The position numbers and the translations under genes are program-made. This document shows positions 1 through 64,000 of a DNA stretch of 64,000 bases, one piece after another. Every line of letters starts with the position of its first letter. Position 1 is the stretch's first letter. The DNA is taken from the NCBI RefSeq assembly GCF_014845095.1, contig NZ_NKUG01000043.1, positions 1-64,000 on the forward strand, read 5' to 3'. The stretch comes from Methylobacterium bullatum. Lineage in GTDB: Bacteria > Pseudomonadota > Alphaproteobacteria > Rhizobiales > Beijerinckiaceae. The notes below the pieces were generated by a model, which saw only the letters and a list, made by a program, of their open reading frames with translations, searched no databases and had not been told where the DNA came from.

Positions 1-46
1 CCTCGCCCCCGCCCCGACCATCCTCGATCCGGTTTTCGTCAGCCAT
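1..46 (-). CDS. 5' end of an unidentified minus-strand gene (partial)
   Basis: An ATG on the minus strand at 46-44 opens a frame that stays open to the window edge, about 15 codons (MADENRIEDGRGGGE). An AGGA-like ribosome-binding sequence lies about 8 bases upstream. The peptide is acidic and then Gly-rich and is too short to identify. If real, it is transcribed divergently from chvI. The start is inferred from this short stretch only. Confidence 0.35.
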   Translation of the reverse strand, partial: MADENRIEDGRGGGE

Positions 47-384
47 GGTGCATCCTGCTTTCATGTGGTTCCGCGCCGGGCTTTTCCGACCGCCGGCCTT
101 CATTCAGAATCGCGATGATAGGTGTTCTCGAACCGCTTGCGCGAGGCCGCCGGACTGCGGCGCGGCGGCCTCAGTCAAGCGTCAAACCGACATATCCACC
201 GGGCAAGCTCGCTTTTTTCAACCGAAGTCTTTACACAGCCTGACTCTCCGCGCGAATGCGGCCCCGTTTCCGAAGGGTTCGCCAGCGCGTCTTGCCGGCC
301 CTCGTCTTTTGAGGGCGGGATGCGGAGACGACAAGAGCGAACCGACGTCCGCGAAGGCCGCATCCGAGCAACAGGGAACGCGAA
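47..384. other. Intergenic region upstream of chvI
   Basis: This 338-base stretch separates the putative minus-strand gene at the window edge from chvI. It carries no convincing coding frame. A less GC-rich patch near 200-240 (a T-run followed by cttcacacag-like sequence) is the likeliest promoter area for chvI, but I could not define -35 and -10 boxes with confidence. Confidence 0.4.
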
Positions 385-1095
385 ATGCCCACCATCGCCC
401 TCGTGGACGACGATAGAAACATCCTCACCTCCGTCTCGATCGCCCTCGAGACCGAAGGCTACCGGATCCAGACCTATACCGACGGCGCCTCGGCCCTCGA
501 CGGCCTGAAGCACTCGCCCCCCGATCTCGCGATCTTCGACATCAAGATGCCGCGCATGGACGGGATGGAGCTGCTGCGTCGCCTGCGCCAGAAATCCGAC
601 CTGCCGGTGATCTTCCTCACCTCGAAGGACGAGGAGATCGACGAGCTCTTCGGCCTCAAGATGGGCGCCGACGACTTCATCCATAAGCCGTTCTCGCAGC
701 GCCTCCTGGTGGAGCGGGTCAAGGCCGTGCTTCGCCGCTTCGCCCCCAAGGACGGGCCGGGCGCCGCCGCGCGCGAGGCCGATGCCGCCGCCCGCTCCCT
801 GGAGCGCGGTCTGCTGATGATGGACCCGGAGCGGCACACCTGCACCTGGAAGGGCGAGGCCGTTACCCTCACGGTGACCGAGTTCCTCATCCTGCAGGCC
901 CTGGCCCACCGGCCCGGCGTCGTGAAGAGCCGCAACGCCCTGATGGATGCGGCCTATGACGATCAGGTCTACGTCGACGATCGCACCATCGACAGCCACA
1001 TCAAGCGCCTGCGCAAGAAGTTCAAGGTGGTCGACACCAACTTCGACATGATCGAAACCCTGTACGGCGTCGGCTACCGCTTCAAGGAAGGCTGA
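385..1095 (+). CDS. chvI: ChvI-type response regulator (OmpR/PhoB family)
   Basis: This 236-residue DNA-binding response regulator is the output half of the ChvG/ChvI envelope- and acid-stress system of alphaproteobacteria. The receiver domain (about residues 3-120) shows the acidic pocket near D8-D10, the phospho-acceptor D52 in [10 protein letters not shown], and a lysine in HKPFS. A winged-helix OmpR-type domain fills about residues 140-235 and ends in the usual [13 protein letters not shown]. The length is normal. The sensor gene chvG follows on the same strand, then hprK, EIIA and HPr, the arrangement known from rhizobia, Brucella and relatives. Identification rests on the domains plus this gene order. 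Confidence 0.93.
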
Positions 1096-1263
1096 GCGCG
1101 ACTCACGGACGTCGAACTCCCTCGAGAACCTCACCGCCACGCGCCGCCCGCTCGAACGGACGGGTTTCGCCGTCGCATGGCGGTGTTTACGGGCGTCGCG
1201 TGGCGGTGGTTTTGCTGCAGCGATGGCGCCCCTTCCGGGCAAAATCTCCAACTTCGGACGATC

Positions 1264-3021
1264 GTGGATTCCCAAGACCAAGCCGACGCTCCGCAACGCG
1301 GCCTCCTCTCCCTGCCGCGCACGATCTGGCGCGGCATCGGCCAGCGCGCCTCCTCGAGCCTGACGCGCCGGATCGTCGTCCTCAACCTCGTCGGGTTGAT
1401 CGCCCTCCTGTTCGGCTTCCTCTACCTGAACCAGTTCCGGCAGGGACTGATCCAGGCGCGGGTGCAGAGCCTGCTGATCCAGGGCGAGATCATCGCCGGG
1501 GCGATCTCCTCCTCGGCCTCGGTGGATACCGACGCGATCCGCATCGATCCAGACAAGCTGCTCCAATTGCAGGCCGGAGAAGGCGGTGCGGGCGACGACA
1601 CCCCCTCTCCGCTCACCTTTTCCCTCAACCCCGAGCGGGTGGCGCCGCTCCTGCGCCGTCTCATCACGCCCACCGGCAACCGCGCGCGGGTCTACGACCA
1701 GGATGGCGGCCTGCTGTTCGACACCCGCACGCTCTCGGCCCGCGGCGAGATGGGCCGCAGCGACGGCATCGTCGTGCGGAGCAAGCACAACTTCCTCGAA
1801 CAGGCCTGGGAGTTCGTCCAGGCCAAGCTGTTCGGCACCGCCCGCACGTCGGTCCTGGAAGAGGTCGGCCCGGCGAGCGGCCACAGCCTGAAGGAAGTCC
1901 AGGTCGCCCTCGGCGGCGCTCGCGGCACCCTGGTCCGCCGCAACGAGGCCGGGGAGACAAACGTCTCCGTGGCGGTCCCGATCCTGCGGTCGGGGGCGGT
2001 CCGCGGCGCGCTGATGCTCTCGACCCAAGGCGGCGACATCGACCGGGTCATCGCCTCGGAGCGGTTCGGCCTGCTCCAGGTCTTCCTCATCGCCGCCTCC
2101 GTGATGCTGGTCCTGTCGATCCTGCTGGCCGGGGCCATCGCCGGCCCGGTCCGCCGCCTCGCGGACGCCGCCGAGAAGGTCCGCCTCGGCATCAAGTCGC
2201 GCGAGGAGATCCCCGATTTCACCGGCAGGACCGACGAGATCGGCCACCTGTCAGGTGCCCTGCGCGACATGACCCAGGCCCTCTATCGGCGCATCGACGC
2301 CATCGAGAGCTTCGCCGCCGATGTCAGCCACGAGCTGAAGAACCCCCTCACGTCCCTGCGCAGCGCCGTGGAGACGCTCCCCCTCGCCAAGTCCGACGAT
2401 TCCCGTTCGCGCCTGCTCGCCATCATCCAGCACGACGTGAAGCGCCTCGACCGCCTCATCAGCGACATCTCCGACGCCTCGCGCCTCGATGCGGAGCTCG
2501 CCCGCGCCGAGGCGCGCAAGGTGGACCTGCACAAGCTGATGACGACGGTGGTCTCCGTCGCCAACGAGCGACGGCGCCCGAAGGACGCGCTCATCCAGTT
2601 CGACGTGGACACGCCGCCCGGCGACGTGGAGGCGCCCTTCATGATCTTCGGGCATGACAGCCGGCTCGGACAGGTCGTCAACAACCTCCTCGACAACGCC
2701 CGCTCGTTCTCACCCCCCGATGCCAAGGTGCGGGTGGCCCTGCGCCGGGTCCGCGCCGAGGTGGAACTGATCGTCGAGGACGAGGGCCCCGGCATCCCCG
2801 AACACGCCCTGGAGAGGATCTTCGAGCGCTTCTACACCGACCGGCCGGAGCAGGGGTTCGGCCAGAATTCCGGCCTCGGCCTGTCGATCTCGCGCCAGAT
2901 CGTCCAGGCCCATCGCGGCACGATCAGGGCCGCGAACCGCCCCGGACCCGCTGACGAGAACGGCGAGGCGACGGTGCGCGGCGCGCGGTTCGTCGTGCGC
3001 CTCCCCGCGGCGTCCCGCTAG
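1264..3021 (+). CDS. chvG: ChvG-type membrane sensor histidine kinase
   Basis: This kinase partners ChvI. From a GTG at 1264 it has 585 residues; an upstream ATG at 1177 is also in frame but adds a Trp/Cys-rich leader that does not look conserved, so I prefer 1264. A first membrane segment lies at about residues 37-57, then a periplasmic sensor region, a second membrane segment at about 268-292, a HAMP linker, and the dimerisation box FAADVSHELKNPLTSL with H356. The ATPase boxes are intact: N box VVNNLLDNA, G1 EDEGPGIP and G2 GLGLSIS. It ends 12 bases before hprK, so sensor and PTS genes are probably co-transcribed. Confidence 0.92.
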   Translation: MDSQDQADAPQRGLLSLPRTIWRGIGQRASSSLTRRIVVLNLVGLIALLFGFLYLNQFRQGLIQARVQSLLIQGEIIAGAISSSASVDTDAIRIDPDKLLQLQAGEGGAGDDTPSPLTFSLNPERVAPLLRRLITPTGNRARVYDQDGGLLFDTRTLSARGEMGRSDGIVVRSKHNFLEQAWEFVQAKLFGTARTSVLEEVGPASGHSLKEVQVALGGARGTLVRRNEAGETNVSVAVPILRSGAVRGALMLSTQGGDIDRVIASERFGLLQVFLIAASVMLVLSILLAGAIAGPVRRLADAAEKVRLGIKSREEIPDFTGRTDEIGHLSGALRDMTQALYRRIDAIESFAADVSHELKNPLTSLRSAVETLPLAKSDDSRSRLLAIIQHDVKRLDRLISDISDASRLDAELARAEARKVDLHKLMTTVVSVANERRRPKDALIQFDVDTPPGDVEAPFMIFGHDSRLGQVVNNLLDNARSFSPPDAKVRVALRRVRAEVELIVEDEGPGIPEHALERIFERFYTDRPEQGFGQNSGLGLSISRQIVQAHRGTIRAANRPGPADENGEATVRGARFVVRLPAASR

Positions 3022-3033
3022 GCACGCCGGCCC

Positions 3034-3558
3034 GTGGAGCGGCCCCCTCCCGCATCGACCCTCACGGTCCACGCCACCTGCCTGGTGCTGGGTGAAGCCG
3101 GCATCCTCATCAGGGGCGAATCCGGCGCCGGCAAATCGTCCCTGGCCCTCGCTCTCCTCGACCGGGCGCGGCAGGAGGGCGGCTACGGCGCGCTGGTGGG
3201 CGACGACCGTATCGGGCTCACCCCCCATCACGGACGCGTGGTCGCTCGCGGCCACCCCGCCCTTCACGGGTTGATCGAGATCCGGGGCATGGGGCTCGTC
3301 CGGGCATCGCCGCTGGCCGATGCGGCCGTCATCCGCCTCGTTGTCGATCTCGTCGGGACGCTGCCGCGACTGCCCGACACGCCCATGGATTCGGTCGATG
3401 TCCTTGGCGTCGCGATTCGCCGGATCATGCTGGACCGCAACATCCGCGACCGCGCGTTGGCGCCGGGTCTCGTGCTCTGTGCTCTCATCCCCAGTGCGAG
3501 CGTTGCCCCACGGACGCACCTCCGCACCGTCTCATGCGAATTCGGCTCTCCCATATAG
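3034..3558 (+). CDS. hprK: HPr kinase/phosphorylase, short alphaproteobacterial form
   Basis: This enzyme phosphorylates and dephosphorylates the regulatory serine of HPr. The 174-residue product starts at GTG and carries only the catalytic C-terminal domain, as is usual in alphaproteobacteria; the Firmicute enzyme has about 310 residues. The Walker A motif GESGAGKS is at residues 28-35, and the HprK signature IEIRGMG is at 81-87. It sits 12 bases after chvG and precedes genes for EIIA and for HPr, its substrate, whose target serine is present. This supports a regulatory PTS controlled together with envelope stress. Confidence 0.9.
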   Translation: MERPPPASTLTVHATCLVLGEAGILIRGESGAGKSSLALALLDRARQEGGYGALVGDDRIGLTPHHGRVVARGHPALHGLIEIRGMGLVRASPLADAAVIRLVVDLVGTLPRLPDTPMDSVDVLGVAIRRIMLDRNIRDRALAPGLVLCALIPSASVAPRTHLRTVSCEFGSPI

Positions 3559-3680
3559 CGTGGCGCCCACCCACATGACATGATCCTGGGGCTAGGAGAC
3601 GCAAAACGTCACTCTCGTCTTGCGTCCGACCTTGCGCTGCACAAAATGGCGGCTCCCACTGGGTGTCGGAACACGCGTCT

Positions 3681-4082
3681 ATGATTGGAATGGTGCTCGT
3701 CACCCACGGGCTGCTCGCCACCGAGTTCAAGGCTGCCCTTGAACACGTGGTCGGTCCGCAAAAGCAGATCGAGACGATCACGATCGGCCCCGACGACGAT
3801 ATGGAGCTTCGCAGGCTCGACATCGTCTCAGCCGTGGACCGGGTCGATACCGGCAAGGGCGTCGTCGTGCTCACCGACATGTTCGGCGGCACGCCCTCCA
3901 ATCTCGCCTTGTCCTGCATGAATGGCGGGACCGTGGAGGTGGTGGCCGGAATCAACCTTCCGATGCTGATCAAGCTCGCCAGCGTGCGCGATGCCGAGCC
4001 CCTGGGGGATGCGGTGCTCCATGCCCAGGAGGCGGGCCGGAAGTACATCAACGTCGCCTCGCGCGTCCTCGCCGGCAAATAA
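3681..4082 (+). CDS. PTS EIIA component, mannose/EIIA-Man family
   Basis: The 133-residue protein starts at ATG 3681 (an in-frame GTG at 3663 would add six residues). MIGMVLVTHG contains H9, the expected phospho-histidine of EIIA-Man domains, and TDMFGGTPSNLA is the family's conserved second motif. No EIIB, EIIC or EIID gene is near, so it probably regulates rather than transports, as in the incomplete PTS of alphaproteobacteria. It lies between hprK and the HPr gene. The 120-base gap after hprK may hold its own promoter. Confidence 0.88.
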   Translation: MIGMVLVTHGLLATEFKAALEHVVGPQKQIETITIGPDDDMELRRLDIVSAVDRVDTGKGVVVLTDMFGGTPSNLALSCMNGGTVEVVAGINLPMLIKLASVRDAEPLGDAVLHAQEAGRKYINVASRVLAGK

Positions 4083-4256
4083 CACGTCCGCGAGACGAAC
4101 GGACTTTCCCAAACATCCTCTGTCGGCTTATCAGGCAAGCGTGGCGATTTCGCGCGGCGTTGTCCCGGCTCGGCCGTGCCATCACTGGACGAGGATCGGG
4201 CCGGGCTCACCGTTGGCGCGCCGGGCACAGGGACGGGACAGGGACGGCACAGGCCC

Positions 4257-4583
4257 ATGAGCGACGCTTACGACGACGACGATGTCGAGCCCGAGATCAC
4301 GGTCCCGGAGGGCGGCCATTTGAGGATCCTTCCGGTCATCAACCGGCGCGGCCTGCACGCGCGGGCCTCGGCCAAGTTCGTGCAGACGGTGGAGAAGTTC
4401 GAGGCCGCGGTGACCGTCACACGCTCGGGCGAGACCGTGGGCGGACGCTCGATCATGGGCCTGCTCACCCTCGGCGCGGCACAGGGCACCTCTATCGCCG
4501 TGGTGGCCTCTGGCAGCGACGCCGAAGCCTGCCTCCAAGCCATCACCGACCTCCTCGCCAACAAATTCGGCGAGGACGAATAG
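4257..4583 (+). CDS. Phosphocarrier HPr with acidic N-terminal extension
   Basis: HPr passes phosphate from enzyme I to EIIA domains. The 108-residue product, starting at ATG 4257, has the active histidine H34 in RGLHARASAK and the HprK target S65 in GGRSIMGLL. Their 31-residue spacing equals that of H15 and S46 in classical HPr. The first 20 residues form an unusual acidic leader with four consecutive Asp, so the protein is longer than the common 85-90. A longer frame begins upstream, but its leader looks non-coding. Gene order hprK-EIIA-HPr supports the call. A small hairpin overlaps the stop codon. Confidence 0.92.
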   Translation: MSDAYDDDDVEPEITVPEGGHLRILPVINRRGLHARASAKFVQTVEKFEAAVTVTRSGETVGGRSIMGLLTLGAAQGTSIAVVASGSDAEACLQAITDLLANKFGEDE

Positions 4584-4600
4584 GCCGGGAGCGGCCTTTG
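4582..4600 (+). terminator. Short hairpin at the end of the HPr gene
   Basis: AGGCCG and CGGCCT form a perfect 6-bp stem with a GGAG loop, beginning inside the TAG stop and followed by TTTG. It could be a weak intrinsic terminator separating the PTS genes from the convergent minus-strand gene at 4623. The short T run makes this tentative. Confidence 0.45.
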
Positions 4601-4622
4601 ATATCCGAAGCTTATGGGGTCG

Positions 4623-5477
4623 TCAGGCCGCCCGCGTCTCGGCTTGCCGCCATACGATCGAGCCCGGACCTGCGCCGAGGCGCAGGACCGCGGCGACGAT
4701 GACGCCATCCTTGCGCGCGAAGTCGACGCTGGTCTGGCGCCTCTGGGCGAAGCGCCGCGTCACCACCCTGACCATGGACGAGGCGGACGGATCCCGCACG
4801 ATCGGGTTTCCGGACACCCGCGCATCGAACGAGAGATAGGTCTCGACGGCATCGCGGATGCGGAAGGGCTCGGTGATGCGCTCGATCTCGACGCCATCAC
4901 GGGTCCACGGTCCGGCAAGCCGCACGCCCACGCGATCCCGCGCCGGCACGACCTGGGCATCGGACGCATCCGAAAGAAGGACCGTCTCCTCCGGTAGGGG
5001 CACCGCGGGGGGCGGTATCATGATCAGCGTCGAGCGGGGATGGACCGCCTTGACCGCCGCACGCAACGCGCCCTCGACCTCATCGAGGAACCCGGGCTCG
5101 ATGGTGGGCGCGACGACCGGACCGGGCGGATACCAGCCCTGTGCCCGGCCATTGCCCCACAGGCCGTGCGGCATGGACAGGGGAATGACGCCGCGCAGGC
5201 GTGCGAGCTCGCCCTGGCCGCTCCATGCGAAGGCGAAGACGAGATCGCGACCGCCGGATTGGTGCACGGCCGCGGTGAGTAGGTAGTCCGGGTCGGCGTA
5301 GATCGGTTCCGGCCAGCGGATACGGGTGAGGAGCGCGCGCCACGCGTCGATCTCCACCGGCTCCACCACGTTGGGCCGCCTTAAGACGATGCGACACTCC
5401 TCCGCGTCGACACCCGTCCCGATTCGCCCCGCTTCGACGAACCGGCCACCCTCGATGATGCTCAGCCCCTGTCTCAT
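4623..5477 (-). CDS. Unrecognised 284-residue protein, possibly related to CelD/BcsL-type acyltransferases
   Basis: I do not recognise this protein with confidence. The frame has normal GC-rich codon bias and starts at ATG 5477. There is no signal peptide or membrane segment. The N-terminal half has the pattern W-x2-L ... EPIYADPDYLLTAA ... GVIPL, reminiscent of the BioF2-like/CelD acetyltransferase fold, and the C-terminal part holds RRFAQRRQTSVDF and ends in a basic strand. It converges on the HPr gene (39-base gap). An inverted repeat GTTC-N7-GAAC lies about 22 bases upstream of its start. The function remains open. Confidence 0.6.
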   Translation of the reverse strand: MRQGLSIIEGGRFVEAGRIGTGVDAEECRIVLRRPNVVEPVEIDAWRALLTRIRWPEPIYADPDYLLTAAVHQSGGRDLVFAFAWSGQGELARLRGVIPLSMPHGLWGNGRAQGWYPPGPVVAPTIEPGFLDEVEGALRAAVKAVHPRSTLIMIPPPAVPLPEETVLLSDASDAQVVPARDRVGVRLAGPWTRDGVEIERITEPFRIRDAVETYLSFDARVSGNPIVRDPSASSMVRVVTRRFAQRRQTSVDFARKDGVIVAAVLRLGAGPGSIVWRQAETRAA

Positions 5478-5498
5478 TCGGCGATTCCGCTACCGATG

Positions 5499-5515
5499 TG
5501 TTCCGAAATGGAACA
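5499..5515. promoter_or_regulatory. Inverted repeat TGTTCC-N5-GGAACA, possible operator
   Basis: TGTTCC and GGAACA are separated by GAAAT and sit 22-38 bases upstream of the minus-strand gene starting at 5477. Written as GTTC-N7-GAAC it has the half-sites and spacing of alphaproteobacterial LexA boxes, although those are normally direct repeats (GTTC-N7-GTTC). It is a candidate operator only. Confidence 0.35.
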
Positions 5516-5615
5516 TCATCCTAGGCCATAAGGCCAAGCATGGTATATAGAATCAAAATGAATGCCGCCCAGCTATTCTCGAAATAGGACGGCCTCTGCC
5601 GAAGAGACCGGTGAA

Positions 5616-6734
5616 CTAGCCCCCGGGGATCGCCAGCGGATTGGCCGTCAGCGCGGCGGCATCGGGCGCATCGATCCTCGGACGCCCCAGAAAGGCATCC
5701 CACAGGCCGGTGACGAAGGCCGGATCGAGATCGCGCACGATCAGGACGAGGCGAGAGCGGTGATCGTCGTCGGGCCATGCGGCGAGCTGGACCGGCATAT
5801 GGATCACGTGCTGGACGCCGTGGACCACCACGGGACGATCCGGTTCGTCGGCGAGCGCCACCAGCCCCTTCAGGCGCAGGAGCTTCGGGCCGTGGCCGGA
5901 CCGCAGGAGATCGAGGAACATCTCGAAGGCGGCCCGCTTCACCGGCACGTCGCTGGTGAGGGTGAAGGCCCGGATCGCGGCGTCGTGCCGGTTCACGTCG
6001 TGATGGTGGTGGCCGTGATGATGATCGTGGTCCGGGAAGGCCTCGGCGCCGAGCCAGGCGCGGACATCCGCGCTCTTGCCGTCCAGACCGAAGAACCCGC
6101 CGAGAAGCTCGGCCGGCGCCACGTCGGGACCATGAATGGGCGCCGTGGGATTGAGAACCCGGAGGCGGTCGCGCAGGGCGTCGCTTCCCGTGTCGACGAG
6201 ATCCTCCTTCGCCAGCACGATCCGGTCGGCCACGGCGGCCTGGCGCACGGCCTCGGGATGAGCGTCGAGGGTGGATGCGCCGTTGACCGCGTCCACCACG
6301 GTGACGACGGCCTGCAGCCGGTACCGCAGGGCGAGATAGGGATGGTAGATCAGCGCGTGGAGGATCGGGGCCGGGTCTGCAAGGCCCGTCGTCTCGATGA
6401 CGACTCGCCGGAACGGCGTGATGCGGCCGTTGTCGCGCTTGCGCAGCAGATCTTCGAGGGTGGCGATGAGGTCGCCGCGCACGGTGCAGCACAGGCACCC
6501 GGCGCCGAGCAGGATCATGTCCTCGTCCACCGTCTCGATCAGCAGGTGATCGAGGCCGATCTCGCCGAACTCGTTGACGATGACCACGGTGTCCGACAGG
6601 GCCGGATCGCGCAGCATCCGGTTGAGGAGCGTGGTCTTGCCGGCTCCGAGGAAGCCGGTGAGCACCGTGAGTGGGATCGGCTCCGGACGACGGGGATCGT
6701 CGTTGGGAGACGTAGGCTGGGAGGGATTGGGCAT
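5616..6734 (-). CDS. CobW/COG0523 family GTPase (metallochaperone)
   Basis: This is a G3E-family GTPase that delivers or inserts metal ions (zinc, cobalt or similar) into client proteins. In 372 residues it shows Walker A GFLGAGKTT at 27-35, the metal-binding CLCC motif with C80, C82 and C83, the Walker B/switch region ETTGLADPAP, and a guanine-specificity motif near AKEDL. A His-rich stretch (HDHHHGHHHH) at about residues 236-245 precedes the CobW C-terminal domain. The client metal cannot be read from sequence. It lies 31 bases downstream of the carboxypeptidase gene on the same strand, so co-transcription is likely. Confidence 0.88.
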   Translation of the reverse strand: MPNPSQPTSPNDDPRRPEPIPLTVLTGFLGAGKTTLLNRMLRDPALSDTVVIVNEFGEIGLDHLLIETVDEDMILLGAGCLCCTVRGDLIATLEDLLRKRDNGRITPFRRVVIETTGLADPAPILHALIYHPYLALRYRLQAVVTVVDAVNGASTLDAHPEAVRQAAVADRIVLAKEDLVDTGSDALRDRLRVLNPTAPIHGPDVAPAELLGGFFGLDGKSADVRAWLGAEAFPDHDHHHGHHHHDVNRHDAAIRAFTLTSDVPVKRAAFEMFLDLLRSGHGPKLLRLKGLVALADEPDRPVVVHGVQHVIHMPVQLAAWPDDDHRSRLVLIVRDLDPAFVTGLWDAFLGRPRIDAPDAAALTANPLAIPGG

Positions 6735-6765
6735 GGAACCGGCCTACCCCGCCGCCGCCGCCGGC

Positions 6766-8274
6766 TCAATCCTCGGCGGATCGCGCAGCGGAGGTCTTGC
6801 CGGTGCCTGATGCCTTGGCGGCGCTTTTTGCAGACTTGGCCGCAGGCTTGGCCGTGGACTTGTCCGCAGCCTTCGCCGCAGGCTTTTCCGGGGCCTTGTG
6901 CGCCGGCTTCGTCGCGGCTTTCGCAGCGGGCTTCTTGCCGGCCTCGGCCTTGGCGGACGATTTCGTGCCGCCCGCGATCACCGGAGTCGTCTCCAGCGGA
7001 GCGTAGGCGCTGGCTGTGGCCGGCACGGCGCCCTTGCCGTTCGCGGCCGGCTTGGCGAGCCTCGATGCCTCGCGCTTGGCGTTCGCGGCCTCGAGCTTCG
7101 TCTTGCGGGCCTCCGCGATCTTGGCGGCGCGTTCCGCCTTCTCGGCCTCGGCCTGCTCGTTCAGGGCGATGGCGCCTTCGGCCGGATCGCGGCCGATCCA
7201 GACCAGGATCGGCTGCAGGGGCGCGCGCGGTGGCAGGGCACGGCCCTTCAGGGAGCCGTTGTTGAGGGTGGCGAAAGCGAGCGCCGAGCCCACGGGCGCG
7301 GCGGCGGCGAGGATCGAGGCATTCTCGCTGCCGGCCTGCGAGGCGATGGGACCGGGGCCTTCGTCGACCGGCAGGGCCTTGCGCTTGTCGCAGATATAGG
7401 GGCGCAGGTCCGGCGGCTCGGAGATGGCGGAAGCGGGCAGGGAATCGATGGTCTGCGCGGTCCATCCCGCCGATTGGCCAAAGCCGTAATCGAACAGGTC
7501 GGACGCTTTGAGGTCGCGCTCGCGGGCGCTCGGCTGGCCCATGACGATGGTGATGAGACGGCGGCCGTTGCGGGTGGCGCTGGCCACCACGTTGAAACCG
7601 CCCGAACAGATGAAGCCGGTCTTCATGCCGTCGGCCCCGGCATAGCGGCCGAGCAGGCCGTTATGGTTGGCCATGATCGACTTGCCGAACTGGATCGCGC
7701 TGATCGAGAACAGGGCGCGGTTGTCTGGAAAGTCGCGGATCAGTGCCCGGCCGAGCACCGCCATGTCGCGGGCCGAGGTCCATTGCCGGGCATCCGGAAG
7801 GCCGTTGGGATTGGTCCAGCGGCTCTCGCGCATGCCGATCCGGGCGGCGGTCTCGTTCATGAGGGCGGCGAAGCCTTCGACCGAGCCGCCGAGATTCTCG
7901 CCGATCGCCCAGGCGACATCGTTGGCCGACTTGACCATGATGATCTTCAGGGCGTTGTCGAGGGTCAGCTGCGTGCCTGGCCTGAAGCCCATCTTCGAGG
8001 GTGGCTCGGCGGCGGCGGCGGGCGAGATGGTGATGAGGGTGTCGAGCGAGACCTTGCCCTGCCGCACCATGTCGAGAGCGACGTAGGCGGTCATCAGCTT
8101 GGTGATGGAGGCGGGGAACCACGGGTCGGTGGCGCCCTGAGCGTAGATGACCTTGCCGGAATCGACCTCGACCACGAGGATCGGCGCCGTCACCGCGCCG
8201 GCCGCACCCGCTCCGAGCAATCCCGCGGCCGTGGCGAGACCAAGAACGAGGCGGCGCAACAATCGGTTCGACAT
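6766..8274 (-). CDS. D-alanyl-D-alanine carboxypeptidase (peptidase S11) with Lys/Ala-rich tail
   Basis: This penicillin-binding protein of the DacA/DacF type trims the terminal D-Ala from peptidoglycan stem peptides in the periplasm. ATG 8274 is chosen because it opens directly onto a signal peptide (RLLRRLVLGLATAAGLLGAG). The three active-site motifs are present: SITK at 56-59, SAN in KSANDVAW, and KTG in GMKTGFICSGG. The product has 502 residues, longer than typical enzymes of about 390-400, because the last 100 or so residues are a repetitive Ala/Lys/Pro-rich tail resembling histone H1 tails. That tail might bind nucleic acid or anionic envelope polymers; this is speculation. Confidence 0.9.
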   Translation of the reverse strand: MSNRLLRRLVLGLATAAGLLGAGAAGAVTAPILVVEVDSGKVIYAQGATDPWFPASITKLMTAYVALDMVRQGKVSLDTLITISPAAAAEPPSKMGFRPGTQLTLDNALKIIMVKSANDVAWAIGENLGGSVEGFAALMNETAARIGMRESRWTNPNGLPDARQWTSARDMAVLGRALIRDFPDNRALFSISAIQFGKSIMANHNGLLGRYAGADGMKTGFICSGGFNVVASATRNGRRLITIVMGQPSARERDLKASDLFDYGFGQSAGWTAQTIDSLPASAISEPPDLRPYICDKRKALPVDEGPGPIASQAGSENASILAAAAPVGSALAFATLNNGSLKGRALPPRAPLQPILVWIGRDPAEGAIALNEQAEAEKAERAAKIAEARKTKLEAANAKREASRLAKPAANGKGAVPATASAYAPLETTPVIAGGTKSSAKAEAGKKPAAKAATKPAHKAPEKPAAKAADKSTAKPAAKSAKSAAKASGTGKTSAARSAED

Positions 8275-8636
8275 CAGGCCCGTCTCGAAAGGGAACGCCC
8301 CGACGCCATCATGGCCGGTCCGTCCGAAGAAAAATAGCGCAATGGCCGAGCTTTGGCGAGGGATGCCAGCCTTCGGCCATCCCTGCGAGAGGGCTCGGCG
8401 CGAATGCCCATCAACGCCGTCTCCATGGCGAGACCATGGCATGCGGCCGAACGATTGGTGCGATGCACAGGTCCGGACGGGCGGACGTTGCCGCGCGCGC
8501 ATGGTTGCGTTGGGCTCCGCGCCATGGCCTCGGAGCGAGGAGGCGTCTATGGGCTGTCCCATTGCGTCGCGATGTCGGAGGCAGGCCGTTGCCCCGCGCG
8601 GGACGGGGTCTTCCGGGGAGATCGGCTGAGAGAGCG
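8275..8636. other. Divergent intergenic region between the carboxypeptidase gene and queE
   Basis: About 360 bases lie between two divergent starts and must hold promoters for both. Frames continue through it in several directions, but none shows a protein-like sequence with a good start. I looked for a preQ1 riboswitch ahead of queE and could not recognise one. Confidence 0.4.
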
Positions 8637-9269
8637 ATGGGCTACGCGGTCAAGGAACTGTTCCACACCCTCCAGGGTGAAGGAGCCCAGGCGGGCCGGG
8701 CCGCGGTGTTCTGCCGGTTTTCCGGCTGCAATCTCTGGTCCGGCCGCGAGGAGGATCGCGCCACGGCCGCCTGCACGTTCTGCGATACGGATTTCATCGG
8801 CATGGACGGCGAGGGCGGCGGGCGCTTTTCGACGCCGGAGGCGCTCGCCGACGCCATCGCCGCCACCTGGGAGGGCGGCGCCACGCATCATTACGTGGTC
8901 TTCACCGGCGGCGAGCCGCTGCTGCAGCTCGACCCCGCACTGATCGCGGCGGTGCACGCGCGCGGCTTCGAGATCGCGGTGGAGACCAACGGTACCCTGG
9001 CGGCCCCCGAGGGGATCGACTGGATCTGCGTGAGCCCGAAGGCCGGCAATGCCCTGGTCCAGACCACCGGGCACGAGTTGAAGCTCGTCTACCCCCAGGA
9101 CGACGCGCGTCCCGAGCGCTTCGCCGCCCTCGACTTCCGCCACCACTGGCTCCAGCCCATGGACGGGCCCGACCGCCTTGCCCATACCCGAGCGGCGGTG
9201 GAGTATTGCCGCCGCGACGCGCGCTGGCGGCTCTCGCTGCAAACCCACAAGATCATCGGTATCCCGTGA
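8637..9269 (+). CDS. queE: 7-carboxy-7-deazaguanine synthase (radical SAM)
   Basis: QueE converts 6-carboxy-tetrahydropterin to 7-carboxy-7-deazaguanine on the route to preQ0 and queuosine. The 210-residue protein starts at ATG 8637 with MGYAVKELFHTLQGEG, the typical QueE start. Its iron-sulfur cysteines are spaced CX14CX2C (the C of GCNLW, then CTFC), the variant known from Burkholderia QueE rather than the common CX3CX2C. FTGGEPLLQ is the conserved GGE motif. Residues near the C-terminus (SLQTHKIIGIP) also match the family. It is followed by queD and queC, forming one operon. Confidence 0.94.
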   Translation: MGYAVKELFHTLQGEGAQAGRAAVFCRFSGCNLWSGREEDRATAACTFCDTDFIGMDGEGGGRFSTPEALADAIAATWEGGATHHYVVFTGGEPLLQLDPALIAAVHARGFEIAVETNGTLAAPEGIDWICVSPKAGNALVQTTGHELKLVYPQDDARPERFAALDFRHHWLQPMDGPDRLAHTRAAVEYCRRDARWRLSLQTHKIIGIP

Positions 9270-9330
9270 CCCCCTTCCGTGACCTTGTGCCGGTCAGTTC
9301 GGCGCGCGGAGAACCTCAGAGTCGACTGTC

Positions 9331-9690
9331 ATGAAGATCACCCAGGCCTTCACCTTCGAGGCGGCGCATCGCCTGCCCAACGTGCCCGAGACGCATCGCT
9401 GCCACCGGATGCACGGGCATTCCTACCGGGTCGAGCTGACGATCTCCGGCGCCGTGGACCCGGCGACGGGCTGGGTGGTGGACTTCTTCGAGGTGGAGCA
9501 CGCCTTCGCGCCGATCCTGGCCCAGCTCGACCATTACTGCCTCAACGAGGTCGAGGGGCTGGAGAACCCGACCGCCGAGCATATCGCGGCCTGGATCTGG
9601 CATCGGACGAAGCCCGCCCTGCCCGGCCTGTCCTCGGTCAAGGTCATGGAGACTCCGATGTCCTGGGCCGAATACGAAGGCGAAGCCTGA
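9331..9690 (+). CDS. queD: 6-carboxy-5,6,7,8-tetrahydropterin synthase
   Basis: QueD makes 6-carboxytetrahydropterin from dihydroneopterin triphosphate, the first pathway-specific step towards queuosine. The 119-residue protein carries the zinc histidines in FEAAHRLP and HGHSYRVEL, the catalytic cysteine in [11 protein letters not shown], and a C-terminal [13 protein letters not shown] segment with a conserved Glu and His. The length is normal for the bacterial family. It lies 61 bases after queE, and queC starts two bases after its stop. Confidence 0.95.
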
Positions 9691-9692
9691 CC

Positions 9693-10403
9693 ATGAGCGA
9701 CGACGGTGCCCTGGTCCTGTTCTCCGGCGGACAGGATTCCACCACCTGCCTCGCCTGGGCGCTGGAGCGCTTTCCCAGGGTGGAGACCCTTGGCTTCGAC
9801 TACAACCAGCGCCACCGGGTCGAGCTCGACGGGCGGGCGCCCCTGCGCGAGACGATGGCGGCCATGAACCCGGCCTGGTTCCGGCGTCTGGGCCGCGACC
9901 ACACCATCGCCCTCGATGCCCTGGGCAAGGTCTCCGAGACCGCGCTCACCCGCAGCACCGAGATCGCCTTCGAGGCGGGCGGCCTGCCCAACACCTTCGT
10001 GCCCGGCCGCAACATCATCTTCCTGACCTTCGCCGCGGCACTGGCCTACCGCCGGTCGCTGGGCCACATCGTCGGCGGCATGTGCGAGACGGATTACTCC
10101 GGTTATCCCGATTGCCGGGACGATACGATCAAGGCGCTCCAGGTGGCGCTGAACCTCGGCATGGACCGCCGCTTCGTCCTCCACACGCCGCTCATGTGGA
10201 TCGACAAGGCCGAGACATGGAAGATGGCCAAGGACCTCGGCGGCCAGCCACTGGTGGACCTCATCGTCGAGGACACCCACACCTGCTACCTCGGCACACG
10301 TGGGGAACGCCACGCCTGGGGCTACGGCTGCGGCACCTGCCCCGCCTGCGACCTGCGGGCGAAGGGCCATGCGAAGTTCGTGGCCGAGGCGGTGACGGAG
10401 TAG
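9693..10403 (+). CDS. queC: 7-cyano-7-deazaguanine (preQ0) synthase
   Basis: QueC is the ATP-dependent ligase that turns 7-carboxy-7-deazaguanine into preQ0. The start is ATG 9693, two bases after the queD stop, giving 236 residues. The PP-loop [11 protein letters not shown] is at about residues 7-17. Four zinc cysteines lie near the C-terminus in CYLG ... [14 protein letters not shown] is a further QueC signature. The tight spacing suggests translational coupling with queD. Confidence 0.95.
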
Positions 10404-10627
10404 AGTGGGCGCCTGCGCCGTCGCGGACAGCGGGACCCCTTCGCCGTGCCGGGCTCCCCACGCCATTTCTTTCGCGAGACGATCAGCGACATCCGTCCTG
10501 TTTCAGGACTGGATTCAGGTGCAGATCAAATATTCAATGATTAGATCATAGAAGTCGTGTGATAATTGACAGCCGATTCTTCATCGGCGAAAAAGGATCA
10601 GGCGCCATTGCACGACCGGAGGGTGCC

Positions 10628-10753
10628 GTGCTGGAAATCATATTTTGGATCTCTGCCTTTGTTTCGATTTTTGGTAGCATAGGATTGATCGTTATATTCT
10701 TATGGCCTGAAAAGCGGCAGCACATCGAGTGGGACGACAATTCGATCGATTGA
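10628..10753 (+). CDS. Possible small single-span membrane protein (41 residues)
   Basis: GTG 10628 is preceded by GGAGGG (10618-10623) at four bases. The product has one strongly hydrophobic stretch, residues 2-22 (IIFWISAFVSIFGSIGLIVIF), followed by a charged tail WPEKRQHIEWDD. Codon use is much less GC-rich than in neighbouring genes. A longer reading from GTG 10559 is possible but has no comparable ribosome-binding site. I recognise no family. It stands alone between queC and the exopolysaccharide genes. Confidence 0.4.
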   Translation: MLEIIFWISAFVSIFGSIGLIVIFLWPEKRQHIEWDDNSID

Positions 10754-11025
10754 ATGAAAACCATAAGAATGCTTGTCCCGGAGGATGGATCTTCGGGACA
10801 AGCACATCGATTCGGATGCCCGATTTCGTCGAATGGGTCTCGGTTCCAAGCGGACGCGTTGGTCGAGTGCGCCTGGGGCGCGATGTCCGCCTCGGTGATA
10901 TCGGCCCATAGGATATCGCTGGTATTGCCCGTATCCTCGCTGGGCGAGTTGGTGACCGGCCCGCCGGCGGATCGGCTTGGCGAATGCGTCGACAATCATC
11001 CCTCGTCGCCCCGGATTGCCGGAGG

Positions 11026-12483
11026 TTACCGGGCGCCCTTGGCGCCCAGGACCGCCGAGACCGTTCCCATCAGGATGTAGAGGTCGAGCCACGGCGACCA
11101 GTTGCGGATATAGTAGGTGTCCTGGCTGCGTTGGACGTGGAGATCGCCGTCGCTTCTCGACGAGATCTGCCAAAGGCCGGTCAGGCCGGGCGGCACGCTG
11201 GTGCGAAGCGCACGGAAATCGGGATCGAACCCGTCCATGTGATAGGCCGGAAACGGCCTCGGACCGACGAGGCTCATGTCGCCGCACAGGACGTTCCAGA
11301 GCTGGGGCAGCTCGTCCAGGCTCGTGCGCCGGATGAAATGCCCGACCTTCGGCAGGATTCGCGGATCGGCGGAGAGCTTGAAGAAGCGCTGCCATTCCTC
11401 GCGGGCCGCCGGGCAGGATTCGAGGTGGGCGTGCAGCCGGCGCTCCGCGTCGGAATACATCGTCCGCAACTTCAGGACCCGGATCGGCCGTCCATGCCGC
11501 CCGACGCGGATCTGGACATAGAACGGGCTGCCCGGATCGAGGCTGCGGATCGTTACGGCGAGGATCGCGATCACCGGAATGGCCACGATCAGGCCGAGGC
11601 CTGCGAAGGTGCAGTCGATCACGCGCTTGAGGGCGAGGTTGCGCGGCCGGTACAGTTCGCGCCGGATCTCGAGGCCGATGGCGCTACCGAGGGGTTGCAC
11701 CTGCACCCACATGTTCTGCAACTCGTGGATCTGCTGGGCGAGGACCGTGCGTGGAGCGGGCGCCCCGCCCGCCCCCTTGCCGTCATACAGGGCGAGGGTG
11801 GCGCAGGACGAGAACAGCAGCACCTCCACCGGCACCGCCGGCATCTCGTCGATCATGCCGAGGATGGGCAGTCCCTCTATCCGCACCGGCTCCTGCCCGC
11901 GCTCGGCGAGGAAGCCCACCGGCCGAAACCCGAGTTCCGGCTGGGCGAGGAGCGTGTCGGCCAGGCTGCGCCCGGCGGTGTCGGTCCCCACGATCACGGT
12001 GAGAGCCCCCCAGAGCCTCCACCGGATCAGGGCGCTTCGCAGCGCGGATTCGCCATAGAAGCCGATCACCACCAGGAGCGCCGATACCACCGCGATCTCG
12101 GCAACGCCCCGCGCCGACGGCCCCTGAGCGCTCACCACCAGCAGGCAACTGATCGCGTAGATGCAGACCCCGAGGACGCGCAATCGCAACCGCTCCGGGG
12201 GGCTCGGCCCATAGCTGGAATAGAGCCCGAACACCGCCAGGATGAGCACGACGCCGACAGGGGGAATCGGCACCGGGGTGGAGGGTCCCAACCAATCCGT
12301 CAGTGGCGGCCAGCCGGTCAGCAGCCAGGGCACGACGCCGGCAATGCCCGAGAAGAACAGGTCCCCCCCGACCAGAACCGTCGTGACGATGGCCCGCCGC
12401 CGTCCGGGCCGGAGTTCGACCTCCACCGGTTTGATCCGCTCGACCGCAGGGCCCGCGAGAATGATGCTGTCGGTGGTGCTCAT
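11026..12483 (-). CDS. Polyprenyl-phosphate hexose-1-phosphate transferase starting exopolysaccharide repeats
   Basis: This membrane enzyme loads the first sugar phosphate onto undecaprenyl phosphate. ATG 12483 gives 485 residues. The N-terminal half has several hydrophobic segments and a degenerate nucleotide-fold (CoA-binding-like) region. The C-terminal 200 residues are the bacterial sugar transferase domain: a membrane anchor (CTFAGLGLIVAIPVIAILAV), then KLRTMYSDAE, RTSLDELPQLWNVL, GDMSLVGPRP and GLTGLWQISSR. This is the WbaP/ExoY catalytic block. The sugar (Glc or Gal) cannot be read from sequence. It is downstream of wecG-like and decarboxylase genes on the same strand. Confidence 0.9.
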   Translation of the reverse strand: MSTTDSIILAGPAVERIKPVEVELRPGRRRAIVTTVLVGGDLFFSGIAGVVPWLLTGWPPLTDWLGPSTPVPIPPVGVVLILAVFGLYSSYGPSPPERLRLRVLGVCIYAISCLLVVSAQGPSARGVAEIAVVSALLVVIGFYGESALRSALIRWRLWGALTVIVGTDTAGRSLADTLLAQPELGFRPVGFLAERGQEPVRIEGLPILGMIDEMPAVPVEVLLFSSCATLALYDGKGAGGAPAPRTVLAQQIHELQNMWVQVQPLGSAIGLEIRRELYRPRNLALKRVIDCTFAGLGLIVAIPVIAILAVTIRSLDPGSPFYVQIRVGRHGRPIRVLKLRTMYSDAERRLHAHLESCPAAREEWQRFFKLSADPRILPKVGHFIRRTSLDELPQLWNVLCGDMSLVGPRPFPAYHMDGFDPDFRALRTSVPPGLTGLWQISSRSDGDLHVQRSQDTYYIRNWSPWLDLYILMGTVSAVLGAKGAR

Positions 12484-12586
12484 GGGAAGCCATTCCGAAA
12501 GTTCGAGGCCATACCGGCCCTGGAACGAGAGAAGGCGGGACACCGTGGCCACGGGGGCGAGGCCCGGCACGGCCCGGGAGCGGGAA

Positions 12587-13543
12587 TCACCCGGGCCGAT
12601 GAGGCGGCGGGGCCGGCATCGCCGGGGAGGCCCCACCCCTCATGCGGGAGGCGAACCAGGTCCTGAGAAGCTGCCCGGCAGCGAGCAGCAGGAACAGGGG
12701 GACGATCTTCATGTAGCGGGCGAAGAGCCTTTTCGGTTCGCTCACGAGGCGGAACAGCCATTCGAGGCCTCGCTTCTGCATCCAGACCGGGGCCTGCCGC
12801 TTGGTGCCCGCCAGGAAATCGAAGGCTGCCCCGACGCCGATCATGACCGGCGCATCGATGCGTCCGAGATGGGAGGCCATCCAGTTTTCCTGCTTGGGGG
12901 TACTGAGGCCGACCCAGACGATGTCCGGCCGCGCGGCATTGATCTGTGCCACCACCGCCTCGTCCTCCTCCCGCGACAGGCTCCGGAACGGAGGGCAGCA
13001 GGTGCCGACCACGGACAGTCCCGGATTTGCATTCCGGAGGCGGGCGCTCAGCGCCTCGGCCACACCGGGCGCTCCGCCGTAGTAAAAATGGCGATAGCCG
13101 CGGGACGGCGACAGGCGCGTGATCGCGCGCATCAGGTCGGGGCCATAGACCCGCTCGGTCGAAGTGTGGCCAAGGAGCCGCGACATCCAGACGAGGGGCA
13201 TGCCGTCCGGCGTCACGAGATCCGCCGCGTTGTGGATCGCGAGCAAGTGCGGATCGCTTCTGCTCTCGATCACCCCATGGGCCCCGGTGATGCAGACGTA
13301 ATGCGGCTTGCCCGAGCGGACGAAGGCATCGATGGCCGCAATGGCGTCCGCGAAGGTGATGGCGCTGACGTCGAGCCCGAGAATCTCGGCGCGCGGCAGT
13401 TCCCAGCCCCCGGCAGGGGCGGGTGAAGCCCCCGCCGTTTCCGCGCCCGTCAGCTCGACCGCGTGGCGGCGGCGGGTTTCCGGACGCACGGATCGCGCCC
13501 GGCGATTGAGATCGGCGCCACTCGGCGTGAGATCGTCGGTCAT
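12587..13543 (-). CDS. WecG/TagA/CpsF-family glycosyltransferase (GT26)
   Basis: This enzyme adds a second sugar to a lipid-linked intermediate in polysaccharide synthesis. ATG 13543 overlaps the stop of the upstream decarboxylase gene by four bases (ATGA), so translation is coupled. In 318 residues, family motifs include [60 protein letters not shown] and RAP-type [15 protein letters not shown]-terminal hydrophobic helix ([13 protein letters not shown]) may attach it to the membrane, which is common in this family. The sugar donor is unknown. Confidence 0.9.
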
Positions 13544-14544
13544 CCCGCGACCTGCGTCAGGGGTTCGGAGCGGGCCAGTTCGCGCAGGGCATGAATCGGC
13601 GAGCCCTTCTGGATGAGCCGCGCTTCGAAATACGCGATCGTCCGCACCAGACCGGTGTCGAGATCGACCCGGGGCGACCATCTCAGTTTCTCCCGGGCGC
13701 GGGAGATGTCGGGGCAGCGCCGCCTCGGGTCGTCCTGGGGCAAGGGCCGGCATTCGATCGTCGAGCGCGAGTTGCAGAGTTGCACGATGCGTTCGGCCAG
13801 GGCGAGGACGTTGATCTCGGACGGGTTGCCGAGGTTGACCACGTCGCCGGGCTCCTCCTCCACCGCCATCAGCCGGAGCAAGCCTTCGACGAGATCGTCC
13901 ACGTAGCAGAACGACCGGGTCTGGGAGCCGTCGCCGTAGATCGTGATCGGCTGATGCGTCAGCGCCTGGACGATGAAGTTCGAAATCACCCGGCCGTCCT
14001 GCGGATGCATGTTCGGCCCGTAGGTATTGAAGATCCGCGCCACGCGCACCGACATCCGATGCTGGCGGCGGTAGTCGTGGAACAGCGTCTCGGCGCAGCG
14101 CTTGCCCTCGTCGTAGCAGGCGCGCGGCCCGACGATGCTGACATGGCCGCAATAGCTCTCGGGCTGCGGGTGAACGTCCGGATCGCCATAGACCTCGCTG
14201 GTCGAGGCCTGGAGGATGCGGGCGTGGAGGCGCTTGGACAGGCCGAGCATGTTGATCGCCCCCATCACGCTGGTCTTCGTCGTCTGGACGGGGTCCCGCT
14301 GATAGTGAACCGGAGAGGCCGGGCAGGCGAGATTGTAGATCTCGTCGACCTCCACGTAGAGCGGGAACGTCACGTCGTGGCGAAGGAGCTCGAAGGATTG
14401 GTGTGTGAGCAGCTTATCCAGGTTCGAGCGCGCACCTGTCAGGAAATTGTCGACGCAGAGAACTTCGTTTCCCTGCTTGATCAGCCGTCCACAGAGATGA
14501 GACCCGATGAACCCGGCCCCACCCGTTACGAGGATGCGCTTCAT
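13540..14544 (-). CDS. UDP-glucuronate decarboxylase-like NAD-dependent epimerase (UXS family)
   Basis: This extended short-chain dehydrogenase probably makes UDP-xylose from UDP-glucuronate for the adjacent polysaccharide genes. The 334-residue protein begins with the Rossmann motif [10 protein letters not shown]. It has the UXS signature [12 protein letters not shown], a catalytic [10 protein letters not shown] followed by YDEGKRCAE (a Y-x3-K pair), and [22 protein letters not shown]. The length and motifs match bacterial UXS closely; UDP-glucose 4-epimerase is less likely because of the CPASPVHY segment. It is the first gene of the minus-strand exopolysaccharide operon. Confidence 0.88.
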
Positions 14545-14938
14545 TGTCGGTGCCCCTCCGGCTCATTCCCAGGACCGACGATCGTCGCGTCCGAGACTGG
14601 AACGAGCGTTCCGTCGGTGATCTCGCTCGACCGTCCCCTCGGGGAGGAACTCGGAGCGCCGCCGAACCATGGAGGACAATCATTGCACGCTACAAGTGGC
14701 GCATCCGGTGCATAGGGCAGGCTTCATGACCGAATAAGGAATAGTACCATCGAATATTGCCGCGACTCGACGCCAAAAATCATCGATTAGATTTTATAGC
14801 ATGGCCGATATTCGGAAGGACTAACTCCTTGTAGGGCCGGGATCGTCCGAAAGGCGATGCCGGAGCCGGAATTTCCGCGGTTTAGACTATTGGCGATCCT
14901 GCGAGATAGGCCTCACCAGACAAGCGGTCGGTTGATCC
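14545..14938. other. Divergent promoter region of the exopolysaccharide locus
   Basis: About 390 bases separate the decarboxylase gene from the divergent export gene. The middle (about 14730-14830) is markedly AT-rich, with stretches such as aataaggaatag and attagattttatagca, and is the probable site of both promoters. No protein-like frame is present. Confidence 0.45.
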
Positions 14939-16210
14939 ATGATGAGACAGCATCGACGGACGCGCCTGGCGCGCGTGCCCTACCGCATCGCGGCACTCGC
15001 CCTGTGGGTCGCCCTCGGCGGGGCGGCCGGCGCCCAGGATTCCGATTATCGACTCGCGCCCGGAGACCGGCTCGGATTGTCGGTCTACGGCCAAGCCGAA
15101 CTCTCGGGCGAGTTCGTGGTCAATGGCAGCGGCGCGTTGTTCCTGCCCCTGGTCGGCGAAGTCACCGTCTCGGCGATGACCTTGCCGGAGGCCCAGAAGC
15201 AGATCGTCAGCCATCTGGCCGACGGCTTTCTGCAGCAGCCGGTGGTGAGCCTGCGTATCACGGAGATGCGGCCGATCTACCTCCTGGGCGACGTGCGCGT
15301 CGCGGGGAGTTACCCGTTCCGCTACGGGGCCTCGGTTCTCAGCGGCATCGCCCTGGCCGGCGGCTTCGCCTTGCCCGAACAGGCGCAGATCTCCCAGCGC
15401 ACGGAGTTCCTCAGTGCCGACGAACGGGTCCGGGTCCTGGAGGCGACCCTGCGTCTGCTCACGGTCCGGCGCGAGAGGCTGGAAGCGCAGCGGCAAGACC
15501 GTGAGGATTTCACCCCGCCGCGCGGCAGCGAACGCGACGAGGGCTTCACCCGTCTCCTCGCGGAGGAACGCGGGATCCTGAAGGCGCAGCGGAGCGCCTT
15601 CGCGCAATCTGCCGAGATGCTCCGTGCGCAGCAGCCGCGGATCGAGGCGGAGATCGCTGGCGTCGAGGCGCAGCGCAAGGCGGAGGAGACGCAGCTCCGG
15701 CTGATCCAGTCCCATCTCGAGGATTACGAGAAGCTCATCAGCAACGGTCTGGCGCGACGGTACCAGGGGATCGAACTGCAGCGCGAGGAGGCCCGGAACA
15801 AGGGGACCATCGCGCGGCTGAACTCCGAACTCGCCCGGCTCGATCTGGCGATCGGCGACCTCGCCCTGCGCGCCCAGGAACTCACCGACACCTATCATCG
15901 CCGCCTCCTCGCCGAACTGCAGGACGTGACCACGCGCCTGACGGAAGTGGAGATGCAGTTGCCGAGCGCCCGCGAGATCCGGGAGGCGCGCCTCCAGTCC
16001 GGCGGCATGCTCGGTGCAGCCAGCCCCGGCACCCCGGCGCGGAAAGTCTTCATCACGCGCGCCGTGGGCGAGCGGACGGAGACCTTCGAGGCGAACGAGC
16101 GTGCGCTCCTCCAGCCGGGCGACATCATCGACGTCCGTCGCGAGCCGCCGACGAGTCCGATCCGGACAAGCCTGGCCCTGCCGGAACCGGGCTCCCTCCC
16201 GGCGCGCTGA
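14939..16210 (+). CDS. ExoF-like periplasmic polysaccharide biosynthesis/export protein
   Basis: This is an OPX-family protein of the ExoF type, acting in polysaccharide translocation across the periplasm. The 423-residue product has a signal peptide (about 1-32, ending GGAAGAQ). A Poly_export domain follows (DYRLAPGDRLGLSVYG ... LFLPLVGEVTVSAMTLPEAQ) and then a SLBB-like segment (YLLGDVRVAGSYPFRYGASV). A long predicted coiled coil (about 170-330, rich in Glu/Arg/Gln) and a second short SLBB-like part (LQPGDIIDVRR) end the protein. The coiled coil sets ExoF proteins apart from Wza. It diverges from the three glycan genes on the other strand. Confidence 0.87.
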   Translation: MMRQHRRTRLARVPYRIAALALWVALGGAAGAQDSDYRLAPGDRLGLSVYGQAELSGEFVVNGSGALFLPLVGEVTVSAMTLPEAQKQIVSHLADGFLQQPVVSLRITEMRPIYLLGDVRVAGSYPFRYGASVLSGIALAGGFALPEQAQISQRTEFLSADERVRVLEATLRLLTVRRERLEAQRQDREDFTPPRGSERDEGFTRLLAEERGILKAQRSAFAQSAEMLRAQQPRIEAEIAGVEAQRKAEETQLRLIQSHLEDYEKLISNGLARRYQGIELQREEARNKGTIARLNSELARLDLAIGDLALRAQELTDTYHRRLLAELQDVTTRLTEVEMQLPSAREIREARLQSGGMLGAASPGTPARKVFITRAVGERTETFEANERALLQPGDIIDVRREPPTSPIRTSLALPEPGSLPAR

Positions 16211-16595
16211 TACGGGAACCGGCACCTCTCCCACGGCCGGCGCGGCAGACACCGACGCGGCCCGGGCGTCGCGGGCCCGTCGACGTCCCAACGATCATCC
16301 GCCTCGCACTTGCAGGACGCATGTAGGCGCAGGCTCGCCCCCTTCCCCCGCCACGGGCGGACGCGGGAGCCGATCGCCTTTGACACGCCGCTCGGCCTCG
16401 GCACCCGGATCGCTCGCGTACATCGCGGAGGTTCAAATGTTGCGAATTAAAATACACATCGAAGCCCAAGCTAGTACTTAATATTGTGCTATTTTACTGG
16501 AATTTTAATCAATATTCTGCAGAATGCGGCTCTTCGCCACTGTTTATTCCGAGTTCCTTGAAAGTATAGGCGAGATGCTTGCCGGAGCGTCACTA
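16211..16595. other. Intergenic region upstream of the Crp-family regulator
   Basis: This stretch follows the ExoF-like gene. The first 200 bases are GC-rich without a credible gene. From about 16430 to 16520 the sequence turns AT-rich (ttaaaatacaca, tacttaatattgtgctattttac), a probable promoter for the regulator gene. ATG codons at 16524 and 16575 are in frame with that gene but give leaders unlike the family. Confidence 0.4.
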
Positions 16596-17324
16596 ATGAA
16601 CTCACGACTCCAGCCGCTCCAGGCGCCGTTGGTCGAGAACCGCCTCCTGCGGGCGCTTCCCATCGAAGTCTTCAGCCAGATGCTGCCGCAGCTCGAAGAG
16701 GTGGTGCTGACCGTCGGCGAGCGGATCGTCATGGCCAACGAGCCCATCCCGCACGCGTATTTCATCGAGAGCGGACTGGCCTCCGTGACCATGGCGATCG
16801 CCGAACGCGGCACTGTCGAGATCGCTGTCGTCGGGCGCGACGGAATGGTCAGCACCGCCCTCGTGCTCGGCATCGAGCACACGCCCCTCACCGTGGAGGT
16901 CCGCGTGGCGGGCCGTGCCCTCCGCATGGGCGCGGGCGCCCTGCGCCAGGCGATGGCCCAGAGCAGTGCCCTACGCGACATCCTCCTGCGCTACGTCCAG
17001 GTCGTCATCCTCTGGACCAGCCAGATGGCCCTGGCCAACCGGCACCATTCGGTGGAGGAGCGCCTGGCGCTCTGCCTCCTCCTGGCCAGCGACAGGCTCG
17101 ACGAGGGCCGCGTAGTCATGACCCACGAGATGCTGGCGCTGATGCTCGGCATGCATCGCCCGCGCGTCACCGTCGCCCTGCACGAATTGGAGCGCACGCG
17201 GATGATCGTGATGCGGCGCGGGCAGATCACGATCCGTGACCGGCTCAAGCTCGTCGAACTGGCCGGCGACAGCTATGGCCTCGCCGAGGCCGAGTACGAG
17301 CGGCTGATCGGCCCCTTCATCTGA
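16596..17324 (+). CDS. Crp/Fnr-family transcriptional regulator
   Basis: The protein has a cyclic-nucleotide-binding-type sensor domain and a C-terminal helix-turn-helix. ATG 16596 gives 242 residues, close to the family norm and preceded by GGAG; ATG 16524 would give 266. The N-terminal beta-roll spans about residues 15-130 (EVVLTVGERIVMANEPIPHAYFIESGLASV). The Crp-type HTH is in EMLALMLGMHRPRVTVALHE. The Fnr iron-sulfur cysteines are absent, so it is not an oxygen-sensing FNR. Proteins like this are abundant in Methylobacterium. It follows the exopolysaccharide locus and might control it; this is only positional inference. Confidence 0.86.
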   Translation: MNSRLQPLQAPLVENRLLRALPIEVFSQMLPQLEEVVLTVGERIVMANEPIPHAYFIESGLASVTMAIAERGTVEIAVVGRDGMVSTALVLGIEHTPLTVEVRVAGRALRMGAGALRQAMAQSSALRDILLRYVQVVILWTSQMALANRHHSVEERLALCLLLASDRLDEGRVVMTHEMLALMLGMHRPRVTVALHELERTRMIVMRRGQITIRDRLKLVELAGDSYGLAEAEYERLIGPFI

Positions 17325-17586
17325 GACCGGACGGAGGTGAGGGAAACTCATCACCCTTCGACCGTGCGATGGCGGGTGTCCGCCGAACGCGCCGAGGACG
17401 CATGAGTCGGACCCGATTGAAATCGAACGTTCGCGTAAGCGCGGACCCTGGACGACGCTATTCATAAAGCCGTCGAAACCATGAATTTCGAACAACCTCA
17501 CAATCCATTGGCCAGCCGGAGAATCCCTGCTTAGGTGAAGCGAGGCCGCGTCCCATCGGTGCGCCCATCGACAAGGTGAGAGAGCG

Positions 17587-20580
17587 GTGCGCAGGCGCGG
17601 AGAGCGGGGGCAACACTCGGCGGTGGCGGCCATGATGGTCTTCGCCCTCGCCATCGCGCTTCCCCTCGTGGTGCTCGCCGTCGTCACCACCGACTGGTAC
17701 GTGGCCGCCGAGCGAGCCCGTCTGCAGACCATGGGACAGCTCACCGGAGACCATCTCCGCGAGCGCCTCGACCGTGATCTCTCCGAGATGAGCGCGATGG
17801 CCAGGACCCTGGCGACCTCGCCCTCCATCGATGCCGAGGACTGGGCGCGGTTCGATGCCCAGGGGCGGGCACTCGTGGACACCACCGAATTCACGGTGTC
17901 CCTCGTCCATGTCGATGGCCGCCAGATCGTCAACACGCGCGTGCCCGTCGGCACGGCCATGCCGTCCTCCCCCCGTCCCGAGCTCGCCGCGTCCCTGATC
18001 GCGACCCGGCGCCCGGTCATCTCTCCGGTGATCAAGAGCGTGGTCACCGGGGCCGATATCGTCCTGATCTGCGCGCCTGTCCTGCGCGGCGGCGCCCCGG
18101 AGATGTTCGTCTCCATCGCCGTGCGCACGGATCACTTCGCCCGCCTGATTGCACAGGCCGAGATCGACGACCCGTTCTCCGCCGTCTTCGTCGATGGCGC
18201 GAAGCGCATCGTCGCACAAACCGACGATGCGCCCGACTCGTCCGGCCTCTCCACGAAGGAGCCCTCCTCGTCTCCGCCCAGGCTCCAGCGTCTGGAGGAT
18301 TGGGAGAAGGCGGAGGCCAGCGTCATGGAATTCCACCATCGCTCCGGCGTCTCCGACTGGACGGTGGTCACCGGCCTCGACCGGAATGCCTTCGAGGCCT
18401 CGCTCTATCGTTCGCTCGCGGTCCTGGCCTTCCTCGCCGTGACGCTGCTGGGCAGCGGCGGGATCGTCGCCTGGATCTATGCCCGGCAGGTAGCCAGGGC
18501 GGTGCGGAACCTGAAGCGGGCCGCCGGGGCGGTCGGGCGCGGCGACCCCGTCCACCTTCCCGCCAGCGAGATCCGCGAGGTGGAGCAGATCGGCCGGGCG
18601 CTCGTGACGGCGTCCCATGTTTCGGCCGAGCACCACGCCGCCATCGCTGAGGTCAATGCCAACCTGGAGGTCCGGGTGGCCGAGCGCGGCCGCGAACTCG
18701 CGGCGAGCCAGGCGCATTACAAACTCCTCGCCGAGACCATGACCGACGTGGTGATCCTGCGCCATGCCGACTGGCGCATCGCCTATGTCTCGCCTTCCGG
18801 CGCGGCGCTGTTCGGCACGGAAGGGTCGGATTTCGATCCGCGCACGCGCATCCACCCCGACGATCTCGCCGCCTTCTCCGCCGCGGATGCCCGCCTCGCC
18901 CCCGACCGGCCGAGCATCGTGTCCCTGTTCCGGATGCGCCATGCGGATGGCCGCTGCATCTGGATCGAGGCGGTCAACGACCTCCTGACCTCCGCCGCGC
19001 CTGGGGCGCCCAACGTGATATCGACCCTGCGGGACGTGACGAAGCGGCAGGATCAGGCCGACGAATTGCGCATGGCCCGCGACGCCGCCGAACTGGCCCA
19101 GGCCAAGGCCGAGAATGCGAGCCGGGCGAAATCGGAGTTCATGAACCTCATGAGCCACGAGATCCGGACGCCGCTGACGACGATCAAGGGCTTCACCGAC
19201 CTCCTCGCGCACACGACCGGGCTCTCGCCCGATCAGGTCCGCTATCTCGCCCTGGTGGGGGCGGCCACCGACACGCTTCTCGGCACGGTGGACGACGTCC
19301 TCGATTATGCCCGGGCCGGGGAAGGCAACCTGCGCCTCGACAGCATCCCAATCGACCTGCCCGCCCTGGTGAGCGGGACGGCCGATCTCGTGAGGCCCAT
19401 GGCCGAGGCGAGGGGGGTCGCCATCGACTTGGCCGTTCCCGGCGACGGCTCCCGCCATGTCCTGGGCGACGAGCGCCGCCTGAGGCAGATCCTCCTCAAC
19501 CTGCTCAACGACGCCATCGGCACGTTGCGCCGGGGCACCGTCACCCTCGCGCTGCAGGGGCCGCGCGGCGCCGAGTCCGCCGAGCGCTGGCGCGTCTTCG
19601 TCACCGCCCATGCCGGCGAAGACCCGGAGCAGTCCGCAGCCCGCACCGTGGCCCTCGACGGCAGCGGCCTCGGCTTCATCATCGCCCAGCGCCTCGTCGG
19701 ACTCATGGGGGGCGGGCGCATCGACCGGAGCACGCCGCTGGGCGAGACGGCGGCCTACCGGTTCTCTCTCTCCCTGGCGCCGGCGCCGGTGCTGATACGC
19801 GCGGCGCCGGCTCCGAGCCCGGACGCGCCCGGGGCCGGCCGCATCCTCGTGGTGGAGGACAACCCGATCAACCGGGAGGTCGTCCAGGCGATGCTGAAGC
19901 GCCTGGGTTACGGCGTCGACATGGTCACCGACGGAGAGGCGGCCATCCTGGCGGTGCAGGCCAGCGCCTACGACCTCGTCCTCATGGACGTGTCGATGCC
20001 CGGAATGGACGGGACCACGGCCATCCGGCGCATCCGCTCCCTCCAGCACCCGGCGCGCCGGGTGCCGATCGTGGCCATGAGCGCCAGCATGATGCCGGAC
20101 CGGGTCCGGGCCCTCACGGAGGCCGGCGCCAACGGTCAACTTGGCAAGCCGTTCGATCTCCCGACCCTGTCGCGGGTGGTCGGCGACCAGATCTCCTCCA
20201 TCGTCCTGCGGGAGAGCGACGCGGACGCGCCGATGCCGGAACGGCCGCCGATCTTCGACCGGAGCGCCTTCGACGCCCTGATCGCCCAGATGGGCGAGGA
20301 GGCGGCCCGCGAGGACGTGCGTGCCTTCGTCAGGCTCGTCGACCGTTTCGGACCCGACACGGACGGGGCGAGCGCGGAAACCCTCGCCGCCCGGGCTGAC
20401 AGGACGGGATTCCGCGACCTCGCCAAGGCCTGCCGGACCTTCGCCGCGCTGCCCGCCGGTGCCGCGCGGGACGAGGCCCGCGGGCGCTGCCTCATCGCCC
20501 GCGACCTGATGAACCGCATGGTCCACGAGATCACGGGGCCGACCATGCCCGAAATCCGCCAGACGGTGGCCCTGCTCTGA
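17587..20580 (+). CDS. Membrane-bound hybrid histidine kinase with receiver and degenerate Hpt-like end
   Basis: This 997-residue protein starts at GTG. It has a membrane segment at about 14-36, a periplasmic Cache-like sensor region, and a second membrane segment near 280-300. HAMP, coiled-coil and PAS domains follow (PAS about 370-490). The H-box [16 protein letters not shown] contains H524. In the ATPase domain the N box reads NLLNDAI, the G1 box is poorly conserved (VTAHAGED instead of DxGxG) and G2 is GSGLGF. A receiver has D801 in [11 protein letters not shown]. The C-terminal 100 residues look like an Hpt helical domain, but C949 stands where the phospho-histidine is expected. No response-regulator gene is adjacent. 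Confidence 0.88.
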
Positions 20581-20749
20581 GACCCGTCGCACCCGGAACC
20601 GAGGGGCGCGACCACGTGCGGACGCGGCTCCGCTTGGCGTGCCGGTGCCGCACTGCTATCTCCCGACACGCGTCCACACACCGAAAAGCCGTGCGCCGGG
20701 CCCGTCCTTACGCCGACGGACCGCGACCGCGCCGGAGACAGACCCCTCG

Positions 20750-22555
20750 ATGACCACCGTCCCCATCGACAACATCCGTAATTTCTCCATCGTCGCGCAT
20801 ATCGACCATGGCAAGTCGACGCTGGCCGACCGGCTGATCCAGACCACCGGCACGGTGGCGCTCCGCGACATGAGCGAGCAGATGCTCGACTCGATGGACA
20901 TCGAGAAGGAGCGCGGGATCACCATCAAGGCCCAGACCGTGCGCCTCGAATACCGCGCAGAGGACGGCAAGGACTACATCCTCAACCTGATGGACACCCC
21001 CGGCCACGTGGACTTCGCCTACGAGGTGTCGCGCTCGCTCGCGGCCTGCGAGGGATCGCTCCTCGTGGTCGACGCCTCCCAGGGCGTGGAGGCGCAGACG
21101 CTCGCCAACGTCTACCAGGCGCTCGACGCCAACCACGAGATCGTCCCCGTCCTCAACAAGATCGACCTGCCGGCCGCCGAGCCCGAGCGCATCCGCGCCC
21201 AGATCGAGGAGGTGATCGGCATCGACGCTTCCGAGGCGGTGGCGATCTCGGCGAAAAGCGGACTCAACATCGAGGCGGTGCTGGAGGCCATCGTCAAGCG
21301 CCTGCCGCCGCCCAAGGGCGACCGCGACGCGCCCCTCAAGGCCCTGCTGGTGGACAGCTGGTACGACGTCTATCTCGGCGTCGTCGTGCTGGTGCGCATC
21401 GTCGACGGCGTGCTCAAGAAGGGCATGAACATCCGCATGATGCGGGCCGACGCCGTGCACGGGGTCGACAAGATCGGCGTGTTCCGGCCGAAGATGGCCG
21501 ATATCGGCGAGCTCGGCCCCGGCGAGGTCGGCTTCTTCACCGGCTCGATCAAGGAGGTCGCCGATACCCGCGTGGGCGACACGCTCACGGAGGACAAGCG
21601 CCCCTGCAAGGAGATGCTGCCGGGTTTCAAGGACGTGCAGTCGGTGGTGTTCTGCGGGCTCTTCCCCGTGGATGCCGCCGAGTTCGAGACCCTGCGCAGC
21701 GCCATGAGCAAGCTCCGGCTCAACGATGCGAGCTTCTCCTACGAGATGGAGACCTCGGCGGCGCTGGGCTTCGGTTTCCGTTGCGGCTTCCTCGGCCTGC
21801 TCCACCTCGAGATCATCCAGGAGCGCCTGGAGCGCGAGTTCAACCTCGACCTGATCTCCACCGCTCCTTCCGTGGTCTACCGCCTGCAGATGACGGACGG
21901 GACGTTGAAGGAGTTGCACAACCCGGCCGACATGCCGGACGTGATGAAGATCACCGCCATCGAGGAGCCGTGGATCCGCGCCACCATCCTCACCCCCGAC
22001 GAGTATCTCGGCGGCGTCCTGAAGCTCTGCCAGGACCGGCGCGGGACGCAGGTCGACCTCAACTACGTCGGCAAGCGCGCCATGGTGGTCTACGACCTGC
22101 CGCTCAACGAGGTGGTGTTCGACTTCTACGACCGCCTGAAATCGATCTCGAAGGGCTACGCCTCGTTCGACTACCACATCTCGGACTACCGGGAGGGCGA
22201 CCTCGTGAAGATGTCGATCCTCGTCAATGCCGAGCCGGTGGATGCCCTCTCCATGCTGGTCCACCGCAGCCGCGCCGAGCATCGCGGCCGGGCCATGTGC
22301 GAGAAGCTGAAGGACCTGATCCCCCGCCACCTGTTCCAGATCCCGGTCCAGGCGGCGTTGGGGGGCAAGATCATCGCCCGCGAGACCATCAAGGCCCTCT
22401 CCAAGGACGTGACCGCCAAGTGCTACGGCGGCGACATCTCTCGTAAGCGCAAACTCCTCGACAAGCAGAAGGAGGGCAAGAAGAAGATGCGCCAGTTTGG
22501 CCGTGTGGAGATCCCTCAGGAGGCGTTCATCGCCGCGCTGAAGATGGACGATTGA
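20750..22555 (+). CDS. lepA: Translation elongation factor 4 (LepA)
   Basis: LepA is a ribosome-associated GTPase that promotes back-translocation or initiation under stress. ATG 20750 gives 601 residues, the standard length; an upstream in-frame start would add a leader without similarity. The G1 loop is [10 protein letters not shown]2 lies in ERGITIK, G3 is DTPGHVD and G4 is NKIDLP. The LepA-specific C-terminal domain ends in [18 protein letters not shown] and [18 protein letters not shown]. All motifs are intact. Confidence 0.97.
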
Positions 22556-22577
22556 GCCGGAGCCGGAGCCGGAGCGG
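22554..22577. repeat. Short tandem repeat of GAGCCG
   Basis: Three to four copies of a GAGCCG hexamer overlap and follow the lepA stop codon. No function is apparent; it is a simple sequence tract. Confidence 0.6.
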
Positions 22578-22730
22578 AAGACACTGCCTCCACCTCCGGT
22601 TGTGCCGCGGCATGTTTAGCCCTGCATTAAGGCTTGTGGCTTAGACTTCTCGACGTGCCCTGTCCCGGCCGGAGAGGCGGGCAACATGGTCTGAACCAGG
22701 CACCTCCGGGTGACCTGGGAGGAGATGCCG

Positions 22731-24275
22731 ATGGTCCTGCCGCGCCGATTCGCTCGCAGGTTCCGCTCGGCGCGCACGTGGATCCTCTTCGGGATTCTGG
22801 CGCCTGTCGGTATGCTCGTGGTGTCGGCCATCATGCTGCTCGACCTGCGCAAGGACGCCTGGGACAAGGCGGAGCAGACCTCGCAGAACCTGCTCCAGAT
22901 CATCGAACGCGACATCGCCCGCAATATCGAAATCATCGATCTGTCGCTGCAGGGCGTCACCGAGAACCTGAAACTTCCCGCTCTCGCCGATCTGTCGCCG
23001 GAGCTGCGCCAGCTGATCCTGTTCGATCGGGCGATCTCGGCACAGGACATGGGCGTGATCCTCGTCCTCGACGAGCGGGGCGACAGCATTCTCGACGGCC
23101 ATGCCATCCCGGCGCGCCACACCAACAATGTCGACCGCGACTACTTCAAGGCCCACAAGGCCCGGGGCGGCGGTGGCTTGCTGATCAGCCAGCCGCTGAT
23201 GTCGCGTCTGACGGGCGCACGCGTCATGGTGCTGAGCCAACGCGTCGACAAGCCGGACGGGTCGTTCGGCGGGGTGGTCCTGGGCACCCTGAAGCTGTCG
23301 TACTTCACGCGGTTGTTCGACCGCCTGGGCCTCGGGCGCGACGGCGCGATCAACCTGTACCTGCACGATGGGACGCGCGTCATGCGCTACCCGAACCGGG
23401 ACTCCGATTTCGGGACGAGCCTCGCCGGAACGGCCAATTTCGAGCGGTTCGTCCGCGAGGGCAGCGGTAGCTTCGTCGGGACCTCCAGCCTTGACGGGGT
23501 GGACCGGCACTATGCCTTCACGCAGGTCGGGACCTTGCCCTTGATCCTCAACGTCGCCCTGGCGGTGAACGAGATCGAGGCCGAATGGCGCGCGAAGGCC
23601 ATCGTCATCACCGCCATCGTGGTGGCGCTCTGCGGCCTGACCGTCTGCCTCTCGCTGCTGTTCGGACGAGAGTTGGAGCGGCGCGGCGCGATGCAAGTCG
23701 AACTCGCCCGGCAGTCGCTCACCGATGCGTTGACCGGCCTGCCGAACCGCCGCCGGTTCGAGGAGGCCCTGACCGCCCTGCGGGGCGATGCCGGCCATGC
23801 GGCCCGCCACTTCGCGCTGCTGGTCATCGATGCCGATCACTTCAAGCGTTTCAACGACCGCCATGGGCATGCGGTGGGCGACGAGGTGCTGCGCGGCCTC
23901 GCCCGCTGCCTGTTGGAAAGCATTCACCGTCCCGTCGATCTCGTCTGCCGGGTGGGCGGCGAGGAATTCGCGATCCTGCTGCAGGATGGCGACGAGGACG
24001 AAGCCCTGCGCATCGCCGAACGGGTCCATGCCAGGGTGGCGCTCCTCGCGGTGGAGGCGGCCGGGATCGAACCCGGATCGGTGACCGTGAGCATCGGCGT
24101 CGCGACCATGGGCGCGCCCGCGACCGATCCCCTGGCGCCATCGGACCTGTTCAGTCTCGCGGACGCCGCCCTCTACGAGGCCAAGGCCAACGGCCGCAAT
24201 CAGACCCGGTTCGTCGAGCGCCGTCGCGGCGTGGTGGATCGGCGCCAGGCGAGCTTTCGTCTCGCGGGCGCCTGA
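22731..24275 (+). CDS. Membrane diguanylate cyclase with Cache sensor and GGEEF domain
   Basis: This enzyme should make cyclic-di-GMP from GTP in response to a periplasmic signal. ATG 22731 lies six bases after GGAGGAG and gives 514 residues. A membrane helix at about 18-40 is followed by a double-Cache periplasmic domain (DRDYFKAHKA, SQPLMSRLTG) and a second membrane helix at about 290-312. The GGDEF domain shows DALTGLPNRRRF, DADHFKRFND and the catalytic RVGGEEFAIL. RPVD sits five residues before GGEEF and matches the RxxD inhibitory site, so product inhibition is likely. The gene is monocistronic as far as I can see. Confidence 0.92.
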   Translation: MVLPRRFARRFRSARTWILFGILAPVGMLVVSAIMLLDLRKDAWDKAEQTSQNLLQIIERDIARNIEIIDLSLQGVTENLKLPALADLSPELRQLILFDRAISAQDMGVILVLDERGDSILDGHAIPARHTNNVDRDYFKAHKARGGGGLLISQPLMSRLTGARVMVLSQRVDKPDGSFGGVVLGTLKLSYFTRLFDRLGLGRDGAINLYLHDGTRVMRYPNRDSDFGTSLAGTANFERFVREGSGSFVGTSSLDGVDRHYAFTQVGTLPLILNVALAVNEIEAEWRAKAIVITAIVVALCGLTVCLSLLFGRELERRGAMQVELARQSLTDALTGLPNRRRFEEALTALRGDAGHAARHFALLVIDADHFKRFNDRHGHAVGDEVLRGLARCLLESIHRPVDLVCRVGGEEFAILLQDGDEDEALRIAERVHARVALLAVEAAGIEPGSVTVSIGVATMGAPATDPLAPSDLFSLADAALYEAKANGRNQTRFVERRRGVVDRRQASFRLAGA

Positions 24276-24339
24276 GCGCGCGCATCACCGCCCCTCGCCG
24301 ATGCCGGAGCCGCTGCGACCACGATTCCGGGACGGGCCT

Positions 24340-25788
24340 TCAACGGGCCGAGACGGCCAGTTGCCGCGCCGCTTCGCCGAGGTCGCGACCCTGGTCGCGC
24401 AGGTGGCCGGAGGTCGCCCCGAGGGCCTGTGACGAGGCCAGCGCTTCCTCGGTCGTGGCGCGCAGGGCGTCGAGGTGGCGGGTCGCCTCGAAGATCGTGC
24501 CGCGCACCCGCGACACGCCTTCGGCGATGCCGCCCGCAGCCTCTTGGTGGGAGGCGCTGACGCGGGAAATGTCGGCCGCGCTGACGCGGACGGATGTCAC
24601 CTCGTCACGCACCGAGGCGAGGGACGCGGTCGATTGGGCGGCGACCTCCCTGAGGCGAGCGATCTGCTGCGAGATCTCGGCTGTGGCGGTGCTGACCCGG
24701 TTCGAGAGGTCCTTCACCTCCGCGGCCACCACCGAGAAGCCACGTCCGGCGGTGCCCGCGCGGGCCGCCTCGATCGTGGCGTTGAGGGCCAGGAGGTTGG
24801 TCTGGGCGGCGATGATGCCGATGAGGTCGCTGATCTGCCCGATGCCGGCGATGCGCTCCTGGAGTTCGGAGAAGACGTCCACCGCCTGGCCCAGGATGCC
24901 GCTCGTCCGGTCGGCGATGATCTCGACCTGTCCGGCATGGGCGCTCGCCTCGCGCGAGAGCGCGACGAGGCCCTGCGCGGCATCCGACACGCCGTCGATG
25001 TCGCGGGAGGCGGCGAGGTTGGCCCGGTCCGCCTGGGCGCGGCTTTCGTCCACGGTCTCGGCCACGGTGAGGACCGTGCGGGCGCCCGCCTCCACCTGCA
25101 TGGTCGTGTCCGCGAGCCCGGAGGCGATCCCGTCGAGGGCTGCCATGAGCGAGCGGACGCGCTCGCGCTGGGCATGGTCGGTGACCGTGATGGCGAGGCG
25201 GTCGGCCACGTAGGCCATCAGTTCGAGCAGGGCTTCGCTCAACTCCGCCTTCTCGCGGGAGAAGAATTCCAGCACGATTTCCACCCGGTCACCGATGCGG
25301 ACCGGGAACATGAAGCAGCCGCGTACGCCGTTTTCCCGCGCCGCCGTCGCGCGGACGAAGCCGGGCACAACCGTCACGTCCTCGCAGGAGATCGCGCGTC
25401 CCTCCGCGCAGACGCGCCCCACCAGCCCTTGGCCGGGGGCGAAGACCGCTCGCTCCGAATTGGCGACGAAAGCGTCCGTCCGCCCCGGCACGTCGGAGGG
25501 GGCGAGGTACCACGCCCTCATCGACACCATTGCATCCACGTCCACGCCGTCCTGGTCCATGCGTCGGTAGGCATGGGCGATCGGCCATTCGGTGAAGCGG
25601 CCGACGATGGCGAGGCAATCGACGATAGCGGTCTCCGGCGTCGGCGCGCTGCTGCAGGCGCGCGAAATCGCGTTCAGGAAGGCGAGCACCGCGCCCAAGT
25701 TGTGCGACAGCATCCCGGACGCAGGTGGGTTCTCTTCCCGCCGCCCACCGGTCCTTCCGAGCCATCCGTCGACGATCGCCCTGATCAT
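24340..25788 (-). CDS. Soluble GAF-domain methyl-accepting chemotaxis protein
   Basis: This 482-residue chemoreceptor has no membrane segment or signal peptide, so it should act in the cytoplasm. A GAF domain spans about residues 35-200, with [15 protein letters not shown] and [11 protein letters not shown] helical linker and the MCP signalling domain follow. The hairpin tip is [23 protein letters not shown], flanked by [17 protein letters not shown], so the CheA/CheW contact region is intact. It has Ala-rich methylation-type helices but no CheR-binding tail that I can see. It converges on the diguanylate cyclase gene (64-base gap). Confidence 0.9.
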
Positions 25789-26210
25789 GAAACCCTCACG
25801 CGAGCCTTGCGAGCCTGTCGGTCCGGACTACCGGAAGCCGTGCCCCTTCGGCAGCCTCTTTGCGGCTGGAACTTAGCTTCGCATTCCTTGATCAAGCCTT
25901 CGGTTCATCACACGCGACTGGGTCATTTGGTATCAATCCTGCGCAAATTCTCATCAAAGATCAGGTACGACCCTCCCCGGTGCCGGGAGTTCATGGCGGT
26001 TCCGGTCCGTGCGGAGTTCGGAACGTACCCGCGCCGGCCTTTCCCCAGGGCCACCTCGCCATCCTCGATCGCCTCTCCGCGCTCGTGCGCCTCGGCCCCA
26101 GTTCCTTTGCCCTTTGCCCTTCGCCCCTCGGCAAGGGCGGCCTCCCACAGGCGTCATACACTCGACCCTTGATGAACAACCTGAGGTATACTAACTCGCT
26201 TCTCTCTCCT
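25789..26210. other. Divergent intergenic region upstream of the restriction-modification gene
   Basis: About 420 bases lie between the chemoreceptor start and the ribosome-binding site of the restriction-modification gene. Patches at 25870-25975 and 26160-26210 are less GC-rich and could be promoters. A run of TTTGCCC/TTCGCCC repeats with an AAGGGC arm at about 26105-26135 could fold weakly. No gene is recognised. Confidence 0.4.
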
Positions 26211-26301
26211 GAGGAGGCGTGGATGTCGATCGACGGTGATTCCCTGAGCGCGATCGTCGCGGAACTCTCGATCCGTCCGGGACATGAGAAGGTCAGGGCT
26301 T
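26211..26301 (+). pseudogene. Out-of-frame true 5' end of the restriction-modification gene, with strong ribosome-binding site
   Basis: GAGGAGG (26211-26217) sits five bases before ATG 26223, the best start signal in this area. Its frame begins MSIDGDSLSAIVAELS and runs through PGHEKVRA. It then leaves the frame of the large downstream protein and stops at 26373-26375 after 50 codons. Dropping one T at 26300/26301 joins PGHEKVRA directly to LLYRLLTEALG of the main frame, the order expected for N-termini of this enzyme family. So a one-base frameshift seems to separate the gene from its own start. Confidence 0.7.
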
Positions 26302-29298
26302 CTGCTCTACCGCCTGCTGACCGAGGCGCTGGGCGCCAAGAGCGAGCAGATTTTCTTCGAGAGAAAGATACCTGAGGTTAGAGGTCGTCTCGACGCCCTG
26401 CTCGGCAGGACGATCATCGAGATCAAGTCCGACCTGCGCCGGGAGGCCAGGGACGCCGAGGCTCAGCTCACCCGCTACCTGCCCGAACGCGAGGGCGCCA
26501 CCGGCCAGCGTTACGTGGGGCTCGCCACCGACGGCGCCACCTTCACCGCCTACGAGATGCGGGACGGCGTCCTGGTGCAGCTCACCGAGCACGAGGTGAG
26601 GCTGGCGGATGCCCGTGGCCTCACTGCCTGGCTCGAAGGCGTCATCGCGGTCCTCGACTGGCTGCCGGCGGACGCGGCCGGGATCACGAACGAACTCGGC
26701 CGCCAGAGCGCCGCCTTCGCGCGGACCCTCGGCCTCCTCGCCAAGGCCTGGGAGGCGCTGGCGGCGGACCCGGAGGCGGTGCTGAAGCGGCAGCTCTGGT
26801 CGCGTCATCTCGGCTTCGTCTACGGCAAGGCCATCGACGACGACACGCTCTGGCTCCAGCACACCTATCTGGTCATCCTCGCCAAGGCGATCGCCGCCGG
26901 AACCATGGGCGCCACCGGGCGCTCGCCCGAGGATCTGCTGTCGGGGCGCGCCTTCCACGAGGCGGGGGTCCACGGCGCGGTGGAAACGGATTTCTTCGGC
27001 TGGGTGATCCAGGCGCCGGGCGGGGAGGCGATCGTCGCCAGCCTGGCCGCGCATGCCGCCCGGTTCGACCTCGGCAGCGTCGATGTCGACTTTCTGAAAG
27101 TGCTCTACGAATCCCTCATCGATCCGGCGCAACGGCACGATCTCGGTGAATATTACACGCCCGATTGGCTTGCCCGGAAGGTGGTGCGGCGCGCCCTCGA
27201 CCGGCCGGCCGAGCAGACCTGCCTCGATCCCGCCTGCGGCTCGGGCAGCTTCCTGTTCCACGCCGTGCGCCTCAAGCGCGAGGCCCTGATCGCGGCGGGC
27301 GTGCCCCTCACCGAGATCGCGTCGCGCTGCTGCGCTTCCGTCACGGGGCTGGACGTCCATCCGGTGGCCGTGATCTTCGCCCGCGTCACCTACCTTTTGG
27401 CGCTCGGCGACGCCCTGCCGGGGCGAGGCGGCGACATCTCCCTGCCGGTCTATCTCGGCGATGCGCTGCAATGGAACGTGAAGCGCGACGCGTTCGAGAG
27501 CGACCTCGTGGTCGAGGTGCCGCGCGACCCCCGCGAGGGCCGCAAAGGCGCGCCGACCCTGCGCTTCCCCCTCGGCCTCTGCGCCGATCCGCCCCTGTTC
27601 GACCGCGTCGTCACCGCCATGCACGATGCCAGCGAGGCCGTCCGCACGGCGGACGCCTTCGCGCGCGGGCTCGCTGGGCTCGGCGTCGCGGCGGAGCAGC
27701 ACGCGACGCTCGTCACCACCTTCACGATCTACGACCGCCTGCGCCGGGCCGGGCGCGACCATGTCTGGGGCTTCTTCGCCCGCAACCTCAGCCGCCCGGT
27801 GGCGCTCTCGGACGGCGCCAGGGTCGACGTCGTCATCGGCAACCCGCCCTGGCTGTCCTACCGCTACATGGCGCCCGCCCTGCAGGCCCTGTTCCGGGAT
27901 ACCGCGCGCCGGCTCGGCATCTGGGTCGGCCCCGACGAGGCGCGGCTGGTGACGCAGACCGATCTGTCGGGCCTGTTCTTCGCACGCGCCGCAGAGCTCT
28001 ATGTCCGGCCGCCGGAGGGCGACCGGCCGGGCGGCCGGGTCGCCATGGTGCTGCCGCTCGCCGCCCTGAGCCGGGGCCAGTTCCGAGCCTTCCGCACCGG
28101 GGACTGGACCGAGGTCCGTGTCGCGTTCTCTGACGCCTGGGTTCTCGACAATCAGGCCGTCTCGCCCCTGTTCAGGGTGCCCACCTGCGTCCTGTTCGCC
28201 GATGTCACGGCGGGGGAGGCCCGGCCGACGCCGACGCGGGTCACGGCTTTCGCCGGGCGGCTCCCCTTCAAGGACGTGCCCGAGGAGGTGGCGGATCGCT
28301 GCCTGCGGCTGGATCGGGCCGATGCACCGGTGCCTGCGAACTTCGAGGCCGGGTCGCCCTATCGCCCGCTCTTCCATCAAGGGGCGACCCTCGTTCCGCG
28401 CATGCTGTGTCTGGTGGATCGCGTTCAGTCAGGCCGTCTTGGCGGCAACGCCGCAGCACCCCTCTTGAGAAGCAGGCGATCCCCGCAAGAGAAAGCTCCT
28501 TGGCGAGACCTGCCCGCCCAACAGGGGGCTGTCGAAAGCGGTTACGTCCGGCCGGTCTATCTCGGCGAATCCATCGCGTCGTTTCGCGTTCTGAACGCAT
28601 TCGAGGGCATCGTGCCTGTGGCGTCCGATGGGAGTGTTCTCGATCCGAAACAGGCGAGCGATCGTGGCGTGAGCCGTCTCGGAGCCTGGATGCGACAAGC
28701 CGAGGCAAGCTGGGCGCAACACAGCGCCGGACGCATCACACTCAAGCAACGATGGAATTTTCAACGCGGATTGTCCTCGCAGTTTCCGCTGCCGCCCATT
28801 CGCGTGGTCTTCGCCAAGGCCGGATTATGGCCCGCGGCCTGTATCGTCAGGGATCGCCGGGGAATCATCGACCACAAACTCTACTGGGCGGACGTCTCTT
28901 CCGAGGACGAAGCCCGTTTCCTTATCGCCATCCTCAACAGCGAGGCGGTTCGCATCCGCATCGCCCATTTGCAGAGCCGGGGCGAGCAGGGCGCGCGGGA
29001 TTTCGACAAGCTGATGTTCACGCTTCCGATCCCCCGCTTCGACCCGCGCGAGGCGGTCCATGCCGGGCTGGCGGCGGAAGGCGCGGTGGCGGAGGAGGTG
29101 GCGGCCGCCGTCGCGCTGCCCATGGAGGTCTCGTTCCAAAAGGCGAGGGCCCTGGTGCGGGACGCCTTGCGGGAGGAGGGCGTGTCGGCCCGCATCGATG
29201 CCCTGGTGGAGACGCTCCTCGGGCCCGATCCGCGCCTCGCCTTGCCGGACGACGAAGCCGTTCCTGCCCGCGACGAGGAAGAGACCGTCGACGCCTGA
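26284..29298 (+). CDS. Single-chain restriction-modification enzyme (type IIG/Eco57I-like), probably frameshifted at its 5' end
   Basis: The main frame codes for 1004 residues from ATG 26284, but the natural start is probably 26223 in another frame. A PD-(D/E)xK nuclease-like motif lies near the N-terminus: D37 and EIK at 46-48 in LDALLGRTIIEIKSDL. The N6-adenine methyltransferase core follows, with the SAM motif LDPACGSGSF at about 314-323 and catalytic NPPW at 520-523. The C-terminal third (about 680-900) should hold the target-recognition domain, and codon use there (about 28380-28850) is visibly less GC-biased than in the rest. No separate restriction or specificity gene is nearby, consistent with one polypeptide doing both reactions. 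The recognition sequence is unknown. Confidence 0.82.
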   Translation: MRRSGLLLYRLLTEALGAKSEQIFFERKIPEVRGRLDALLGRTIIEIKSDLRREARDAEAQLTRYLPEREGATGQRYVGLATDGATFTAYEMRDGVLVQLTEHEVRLADARGLTAWLEGVIAVLDWLPADAAGITNELGRQSAAFARTLGLLAKAWEALAADPEAVLKRQLWSRHLGFVYGKAIDDDTLWLQHTYLVILAKAIAAGTMGATGRSPEDLLSGRAFHEAGVHGAVETDFFGWVIQAPGGEAIVASLAAHAARFDLGSVDVDFLKVLYESLIDPAQRHDLGEYYTPDWLARKVVRRALDRPAEQTCLDPACGSGSFLFHAVRLKREALIAAGVPLTEIASRCCASVTGLDVHPVAVIFARVTYLLALGDALPGRGGDISLPVYLGDALQWNVKRDAFESDLVVEVPRDPREGRKGAPTLRFPLGLCADPPLFDRVVTAMHDASEAVRTADAFARGLAGLGVAAEQHATLVTTFTIYDRLRRAGRDHVWGFFARNLSRPVALSDGARVDVVIGNPPWLSYRYMAPALQALFRDTARRLGIWVGPDEARLVTQTDLSGLFFARAAELYVRPPEGDRPGGRVAMVLPLAALSRGQFRAFRTGDWTEVRVAFSDAWVLDNQAVSPLFRVPTCVLFADVTAGEARPTPTRVTAFAGRLPFKDVPEEVADRCLRLDRADAPVPANFEAGSPYRPLFHQGATLVPRMLCLVDRVQSGRLGGNAAAPLLRSRRSPQEKAPWRDLPAQQGAVESGYVRPVYLGESIASFRVLNAFEGIVPVASDGSVLDPKQASDRGVSRLGAWMRQAEASWAQHSAGRITLKQRWNFQRGLSSQFPLPPIRVVFAKAGLWPAACIVRDRRGIIDHKLYWADVSSEDEARFLIAILNSEAVRIRIAHLQSRGEQGARDFDKLMFTLPIPRFDPREAVHAGLAAEGAVAEEVAAAVALPMEVSFQKARALVRDALREEGVSARIDALVETLLGPDPRLALPDDEAVPARDEEETVDA

Positions 29299-29331
29299 TA
29301 CCAAGGCTCGGCGAAGCTCGGTTCGAAGTCG

Positions 29332-29760
29332 CTACTCGGCCTTGTCGCCGGTTTCCGGGGCGGTCCTATCGGCGGCCGGTTCGGCGGTCGCCACGGCCGT
29401 GCGTTCCAGCATCGGCTGGAGGCGGATGGCGAGTTCGCCGCCGAGATGACGGGTATAGGCGGCCTTGAAGTAGCGCTGGCCGGTGCCGTTGCCGAAGAGT
29501 TGGTCATGGGTGCGGATCATCGCATCCACCTCGGGGCGGCAGAGGAAGCCGATGATCCCCGCCGCCTCGTACCAGCGGCCCGCCCGGGCATGGCGCATGG
29601 CGGCCGGGTTGGCCATCACCGTCTCGGCGAAGCACTCCGTGGCGGCGCGCTCCAGTGGCGCCATGGCCGCATGGGCGTGTCCGGGTGTGCGGGGCGCCGC
29701 GCTTGCGGCACCCGCCGTCGCGACAAGGGTCAAGAGAGCGCCAAGCAGCCGAGCTTTCAT
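29332..29760 (-). CDS. Small secreted protein of unknown function
   Basis: ATG 29760 opens a 142-residue frame with a clear signal peptide (MKARLLGALLTLVATAGAASA). The mature part has two cysteines (ATECFAE and GFLCRPE) that may form a disulfide, and the segments HARAGRWYEAAGIIGF and AAYTRHLGGEL. I do not recognise the family. An in-frame extension upstream to 29895 has no good ribosome-binding site. The gene converges on the restriction-modification gene with a 33-base gap. Confidence 0.65.
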   Translation of the reverse strand: MKARLLGALLTLVATAGAASAAPRTPGHAHAAMAPLERAATECFAETVMANPAAMRHARAGRWYEAAGIIGFLCRPEVDAMIRTHDQLFGNGTGQRYFKAAYTRHLGGELAIRLQPMLERTAVATAEPAADRTAPETGDKAE

Positions 29761-29905
29761 CGCGCACATACCTCGAGGTCGATCGAAATCGATTCGCCCC
29801 AAGTATTCATCGAAGACTTGGACAGGAACAGGGCACGACGCGCCCCGAAACCTGCGATGCGCGATTTCGTGAGCCGACTGTGCCCGGCCGATCACAGAAG
29901 CCGGA

Positions 29906-30292
29906 TCAGCCCCGCTTCTCGGCGTTCCAGCGGCCGGAACAGCGGATCATGCCGTTGCTCGACCAGGTGCCGCTGCCGTAGCCGCCGCGATCGAGTTGGC
30001 CGACCACGGTGGCACCATCGGAACCGCGCATGATCGTCGCGCGCACGGAGCCGTTGCCGGAGACGCGCCCCCGGATGTCGAAATCCCCGCCGGGATAGCT
30101 CGCCTCGCCCTTGGCGATCCGGACGCCGTAGCGATAGGCGCGGTCGCAGGGGCCGTCCTGGGTGATGACCTCGATGCTCCAGGCGCCGTCGTAGCGGTTG
30201 GGCACCGAGACCTTCCGCGTGGCCGCTTCGGTGGTTCCGAGGGACGTCGTCAGGAGGGCGAGAGAGCCGGCGGCAAGGAGGAAGCGTCGCAT
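29906..30292 (-). CDS. Small secreted beta-rich protein of unknown function
   Basis: The 128-residue product starts at ATG 30292 with a signal peptide (MRRFLLAAGSLALLTTSLGTTEA). The mature part reads YDGAWSIEVITQDGPCDRAY, then repeated strand-like segments, and ends SNGMIRCSGRWNAEKRG. The two cysteines probably pair. Proteins of this type (a DGxW opening and a CSGxW ending) are common in Hyphomicrobiales, but I know no function. It is 65 bases downstream of mutA on the same strand. Confidence 0.72.
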   Translation of the reverse strand: MRRFLLAAGSLALLTTSLGTTEAATRKVSVPNRYDGAWSIEVITQDGPCDRAYRYGVRIAKGEASYPGGDFDIRGRVSGNGSVRATIMRGSDGATVVGQLDRGGYGSGTWSSNGMIRCSGRWNAEKRG

Positions 30293-30357
30293 CGTAGCCT
30301 GTTCTGCAAGGGCGTGATCGGGGCTGGGAACGCCCCGGATCGCGTATCGGTTGCGGT

Positions 30358-32229
30358 TCACGCTCGTGTGGCTTCGCCCAAGGCGGCCTGAAGCAGCGTG
30401 AGGAGATCACCTCCCGCGTGCAGATAGGCATCGACCCCTGCGGCTTTGAGCCCCTCCGCGAGATCGCCGGGCTTGCCCGCGAGATAGACCGTCCTGGCCC
30501 CGGCCGCCTTCAGGGCTTCGGCCGCCGCGACGGCATGGGTCGCGTAGAGGGCGTCCGATGAGCAGAGGCAGGCGATGCGCGCGCCGGATGCGGCGAAAGC
30601 CCTGGCCAGTGCGTCGCTCTCCGAAAAACCCTCTTCGTTCACCGCCTCGATGCCGCCGGCCGCGAAGGCGTTGGCGGCGAAGGTCGAGCGGGCGTTGAAG
30701 ACGGCGACCGTCCCGAGATTGGCCAGGAACACCAGGGGGCGCCGCCCGGTCTTGGCGAGATGGGCGTCGGACGCGTCGCGCAGGGCCTCGTAGGGTTCGG
30801 CGAGGCGGAAGGAGGGCAGGGCCTCGCAGGTGGTCGTCCCGGCCCCGCCGAGGGCGAAGGCGGGCGCCACGACATCGGAGGGCGGCAGGTCGAGGACCGT
30901 CACCGGCTTCTCGGCGAGGAAGGGGAACTCGCTCGCCCCGGTCAGCGGTTCGCGGCGCGTGGCGACGTTCTTCGCGCGGGTGGCGCGGGTCTCGCCGATC
31001 CGGGCCTGGATCGCGCCGGCCTGCAGGCTCGCGACGATGCCGCCCTCGCGCTCGATGGCCTGGAAGGCGGCCCAGGCCGCGGTGGTGAGCTCCTCGGTGA
31101 GCGCCTCGAACCCGCCGGCTCCGGCCGCCGGATCGGCGACGCGGGCGAGGTTGGATTCCTCGATGAGGACGATCTGGCTGTTGCGGGCGACGCGCCGGGC
31201 GAAAGCGTCGGCGAGGCCCAGCGAGGCGGTGTAGGGGACGACGGTGACGGAATCGGCGCCGCCGAGCCCGGCCGAGCAGGCGGCCATGCCGGTGCGCAGG
31301 ATGTTCACGAACGGGTCGTTCCGGTTCATCATCCGCCACGCGGTCTCGGCATGCAGGCGCAGGGGCTTCGGGTCGAGCCCGCAGGCGGCTTCCACCCGCG
31401 CCCAGAGGCGGCGCATGGCGCGGAACTTGGCGATGGTCAGGAACTCGTCGGCATCGGCCACGAGGAGGATGGCGACGGCGTCGCGGGCGCGGGCGAGGTC
31501 GTGCCCGCCGGCCTCCAGCATGCGCAGATAGGCGACGGCCGTGGCGAGGGTGGCGGCGAGTTCCGCCGCCTCGCTGGCGCCGGCCTCGTGATAGGGGCGC
31601 CCGTCGGCGAGCATCGCGCGGCCCGTGAAGCCGGCCCCGTCGAACTCCGACAGGAGCGCCGAGACCGCCGCGCCGATCTCAGGGATCGTCGCGTCGAGGC
31701 GGCCGGTGGCGGCGAGCGTCCCGATCGGGTCGAGGCCGAGATCGAGGTCGAGGCTGCCGAGATCCTCGTTCCGGTGCGCCGCCAAAGCCTTGACCAGACG
31801 GGCCGCCTCCAGCCCGCGCCCGCCGGCATCGAGCCGCGTCGCGATGAGGGAGAGCATCACGCCCGACAGGGCGGTGTCGAGGGTTGCTACGTCTCCGGCA
31901 TCGAGGCCGAAGCCGCGCGCCGAGACAGCGCCCGCGAAGACGAGGTTCAGGGCATCGGCGCCCCCTTCGAGATCGGCCATGGCGAGACCGTGCGCGGCTT
32001 GCGCGTCCGGGTGGTCCACCCGTTGGGCGATGCGCCAGGGGCCGGGCGCCCGCATGGGCTGCGCCACCGGGGCGGCCGGTTCGTAGAGCGGTTCGATCCG
32101 GATGCCGTCCGCCGTCTTCGAGACCAGGCGCTTCTCGAAATCGCCGCCCTTGAGCACGCCCTCGACCAGGCCGAGCCACCGCTCGCGGGTGGGCGTGGGG
32201 AACAGGTCGGCGAGGGGGCGATTGTCCAT
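30358..32229 (-). CDS. mutA: Methylmalonyl-CoA mutase small (beta) subunit
   Basis: The small subunit pairs with the B12-binding large subunit, which interconverts methylmalonyl-CoA and succinyl-CoA; in methylotrophs this belongs to the ethylmalonyl-CoA cycle. ATG 32229 gives 623 residues, a normal length. The TIM-barrel part shows RNDPFVNILRTGMAACSAGLGGADSVTVVPY, as in mutases. The C-terminal cobalamin-fold domain (about 500-623) lacks the DxHxxG cobalamin ligand, as expected for the non-catalytic subunit. The partner gene is not in this window. I saw no cobalamin riboswitch upstream. Confidence 0.9.
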   Translation of the reverse strand: MDNRPLADLFPTPTRERWLGLVEGVLKGGDFEKRLVSKTADGIRIEPLYEPAAPVAQPMRAPGPWRIAQRVDHPDAQAAHGLAMADLEGGADALNLVFAGAVSARGFGLDAGDVATLDTALSGVMLSLIATRLDAGGRGLEAARLVKALAAHRNEDLGSLDLDLGLDPIGTLAATGRLDATIPEIGAAVSALLSEFDGAGFTGRAMLADGRPYHEAGASEAAELAATLATAVAYLRMLEAGGHDLARARDAVAILLVADADEFLTIAKFRAMRRLWARVEAACGLDPKPLRLHAETAWRMMNRNDPFVNILRTGMAACSAGLGGADSVTVVPYTASLGLADAFARRVARNSQIVLIEESNLARVADPAAGAGGFEALTEELTTAAWAAFQAIEREGGIVASLQAGAIQARIGETRATRAKNVATRREPLTGASEFPFLAEKPVTVLDLPPSDVVAPAFALGGAGTTTCEALPSFRLAEPYEALRDASDAHLAKTGRRPLVFLANLGTVAVFNARSTFAANAFAAGGIEAVNEEGFSESDALARAFAASGARIACLCSSDALYATHAVAAAEALKAAGARTVYLAGKPGDLAEGLKAAGVDAYLHAGGDLLTLLQAALGEATRA

Positions 32230-32427
32230 CGTCAGGGCCTTGGCGCACGCTTCCGCCGGCCGCGCGTGGCCGGACGCTGTCGGCGACAGCCCTCGCACGG
32301 CGAGGCTTGCCGGGCAACACGCCGGACTCATCAAAGAAATCAGCGCGGACTCAAAGAAAAACGAAGGCCGCCCCCGCGTCGCGAGCCCCGGCGTGCGAGG
32401 CGGGTCCGGGGCCGCGAGGCGGGTGCG

Positions 32428-33234
32428 TCAGCCGAACAGGATCAACCCCGCGAAGCCGAGCGAGCCGACGATGATGCGCCACCACGCGAACAGCCGGAAG
32501 CCGTGGGAGGAGACGTAGTCGAGCACGGTGCGGACCACGACGAAGGCCGAGAGGAAGGCCACGACGAAGCCGATGGCGATCAGGCCAAAATCGTCCTGCG
32601 AGAGGTTCTTGTAATTGTCGAGGAGGTCTTTGGCGAAGGCCCCGGCCATGGTGGGGATCGCGAGGTAGAACGAGAACTCGGTGGCCGAGCGCTTGTCCGC
32701 TCCCATCAGCATCGCGCCGACGATGGTGGCGCCGGAGCGCGAAACGCCGGGGATCATCGCGATGCACTGGAACAGGCCGATCCTGAAATCCATCGGCAGG
32801 GTGAAGTCGAAGACGTCACGCTTCTTCACCTCGAGGTCGGTCTCGTCGAGGACGAGGAGGACGAGGCCGCCGGCCACCAGGGTGGCGCAGACGATCCACG
32901 GATTGAACAGGTAGAACTTGATGTACTTCGAGAACAGGCCGCCGATGATCGCCGCCGGCAGGAAGGCGAGGAGGATGCCCAGGACGAAGCGTCTCGCGTT
33001 CGGATCGCTCGGAAACGCCACGGCGATTCCCAGGAGGCGGCGGAAATAGACGGCCAGGATCGCCAGGATCGCGCCGAGCTGGATCAGCACCTCGAACGTG
33101 TTGTTGGGCGATTGAAAGCCGATGAAGTGGCCGACCAGGAGCTGGTGGCCGGTGGAGGAGACCGGAATGAACTCGGTGGCGCCTTCGACGACGGCGAGCA
33201 CGACCGCCTTCACGATGCTCATGGCATCCATCAT
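32428..33234 (-). CDS. uppP: Undecaprenyl-diphosphatase (UppP/BacA)
   Basis: This membrane enzyme recycles the lipid carrier for peptidoglycan and polysaccharides by removing a phosphate from undecaprenyl pyrophosphate. The 268-residue protein has about eight hydrophobic helices. The first catalytic region is VEGATEFIPVSSTGHQLL, with the expected Glu and Ser residues, and the second is IPGVSRSGATIVGAMLMGADKRSATEFSFYL, with the catalytic Arg. Overexpression of such proteins gives bacitracin resistance. It is probably monocistronic. Confidence 0.96.
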   Translation of the reverse strand: MMDAMSIVKAVVLAVVEGATEFIPVSSTGHQLLVGHFIGFQSPNNTFEVLIQLGAILAILAVYFRRLLGIAVAFPSDPNARRFVLGILLAFLPAAIIGGLFSKYIKFYLFNPWIVCATLVAGGLVLLVLDETDLEVKKRDVFDFTLPMDFRIGLFQCIAMIPGVSRSGATIVGAMLMGADKRSATEFSFYLAIPTMAGAFAKDLLDNYKNLSQDDFGLIAIGFVVAFLSAFVVVRTVLDYVSSHGFRLFAWWRIIVGSLGFAGLILFG

Positions 33235-33999
33235 GTCTCGCCTCGGTTGTTGTGGGGTGGGAGCGCGGGTCGCCGCACGGTGTCGGCGATCAGAGTTGAC
33301 GAGCGGTTACCGGAACATGTCCAGCGTGTTAATGAGGCGGCAATGATCGGGCAATAAGTCTCGACCGGCGACCCTCACCCACCGGCGGTCCCGATACGGC
33401 GCGTCCCGCGGTTCCATCCCCTTCGAAACGGCCTCTATGGCGACGCTTCACCACTCCCCCTTCTGTCCGCATTCGCGCTTCATCCGTCTCGTGCTCAGCG
33501 AGATGGGCATGGAGCCCGCACTCGTGGAAGAGCGGGTCTGGGACCGGCGCGAGGCCTTCCTCCTCATCAATCCGGCCGGGACGACGCCGGTCCTGGTGGA
33601 GGAGACCGGGCTCGCCGTGCCGGGGGCCGGCATCATCGCCGAGTATCTGGACGAGACCCGCGGCCTCGGCCTGTCCGGGCGCCGGTTGCTGCCGGAGGCC
33701 ACCGCCGATCGCGTGGAGGTCCGCCGCCTGCTCGACTGGTTCCTGGTGAAGTTCGATGCGGAGGTGACCGGCTATCTCGTCACCGAGAAGATCTCGAAGC
33801 GCTTCATGACCAGCGCCAATGGCGGCGGTCCGCCGGACATGCATGCCATTCGTGCGGCGCGCACCAATGTGCGCTACCATATGAAGTACATCGGCTACCT
33901 GATGTCCCGCCGGAAATGGATCGCCGGCGACCATCTGACCTATGCGGATCTCGCGGCCGCGGCTCACCTCTCCTGCGTGGATTATCTCGGCGACGTGCC

Positions 34000-35339
<1,340 letters not shown>

Positions 35340-35343
<4 letters not shown>

Positions 35344-36203
35344 ACCTCTTCGTCTTCGGTCTGGGCTTCACGGCGCGCCGCTTCGTCGAGCGCGCGGCGG
35401 GGCGGTTCGGCGAGATCCGCGCCACCGTCACCGACCCGGCCCGGCCCGGCGCCGGCCTCGGCGATGTCGCCCTGCGCGGCTTCGGCCCCGAGACGGACGA
35501 CGCGCGGATCGCGGGCGACCTCGCCGACACCGACGTGCTGCTGGTGTCCGCCCCGCCGTCTCGCGACGGAGACACGGTGCTCGCCCGTTACCGGGACGCC
35601 ATCGCCGACAGCCGGATCGGCTGGATCGGCTATCTCTCCACCATCGGTATCTACGGCGACCAGCAGGGCGCCTGGATCGACGAGACGACGCCGCCCAACC
35701 CCACGAGCGGGCGCTCGCATGGCCGCATCGCGGTGGAGAAGGCCTGGCTCGCCTTCGGGCAGGAGACCGGCAAGGCCGTGCAGGTGTTCCGGCTGTCGGG
35801 CATCTACGGGCCGGGCCGCAACCCCATCGTGAAGCTGCGAGAGGGCAAGTCGCAGCGCATCATCAAGCCGGGTCAGGTGTTCAACCGCATCCATGTGGAC
35901 GACATCGCCACGACCCTGCTCGCCTCCATCGACAGGCCGAGGGCGCAGGCGATCTACAACGTCACCGACGACGAGCCGACGCCGCCGCAGGTGGTGACGG
36001 AATACGCCGCCGGCCTCGCCAACCTGCCGCTGCCGCCCGAGATCGATTTCGAGACGGCGGATCTGAGCCCGATGGCGCGCAGCTTCTACGGCGAGAACAA
36101 GCGCGTGCGGAACCGCCTGATCCGCGAGGAGCTCTGCGTCGATCTCGCCTATCCGACCTACCGCGAGGGGCTGGCGGCGCTGGTGGCCGACGCCAGGGCC
36201 TGA
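35340..36203 (+). CDS. NAD-dependent epimerase/dehydratase family protein (YeeZ-like)
   Basis: ATG 35340 overlaps the queG stop (ATGA), so the two genes are translationally coupled. The 287-residue protein is an atypical short-chain dehydrogenase: its N-terminal nucleotide motif is FGLGFTARRF rather than GxxGxxG. YLSTIGIYGDQQG and RIAVEKAW provide the catalytic Ser and surrounding region, and IYGPGRNPI and FNRIHVDDIA match the family. The substrate is unknown. Coupling to queG is conserved in some alphaproteobacteria, but I know of no functional link. Confidence 0.82.
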
Positions 36204-37130
36204 GGCTCTGGCCCAGTCCCTTGGCGCGAAAAACGGCTTTTCGGTCTCTTCTTTCGGCTGCGATAGACGTAATGTGGCGGGATGCCGGTTATGTCAGTGG
36301 TATTTATACTAAAAACCATAAGTGAGCTGAGTCGATATAAGTTATTTTATAGTGATCGAGTGAGTTTTTTGATCGCCAAAAATGCGTTTCGGCGGAGATG
36401 GGCTATCGATTTCGGATGATATCGTGACGTATGTTGTCAATAAGGGTAAAAAATAACTTATATGAATTTTGAAAATTGTATTTATACTACTATAATTGAA
36501 ACTACGTACTGAAATCGTTCTGTTCGTGTCTTTGATTTCTCGGAGCCACATGTGCGTCTAGTCGGCGATCGATTCCGACGACATCGTCGCTGTACCAGCA
36601 TACTTTCATCGTCGATGGATGGTGTCTCGACGATCTGGCCGGGTGACAAGGGTTAAAGTTCAAAAATGGTATATATGTACCGGTAAAATGCTGGTTTGCT
36701 GCGGTATCTCGCCATAATGCGCGGTGCGGCAATTTGAATGCATTTCGATCCGGTTTCCAGCTGCGCTTCATTGACTTTCCATTAACGGACGCTTCGCATA
36801 ACGATGCTTGACGCATGAGGTGTGCCGGCTGATTCCGGCGGTCTGCGCAAGTATCGCCGTTCGAATGAGAAAGCGGGTCGTGACGGCAAACGGTTCACGG
36901 TCACTGCGGAATCCATTCAGCCTGCGAGATCGCCGGCGATTCCGGCGCCCGCGTCGAGCGTGCCGATCATGATCCCGGCGAGGTCGTCACTGAAGGTGGC
37001 CGCGTGGCTTCGAACGGTCGTCAGGCGGATGGACCTGCCTGGCCGGACTCGATCCCTCTTCCGTGTCTCCTCCGGAGTGGGCGCTGGACGAACCGGCCTC
37101 CGCATCGATCCGGGGGGCTGGTTGAAATCC
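36204..37130. other. Long AT-rich gap without a convincing gene
   Basis: After the epimerase stop the sequence becomes strongly AT-rich from about 36290 to 36540 and moderately so to about 36820, in contrast with the GC-rich flanks. Short frames occur on both strands but none has a good start or a protein-like composition. From 36822 to 37130 a GC-rich frame is continuous with the downstream PAS-GGDEF-EAL gene, but it reads as low-complexity Pro/Ser/Arg sequence and is probably not translated. The AT-rich part may be a promoter region or a remnant of foreign DNA. Confidence 0.5.
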
Positions 37131-38840
37131 ATGCGGACGTCGCGCACGAGCGAGTCGAGGATGCAGCCGAGCGAGGAGCGTCTGACGCTCGCCCTCGATA
37201 GCGGCGTCGAGGGGATCTGGGACTGTAACCTCGCCGACCGATCGATCTGGATCTCCGAGCGCTGGCTCGCCCGCCTCGGTTATACCGTCGACGCCATCGA
37301 GGCCAGGCAGCCGATGGATCACATCGTCCACGCCGAGGACCGCGAGCGCCTGACCCTCGCCATGATCGAGCACGTCAAGGGCCTCGCCTCCACCTACGAG
37401 TGCGAGCATCGCGTCGTCTGCGGCGACGGCACCTCGTTCTGGGTTCTCACCCGCGGGCGGGTCGTGGAATGGGACGGCACGGGCCGGGCCGTGCGCGCGG
37501 TCGGAACCCAGATCGATATCACCCACCGCCGGGAAGCCGAGGCCCGCGTCGCGTACCTGGCCCTGCACGACGACCTGACGAGCCTGCCCAATCGCCGCCT
37601 GCTTCGCCAGCGGCTCGACCGGGCGGTGATACGCGCTCGGGAAGGCCGGTCTTCCGCCGCGGTGCTCGCCTGCGACCTCGATGGTTTCAAGGCCGTCAAC
37701 GATACGCTCGGCCATACCGGTGGCGACCGTCTCCTGCGCATCGTCGCCGATCGCCTGCTCGAAGCCGTGGGCTCCGGCGATACCGTGGCCCGGCTCGGGG
37801 GCGACGAGTTCGCCCTCGTGCTCGAAGGGCTCGGCGGTCCGCACGAGGTCGATGCGATCGCCAAGCACGTGATCGCGGTTCTCGGTGCCCCCATCGAGAT
37901 CGACGGCATGATGGTCGAGATCGGTGTCGGCATCGGCGCCGCGATGGTGCCGGACGAGACCATCACCGCCGACGACCTGCTCCGACGGGCGGATATCGCG
38001 CTCAACGAGGCCAAGACGACGGGGCGTGACACGTATCGCCGGTTCGAGCCTGCTCTGGCCGCGCGCCATTCGGCGCGCCACCTCCTCACCTTCGACATGA
38101 AGGACGCGATCCGGCGGGGCGACTTCCACCTCGTCTACCAGCCGGTCATCGACCTGGCGGCTGAGACGGTCACGAGCTTCGAGGCGCTGATGCGCTGGCG
38201 TCACCCCGAACGGGGTCTCATCTCGCCCATGGAGTTCATTCCGGTGGCGGAGGAGACCGGGTTGATCGTGGCCCTCGGCGCCTGGGCCCTGGCCGAGGCG
38301 TGCCGCGAGGCGACGGCATGGCCCGACGAGATCCGCGTCGCCGTCAACGTCTCGACGGTACAGTTCCAGCACGATCTCGAGCGCTCGGTGTCGAGCGCCC
38401 TCGACGGGGCGGGCCTGTCGGCGGACCGGCTCAAGCTCGAAGTGACCGAGAGCGCGCTGATGCGGGACCCGGAGCGCGTCGTGGCGACCTTGCACCGCCT
38501 GCGGGCGCTGGGCGTCAGGATCGCCCTGGACGATTTCGGCACCGGCTACTCGTCGTTGAGCTACCTGCGGCGGTTTCCCTTCGACAAGATCAAGATCGAC
38601 CGCACCTTCATCAAGGACATCGCCGAGCCTGATGCGGCGGCCATCGTGAGGGCGGTGGTGGGTCTCGGGGAGCGGCTTGGCATGAGCATCGTGGCCGAGG
38701 GTGTCGAGACGGCGGAACAGCTCGATCTCGTCAGGAGCGAGGGCTGCGACGAGGTCCAGGGGTTCCTGTTCAGCCGGCCGCTCCCCGCCAGCGAGGTCCA
38801 GGCGTTCCTGCGCTCCCGCCGCGCGAGCGCGGCGGCATAA
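37131..38840 (+). CDS. PAS-GGDEF-EAL cyclic-di-GMP signalling protein
   Basis: This soluble protein can make or break cyclic-di-GMP. From ATG 37131 it has 569 residues; ATG 37161 and several upstream starts back to GTG 36822 are also in frame, so the start is uncertain. A PAS domain lies at about 10-135 (LALDSGVEGIWDCNLADRS ... VGTQIDITHRREAE). The GGDEF domain has an intact RLGGDEFAL near residue 223. The EAL domain begins FEALMRW at about 350, with NVSTVQF, DDFGTGYSSLSYL and EGVET all present, so phosphodiesterase activity is likely. No RxxD inhibitory site precedes GGDEF. The stop is six bases from the convergent acyltransferase gene. Confidence 0.9.
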   Translation: MRTSRTSESRMQPSEERLTLALDSGVEGIWDCNLADRSIWISERWLARLGYTVDAIEARQPMDHIVHAEDRERLTLAMIEHVKGLASTYECEHRVVCGDGTSFWVLTRGRVVEWDGTGRAVRAVGTQIDITHRREAEARVAYLALHDDLTSLPNRRLLRQRLDRAVIRAREGRSSAAVLACDLDGFKAVNDTLGHTGGDRLLRIVADRLLEAVGSGDTVARLGGDEFALVLEGLGGPHEVDAIAKHVIAVLGAPIEIDGMMVEIGVGIGAAMVPDETITADDLLRRADIALNEAKTTGRDTYRRFEPALAARHSARHLLTFDMKDAIRRGDFHLVYQPVIDLAAETVTSFEALMRWRHPERGLISPMEFIPVAEETGLIVALGAWALAEACREATAWPDEIRVAVNVSTVQFQHDLERSVSSALDGAGLSADRLKLEVTESALMRDPERVVATLHRLRALGVRIALDDFGTGYSSLSYLRRFPFDKIKIDRTFIKDIAEPDAAAIVRAVVGLGERLGMSIVAEGVETAEQLDLVRSEGCDEVQGFLFSRPLPASEVQAFLRSRRASAAA

Positions 38841-38846
38841 ACGGGA

Positions 38847-39902
38847 TCAGGCCGCGCGCTTGTTCGCGGCCGGGCCGAAATGACCGATGTAACGGGCGGC
38901 GATGGCCGAGACCGGGAGGACCACGAACACGTCCGTGGTGCCGAACTGGTGGTCGATGACCGCGCCGTCGCCGAAAGTGGCGCCCACCCGCAGGTAGCCC
39001 TTGATCAGGGGCGGGAGCGACTGGAGCGCGGCCTTGGCATCCACCACCTCGCGCGGCAGACGGTCCATGGCCACGTGCCGTCCCGGCAGAGCCCTGGCGC
39101 ACCAGGGCTCGGGCGCGCGGGCATGGTGGTGGAGGAAGCTGAGCGCCAGGGCGAGCCTGTCCGGGTCGGTCCCCTCCAGGCTGGCGCAGCCCAGCATCGC
39201 GTCGATGCGGTGGTGCTGGACATAGGCCCAGATCCCCGCCCAGAGCAGTTCCACCGTGCGCTTGGTCCGGTAGGGTTTCAGCACGCAGGACCGGCCGAGT
39301 TCGAGGAAGCGCTTGCCGGGATGCGCGGCGAGCAGGGGCGCGATGTCGTATTCGCCGGCGGTGTAGAAGCCGAAATTGCGGTCGGCCGCGTCCTGGCGCA
39401 GCAGGCGGTAGGTGCCCACCACCTTCGGCCTCGGGCGGCGGAAGGGTTTCGCCTCCGTCGCCGCATGGTCGATCACCAGGAGATGGTCGCAGACCGTGTC
39501 GTAATCGTCGATGTCCCGCCGGGACAGCAGGGACATGCCCGAGGCCACCGCCGACATCTCCTGGTAGAACACCCGGTAGCGCAGGCGCTGGGCGCGGCGG
39601 ATCTCCGAGACGGTGGTGGCGAGGCGCACTTCGAGGTCGCCGATGCGGCCGAGCACCGGGTCGAGACCCGGAGCGGCCAGGGGCTTCTTCAGGCGCGGCT
39701 TGAACCGGATCGGCGTTCCGCCCGGCGGGATCAGGGACCGGCCACCGGCGCCGGGAAGGCTCGCGAAGCCCGGCAGGCCGGAGAAGCCGGCATGTCCCGC
39801 CTCGAGGCGCTTCTGCTTGAACCGGGCGAAGGGCGCGTGGACATGGGCCTCCCAGCCGTTGAGCCAGGCCGTGGACGCATCACGCGCGAAGTTCGGGACC
39901 AT
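38847..39902 (-). CDS. GNAT-type acyltransferase, OlsB/hemolysin-like
   Basis: The 351-residue protein (ATG 39902) contains the acyltransferase domain typical of OlsB-like proteins, which move acyl chains from acyl carrier protein to ornithine or similar amines. Matching segments are RLRYRVFYQEMSA, DIDDYDTVCDHLLVID, VVGTYRLLRQ and FLELGRSCVLKPYR. The first 110 residues are Pro/Arg-rich and not conserved. The C-terminal part (PPLIKGYLRVGATFGDGAVID) is also usual for this group. The exact acceptor is not known; an ornithine-lipid role is inferred. Confidence 0.8.
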   Translation of the reverse strand: MVPNFARDASTAWLNGWEAHVHAPFARFKQKRLEAGHAGFSGLPGFASLPGAGGRSLIPPGGTPIRFKPRLKKPLAAPGLDPVLGRIGDLEVRLATTVSEIRRAQRLRYRVFYQEMSAVASGMSLLSRRDIDDYDTVCDHLLVIDHAATEAKPFRRPRPKVVGTYRLLRQDAADRNFGFYTAGEYDIAPLLAAHPGKRFLELGRSCVLKPYRTKRTVELLWAGIWAYVQHHRIDAMLGCASLEGTDPDRLALALSFLHHHARAPEPWCARALPGRHVAMDRLPREVVDAKAALQSLPPLIKGYLRVGATFGDGAVIDHQFGTTDVFVVLPVSAIAARYIGHFGPAANKRAA

Positions 39903-40147
39903 CGTCCATTCCGCTCTGCCGGACCCGCGAGGCCGGCTCCCGATGGAGCCTGGAGCCTCATATCCGCGAGGCCACATCATCACGAAGCCCGAACGCTTTT
40001 ATGACAGGCTTTTGCGTGAATCCAGAGACGGTTAGTGTCACGCCAAAATGGTTCGCCGGCGACCTGTCCATGGGTAGCCGCCGAACCTTTCCCATTCTCC
40101 TCTTTTCCGGCTCAGGCAACGGGGAAGAGAGGGTAGCCGGACCGGTC

Positions 40148-40534
40148 TCAGACGAACTGGTTCAGGCCGGGGATCGAACCGACGATCGGCCCCATCACGT
40201 CCTCGCCGGCCTTCTCGCGGCCGAAGGCGAACAGTTCGGCGCCCAGCGGCTGCATCTGTCCCATGGGAACGCCGGCCGACATCAGCTTCTGGCCCAGCGC
40301 CATCACGCCCCCACCCATCATGCCGCCGAGCATGCCCATGAGGCCGCCGCCGCCCTCGCCCTCGTTCGCCTGGGCCGCCGCCGCGTCCGCACCGGGCATC
40401 GCCGCGAAGAGCTGGGCGACCTCGGTGGCCGGGCCTTCCTTCTGCAGGAAGGCGAGGATGTGGCCGATGGCCGTCTGCGCCGTCGCGGCGTCGAGCCCGG
40501 TCTTGGTGGTGACGCGGGCGATCAACTCTTCCAT
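40148..40534 (-). CDS. Small protein with DUF2780/DUF2267-like helical fold
   Basis: ATG 40534 gives 128 residues. The N-terminal 45 residues are helical (EELIARVTTKTGLDAATAQTAIGHILAFLQKEGP). A Gly/Met-rich linker follows (GGGGLMGMLGGMMGGG) and then a second short helical half ending GPIVGSIPGLNQFV. This two-part layout resembles small DUF2780-type proteins of unknown role. There is no signal peptide. It diverges from the HerA-like ATPase gene. Confidence 0.7.
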   Translation of the reverse strand: MEELIARVTTKTGLDAATAQTAIGHILAFLQKEGPATEVAQLFAAMPGADAAAAQANEGEGGGGLMGMLGGMMGGGVMALGQKLMSAGVPMGQMQPLGAELFAFGREKAGEDVMGPIVGSIPGLNQFV

Positions 40535-40693
40535 GTAACGATGCTCCAACGCATGAGTGTGCGTAGTCCATCTGGTCTGTCCGCGATGAAATCAAGCGCC
40601 AGGTGCGGTGCTGCTGGAAAATGCGTCCCCCGGGCGTCATAACCGCGGGGTCGCAGCGCTGGGCGCGACGCGAAGCGGTGGGATCAGGCGATC

Positions 40694-42214
40694 ATGCAGA
40701 GCGACGGCACCATCCTCGTCGGCAAGAGCGGCACCAAGCCGGAGGCGCTCACCCTCAAGCTCGCCAACCGCCACGGCCTCGTGGCCGGCGCCACCGGCAC
40801 CGGCAAAACGGTGACGCTCCAGGTTCTGGCGGAGGGGTTCTCCAATGCCGGCGTCCCGGTCTTCGCCGCCGACATCAAGGGCGACCTCTCGGGGCTGGCG
40901 GCGGCGGGCGAATCGAAGCCGGTCTTCGTCAAGCGCGCGGAAGAACTCGGGATCGCCTACGAGCCCGACCGTTTCCCCACCGTGTTCTGGGACCTGTTCG
41001 GGGCGCAAGGGCACCCGATCCGCTGCACGGTGATCGAGATGGGGCCGCTGCTGCTGGCCAGGCTGCTCGAGCTCAACGACACGCAGGAAGGCGTACTCAA
41101 CATCGCCTTCCGCGTCGCGGACGACAACCAATGGCCGGTCCTCGACCTTAAGGACCTGCGCGCGCTGCTGCTTTACTGCACTGAGAACCTGAAGGAGATC
41201 TCGGCCAAGTACGGCAACGTCTCGGCCGCCTCCGTCGGGGCGATCCAGCGGCAATTGCTGATGCTGGAGAACCAGGGCGCGGACCAGTTCTTCGGCGAGC
41301 CGGCGCTCGACCTCAACGACTTCATGAAGCGGGACCGCGACGGGCGCGGCATCGTCAACATCCTGGCCGCCGACAAGCTGATGCAGCGGCCGCGCCTCTA
41401 CGCCTCGTTCCTGCTCTGGATGCTGTCGGAACTGTTCGAGCAGCTGCCGGAGGTGGGAGACCTCGACAAGCCGAAGCTCGTCTTCTTCTTCGACGAGGCA
41501 CATCTCCTGTTCGACGACGCGCCAAAAGCCCTCCTCGACGCGGTGGAGCAGGTGGTCCGCCTGATCCGCTCCAAGGGCGTGGGTGTCTATTTCGTGACGC
41601 AGAACCCCCTCGACCTGCCGGAATCGGTGCTCGGCCAGCTCGGCAACCGTGTCCAGCACGCGCTGCGCGCCTTCACGCCCCGCGACCAGCGGGCGGTGAA
41701 GGCCGCCGCCGACACGTTCCGGCAGAATCCCGGCTTCGACGTCGCCTCCGCCATCACTGAACTCGCCGTCGGCGAGGCTCTGGTGAGCTTCCTCGAGGCC
41801 AAGGGCACGCCCTCGATCGTGGAGCGCGCCCTCATCGCCCCGCCGCAGGGGCGGGTCGGCCCGCTCACCGAGGCGGAGCGCGCCGAGCTGATCGCGAAAA
41901 GCCCGCTGCGCGGCAAGTACGACGAGTCGGTGGACAACGAGAGCGCCTACGAGATCCTGGCCGCTCGCAAGGGGCTGGATTCCACTTCCGCCGAGGCGGC
42001 GCAGCAATCGGAAGGGGGCTTGAGCGGCATGCTCGGTGGGCTGCTGGGCGGAGTCCTTGGGTCCAAGCCCGCCGCCAAGGGCGGCCGCCGCCCGCCGCAG
42101 AGCCTGGCCGAACAGGTCATCGGCAACGCGGCCCGCTCGATGGCGCGGACGGTGGGCACGCAGGTGGGGAATGCGATCCTGCGAAATGTACTTGGCGGGT
42201 TGATGAAGCGGTAG
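40694..42214 (+). CDS. HerA-like helicase/ATPase of the DUF853 (YjgR) family
   Basis: The 506-residue protein is a FtsK/HerA-superfamily ATPase. Walker A is GATGTGKTVTLQ at about 32-43, and Walker B is LVFFFDEAHLLF near 265. VYFVTQNPLDLPESVLGQLGNRVQHALRAF is the family's sensor region. The C-terminal 80 residues contain a Gly-rich GLSGMLGGLLGGVLG segment and a basic tail, as is common in YjgR proteins. It is cytoplasmic and its cellular role is poorly known. The length matches E. coli YjgR. Confidence 0.9.
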   Translation: MQSDGTILVGKSGTKPEALTLKLANRHGLVAGATGTGKTVTLQVLAEGFSNAGVPVFAADIKGDLSGLAAAGESKPVFVKRAEELGIAYEPDRFPTVFWDLFGAQGHPIRCTVIEMGPLLLARLLELNDTQEGVLNIAFRVADDNQWPVLDLKDLRALLLYCTENLKEISAKYGNVSAASVGAIQRQLLMLENQGADQFFGEPALDLNDFMKRDRDGRGIVNILAADKLMQRPRLYASFLLWMLSELFEQLPEVGDLDKPKLVFFFDEAHLLFDDAPKALLDAVEQVVRLIRSKGVGVYFVTQNPLDLPESVLGQLGNRVQHALRAFTPRDQRAVKAAADTFRQNPGFDVASAITELAVGEALVSFLEAKGTPSIVERALIAPPQGRVGPLTEAERAELIAKSPLRGKYDESVDNESAYEILAARKGLDSTSAEAAQQSEGGLSGMLGGLLGGVLGSKPAAKGGRRPPQSLAEQVIGNAARSMARTVGTQVGNAILRNVLGGLMKR

Positions 42215-42467
42215 AGGCGTCCGAGCTTCAAGTAAACTGAAAAACTTCCGATTCTGTTGGGATATTGCTTTGATCGTGACCATTAATGGACTTAATTTCG
42301 ATAATGTCTGGCTCGTTGTATTGTCGGCGAATTCATTTTATTCTGAAAGTATGGAATAATTTTCCCTGGATTGATAATGCCGACCGGTGTTTCGCGAAAA
42401 AACTGAATTAACGCGATGTTGATGTATGTAATCCAAATCTATCGCCCTCTCTCGAGGGCTGCGGGTC
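42215..42467. other. AT-rich intergenic region upstream of the chemoreceptor
   Basis: From about 42235 to 42440 the sequence is distinctly AT-rich and non-coding and should contain the promoter of the chemoreceptor. GAGGG at 42454-42458 lies nine bases before ATG 42468, a good ribosome-binding site. Confidence 0.45.
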
Positions 42468-42497
42468 ATGCTTTGACGTCTCAAAATCATCTACAAG
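42468..42497 (+). pseudogene. Likely true chemoreceptor start interrupted by TGA at codon 3
   Basis: ATG 42468 follows a GAGGG ribosome-binding site at nine bases and is in frame with the chemoreceptor. The codons read ATG CTT TGA CGT CTC AAA ATC ATC TAC AAG, so a stop occupies codon 3. The codons after it (RLKIIYK) look like the basic N-terminus expected before the first membrane helix. Confidence 0.55.
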
Positions 42498-44153
42498 TTG
42501 GGTCTCGCCATCGGGTTTGTCTGTGCCGTCCTCGGTACCTGCGTCTGGTACACGACCGGACGCCTCGTCGAGATCGGTGGGGATTATGGACGGTTCATCG
42601 CCCATGAAGCGAAGGGGGCGGCCAATGCGCGGCGCGCCAACCGGTTCGTGTTCGAGATGAACCATGCCCTCTTCCGGGCCATCACCGAGCCGGATGCCGA
42701 GGCCAAGAAGCGTTATCTGGCGCAGATGGATCAGGCGTATCCCAGGCTCAAGCAACTGATGATCGACCTGCCGAAGGAGACGCCGGCTTTCGCGGCCCGC
42801 GTCCAGGCGATCGCCGCTCAGATCGACCGTCTGATCGCTGACAGTCTCAAGGTGCGTGCGCTGGTGGAGAAGGGTGAGGCCGCCCAGGCGCTCGACCTGA
42901 TGCACGAGGCGGTCGATCCGAACTTCAAGGAAATCTACACCGCCTGCGGCGTGCTCTCCAGCGATGTCACCAGCTATATGGATACTGGCGCCGCCTCCCT
43001 GGCGTCGCTGACCGAGTCGACCCGGTCCGCCGCTTTGGCGGCGAGTGGGCTCGGCATCGTGCTGAGCCTGGTCTGCGCGGGACTGATCTCGATCTTCGGC
43101 ATCACCCGGCCCATGGGCAACCTCGTCGCCGTGCTTCAGCGCATGGCCGGAGGCGCCACCGATATCCGCATCTCCGAGGCCGCGCGCGGTGACGAGATCG
43201 GCGCGATCGGCAGGGCCGTTGACGGGATCCGGACCATGGTCGCCGCCAGGGCCGCCGAGCAGACGGAGATCACGCGCATCGCCGACGAGGCCGCGGCCAC
43301 CGAGCGCCGCCGCGGGATGATCGAACTCGCCGATGGTTTCGAACTGGCGGTGGGTGGAATCGTCGGCATGGTCTCGTCGTCCGCGACAGAACTGCAGGCC
43401 ACCGCCTCCACCATGACGGCCACCGCCCATGAAACGGCCAGCCAGTCGACGACGGTCGCGGCGGCGGCCGAGCAGACCGCGACCAATGTCGGCACGGTTG
43501 CGGCGGCGGCGGAGGAGCTCGGTTCCTCCGTCCAGGAGATCAGCCGCCAGGTCGCGGGCTCCGCGACCCTCGCCCTCACGGCGGTCGGCGAGGCGGACCA
43601 GACCGCCCGCCTCGTGAACGAACTGAGCCGGGCGGCCAGCCGGATCGGCGACGTGGTGAGCCTGATCTCGACCATCGCTGGGCAGACCAACCTCCTCGCC
43701 CTGAACGCGACGATCGAGGCCGCGCGGGCCGGCGAAGCGGGTCGCGGCTTCGCGGTGGTCGCCACGGAGGTGAAGGAACTCGCCAGCCAGACGGCACGGG
43801 CGACCGAGGAGATCTCCAGCCAGATCACACGGATCCAGGGAGCGACCGGCGATGCGGTTCATGCCATCGGTGGAATCTCGACCCGCATCCGCGAGATCAA
43901 CGCGGTGGCCGCCACGATTGCCGCGGCCGTCGAGGAACAAGGCGCGGCGACGCAGGAGATCGTTCGGACCGTCGCCCAGGCGGCCGTGGGCACCAACGAG
44001 GTGACGAGCAACATCTCCGGAGTGGCGGGCGCCGCTGAGGAGACCGGAGCGGCCGCCTCCCAGGTACTGTCGTCGGCCTCCGAGCTGTCGCGCCAGTCCG
44101 AACACCTGAGAGCCGAGGTCGGCCGGTTCCTGGCCAACGTGCGCGCCGCCTGA
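42498..44153 (+). CDS. Membrane methyl-accepting chemotaxis protein, start codon compromised
   Basis: The open part begins at TTG 42498 and codes for 551 residues. The first membrane helix starts immediately ([18 protein letters not shown]), so the usual charged leader is missing from this start. A four-helix-bundle-type periplasmic domain (about 25-180) and a second membrane helix (about 182-204) follow, then HAMP ([19 protein letters not shown]) and a full MCP signalling domain with the tip [20 protein letters not shown]. An upstream ATG at 42468 with a proper ribosome-binding site is cut off by TGA. The gene may be expressed weakly by reinitiation, by read-through, or not at all. No che genes are adjacent. 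Confidence 0.85.
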
Positions 44154-44184
44154 GCGGCGCTCGACGCAAAGGCCCGTCCATTCA

Positions 44185-44213
44185 TTGACAGGCGGGCGAA
44201 ACCCGACTAGCTG
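44185..44213 (+). promoter_or_regulatory. Predicted sigma-70-type promoter for rplU-rpmA
   Basis: TTGACA (44185-44190) is a perfect -35 box and is followed after 17 bases by TAGCTG (44208-44213) as a weak -10 box. It would start transcription near 44220, leaving a leader of about 140 bases before rplU that includes a strong hairpin. Confidence 0.5.
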
Positions 44214-44222
44214 ACATCCGCA

Positions 44223-44253
44223 ACGCGCGGCTTCCTCGACGAAGTCCGCGCGT
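44223..44253 (+). promoter_or_regulatory. Strong hairpin in the rplU leader
   Basis: ACGCGCGG (44223-44230) pairs perfectly with CCGCGCGT (44246-44253), and inside it CTTC pairs with GAAG, leaving a CTCGAC loop and one bulged T. The 12-bp stem is followed by TTTCG. Its place at the start of the predicted transcript suggests attenuation or a ribosomal-protein leader; a terminator is also possible. Confidence 0.5.
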
Positions 44254-44358
44254 TTCGCGTTCGCAGCATCGCTCGAATCGGTGTCGCGGATGACCTGAAC
44301 AAGAAGACGGTCCAGGCTCGCAAGGCTGGAGGCCGGCAGAGAACACGAAGAGAGAACG

Positions 44359-44673
44359 ATGTTCGCAGTCATCAAGACGGGCGGCAAGCAGTATCGCGTT
44401 GCCGCCAACGACACCATCACGATCGCCACCGTCGAGGGCGAGCCCGGCTCCGCCGTGACCTTCGGCGAAGTCCTCCTGTTCGCGGACGACGCGGGCGCCA
44501 CCCAGGTCGGCGCGCCGCTCCTGTCGGGCATCAGCGTCGCCGGCGAGATCGTCAGCCACGGCCGCGACGCGAAGGTCATCGCCTTCAAGAAGCGCCGCCG
44601 TCAGAACTCGCGCCGCAAGCGCGGTCATCGCCAGCACCACACCGTGGTGCGCATCACCGGCATCAGCGCCTGA
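44359..44673 (+). CDS. rplU: 50S ribosomal protein L21
   Basis: The 104-residue protein begins MFAVIKTGGKQYRV, the L21 signature, and continues with VTFGEVLLF and the basic segment KVIAFKKRRRQNSRRKRGHRQ that binds 23S rRNA. The ribosome-binding site AGAGAGA precedes the start. rpmA follows after 32 bases in the same transcript. Confidence 0.98.
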   Translation: MFAVIKTGGKQYRVAANDTITIATVEGEPGSAVTFGEVLLFADDAGATQVGAPLLSGISVAGEIVSHGRDAKVIAFKKRRRQNSRRKRGHRQHHTVVRITGISA

Positions 44674-44705
44674 CGTTCTGATCGAGACATTCGGAGTCAA
44701 CCACA

Positions 44706-44972
44706 ATGGCCCATAAAAAAGCAGGCGGCTCGTCCCGCAACGGCCGTGATTCGGCCGGTCAGCGCCTCGGCGTGAAGAAGTTCGGTGCCGAAGCCGTCAT
44801 CGCCGGCAACATCATCGTCCGTCAGCGCGGCACCAAGTTCCACCCCGGCGTCAATGTCGGCATCGGCACGGACCACACCCTGTTCGCCAAGGCGGACGGA
44901 CGCGTGCTGTTCCAGGTGAAGCGCGGCCGCGCCTTCGTCGCTGTCGTGCCGCACCAGGAAGCCGCGGAGTAA
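44706..44972 (+). CDS. rpmA: 50S ribosomal protein L27
   Basis: This 88-residue ribosomal protein starts [20 protein letters not shown], the L27 N-terminus that reaches the peptidyl-transferase centre, followed by LGVKKFGAE and [12 protein letters not shown]. There is no N-terminal extension of the kind cleaved by Prp protease in Firmicutes. It is paired with rplU as usual. Confidence 0.98.
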
Positions 44973-45127
44973 TCCACGGCCTCCCACCGCGAGGCGGCGC
45001 CCGCACCGGGCATCCCGTCATCGACGATCGTCGGACATCGAAGGGAGGATGGTGCGCCATCCTCCCTTTCGTCGTCTGCGCGGGTCTCCGTCGTCCGGAC
45101 GGTGTCGCCCTCGGAAGCGGAGCCGCG

Positions 45128-45598
45128 ATGACGCAACGCACGCTCGTTCTGGCGGCCCTCGCCGCGACCGGTTCGGTCGCGGTCGCCCTCGTGCTTCTGG
45201 GTGGCGGAGGGGAGCCTCCCGCGACCCCGGTCGCGGACATTCAAAGACCGTCGCCACGGAGCCCGACGCTCTACTGCGAATTCTACAACTTCGTCGGGCG
45301 AAGCCCCAAGGTCGGCTTCACCTTTGCGATCTCCGACCAGGACGAGCGGCCGGTCTTCGCCCAGGTGAGCCAGTTCGAGATGGACGGGACACGGGCCGAG
45401 TTCGGCTCCGATGCCCGCCCGATCTGGGCCTTCGACGACGCGCAGGTACCGGCGACCCTCACCTCGCCGGATGGCGCCATCGTCATCAATCTCTACGCCT
45501 ACGACCGGACGAAGTCGGGTGGGGCGTGGTTCGAGGCGGGCCTGCGCAGCGTGCAGTACCTGAACCTCGACGGGAAGTGCCGACAAGGCGCAGCCTGA
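45128..45598 (+). CDS. Secreted or membrane-anchored protein of unknown function
   Basis: The 156-residue product has a hydrophobic N-terminus (about 5-25, LVLAALAATGSVAVALVLLGG) that is a signal peptide or anchor, then a Pro-rich linker. The rest is a beta-like domain with TLYCEFYNFVGRSPKVGFTFAI near its start and LNLDGKCRQ at the end, giving two cysteines that could pair. I recognise no family. It lies between rpmA and obgE, a position often held by acetyltransferase genes in relatives. Confidence 0.68.
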   Translation: MTQRTLVLAALAATGSVAVALVLLGGGGEPPATPVADIQRPSPRSPTLYCEFYNFVGRSPKVGFTFAISDQDERPVFAQVSQFEMDGTRAEFGSDARPIWAFDDAQVPATLTSPDGAIVINLYAYDRTKSGGAWFEAGLRSVQYLNLDGKCRQGAA

Positions 45599-45660
45599 AC
45601 CCGAACCCGCATGTGATTCGCCAAGGTCCGGAGCCGGCAGGCCCCGCGCTCGGCGAATGA

Positions 45661-47702
<2,042 letters not shown>

Positions 47703-48011
47703 TATCGCGCATGCAATCTTAACGGGATGTGGTTCAAGGAGATCGTGTTTCGACGCATCCCCAGAATGGTGGCGTGCCCTGGCGAGGACGGCTTAGCGAT
47801 CGCTTCCTCTCGCTACACTGCGAAAAGGACAGTGCTTCTTATCCCTTCTGAGCCCAGCAGAATTACTCCGCGATCCGCCCACAAGCGGCGAAGGTCTAAC
47901 CCCGGTCTCAGCCTGCGGCGAGGGCGGTGCTCCGTTCGGTCCATGGGTACGTTTTCACTCCCGCAACGTTTACCCCCTATTCAAGACGGGGGAACGGGCT
48001 TGCATACGTAG
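47703..48011. other. Non-coding left flank of the proB-coupled relic
   Basis: About 300 bases of mixed composition, less GC-rich than the surrounding operon, lie upstream of the rpfF-like start. They should hold that gene's promoter on the minus strand. A plus-strand frame from 47727 exists but reads as basic, low-complexity sequence. The right edge of the foreign-looking segment is probably near 48000. Confidence 0.4.
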
Positions 48012-48134
48012 CAGACCGAGACATGCGCCACTTGCCCGACCTTCGTGGACCGGACCCATGCGCTGCCGCTGCTGTTCAACGGCGAGGACTTCGTTCACAC
48101 GGATATCGCGTTCGCCTACACCCCCGTGCCATGA
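48012..48134 (+). pseudogene. C-terminal relic of a gene once translationally coupled to proB
   Basis: A 40-codon frame (48012-48131) without a start, preceded by TAG, reads as protein-like sequence ([18 protein letters not shown] ... FAYTPVP). It ends with TGA at 48132-48134, overlapping the proB ATG as ATGA. Such overlaps mark coupled operon genes, so this looks like the tail of a gene that stood between obgE and proB before the low-GC segment entered. I cannot name the family. Confidence 0.5.
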
Positions 48135-49282
48135 CCTCTTCTCCCCAGACCGCCCCGTCCCAGATCCCCTCCCTTCAGGATTTCCGCCGCGTCGTCATCA
48201 AGGTCGGCTCGGCGCTGCTCGTCGACCGCGCGCGCGGTCGCCTGCGCCATGCCTGGCTGGCGGCGCTCGCCGAGGACATTGCCGATCTGCATGCGCGGGG
48301 CGTCGACGTTCTCGTCGTCTCGTCCGGGGCCATCGCCCTGGGGCGGACGGTGCTCGGCTACGCGCCAGGCACGCTCCGGCTGGAGGAGAGCCAGGCCGCC
48401 GCCGCCGTGGGGCAGATCGCGCTCGCGCGCTACTGGGCCGAGGCGCTCGGCCATCACGGCATCGCGGCGGGCCAGATCCTGGTGACGCCGCAGGACACCG
48501 AGGAGCGCCGCCGCTACCTCAATGCCCGCGCCACCGTGCTGAAGCTCCTCGAAGTCCGTGCCGTGCCGGTGGTCAACGAGAACGACACGGTGGCCACCAG
48601 CGAGATCCGCTACGGCGACAACGACCGTCTCGCCGCCCGCGTCGCCACCATGATCGGGGCCGACGTCCTGGTGCTGTTCTCCGATATCGACGGCCTCTAC
48701 ACGGCGCCCCCCGCCAGTGACCCGAACGCGCGTCATCTGCCCCTCATCGAGCGGATCACGCCCGAGATCGAGGCCATGGCGGGCGGGCCGGCCTCGGAAC
48801 TGTCGCGGGGCGGCATGCGCACCAAGGTCGAGGCGGGTAAGATCGCCGCGAGCGGCGGCACCCACATGATCATCGCCGACGGGCGCGAGAAGAACCCCCT
48901 GCGCACCATCCTGCAGGGGGGGCGCTGCACCTGGTTCCTGTCCGGCTCGAACCCCGTCGCCGCGCGCAAGGCCTGGATCGCCGGCTCGCTCGAGCCGCGC
49001 GGTATCCTCGTGGTCGATGCCGGAGCGGCCCGCGCACTGCAGGGTGGCGCGAGTTTGCTGCCGGTCGGCGTCACCGGATTGTCGGGAAATTTCGGGCGGG
49101 GGGATGCCGTGATCATCCGGGACGTGCAGGGCCGCACCCTGGGGCGCGGCCTCGTGGCTTATGACAGTGCACAGGCGGCACAGATCATCGGTCGCCCGAG
49201 TCGGGAGATTGCGGAATTGCTCACTCATCCCGGTCGCGCTGAAATGGTGCATCGCGATGACCTGGCGATGGTCGGAGAATAG
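48131..49282 (+). CDS. proB: Glutamate 5-kinase
   Basis: ProB phosphorylates glutamate in the first step of proline synthesis. ATG 48131 gives 383 residues. The amino-acid kinase domain has [36 protein letters not shown] and [13 protein letters not shown], and the C-terminal 80-100 residues form a PUA domain ([13 protein letters not shown] ... [10 protein letters not shown]). An upstream in-frame extension to 47927 contains no family sequence. proA follows after 107 bases. Confidence 0.96.
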
Positions 49283-49389
49283 GCTCGACTATTAAGCAAT
49301 GTGCTTGTTTTGCCGCCTCGACGCATGGCATGAGGGCACAATCGATATGCTGCCATCGCCTTGAACGGTGAGCTGCGAGGAAACAGACC

Positions 49390-50688
49390 GTGCCCGTTCT
49401 GAACCTGAGATCCGATTTCACCGCCGCCCCCGATCTTACCGAGCAGATGCAGGAGATCGGCCACCGCGCCCGCGCGGCCGCCCGCAAGATCGCTCAGGCC
49501 TCGGCCCAGGCGAAGGATGTCGCCCTGCGCCAGGTGGCCGAGTGCCTGAGGGCGAGCCGGGAGGCGATCCTGGCCGAGAACGCCCGCGACGTCGCCGCCG
49601 CCAAGGCGAGCGGACAGACCCAGGCGCTGATCGACCGTCTCACCCTCGACGAGGGCCGGCTCGCCGCCATGGCCGATGCGGTGGCCAAGATCGGCGCGCT
49701 GCCCGACCCCGTCGGTCGCCAGCTCGCGGCGTTCGAGCGCCCGAACGGGCTGCTGATCGAGCGGATCGCCGTGCCGCTCGGCGTCGTCGGCGTCATCTTC
49801 GAGAGCCGTCCCAACGTCACCGCCGATGCGGGGGCCCTGTGCCTCAAGGCCGGCAATGCCGCTATCCTGCGCGCCGGGTCGGACAGCCACCGCACCGCCA
49901 TGGCCATCGCGCGTGCCATGCGGGAGGGGCTGGAGGCCGCCGGTCTGCCGGCGGACGCGGTGCAGATCGTCCCCACCCGTGACCGCGCGGCGGTGGGCGC
50001 CATGCTGTCGGGCCTCGACGGCTGCATCGACGTCATCGTGCCCCGTGGCGGGCGCGGCCTCGTGGAGCGGGTCCAGTCCGAGGCCAAGGTCCCGGTCTTC
50101 GCCCATCTCGACGGCATCTGCCACGTCTACGTGGCCGCCGGCGCGGATCTCGACATGGCGCGCACGCTGGTGATCAACAGCAAGATGCGCCGCACCGGCA
50201 TCTGTGGCGCCGCCGAGACCCTGCTCGTCGATGCCGCCGTGGCGGAGACCCACCTCGCCCCCCTGGTCACGGCGCTGATCGAGGCCGGTTGCAGCGTCCG
50301 CGGCGATGAGGCGACGCAGGCGGTGGATGCGCGGGTCACCGCCGCCACCGAGATCGACTGGCGCACCGAGTATCTCGACGCCATTATCGCCGTGAAGGTG
50401 GTGGACGGGCTCGACGCGGCGATCGCCCATATCGAGGCCAACGGCTCGCACCATACCGACGCCATCGTCACGGCCGATGCCGCCGAGGCGACGCGCTTCC
50501 TCGCGGAAGTCGATTCGGCCATCGTCACCCACAATGCCTCGACGCAATTCGCCGATGGCGGCGAATTCGGCTTCGGCGCCGAGATCGGCATCGCCACCGG
50601 GCGCATGCATGCGCGCGGTCCCGTGGGCGTGGAGCAGCTGACGACCTTCAAGTACCGGGTCCATGGCCGCGGGCAGACGCGTCCTTGA
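49390..50688 (+). CDS. proA: Gamma-glutamyl phosphate reductase
   Basis: ProA reduces glutamyl-5-phosphate to the semialdehyde in proline synthesis. From GTG 49390, preceded by GAGGA, it has 432 residues. It belongs to the aldehyde dehydrogenase superfamily; the catalytic cysteine lies in [14 protein letters not shown], and other signatures are [26 protein letters not shown] and [10 protein letters not shown]. The length and motifs are normal. Confidence 0.97.
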
Positions 50689-50723
50689 TGCGGCCTGCCT
50701 GATGCGGCTCGCCGGCTCCACCC

Positions 50724-51335
50724 GTGCGGCTTGAGGCGGAGGGGCTCGTCCGGCTGCCTCCCGCCGTGCCCGGCCTGCGGATCGGCCTTTATGGCGGGTC
50801 CTTCAATCCGGCCCATCTCGGCCATCGCCACGTGAGCCTCGTGGCGCTGAAACGGCTGCGGCTCGACCGCATCTGGTGGATGGTCACCCCCGGCAACCCG
50901 CTCAAGGACCGCACGGCTCTCGCTCCCCTCGAGACGCGGATCGCGGTGGCATCCGCCGTCGCCGACCATCCGCGTATCGCCATCACCGGTTTCGAGACGC
51001 AGATCGGCGCCCGCTACACCCGCCAGAGCCTGGCCTACCTCCAGGCCCGCCGCCCCGCCGTGCGCTTCGTCTGGATCATGGGGGCCGACTCTCTCGCGGC
51101 ATTTCACCGCTGGCGCGATTTTCGTGCTATCGCCGCCACGATGCCGATTGCCATCATCGATAGGCCGGGCTTCACCCTGACGGCGCCGAGCGCCCGAGGG
51201 GCGCAGGCGATGGGACGATGGCGCATCGACGAATCGGATGCGGGGCTCCTCGCCGATCTCGAACCCCCGGCCTGGGTGTTTCTCCATGGCCCGCGCTCGA
51301 CCCTGTCGTCCACGGCCCTCCGGGCCGGACGATGA
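50724..51335 (+). CDS. nadD: Nicotinate-nucleotide adenylyltransferase
   Basis: NadD makes nicotinate adenine dinucleotide in NAD synthesis. The 203-residue protein starts at GTG 50724 and shows the nucleotidyltransferase motif GLYGGSFNPAHLGHRHV and the second conserved block RSTLSSTALR at its end. WWMVTPGNPLK is also typical. Its place between proA and rsfS is conserved in alphaproteobacteria. Confidence 0.95.
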   Translation: MRLEAEGLVRLPPAVPGLRIGLYGGSFNPAHLGHRHVSLVALKRLRLDRIWWMVTPGNPLKDRTALAPLETRIAVASAVADHPRIAITGFETQIGARYTRQSLAYLQARRPAVRFVWIMGADSLAAFHRWRDFRAIAATMPIAIIDRPGFTLTAPSARGAQAMGRWRIDESDAGLLADLEPPAWVFLHGPRSTLSSTALRAGR

Positions 51336-51408
51336 CGAGCGCGTCGCGACTCTTGAAAACGGAGAGTGATCGTTCCACTCTCTCCAGACTATAGATTGTT
51401 CAGGTAAA

Positions 51409-51840
51409 ATGACCGCCGTCACTTCGGGAATCGAGACACTGACCGATTCGCACCCTTCCGGGACCACAGGTTCCGACCACGCCACCGATCAGCGCATCGG
51501 CGATCTCAAGGCGCTCGCGCTCGATTGTCTCGAAGACATGAAGGCCGAGGAAACCATCGAGATCGATCTCGCCGGTCGGACCTCGCTCGCCGACACGATG
51601 ATCATCACCTCCGGCCGCTCGCAGCGCCATGTCAGCGCCATCGCCGACCGGATCCTGCAGGAAATGAAGTCCAAGGGCTTCGGAACGGCCCGTGTCGAGG
51701 GCTTGCCCGCCTGCGATTGGGTGCTGATCGATACGGGCGACATCATCGTCCATATCTTCCGCCCGGAAGTCCGCGGCTTCTACAATCTCGAGAAGATGTG
51801 GGGCGCCGATCGTCCCACCACCGACCTCATGGCCGGCTGA
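51409..51840 (+). CDS. rsfS: Ribosome silencing factor
   Basis: RsfS binds L14 and keeps ribosomal subunits apart in starvation. The 143-residue protein has a variable N-terminal 30 residues and then the family core: LDCLEDMKAEETIEIDL, DTMIITSGRSQRHV, CDWVLIDTGDIIVHIF and RGFYNLEKMW. It lies between nadD and rlmH, as usual. Confidence 0.96.
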   Translation: MTAVTSGIETLTDSHPSGTTGSDHATDQRIGDLKALALDCLEDMKAEETIEIDLAGRTSLADTMIITSGRSQRHVSAIADRILQEMKSKGFGTARVEGLPACDWVLIDTGDIIVHIFRPEVRGFYNLEKMWGADRPTTDLMAG

Positions 51841-51872
51841 GCACCGGCCCGATGGCGCGGGGCGCCTGACGC

Positions 51873-52373
51873 GTGCGTCTGCTCGTGACGGCGGTGGGGC
51901 GCCTCAAGCCCGGTCCCGAGCGGGATCTGGCTTCGCGCTATCGTGAACGGGCGGTCCAGCTCGGTCGCGGGTTGGGTCTCACCGCCTGCGACGTCGTCGA
52001 GATTCCGGAGAGCCGGGCCCGGCGCCCCGTCGACCGCAGCGTGGAGGAGGGGGCAACGATCCTGTCCCATGCCCCGGCGGCGTCGAGCGTGCTGCTGGTC
52101 TATGACGAGCGCGGGCGCTCCGACTGGACCAGCGAGCGCATCGCCGAGCGGATCGCGTCCTGGCGCGACGCGGCCACGGCGACCTTGGTCGTCGCCATCG
52201 GCGGCGCCGACGGGCTGGCGCCTGCGGTGCGCACGCGCGCCGACCTCTCTCTCGCATTCGGGGCGGCCACCCTGCCTCACGGCCTTGTGCGCGTGCTGGC
52301 CCTGGAGCAGGTGTACAGAACGCTGACGATCCTTGCGGGACATCCCTATCACCGGGGCGACATCGACGCATGA
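51873..52373 (+). CDS. rlmH: 23S rRNA (pseudouridine1915-N3)-methyltransferase
   Basis: RlmH methylates pseudouridine 1915 in helix 69 of 23S rRNA. This SPOUT enzyme has 166 residues from GTG 51873. It has the SAM-binding knot region VVAIGGADGL, LSLAFGAATLPHGLVRVLALEQVYR, and the C-terminal YHR in GHPYHRGD. The protein is slightly longer than the usual 155-160. Its end overlaps the start of the next gene by four bases. Confidence 0.95.
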   Translation: MRLLVTAVGRLKPGPERDLASRYRERAVQLGRGLGLTACDVVEIPESRARRPVDRSVEEGATILSHAPAASSVLLVYDERGRSDWTSERIAERIASWRDAATATLVVAIGGADGLAPAVRTRADLSLAFGAATLPHGLVRVLALEQVYRTLTILAGHPYHRGDIDA

Positions 52374-53749
52374 GGGGCGGATACGCGCGGCGCGGGCCTG
52401 ACGGCGGAGCGATCCGCATCGCTGCCTTGGCGGCGATGGCGTTGCTGGCGCTCGGTCGTGCCCAGGCCCAGGACAGCGCGAAACAACAGGACGCGCCGAA
52501 ACCGCAGGATGCCGCCGCCGCCGACGCGGTGCAGCGCGCCATCGACGAGAAGGCCCGCCGCGCCGAGAACCTGAAGCGGATCGAGGAGCAGCTTGCCGCC
52601 TCCACCGGCGCGCGGGCCAAGCTCGAGGCGGAGATCGCCTCGGTCGCCGGAGACCGGGCCAAGCTGAATGCCGCCCTCCTCGATGCCACACGCCAGGCCC
52701 AGGCGACGGAGGACCGGATGAGCCGGCTGGAGGAGCGCCTGAAGACGCTCACCGCCAGCGAATCCGGCATCCGCCGCTCCCTGGAAGCCCGCCGGGGCGT
52801 CATCGCCGAAATCCTCGCCGCCCTGCAGCGCATGGGCCGGAGGCCGCCCCCGGCCGTGCTGGTCCAGCCGGAGGACGTGCTCGCCGTGATCCGCACCTCG
52901 ATGCTGCTCGGGGCCGTGGTGCCCGAACTGCGCGGCGAGGCCGAGACCCTGGCCGCCGACCTCACCGAGATGGTGCGGCTGAAGGGGCTCATCGCCGCCG
53001 ATCGCGAGGGCCTGCAGAACGACCTCACCGGCTGGGCCAGGGAGCAGCAGCGGATCAACGCCCTCATCTCGGCCCGCCGCACCCGCCTCGCCGAGGTGGA
53101 GAGCGGGCTTGTCACCGAGCGCGCGCGCACGGCCGAGCTCGGCGTCCAGGCGAAAAGCCTGAAGGAGCTCCTCGACCGGATGGAGAACGAGGTCGCCTCG
53201 GCCCGCCGGGCGGCGGAGGAGGCCCGCGCCGCCGAGACGAAGGAGGCGCGGGCGACCCAGGAGCGCTTCGCGGCGGCCGGCACGCGCGATCCCGCGCGGC
53301 TCGCCCCCAAGATTCGCTTCGTCGACACCCGCGGCGAGGTGCCCAAGCCCGTGAGCGGCGCCACCCTGCGCGGCTTCAACCAGCCCGACGGCAATGGCGG
53401 AACGACCCGCGGCATATCGCTCGCGACCCGCCCGAAGGCGGTGGTCTCGTCTCCGTCCGATGGGTGGGTGTCGTTCGCCGGGCAGTTTCGCTCGTATGGA
53501 CGACTCTTGATCATCAATGCCGGCGATGGCTACTATCTGCTGCTGGCCGGTATGGATCAGATCAGCGTCGAGGTCGGACAGTTCGTGCTTGCGGGGGAAC
53601 CGGTGGCGGCCATGGGTGAGGGCGGCCAGGGCACCGCTCCGGGCGACCGTGACGGGCCGGTTCTATACGTCGAGTTCAGGAAAGACGGCGGCTCCATCGA
53701 TCCGGAGCCGTGGTGGGCGAAGAGCCCCAGCGAGAAGGTTCGCGGATAA
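52370..53749 (+). CDS. EnvC-like murein hydrolase activator with degenerate LytM domain
   Basis: This 459-residue periplasmic protein has a signal peptide (about 15-32, ending GRAQAQ) and a long coiled coil (about 50-290, rich in Glu/Arg/Ala). It ends in a LytM/M23-type domain (about 340-450: GWVSFAGQFRSYGRLLIINAG ... LAGMDQISVEVGQFVLAGEPVAAMGEG). The zinc-binding H-x3-D and HxH residues of active peptidases are missing, as in EnvC, so it should activate amidases at the division site and not cut glycan itself. It overlaps rlmH by four bases and ctpA by one. Confidence 0.9.
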   Translation: MRGGYARRGPDGGAIRIAALAAMALLALGRAQAQDSAKQQDAPKPQDAAAADAVQRAIDEKARRAENLKRIEEQLAASTGARAKLEAEIASVAGDRAKLNAALLDATRQAQATEDRMSRLEERLKTLTASESGIRRSLEARRGVIAEILAALQRMGRRPPPAVLVQPEDVLAVIRTSMLLGAVVPELRGEAETLAADLTEMVRLKGLIAADREGLQNDLTGWAREQQRINALISARRTRLAEVESGLVTERARTAELGVQAKSLKELLDRMENEVASARRAAEEARAAETKEARATQERFAAAGTRDPARLAPKIRFVDTRGEVPKPVSGATLRGFNQPDGNGGTTRGISLATRPKAVVSSPSDGWVSFAGQFRSYGRLLIINAGDGYYLLLAGMDQISVEVGQFVLAGEPVAAMGEGGQGTAPGDRDGPVLYVEFRKDGGSIDPEPWWAKSPSEKVRG

Positions 53750-55071
53750 TGCGCAAGATTTCCCTAGTCCTGGCCGGCGCGTTTCTTGGCGTCGGTTCCT
53801 CCCTCCTCGCGACCCAGACGCATCTGCTCTCCGGGACCAGCGCGGTGGCGGCCTCCGCGGAGACCTATCGCCAACTCAGCCTGTTCGGCGACGTGTTCGA
53901 GAAGGTGCGGACCGACTATGTCGAGAAGCCCGACGAGGCCAAGCTGATCGAGGCGGCCGTCAACGGCATGCTCACCTCGCTGGACCCGCATTCGAGCTAC
54001 ATGGACTCGAAGAGCTTCCGTGACATGCAGGTGCAGACCAAGGGCGAGTTCGGCGGCCTCGGCATCGAGGTCACGATGGAGGACGGCCTGATCAAGGTGG
54101 TCAGCCCCATCGACGACACCCCCGCCTCCAAGGCCGGCATCCTCACCAACGACATCATCACGCAGATCGACGAGGACCAGGTCCAGGGGCTCACCCTGAA
54201 CCAGGCCGTCGACAAGATGCGCGGTCCGGTGAACTCGCCGGTGAAGCTCAAGATCTCCCGCAAGGAGTCCAAGGATCCCATCGACGTCGTGCTCAACCGC
54301 GACGTCATCAAGATCAAGCCGGTGCGCTCGCGGGCCGAGGGCGGCGATGTCGGCTACATTCGCCTGACGCAGTTCACCGAGCAGACCTATGACGGCCTGC
54401 GCAACGCCATCGACAAGCTCTCCACGGAAGTGGGCCAGGACAAGCTGAAGGGCTACGTCCTCGACCTGCGCAACAATCCGGGCGGCCTCCTCGATCAGGC
54501 CGTGTCGGTCTCCGACGCGTTCCTCGACCGGGGCGAGATCGTCTCCACCCGAGGCCGCAACCCGGACGAGACCCAGCGCTTCTCGGCCAAGTCCGGCGAC
54601 CTCACCAAGGGCAAGCCCATCGTCGTGTTGGTGAATGGCGGCTCGGCCTCGGCCTCGGAGATCGTGGCCGGCGCCCTGCAGGATCACAAGCGCGCCACGG
54701 TGCTCGGCACGCGCTCCTTCGGCAAGGGCTCGGTCCAGTCGATCATCCCGCTGGGCGGCAGCGGCGCCCTGCGCCTCACCACGGCGCGCTACTACACGCC
54801 GTCGGGCCGCTCCATCCAGGCCAAGGGCATCGAGCCGGACCAGGAGGTCCTGCAGGAGATCCCGGACGAGCTGAAGGGCAAGGACGAGACCAAGGGCGAG
54901 GCCGGCCTGAAGGGTCACCTCAAGCAGAAGGATGTCGAGGAGCGCGGCGGTTCGTCGGCTTACGTCCCGCCGGACCCGGCCAAGGACAAGCAGCTCATCG
55001 CCGCCGTCGACTTCATCCGCGGCATCCAGAAGGGCGCGGCCAACACGCCGAAGGCCGCCGTTCCGAACTGA
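53749..55071 (+). CDS. ctpA: C-terminal processing protease (S41 family)
   Basis: CtpA trims periplasmic or outer-membrane proteins after non-polar C-termini. The start ATG 53749 overlaps the upstream stop (TAATG). The 440-residue protein has a signal sequence, then a PDZ domain (about 85-170: GEFGGLGIEVTMEDG ... GILTNDIITQID) and the S41 protease domain. The Ser-Lys dyad is a serine of GGSASASE near residue 300-304 and K326 in RSFGKGSVQ. It is followed by a strong terminator-like hairpin. Confidence 0.95.
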   Translation: MRKISLVLAGAFLGVGSSLLATQTHLLSGTSAVAASAETYRQLSLFGDVFEKVRTDYVEKPDEAKLIEAAVNGMLTSLDPHSSYMDSKSFRDMQVQTKGEFGGLGIEVTMEDGLIKVVSPIDDTPASKAGILTNDIITQIDEDQVQGLTLNQAVDKMRGPVNSPVKLKISRKESKDPIDVVLNRDVIKIKPVRSRAEGGDVGYIRLTQFTEQTYDGLRNAIDKLSTEVGQDKLKGYVLDLRNNPGGLLDQAVSVSDAFLDRGEIVSTRGRNPDETQRFSAKSGDLTKGKPIVVLVNGGSASASEIVAGALQDHKRATVLGTRSFGKGSVQSIIPLGGSGALRLTTARYYTPSGRSIQAKGIEPDQEVLQEIPDELKGKDETKGEAGLKGHLKQKDVEERGGSSAYVPPDPAKDKQLIAAVDFIRGIQKGAANTPKAAVPN

Positions 55072-55133
55072 CGATCCCGGCACTGTCCTGAAACGCGACT
55101 CGTGTCGCTGGATTTAAACAAACATTAACCAGC

Positions 55134-55180
55134 GCGGCCCGCAATGTCGGTGAGAACCGACTCTGCGGGCCGCTTCGTTT
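55134..55180 (+). terminator. Strong intrinsic-terminator-like hairpin after ctpA
   Basis: GCGGCCCGCA (55134-55143) pairs perfectly with TGCGGGCCGC (55164-55173). Inside, GTCGGT pairs with ACCGAC around a GAGA loop, making a stem of about 16 bp with small internal mismatches. TTCGTTT follows. It lies 63 bases after the ctpA stop and probably ends the long rplU-ctpA gene series. Confidence 0.7.
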
Positions 55181-55238
55181 CTCGCATCGTGCGCGCCCAG
55201 CATCCGTCGGTCGCGAGCCTTCAGGGAAACGGCTGACC

Positions 55239-56456
55239 GTGGCCACCGACGACATCCTGACCCGTCCGCTGGGGACCAAGAGTGCTGCGGCGTCCCGCAC
55301 GCTCGGCCAGCGGTTGCGCGGCGTCTCGATGCCCCGGATGAGCCCGGCGGCAGTGGTCGCAATGGCGGTGGCGGGCCTCGCCATCGGCCTCACCATCCTG
55401 GCGATGGTTGGCGACCCCCAGGGCGGCGAGCCGTCCGCCGTCGCGACGATCACCCTGCGCGAACCGGCCGCTCCTCCTCCCGTGGCGAAAGCCCCCGAGC
55501 CCCCGCCATCGGCCCCGCGCTCGGCCGGCGAGGTCGAGACGGCATCGGGCGTCCGTGTGGTGCGGCCCGCCGGCACGGACGCCCCCACCGAGGCGGTGAT
55601 CATCCGCGTGCCCGACAGCGAACCCGTGCGCCTCGTCGGTCCCGATCCCCGGCTGATGGAACGAGGCCGTCACGGCAACGTGCCGAAGATCGGCGACGGT
55701 CGCCGCCGGCCCCTCGACGTCTATGCCCGCCCCGATTCCGGTGCGGGGGCGCCGGGCGCGCGCATCGCCATTCTCGTCACCGGCCTCGGCGTCGGGCAGG
55801 CCGCCACGGCGGGCGCCATCGCCAAGCTGCCGCCCGCGATCAGCCTCGCCTTCTCGCCCTATGGCGGCGACCTCGAACGCAGCGTCGCCCGCGCCCGCGA
55901 TTTCGGCCACGAGATCCTGGTCCAGGCGCCGATGGAGCCGTTCGACTATCCCGACAGCGATCCCGGCCCGCAGACCATGCTGACGAGTTCGCGTGCCCCT
56001 GAGAATCTCGACCGGCTGTCCTGGGTGATGAGCCGGTTCGGGGGCTATGTCGGCCTCGTGAACTTCATGGGAGCCAAGCTCGAGGGCGATGCGGCCGCCT
56101 TCGAACCGGTGCTGCGCGAGATCGGCACCAGGGGGCTGGGCTTCGTGGATGACGGCACCTCGTCGCGCTCCCTGGCGACGTCTCTCGGCGGCAAGCTGAA
56201 GATTCCCGTCGCCCGCGCCGAGATCGTCCTCGACGCCATGCCCCAGGCCGAGGCGATCGACCGCGAACTCGCCCGGCTCGAAGCCCAGGCCAAAGCCAAT
56301 GGGTTCGCGCTGGCCTCGGCCGGGGCGATGCCCATGACGATCGAGCGGATCGCCCGCTGGTCGCGCGACCTCGAAACCCGTGGCATCCGCCTCGTCCCCG
56401 TCAGCACCGCCCTGCGAGGGACGCCGCCCGCGCGCCTGTCGAGCGCGGGGCAGTGA
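55239..56456 (+). CDS. Divergent polysaccharide deacetylase family protein
   Basis: From GTG 55239 the product has 405 residues. A membrane anchor lies at about 36-57 (AAVVAMAVAGLAIGLTILAMV), followed by a Pro/Ala-rich linker to about residue 160. The C-terminal domain (IAILVTGLGVGQAATAGAIAKLPPAISLAFSPYG ... EILVQAPMEPFDYP ... GLGFVDDGTSS) is the divergent polysaccharide deacetylase (DUF610) domain, a NodB-like fold found next to envC and ctpA in many alphaproteobacteria. The context suggests a cell-wall role. The start is inferred from the hydrophilic N-terminus before the anchor. Confidence 0.88.
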   Translation: MATDDILTRPLGTKSAAASRTLGQRLRGVSMPRMSPAAVVAMAVAGLAIGLTILAMVGDPQGGEPSAVATITLREPAAPPPVAKAPEPPPSAPRSAGEVETASGVRVVRPAGTDAPTEAVIIRVPDSEPVRLVGPDPRLMERGRHGNVPKIGDGRRRPLDVYARPDSGAGAPGARIAILVTGLGVGQAATAGAIAKLPPAISLAFSPYGGDLERSVARARDFGHEILVQAPMEPFDYPDSDPGPQTMLTSSRAPENLDRLSWVMSRFGGYVGLVNFMGAKLEGDAAAFEPVLREIGTRGLGFVDDGTSSRSLATSLGGKLKIPVARAEIVLDAMPQAEAIDRELARLEAQAKANGFALASAGAMPMTIERIARWSRDLETRGIRLVPVSTALRGTPPARLSSAGQ

Positions 56457-56520
56457 GTTGGGCGGCGGCTGAGTTATTCGGCTGAGCTGAGCGACCGCGT
56501 GCGGTCCGGGCGTGAGCATC

Positions 56521-56706
56521 CCCTCGCCCCGCCTGCGGGGAGAGGGACGCGTCTCCCTCTCGTCGGGGAACGCGTCGAGGCGGTAGCCGAAGGTGAGGGG
56601 GCTCGTCCGGGGTGAGGCTCATTCGGAACCGCCCCCTCACCCTCGCTCCGCTCATCACAGGCACGACAAGGTGCCTGTGATCCTCTCCCCGCGCGCGGGG
56701 AGAGGG
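56521..56706. repeat. Composite palindromic intergenic repeat element
   Basis: Four inverted repeats are packed in about 186 bases. An imperfect CCTC-CCCCGC / GCGGGG-GAGG palindrome lies at 56521-56546. GGTGAGGGGGC (about 56591) pairs with GCCCCCTCACC (about 56633). ATCACAGGCAC / GTGCCTGTGAT spans 56654-56681. A 24-base perfect palindrome with arms CCTCTCCCC and GGGGAGAGG spans 56682-56705. This looks like a REP/BIME-type dispersed element. No second copy was seen in the window. Confidence 0.65.
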
Positions 56707-56729
56707 GAACCCGCTCATCCGTATGCGCT

Positions 56730-57923
56730 CTAGCGCTGCGCCAGAGTCTCTATGATGGCCGGCGGGGTCGGGGCCGGCATTTGTCCGGTGAGAGAGGCCG
56801 AGAGGATCGTCGGCAGGGTCTGATCGTAGCGCGTGACGAGGGCGGCGAAGCGCGACGGCGCCTGCTCGTAGGCCGGCTTGAACCCGCGCACCCGCATGAG
56901 CGCGGGAACCGAGGCCGCCACCATCCAGCGCGACCAGACCGCCTCGGCGACGAGAATCGGGCGGCGCTGGGCCGGGATCACGATCACGTCCTGGCCGGCA
57001 TAGGCCAGGGCCTCGGGCCGGCTCACATCGCCGAGGGAGACGCCCTTGGCGGAGAGGGCGGCCCAGAACGGATGCTGCGCGCCGTCGGAATAGGTGGTGC
57101 GCACGGCGGCACTCCCTTCCTCCACGAGGCTCGCGATGCGCGCCTCCTCCTGCACCCGGCGCGCCGTCACCAGGGATTCGAGGGCAGGGTCCTTGTAGGG
57201 GAGGAAGGCGTAGCGGCCGGCGGTGACGGTGACGTTGGGCTCCTCACCCGTCGCCTCGAACCGGTCCGAGCCTTCCTTGAGCTGGCGCCAGAAGGCGATG
57301 TTCGGGTCCGTCCGGTAGCGGGCCATGTTCGCCGCATTCATCCGGAACGGGTAGGACTGGAACTGGAACGCCGCCTGACCGCCGGCGAAGGCGTCGCGGG
57401 CGATGGCGTAGATCTCGCCGACCACCTGATCGGTCATGGCGAAACACCCCATGGACGAGCAGACGCCATGGACCATCACGGCCGAGCCGGTGGAGCCCTG
57501 CGCACGGTCGTAGGCGTTGGGATAGCCCACATCGAAGGAGAGGTAGTAGCTCGAATTCGGGTTCATCTGGCGCTGGGGCACCGTGTAGAACCCCTCCGGC
57601 GTCTGCCGGTCGCCGGTCTTGCGCTTGGGGCCGAGCTGGCCCGACCAGCGGCAGATCGGGAAGGTCTTGATATGGACGAAGCGCCCGCCGGCGGCCTTCT
57701 TCCAGACCTCGATCTCGGATTCCTTCTTGTAGGCCCTGAACAGGACCGGCGCCGAGGCGCTGGTGCCCTTCTGGCTCATCAGCGCGAGGGTCGCCGCCGG
57801 GATCGGCGCGGTGGCCTTGGCCGATTGCGCCCGTGCGAGGCTGGGCGCGGCGAGCGCCAGGGCGAACAGGAAAACCCAGGCGACGGCGCGGCGCTGTACG
57901 ACTGGCGAGGGTAGAACGACCAT
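56730..57923 (-). CDS. L,D-transpeptidase family protein (YkuD domain, YafK-like)
   Basis: This periplasmic enzyme probably makes or edits 3-3 crosslinks or protein links in peptidoglycan. ATG 57923 gives 397 residues and a signal peptide ending ARAQ at about residue 33. The YkuD domain (about 60-190) has the catalytic motif VMVHGVCSSMGCFAM, with H152 and C160 in HG-x5-GC arrangement, and upstream GDRQTPEGFYTV. The C-terminal 200 residues are not conserved in known families and contain a long helical stretch. It is a YafK-type layout with an extra domain. Confidence 0.87.
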   Translation of the reverse strand: MVVLPSPVVQRRAVAWVFLFALALAAPSLARAQSAKATAPIPAATLALMSQKGTSASAPVLFRAYKKESEIEVWKKAAGGRFVHIKTFPICRWSGQLGPKRKTGDRQTPEGFYTVPQRQMNPNSSYYLSFDVGYPNAYDRAQGSTGSAVMVHGVCSSMGCFAMTDQVVGEIYAIARDAFAGGQAAFQFQSYPFRMNAANMARYRTDPNIAFWRQLKEGSDRFEATGEEPNVTVTAGRYAFLPYKDPALESLVTARRVQEEARIASLVEEGSAAVRTTYSDGAQHPFWAALSAKGVSLGDVSRPEALAYAGQDVIVIPAQRRPILVAEAVWSRWMVAASVPALMRVRGFKPAYEQAPSRFAALVTRYDQTLPTILSASLTGQMPAPTPPAIIETLAQR

Positions 57924-58056
57924 GCCCGGCCCTGGAGAGGGATGCACCGACTGACCGCCGGCACCGTGCAACAGGGTGCACGAATCCCTGCTTATCCCAT
58001 CCCAATGGGGCGGCAATAGGGGTGGGGGCGTGGTCCGTTGCGTTGTCCCCGCCCCG

Positions 58057-60609
58057 TCAGGCGGCCAGCACCGTGTTGCGCTCCACATGCAGCACCGCGC
58101 CGAAGGGATCGTTCGCGTCGAGGGTGTCGGCACTCGGCAGGCAGACGATGAGGCCGCGACCGGCCCTCGCCGCGCGCAGGCTGGTGAGGCGCTCCCGGAT
58201 CTCGGCGGACTTGCCGTCGTCGAGGGCGATGGCGACGACGACGATGTCCGGCTTGCGCACGAGGCAGCGGGCGAGGTCGATGCCGATGCGCTCGCGCGAG
58301 CCGATGGCGTTCTCCCCGAGGCTCGCCCCGCCGCCGCCCATGCCCGGCTCCACACGGCTTGCGAGGCCGAGCCGGTAGACGGCGGATTCGAGGTGCTGCT
58401 GGACGAGGACGCGGCGCACCAGCGCCCGCACGCGCTGTTCGGCCCCCGCCTCCTCGCCGTTGATGCGGCCGAACAGCAGGTTCTCCTCCAGGCTGGCGGC
58501 CGGGTTGAGCCGAGTGGGATCGTAGAACTCGACGCTCGCGCGCAGGCTCTGCGGCATCAGCCGGGCGAAGGAATGGCGCGCGGCGACGATGCGGTCCTCG
58601 AAGGCGGCGTCGATGAGGCCGAACCGGTGCCGGGTCTCGCTGTAGCGGAGCGCCAGCCCGATCAGGCGCTTGCGGTCGCGCTGTCCCGCCGGCCCCCGGC
58701 GCCAGCCCTTCGCCTCCGGCTGACGGCTGACGAGATCCTCGAAGAATCCGCGCTCGGCCGCCGGGAACAGCGAGAACGCATCGAAGAGGGGGTGATCGTC
58801 CGGAAGGTCGGCGAAGATCTCGATGGTGCTGCGCGCCACCTGCAGCCCGATCTCGGTGAAGGGCCGGGTCAGGTCCTCGGCCTCCAGCACCGCGCGCAGG
58901 TAGGGATGGGCGGCGATATGGCTGCCGGAGAAGGCGGAGCCCACGGCCTCGCCGAACAGGATGTTCTCGCCCACCGTCGCCTGATGGTTGTAGCGGGCGG
59001 GATCGAACGGCTCCACCAGCCGCGCCGCCTTGTCCGCCACCAGGGCCTCGCGCACGGCGTGTCGGGCGGCGACGATCGTCTTCGCGACGGCCGGCTCGGC
59101 CGCCGGGTCCACCGTGCCTTCGAGGCCGCGCGCATAGACGAAGGCGTCGAGTCCGGTCAGGCGCAGCACCTCGATGAGGTCCGCCTCCGAGGGACGCTCC
59201 TGGCGCGCCGCGCCGTAGAGGATGTTCTGCTCCAGCGTGCCCTCGATCAGGATCGCCTCGGCGCCCGCCAGGGCGATGTGGCTGGCCCGCTCGGCCGGAT
59301 CGAGGCTGCGCAGGTCGATCCCGTCATAGGTCACCGAGCCCGCGGTCGGTTCGAGCTGGCCGGCCAGCAGGGCGGCCAGCGCCCGCGCGCCGCTGCCGCG
59401 TTCTCCGACGATGGCGAGGTGAGACGGCATCGCCACGGTGACGTCGACACCGGTGAGGCGCTCCCCGCTGGCGGGATCGTAGACGCCGACCCCGGACGCG
59501 GCGAGCGTTCCGCCCTTCGGCAAGGCGGCGAATGGCCCGGGCCTGTAGCCGCCGCGACTTTCGAGGGAGACGAGGGTCGCTGCGAGATCGCGGAAGACCG
59601 GGGACACCCCCTCGTGGATCGAGCGCAGGCGCAGGGTCACCGCCAGGGCGAGGACGGCGAGGGCGAAGCCACCGCCGGCCGCCACCAGGGCGCCCGGCGC
59701 CACGGGAGGCGCCGTGCCGCTCTCGCCGCGCCACAGAGCCACGGCCAGCATGATGGCGGGCAGCAGGACGCCGAGGGCGAGGGAGGGCGCCCGCGCGAAG
59801 GCGAGGGAGGATTCGGCGGCAGCGAGGGCATCGCGGATCGCCGCCCCCCTGGCCGCGAGACGGCCGCGCTCGAACGCCTCGGCCCCATGGGCACGCACCG
59901 CCGGGACCCGCCGGATGAGGTCGGAGAGGAACCGTTCCGCCGAGACACCGGAACTGAGGCGCAGGATCGTCCGCTTACGGGTGCGGCGGAGGATCAGGAG
60001 GCGGGCGAGGGCGGCGGCGAGAAGTCCCACCGCCACCGTCGGCACCAGCCTCGGGGCAGCGAGGCCGGCCATGGCGAGGGCCAGGATCATGGTCGCCAGA
60101 GCGGTGACCGGGACGACGATGCCGAGGCCGAACAGGGTGTCGATCCGCGCCAGCATCGCGCCCACATGCTGTGCCAGGCTGCGGGCCTCGTCCCGTGCGG
60201 CCGTGGGGGCGTGCAGGATCGCCGTGGTCACCCGTTCGTTGAGGAGACGGATCGTCCGGGACTGGGCGGAGAAGCACAGGCGCGCCACGATCCAGCCCAG
60301 GGCCGCCGCGAGCATGGCGACGGCGGCGAGGCCGGTCAGCGCCCACAGGATCACGTCGACGGGCGGAAGGGGCCAGCCGGAGACGACCACCAGGGCCGGC
60401 TCACCGGCCGCGTTCCAGGGCCGTTCCATGGCGATCCGGAGGAAGGGAACGGTTTGCGCCGGCGCCTGGACCAAGACGCTCACGAGATCGCGCAGGCAGA
60501 GCAGGGCGAACAAAGCGAGGGGAAGGCCGATCCCCAATGTCAGGGCGATGGCGGAAACCTGGAGTGTCCGCGCCGACTTCCAGGCGAAGGCGATCGGATC
60601 ACGATCCAT
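58057..60609 (-). CDS. ABC-transporter-like protein with degenerate ATPase motifs
   Basis: The 850-residue protein has an N-terminal membrane part with about five or six hydrophobic helices (about 15-345) like an ABC exporter. A nucleotide-binding-like region follows. The Walker A position (about 401-408) reads GERGSGAR, lacking the lysine. ENILYG and ENILFG/ENLLFG Q-loop-like blocks occur three times (about 460, 540 and 710). The signature area reads ENAIGSRERIGIDLARCLVRKPDIVVV, without LSGGQ, and the Walker B end is ALDD in place of DEA. Related long proteins with repeated ENILFG blocks are known to me from Hyphomicrobiales as ABC proteins of unknown substrate. ATP hydrolysis looks doubtful. 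Confidence 0.75.
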   Translation of the reverse strand: MDRDPIAFAWKSARTLQVSAIALTLGIGLPLALFALLCLRDLVSVLVQAPAQTVPFLRIAMERPWNAAGEPALVVVSGWPLPPVDVILWALTGLAAVAMLAAALGWIVARLCFSAQSRTIRLLNERVTTAILHAPTAARDEARSLAQHVGAMLARIDTLFGLGIVVPVTALATMILALAMAGLAAPRLVPTVAVGLLAAALARLLILRRTRKRTILRLSSGVSAERFLSDLIRRVPAVRAHGAEAFERGRLAARGAAIRDALAAAESSLAFARAPSLALGVLLPAIMLAVALWRGESGTAPPVAPGALVAAGGGFALAVLALAVTLRLRSIHEGVSPVFRDLAATLVSLESRGGYRPGPFAALPKGGTLAASGVGVYDPASGERLTGVDVTVAMPSHLAIVGERGSGARALAALLAGQLEPTAGSVTYDGIDLRSLDPAERASHIALAGAEAILIEGTLEQNILYGAARQERPSEADLIEVLRLTGLDAFVYARGLEGTVDPAAEPAVAKTIVAARHAVREALVADKAARLVEPFDPARYNHQATVGENILFGEAVGSAFSGSHIAAHPYLRAVLEAEDLTRPFTEIGLQVARSTIEIFADLPDDHPLFDAFSLFPAAERGFFEDLVSRQPEAKGWRRGPAGQRDRKRLIGLALRYSETRHRFGLIDAAFEDRIVAARHSFARLMPQSLRASVEFYDPTRLNPAASLEENLLFGRINGEEAGAEQRVRALVRRVLVQQHLESAVYRLGLASRVEPGMGGGGASLGENAIGSRERIGIDLARCLVRKPDIVVVAIALDDGKSAEIRERLTSLRAARAGRGLIVCLPSADTLDANDPFGAVLHVERNTVLAA

Positions 60610-60863
60610 CGACGTTTCCCTCCGGCGGCCCGCGCCGGGTACGGTCCATCATCCGAGGTCGGCTTAGAGGATCGCCGCCGGGCAGGGAAGGCGCGAGTCC
60701 GCCGGTGAGGAATCTTGTCGTGTCGCCCGGCACATGCGCCTCCGCGGTTGTCGGCCGTGCCAAACACTCCTAGGTTTGTGTCTCCCCGGCGTCCTCGGCG
60801 CCCGCTCCCCCCACAGCCCGCTTTCTCGTCGCAAGCGCATCGCCAGAAGCTGCAAGATTTTCC

Positions 60864-61721
60864 ATGTGCGAATTGCTCGGCATGAGCGCGAACGTGCCCA
60901 CCGACATCCGTTTCTCCTTCGCGGGCCTCGCCCGGCGCGGCGGGGAGACCGGGCCTCACGCCGATGGATGGGGCATCACCTTCTACGAGGGGCGGGGCGC
61001 GCGCGCCTTCCACGAGCCCGAGCCGAGCGCGCGCTCGGTTCTGGCCAAGCTCCTGCGCGACTACGCGATCAAGAGCCGGATCGTGATCGCGCATGTACGC
61101 AAGGCCAATCGGGGGCGGGTCGGGCTCGAGAACACCCATCCGTTCAGCCGCGAGCTCTGGGGACGGCGCTGGACCTTCGCCCATAACGGCCAGCTCAAGG
61201 GCGTGAAGAAGTGGCCGCTGACCTGGTTCAAGCCGGTGGGCTCCACCGACAGCGAATACGCCTTCTGCTGGATGCTCGACAGGCTGCAGGCCCGCTATCC
61301 GAGCCTGCCGAGCCCGGCGCGGCTCGACAACGCCGTCGCTGAACTCTGCGCCGAGCTGCACGGGCTCGGCGTGTTCAACATGCTGCTCAGCGACAGCCGG
61401 ACGCTCTATGCCCATTGCGGCAAGCGCCTGTGCTACCTCACCCGCTGCGCGCCCTTCGGCACCGCGACCCTCATCGACGAGGATTGGCACGTGGATTTCG
61501 CGCAGGAGACTCGGACCGACGACGTGGTGACGGTCATCGCCACCAAGGCGCTCACCCGCGACGAGTGCTGGACCGATGTGGAGCGCGGCCACATGCTCTC
61601 CCTGCGCGACGGCATCGTCCGCATCGTCAAGCCGGGCGCGCAAAAGCCGGTGCGGGTTCCGCCGCCCTGTTCCGGGGTCGGGCGTCCCGACGGTCAGACC
61701 GGCCAGGCCGCCTCGCGGTAG
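60864..61721 (+). CDS. Class II glutamine amidotransferase-like protein (YafJ/GATase_4)
   Basis: The 285-residue protein begins MCELLGMSAN, so after removal of Met, Cys2 is the N-terminal nucleophile of a class II amidotransferase. HADGWGITFY, IVIAHVRKANRG, NTHPFSRELWGRRWTFAHNG and GSTDSEYAF are the family blocks. There is no synthase domain, so the acceptor is unknown; related proteins include YafJ and EgtC. Its C-terminal end overlaps the convergent tenA-like gene by 28 bases. Confidence 0.9.
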   Translation: MCELLGMSANVPTDIRFSFAGLARRGGETGPHADGWGITFYEGRGARAFHEPEPSARSVLAKLLRDYAIKSRIVIAHVRKANRGRVGLENTHPFSRELWGRRWTFAHNGQLKGVKKWPLTWFKPVGSTDSEYAFCWMLDRLQARYPSLPSPARLDNAVAELCAELHGLGVFNMLLSDSRTLYAHCGKRLCYLTRCAPFGTATLIDEDWHVDFAQETRTDDVVTVIATKALTRDECWTDVERGHMLSLRDGIVRIVKPGAQKPVRVPPPCSGVGRPDGQTGQAASR

Positions 61722-62377
61722 GCCCCGTCCCAGAACATCCATTCGAGCTGGGTCGCGCGGGTGAAGGCGCGGTGCATCCGCTCTCGCAGCGCGGGCGAGA
61801 CATCCCGCGCGGCGGCATCCGTGGCCGCGATCATCTCGGCGACGGCGGTGCCGAATTCCTCGCCCGCGTAGGTGTCGATCCAGGCGGCGTAGGGATTGCC
61901 GGCGCTCGCCCGCGACAGGATGTCGGTGCCGATCTCGGCATAGATCCAGAAGCACGGCAGCAGGGCCGCGACCAGCACTTCGTAGGGTTCGCCGTAGGCC
62001 GTGGCGAGGAGATACGAGACGTAGTGGTCGCAAGGGGGCGACAGCGGCGAGGCGGCGAAGGTCTCCGCCGAGATGCCGTAATCCCGGAAGAAGCCGCCAT
62101 GGAGGGAGCGCTCGACCACGATGGCCGTCTCGGCGGCTTTCGCGAACTGCACGATGCCCTCGGGCTCGGGCGATTTCGCCGCGGCCAGTGCCAGCGCCCG
62201 GCCGAAGCCGATGAGGTAATGCGCGTCCTGCAGGATGTAGTGGCGAAAGCGGGCCTCGCCGAGGGTGCCGGCGGCGAGTTCGGCATTGAACGGCATCGTC
62301 CGGATGGCCTCGTAGGCCGCCGCGTTCCGTGTCCAGGCTTCGGCCGAGAAGCCGTTCTCGTCGACGGGGCGGATCAT
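61694..62377 (-). CDS. tenA: TenA-family thiaminase II/aminopyrimidine aminohydrolase
   Basis: TenA hydrolyses thiamin breakdown products (formyl-aminopyrimidine) for salvage of the pyrimidine. ATG 62377 gives 227 residues. The active-site cysteine is in LLPCFWIYAEIG, and the conserved Glu/aromatic block is LEWMFWDGAY near the C-terminus. RHYILQDAHYLIGFGRALA is the usual N-terminal signature. It overlaps the upstream aldose epimerase stop by four bases (ATGA), so the two are coupled. A role other than thiamin salvage is possible. Confidence 0.9.
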   Translation of the reverse strand: MIRPVDENGFSAEAWTRNAAAYEAIRTMPFNAELAAGTLGEARFRHYILQDAHYLIGFGRALALAAAKSPEPEGIVQFAKAAETAIVVERSLHGGFFRDYGISAETFAASPLSPPCDHYVSYLLATAYGEPYEVLVAALLPCFWIYAEIGTDILSRASAGNPYAAWIDTYAGEEFGTAVAEMIAATDAAARDVSPALRERMHRAFTRATQLEWMFWDGAYREAAWPV

Positions 62378-63261
62378 GAGCGCGGACCTTCCAGGGTAAG
62401 GCTGACCCCGTGGCGGGCACGCTGGCCGGGGGCGATGAGGCGCTGCGAATCCCGATCGGTCAGGTCGCCGTCGAAGCCGGCCCAGTCGGCGTAACCGGTC
62501 CAGCATTCCAGGGACAGGAACGGCGCGGTGGGCTTCGTCCAGATGGCGAGATGCGGGAAGTCCGAGACGTTCATGCGGATGGCGCTGCCATCGGGCGCGG
62601 TGAAGCGCATCCGCGCGCTCGCCGCATCGCGCAGGACGATGGCCTCGGCGAAGAGATCGGGATCGAGGGGCAGGATGCGACCTTCGAGGGGGAACGGACG
62701 CTCCTGGCGCAGGAGCAGGCCGCCATCCCCCACCTCGGGCGCCATCGCCCGTTCGGGGTGCTCGAACTCCACCGCGTAGCCGCCTCCGGCCTTGCGCTCC
62801 CCGCCGGCGAAGGGCCAGGGGAAGGCAGGGTGGAAGCCCAGGGCGTAGGGCAGGGCCGTCTCGCCGGTATTCTCGATCCAGATCTCGAAATCGAGATGGG
62901 CCGGGCCGACCCGCGTGGTGATGTCGAGCTGGAACGGATAGGGGTAGCGGGCGCGCGTCGCCTCGCTCTCGGTGAGACGCAGGGTGACGGTGTCGTCGCT
63001 CTGCGAAACGATGGCGAAGGGCAGGTCGCGGGCAAAACCGTGCTGGGCCATCGGATAGGCCGTGCCGTCCACCCGGACCACGCCGCCAGACGAGGCGCCC
63101 ACCACCGGGAAGAGCCAGGGCGCGTGCCGGTTCCAATGCGCCGGATCGCCGTTCCAGAGATACTCCCGGCCGCCCACCTGCCAGGAGACGGGCTCGGCAC
63201 CGGACGACGAGATCACCGCCACGGTGCCGTCGCCGGCCTTGAGAGTGATGCGGTCGCTCAT
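62374..63261 (-). CDS. Aldose 1-epimerase family protein
   Basis: This mutarotase-fold protein interconverts anomers of a hexose or hexose-6-phosphate. The 295-residue sequence includes YLWNGDPAHWNRHAPWLFPVVG, a histidine in YPMAQHGFARDLPF, YALGFHPAFPWPF, and LSLECWTGYADW near the C-terminus. It resembles the Lmo/YihR-type group of short aldose epimerases. It is the first gene of a two-gene unit with tenA. No sugar transport genes are near. Confidence 0.88.
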   Translation of the reverse strand: MSDRITLKAGDGTVAVISSSGAEPVSWQVGGREYLWNGDPAHWNRHAPWLFPVVGASSGGVVRVDGTAYPMAQHGFARDLPFAIVSQSDDTVTLRLTESEATRARYPYPFQLDITTRVGPAHLDFEIWIENTGETALPYALGFHPAFPWPFAGGERKAGGGYAVEFEHPERAMAPEVGDGGLLLRQERPFPLEGRILPLDPDLFAEAIVLRDAASARMRFTAPDGSAIRMNVSDFPHLAIWTKPTAPFLSLECWTGYADWAGFDGDLTDRDSQRLIAPGQRARHGVSLTLEGPRS

Positions 63262-63508
63262 GCGGTCTTCCTCGGTGCTGTCACGCTCGGGCTTTCATGC
63301 TGACGCGGTTGTGGCCGCAGGCTGAGCGCCGGTCTAGCCTCAACCGGGACGATTGAGCGTTCACCGTCGCGGAGAAATCCCGGCGCCGTGCCAAATTACC
63401 GATACGACCGCCCCGGCAAGTCAGGCATACAGTATTACGGTCAAGCTGATTCGGTCGGCCAAACCGGTTCCGTCTGGCTGAAACGTTCCCCATGGCCGAC
63501 CTCCCGTC

Positions 63509-64000
63509 ATGACGCTCACATCCCGTATCGTCGCGCTGGTCGTGCTCGCCCTCGTCCCCGCCATCGCGGTCCAGAGCTTCAACGAGCACGCGCTGCGCAG
63601 CGCCCGCGAGGATGCCGTGACGGCCTCGGCCCTGCGCAACGCCCGCGCGGTGGCGGAAGACCTCACTCAATTCGCCGGCGGCATGCGCCAGCTCCTCGAC
63701 ATCCTCGCGGAGGCTCCGTTCATCCGCGACCAGGAGGCGGCGGGGTGCACCAGCTTCTTGCGCTCCATCATCCGCAAGCTGTCGGGGGCGACGATCCTCA
63801 TCCTCGCAGATGCCGAGGGTCGTCTGGTCTGCAACAGCCGCGGGATGGAACGGGGCGCCTATTCCATCGGCGACCGGACCTATTTTCAGAAGGCCATGGT
63901 GTCGGGCGTGCCGGTTATCGGCGAGTACGTGCTCGGTCGCGGCAGCGGGGTTCCCACCATCCAGTTCGCCTATCCGATCCGGGATTCCGACGCCAAATCC
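63509..64000 (+). CDS. 5' part of a Cache-domain signal-transduction protein (truncated by the window end)
   Basis: ATG 63509 opens a frame that is still open after 164 codons at the window edge. A membrane helix (TSRIVALVVLALVPAIAVQS) is followed by a Cache-type periplasmic domain (DAEGRLVCNSRGMERG, IGDRTYFQKAMVSGVPVIGEYVLGR, IQFAYPIRDSD). Such sensors usually precede histidine kinase or GGDEF domains; the output domain is outside the window. It diverges from the aldose epimerase gene. Confidence 0.82.
   Translation, partial: MTLTSRIVALVVLALVPAIAVQSFNEHALRSAREDAVTASALRNARAVAEDLTQFAGGMRQLLDILAEAPFIRDQEAAGCTSFLRSIIRKLSGATILILADAEGRLVCNSRGMERGAYSIGDRTYFQKAMVSGVPVIGEYVLGRGSGVPTIQFAYPIRDSDAKS

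What the first reader, a model, noticed from the sequence alone, without database searches (positions are those of the whole stretch)
26211..26375. One-base frameshift separates the restriction-modification gene from its start
GAGGAGG and ATG 26223 form an excellent start, but that frame ends after 50 codons. Removing one T at 26300/26301 fuses PGHEKVRA to LLYRLLTEALG, giving a continuous family-like N-terminus. The enzyme may be off, translated from the internal ATG 26284 (losing about 20 residues), produced by ribosomal slippage, or the base may be a sequencing error. Only TT is present at the site, so slippage on a long homopolymer is unlikely.
Basis: partly seen in the sequence, partly recalled or inferred. 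Interest (0 to 1): 0.68.

Follow-up and report, generated by a model that had tools for sequence, protein, structure and literature searches.

The report
Restriction enzyme gene with broken start
In this Methylobacterium genome one extra base cuts a DNA-cutting defence enzyme off from its start signal, while the 14 full-length copies compared from related strains are intact there, so the enzyme is most likely switched off here by an ordinary recent mutation, unless the base is a sequencing error.

Summary
ATG 26223, behind a strong Shine-Dalgarno, opens a frame that stops after 50 codons; the type IIG restriction-modification frame (to 29298) lies one base out of register. All 14 near-full-length Methylobacterium homologues aligned, including a copy from a genome about 99% identical in DNA, start at the equivalent of ATG 26223, read through PGHEKVRAL in one frame, and have one base fewer than the window's TT at 26300/26301. 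The extra base is private to this genome among those compared. Most other-genus homologues checked keep the upstream helix in frame, so ATG 26284 is not the family start; it also lacks a Shine-Dalgarno. The rest of the gene is uninterrupted and conserved, so the lesion is recent or an error. In 177,865 bases aligned to that near-identical genome it is the only indel I could show to break a gene in this genome; one other, in an A-tract at C280 31829, stays undecided. A single error cannot be excluded without reads. Most likely: an ordinary recent loss-of-function allele. Three other copies in the family are damaged too (IS-like insertion, deletion remnant, two frameshifts). Separately, the specificity region is mosaic between strains, suggesting exchanged recognition specificity.

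The parts
26211..26217 (+). Shine-Dalgarno GAGGAGG of the family start
   Evidence: sequence; duplex -11.1 kcal/mol, reached by 1.15% of 2,000 random positions
26223..26375 (+). frame opened by the family start ATG; 50 codons, ends at TGA 26373-26375; codons up to about 26300 match the N-terminus of intact homologues, the rest is out of frame
26300..26301 (+). TT where 14 of 14 aligned homologues have one base fewer: the site of the frameshift
   Evidence: against the mbul2 record
26284..29298 (+). type IIG restriction-modification enzyme, main frame, 1004 aa from an internal ATG that is not the family start
26392..26427 (+). putative nuclease motif D-x8-E-I-K (P0001 residues 37-48), PD-(D/E)XK-like
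   Evidence: read by eye from the alignments; no Pfam nuclease match; domain layout as in PMC3874165 section 36, first part
27226..27252 (+). methyltransferase motif I (DPACGSGSF)
   Evidence: inside the PF02384 match, E 6.5e-8; motif name recalled
27841..27852 (+). methyltransferase motif IV (NPPW)
   Evidence: sequence; invariant in the six rows of alignment A2; motif name recalled
28381..28809 (+). first variable block of the presumed target-recognition region (P0001 residues 700-842)
   Evidence: block identities
28819..29028 (+). second variable block of the presumed target-recognition region (P0001 residues 846-915)
   Evidence: block identities

Best explanation
A chromosomal, stand-alone type IIG restriction-modification gene has acquired a one-base insertion at about codon 26. 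Ribosomes start at the strong site at ATG 26223, leave the family frame at 26300 and stop at 26373, giving a 50-residue peptide; little or no enzyme is made, so both cutting and methylation by this system are most likely off. The event is recent: the remainder of the gene has no second lesion and is strongly conserved against the intact sister copy. Shown: the frame structure, the private base, and the family start. Inferred: loss of activity, and that the base is real.
For: 14 of 14 aligned homologues have one base fewer and share the upstream start. Against the near-identical mbul2 record the window (62,670 aligned bases) shows five indels that are not multiples of three; by the ORFs around them four are intergenic and only this one is in a gene. 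In 177,865 aligned bases it is the only indel I could show to break a gene of this genome. Nonsynonymous/synonymous ratio against the sister copy is 0.073 over residues 7-680. Damage to this gene has precedent: deletion remnant in G074, IS-like insertion in G010, two one-base shifts in G182. Two other contigs of this genome match N6_Mtase, so loss of this system need not remove all such modification.
Against: The assembly is a 329-contig draft and no reads were available. The one other near-identical genome examined lacks the insertion, so nothing independent confirms it. An uninterrupted, conserved remainder is also what a single base error would leave. One further possible frame-affecting indel in this genome, in an A-tract at C280 31829, could not be decided.
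Confidence: 0.67

Rival explanations
1. The extra T is a sequencing or assembly error and the enzyme is intact and active, as it appears to be in the sister strain.
For: Draft assembly of 329 contigs; the gene is otherwise uninterrupted and under purifying selection; the base is absent from all 14 aligned homologues.
Against: Only TT, not a long homopolymer; no other indel shown to break a gene of this genome in 177,865 bases aligned to mbul2, one undecided, so the assembly is not generally indel-prone in genes.
Confidence: 0.26
2. A shortened enzyme is made from ATG 26284 and keeps methyltransferase and specificity regions but lacks the first part of the nuclease domain, so it methylates without cutting.
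For: Long open frame from 26284. In H. pylori a shortened ORF (HP0669, of a Type ISP system) is an active methyltransferase (PMC3936762, passages).
Against: No Shine-Dalgarno at 26284. In the relatives that ATG is out of frame, inside CAT GAG (His-Glu), or absent where they read CAC GAG. Codons just downstream of a strong, translated start are poor initiation sites (general knowledge).
Confidence: 0.05
3. Ribosomal or transcriptional slippage joins the two frames and makes some full-length enzyme.
For: The two frames overlap over 125 bases.
Against: No homopolymer longer than TT at the site and no stop-assisted +1 site recognised in the overlap (by eye); the 14 relatives need no shift, so nothing points to selection for slippage.
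Confidence: 0.02

Closest known systems
Type IIG restriction-modification enzymes (single-chain, RM.Eco57I-, RM.BseRI- or MmeI-like)
   Same: Single chain of about 1,000 residues; N-terminal D-x8-ExK motif; N6-adenine methyltransferase motifs DPACGSG and NPPW; variable C-terminal region; best PADLOC match is a type IIG profile (PDLC03630, E 7.7e-68).
   Different: The allele in this window is out of frame with its start. No methyltransferase is among the seven neighbouring genes scanned, whereas RM.BseRI and RM.Eco57I have partner methyltransferases (PMC3874165 section 36, first part).
Frameshifted type IIG genes of Helicobacter pylori (JHP1272, HP1353-HP1354)
   Same: A type IIG gene kept from full-length translation by a shift of frame (PMC3936762, passages).
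   Different: Those shifts sit in homopolymeric repeats and can switch; here only TT is present, so a fast switch is not expected.

Membership tests
Type IIG restriction-modification enzyme (family of the gene) | single polypeptide of about 1,000 aa with N6-adenine methyltransferase motifs | tested here: met
   PF02384 E 6.5e-8; PDLC03630 E 7.7e-68; 1004 aa frame; DPACGSGSF and NPPW present
Type IIG restriction-modification enzyme (family of the gene) | N-terminal PD-(D/E)XK nuclease domain | tested here: inconclusive
   D-x8-E-I-K read by eye; its D, E and K invariant in the six rows of A2, but no Pfam nuclease match and both structure models have low confidence (mean pLDDT 39.1 and 44.4)
Type IIG restriction-modification enzyme (family of the gene) | C-terminal target-recognition region, variable between relatives | tested here: met
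   residues 700-842 and 846-915 vary in blocks against conserved flanks; that they are the recognition region is inferred from position
Type IIG restriction-modification enzyme (family of the gene) | cuts DNA at a fixed distance and methylates its site | not testable with these tools
   needs enzyme assay and methylome
Intact, expressible type IIG gene (this allele) | one continuous frame from the family start | tested here: not met
   frame broken at 26300 as deposited
Phase-variable restriction-modification gene | simple sequence repeat at the frameshift site | tested here: not met
   only TT at the site; 14 of 14 relatives have one base fewer and none another length
Type IIL / lone-strand (MmeI-like) subgroup | MmeI-like methyltransferase domain and no partner methyltransferase | tested here: inconclusive
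   MmeI_Mtase 15.1 bits, under its cut-off of 27; no methyltransferase among 7 neighbouring genes scanned; partners elsewhere in the genome not excluded

The most novel reading that the evidence does not exclude
The frameshift is a route by which a fused restriction-modification enzyme becomes a lone methyltransferase: weak initiation at ATG 26284 yields a protein without the first helices of the nuclease domain but with methyltransferase and recognition regions, leaving DNA marking without restriction. An independent one-base shift in the same N-terminal stretch of G182 would fit, though that copy has a second shift near its C-terminus.
Probability: 0.05. Interest if true: 0.5.

Novelty: new member of a known kind. 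Interest (0 to 1): 0.2.

Why it matters
It settles the annotation: the gene's family start is ATG 26223 and the allele as deposited is broken, so restriction and methylation should not be predicted for this strain from the long frame alone. For genetics in this bacterium it suggests one restriction barrier may be absent. The mosaic recognition region is the more useful lead, because nearly identical strains may recognise different sites.

Tried and rejected
Family start at 26284: rejected, since 14 of 14 aligned relatives are open from, and match, the upstream ATG, and there is no Shine-Dalgarno at 26284. Switching on a repeat tract: rejected, only TT. Older pseudogene with accumulated lesions: rejected, no second break in the frame and ratio 0.073. 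Window-branch changes were 10 synonymous and 3 nonsynonymous against 8 and 1 on the mbul2 branch (residues 7-680): too few to show relaxed selection.

Generally indel-rich assembly: tested against two references. Against G008 (148,223 aligned bases; 91 ORFs, 92,535 bases, passing a third-position test) nine uncompensated indel rows were listed (one search was a cruder first pass): this one; 26143, upstream of the gene's start; 8441, 17578 and 60807 in the window, which show no indel against mbul2; L113 6338 near the end of a 134-aa ORF; L124 7679 at 3% of its ORF; and two in L108, where this genome's frame appears to be the continuous one. L113 and L124 were judged by position only. Against mbul2 (177,865 bases) 21 indels are not multiples of three: 5 in the window, 16 in the two other contigs. 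Of the 16, nine were inspected by open-frame extent, one of these also by sequence and found intergenic (C280 86811), and ORFs around 11 positions were listed; the rest were judged from ORFs and low local identity only. They lie outside ORFs that I took for genes, in locally divergent stretches, or close to the 5' end of the longest possible ORF. For three of the last kind relatives were searched: at C13 3080 and C280 1339 this genome's own frame is open; at C280 31829, an A-tract one base shorter than in mbul2, the ORF is 359 codons here and 386 in mbul2, relatives' matches begin anywhere from residue 2 to 52, and whether that gene is damaged stays undecided. This is inspection, not annotation. 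In the mbul2 comparison the third-position test passed only 21 ORFs (26,208 bases) and listed no indel; the restriction-modification ORF was not flagged there, so that null is uninformative. After this recheck I left the odds as they were.

Structure prediction failed: mean pLDDT 39.1 (full length, 6 sequences) and 44.4 (first 180 residues, 5 sequences); no fold search was run. No relative was confirmed in viral contigs. The solved-structure search at 0.01 gave two methyltransferase-domain matches only. The first DNA alignment and frame table mixed strands because minus-strand loci were not turned; one search supersedes them.

Full report
What is there. The window lies in contig C269 of a 4.86-Mb, 329-contig draft genome. 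It is about 99% identical in DNA to Methylobacterium bullatum isolate mbul2 (62,670 bases in three HSPs at 98.6-99.1%), so I take it to be M. bullatum (inference). A GAGGAGG and ATG 26223 open a frame of 50 codons; the long frame 26284-29298 (1004 aa) is one base out of register. The long frame is a type IIG restriction-modification enzyme: PADLOC PDLC03630 E 7.7e-68, Pfam N6_Mtase E 6.5e-8.

The comparison that decides the observation. Of 111 genus genomes (own genome included) 35 have some match. I aligned the 13 near-full-length ones other than the window's own, plus the mbul2 copy found in the plasmid collection: 14 of 14 are open from the ATG equivalent to 26223, read PGHEKVRAL(L/I)(Y/H)R in one frame, and have one base fewer than the window at 26300/26301. 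Left out of that alignment: G108 (split over contigs; its N-terminal piece matches from residue 1 in one frame), G010 (42%, interrupted), G074 (fragment) and the 18 other genomes, whose matches were weak and short, most of them about 20-40% of the length of a methyltransferase domain.

Is the upstream segment really part of the protein? In the wider family 22 of 298 genomes match at 1e-60. Of 12 other-genus copies whose start was fetched, 11 carry H-(D/E)-x-(V/L)-(K/R) in the same frame as the nuclease motif; the twelfth, G182, carries it in a different frame. Plasmid relatives of 37-40% identity from Rhodococcus, Kocuria, Streptomyces and Rhizobium have a comparable N-terminal stretch, but its register against the Methylobacterium sequence is uncertain by a residue; a fifth, from Methylocystis (29%), aligns less clearly. 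ATG 26284 is therefore not the family start; in relatives it is out of frame (part of CAT GAG) or absent (CAC GAG).

What would be translated. Anti-Shine-Dalgarno pairing is -11.1 kcal/mol at 26223 and -4.0 at 26284, the latter no better than half of 2,000 random positions. Initiation at 26223 would yield a 50-residue peptide. A product from 26284 would lack 25 native residues, including the conserved stretch before the presumed D-x8-E-I-K nuclease site, while methyltransferase and recognition regions would remain. I consider substantial expression from 26284 unlikely.

Real or error. No reads are available. Against mbul2 the window shows five indels that are not multiples of three; by the surrounding ORFs 24330, 26104, 36382 and 63289 are intergenic and 26300 is in the gene. 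Adding two more contigs gives 177,865 aligned bases and 21 such indels. I could show none of the other 20 to break a gene of this genome; one, in an A-tract at C280 31829, is undecided, and several were judged by ORFs and local identity alone. Against G008 (148,223 bases) nothing else clearly breaks a gene of this genome, within the limits told under Tried and rejected. An error-prone assembly would put most indels into genes, so a general error problem is unlikely; a single error is not excluded. The gene is otherwise uninterrupted; over residues 7-680 there are 20 synonymous and 4 nonsynonymous differences to mbul2 (ratio 0.073), so the lesion is recent if real.

Precedent. In G074 the flanking genes remain but only about 150 bp of this gene is left. 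In G010 the gene is interrupted after residue 537 by about 840 bp encoding what looks like an IS5-type transposase (by eye and recall, not searched). In G182 there are two one-base shifts, near residue 36 and near residue 897. G274 matches only residues 147-416 and 536-998, and G347 ends near residue 740; I did not resolve these. Damage to such copies is thus seen repeatedly in this family and needs no special explanation; like the window's, those in draft genomes could include errors. Frameshifted type IIG genes are known in H. pylori, there in homopolymeric repeats (PMC3936762, passages).

Surroundings. Neighbours are a hybrid histidine kinase, LepA, a GGDEF protein, an MCP-like protein, two small proteins without Pfam match and a methylmalonyl-CoA mutase family protein; no methyltransferase is among these seven. 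The genome has N6_Mtase matches on two other contigs (C18, C301) and four matches to N6_N4_Mtase on three contigs (C270, C223, C300).

A side result worth more than the frameshift. The C-terminal recognition region is mosaic. Over residues 7-680 window and mbul2 differ by four nonsynonymous changes (100% after rounding) and window and Leaf91 are 98% identical. In block 700-842 the window is 90% identical to mbul2 and 43% to Leaf91; in block 846-915 it is 64% identical to mbul2 and 96% to Leaf91. This fits exchange of recognition segments by recombination, as papers on H. pylori enzymes report (PMC3077401 and PMC3983042; search listing with the start of the abstract only). I ran no formal recombination test.

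Literature. Searches with 'Methylobacterium bullatum' and 'genome' (8 papers) and with 'Methylobacterium', 'restriction-modification', 'methylome' (3 papers) listed nothing on this gene by title or abstract start; I do not claim it is undescribed.

Verdict.

Noticed in passing
window 28381-28809 and 28819-29028: The presumed target-recognition region of the type IIG enzyme is mosaic among nearly identical strains: two blocks vary independently (43% and 96% identity to Leaf91; 90% and 64% to mbul2), suggesting exchange of recognition specificity.
   Followed up: partly
L026 (G074:C49), about 49078-49230: Syntenic remnant of about 150 bp of the same gene between the same outer flanking genes; the neighbouring MCP-like gene is missing there too.
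   Followed up: partly
L180 (G010:C1:1307000-1312600), 2551-3391: Homologue interrupted after residue 537 by about 840 bp encoding an IS5-like transposase, named by eye only.
   Followed up: partly
L173 (G182:C7:29500-34200): Homologue in another genus with two one-base shifts, one in the same N-terminal stretch as in the window.
   Followed up: partly
L178 (G274:C85:2000-5600) and L187 (G347:C6:1-2700): Homologues matched only in part (residues 147-416 and 536-998; residues 6-740); possibly further damaged copies.
   Followed up: no
L110 11829 (C280 31829 of the window's genome): A-tract one base shorter than in mbul2 near the 5' end of an ORF of 359 codons here and 386 there; whether the gene is affected is open.
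   Followed up: partly
window about 26100-26125: Short tandem unit (about CCCTTTG) differs by one seven-base copy from mbul2 in the intergenic stretch upstream of the gene.
   Followed up: no
NZ_LR743510.1 (L040, L101-L105, L190-L192): The 2.83-Mb 'plasmid 1' record of M. bullatum mbul2 carries the synteny of this window and of other contigs, so it looks like a chromosome piece labelled as a plasmid; one annotated feature is held for the whole record.
   Followed up: no
L108 4869-4929 versus L048: C-terminal extension of an RNase H-like gene (named by eye) appears continuous in this genome but shifted in G008.
   Followed up: no
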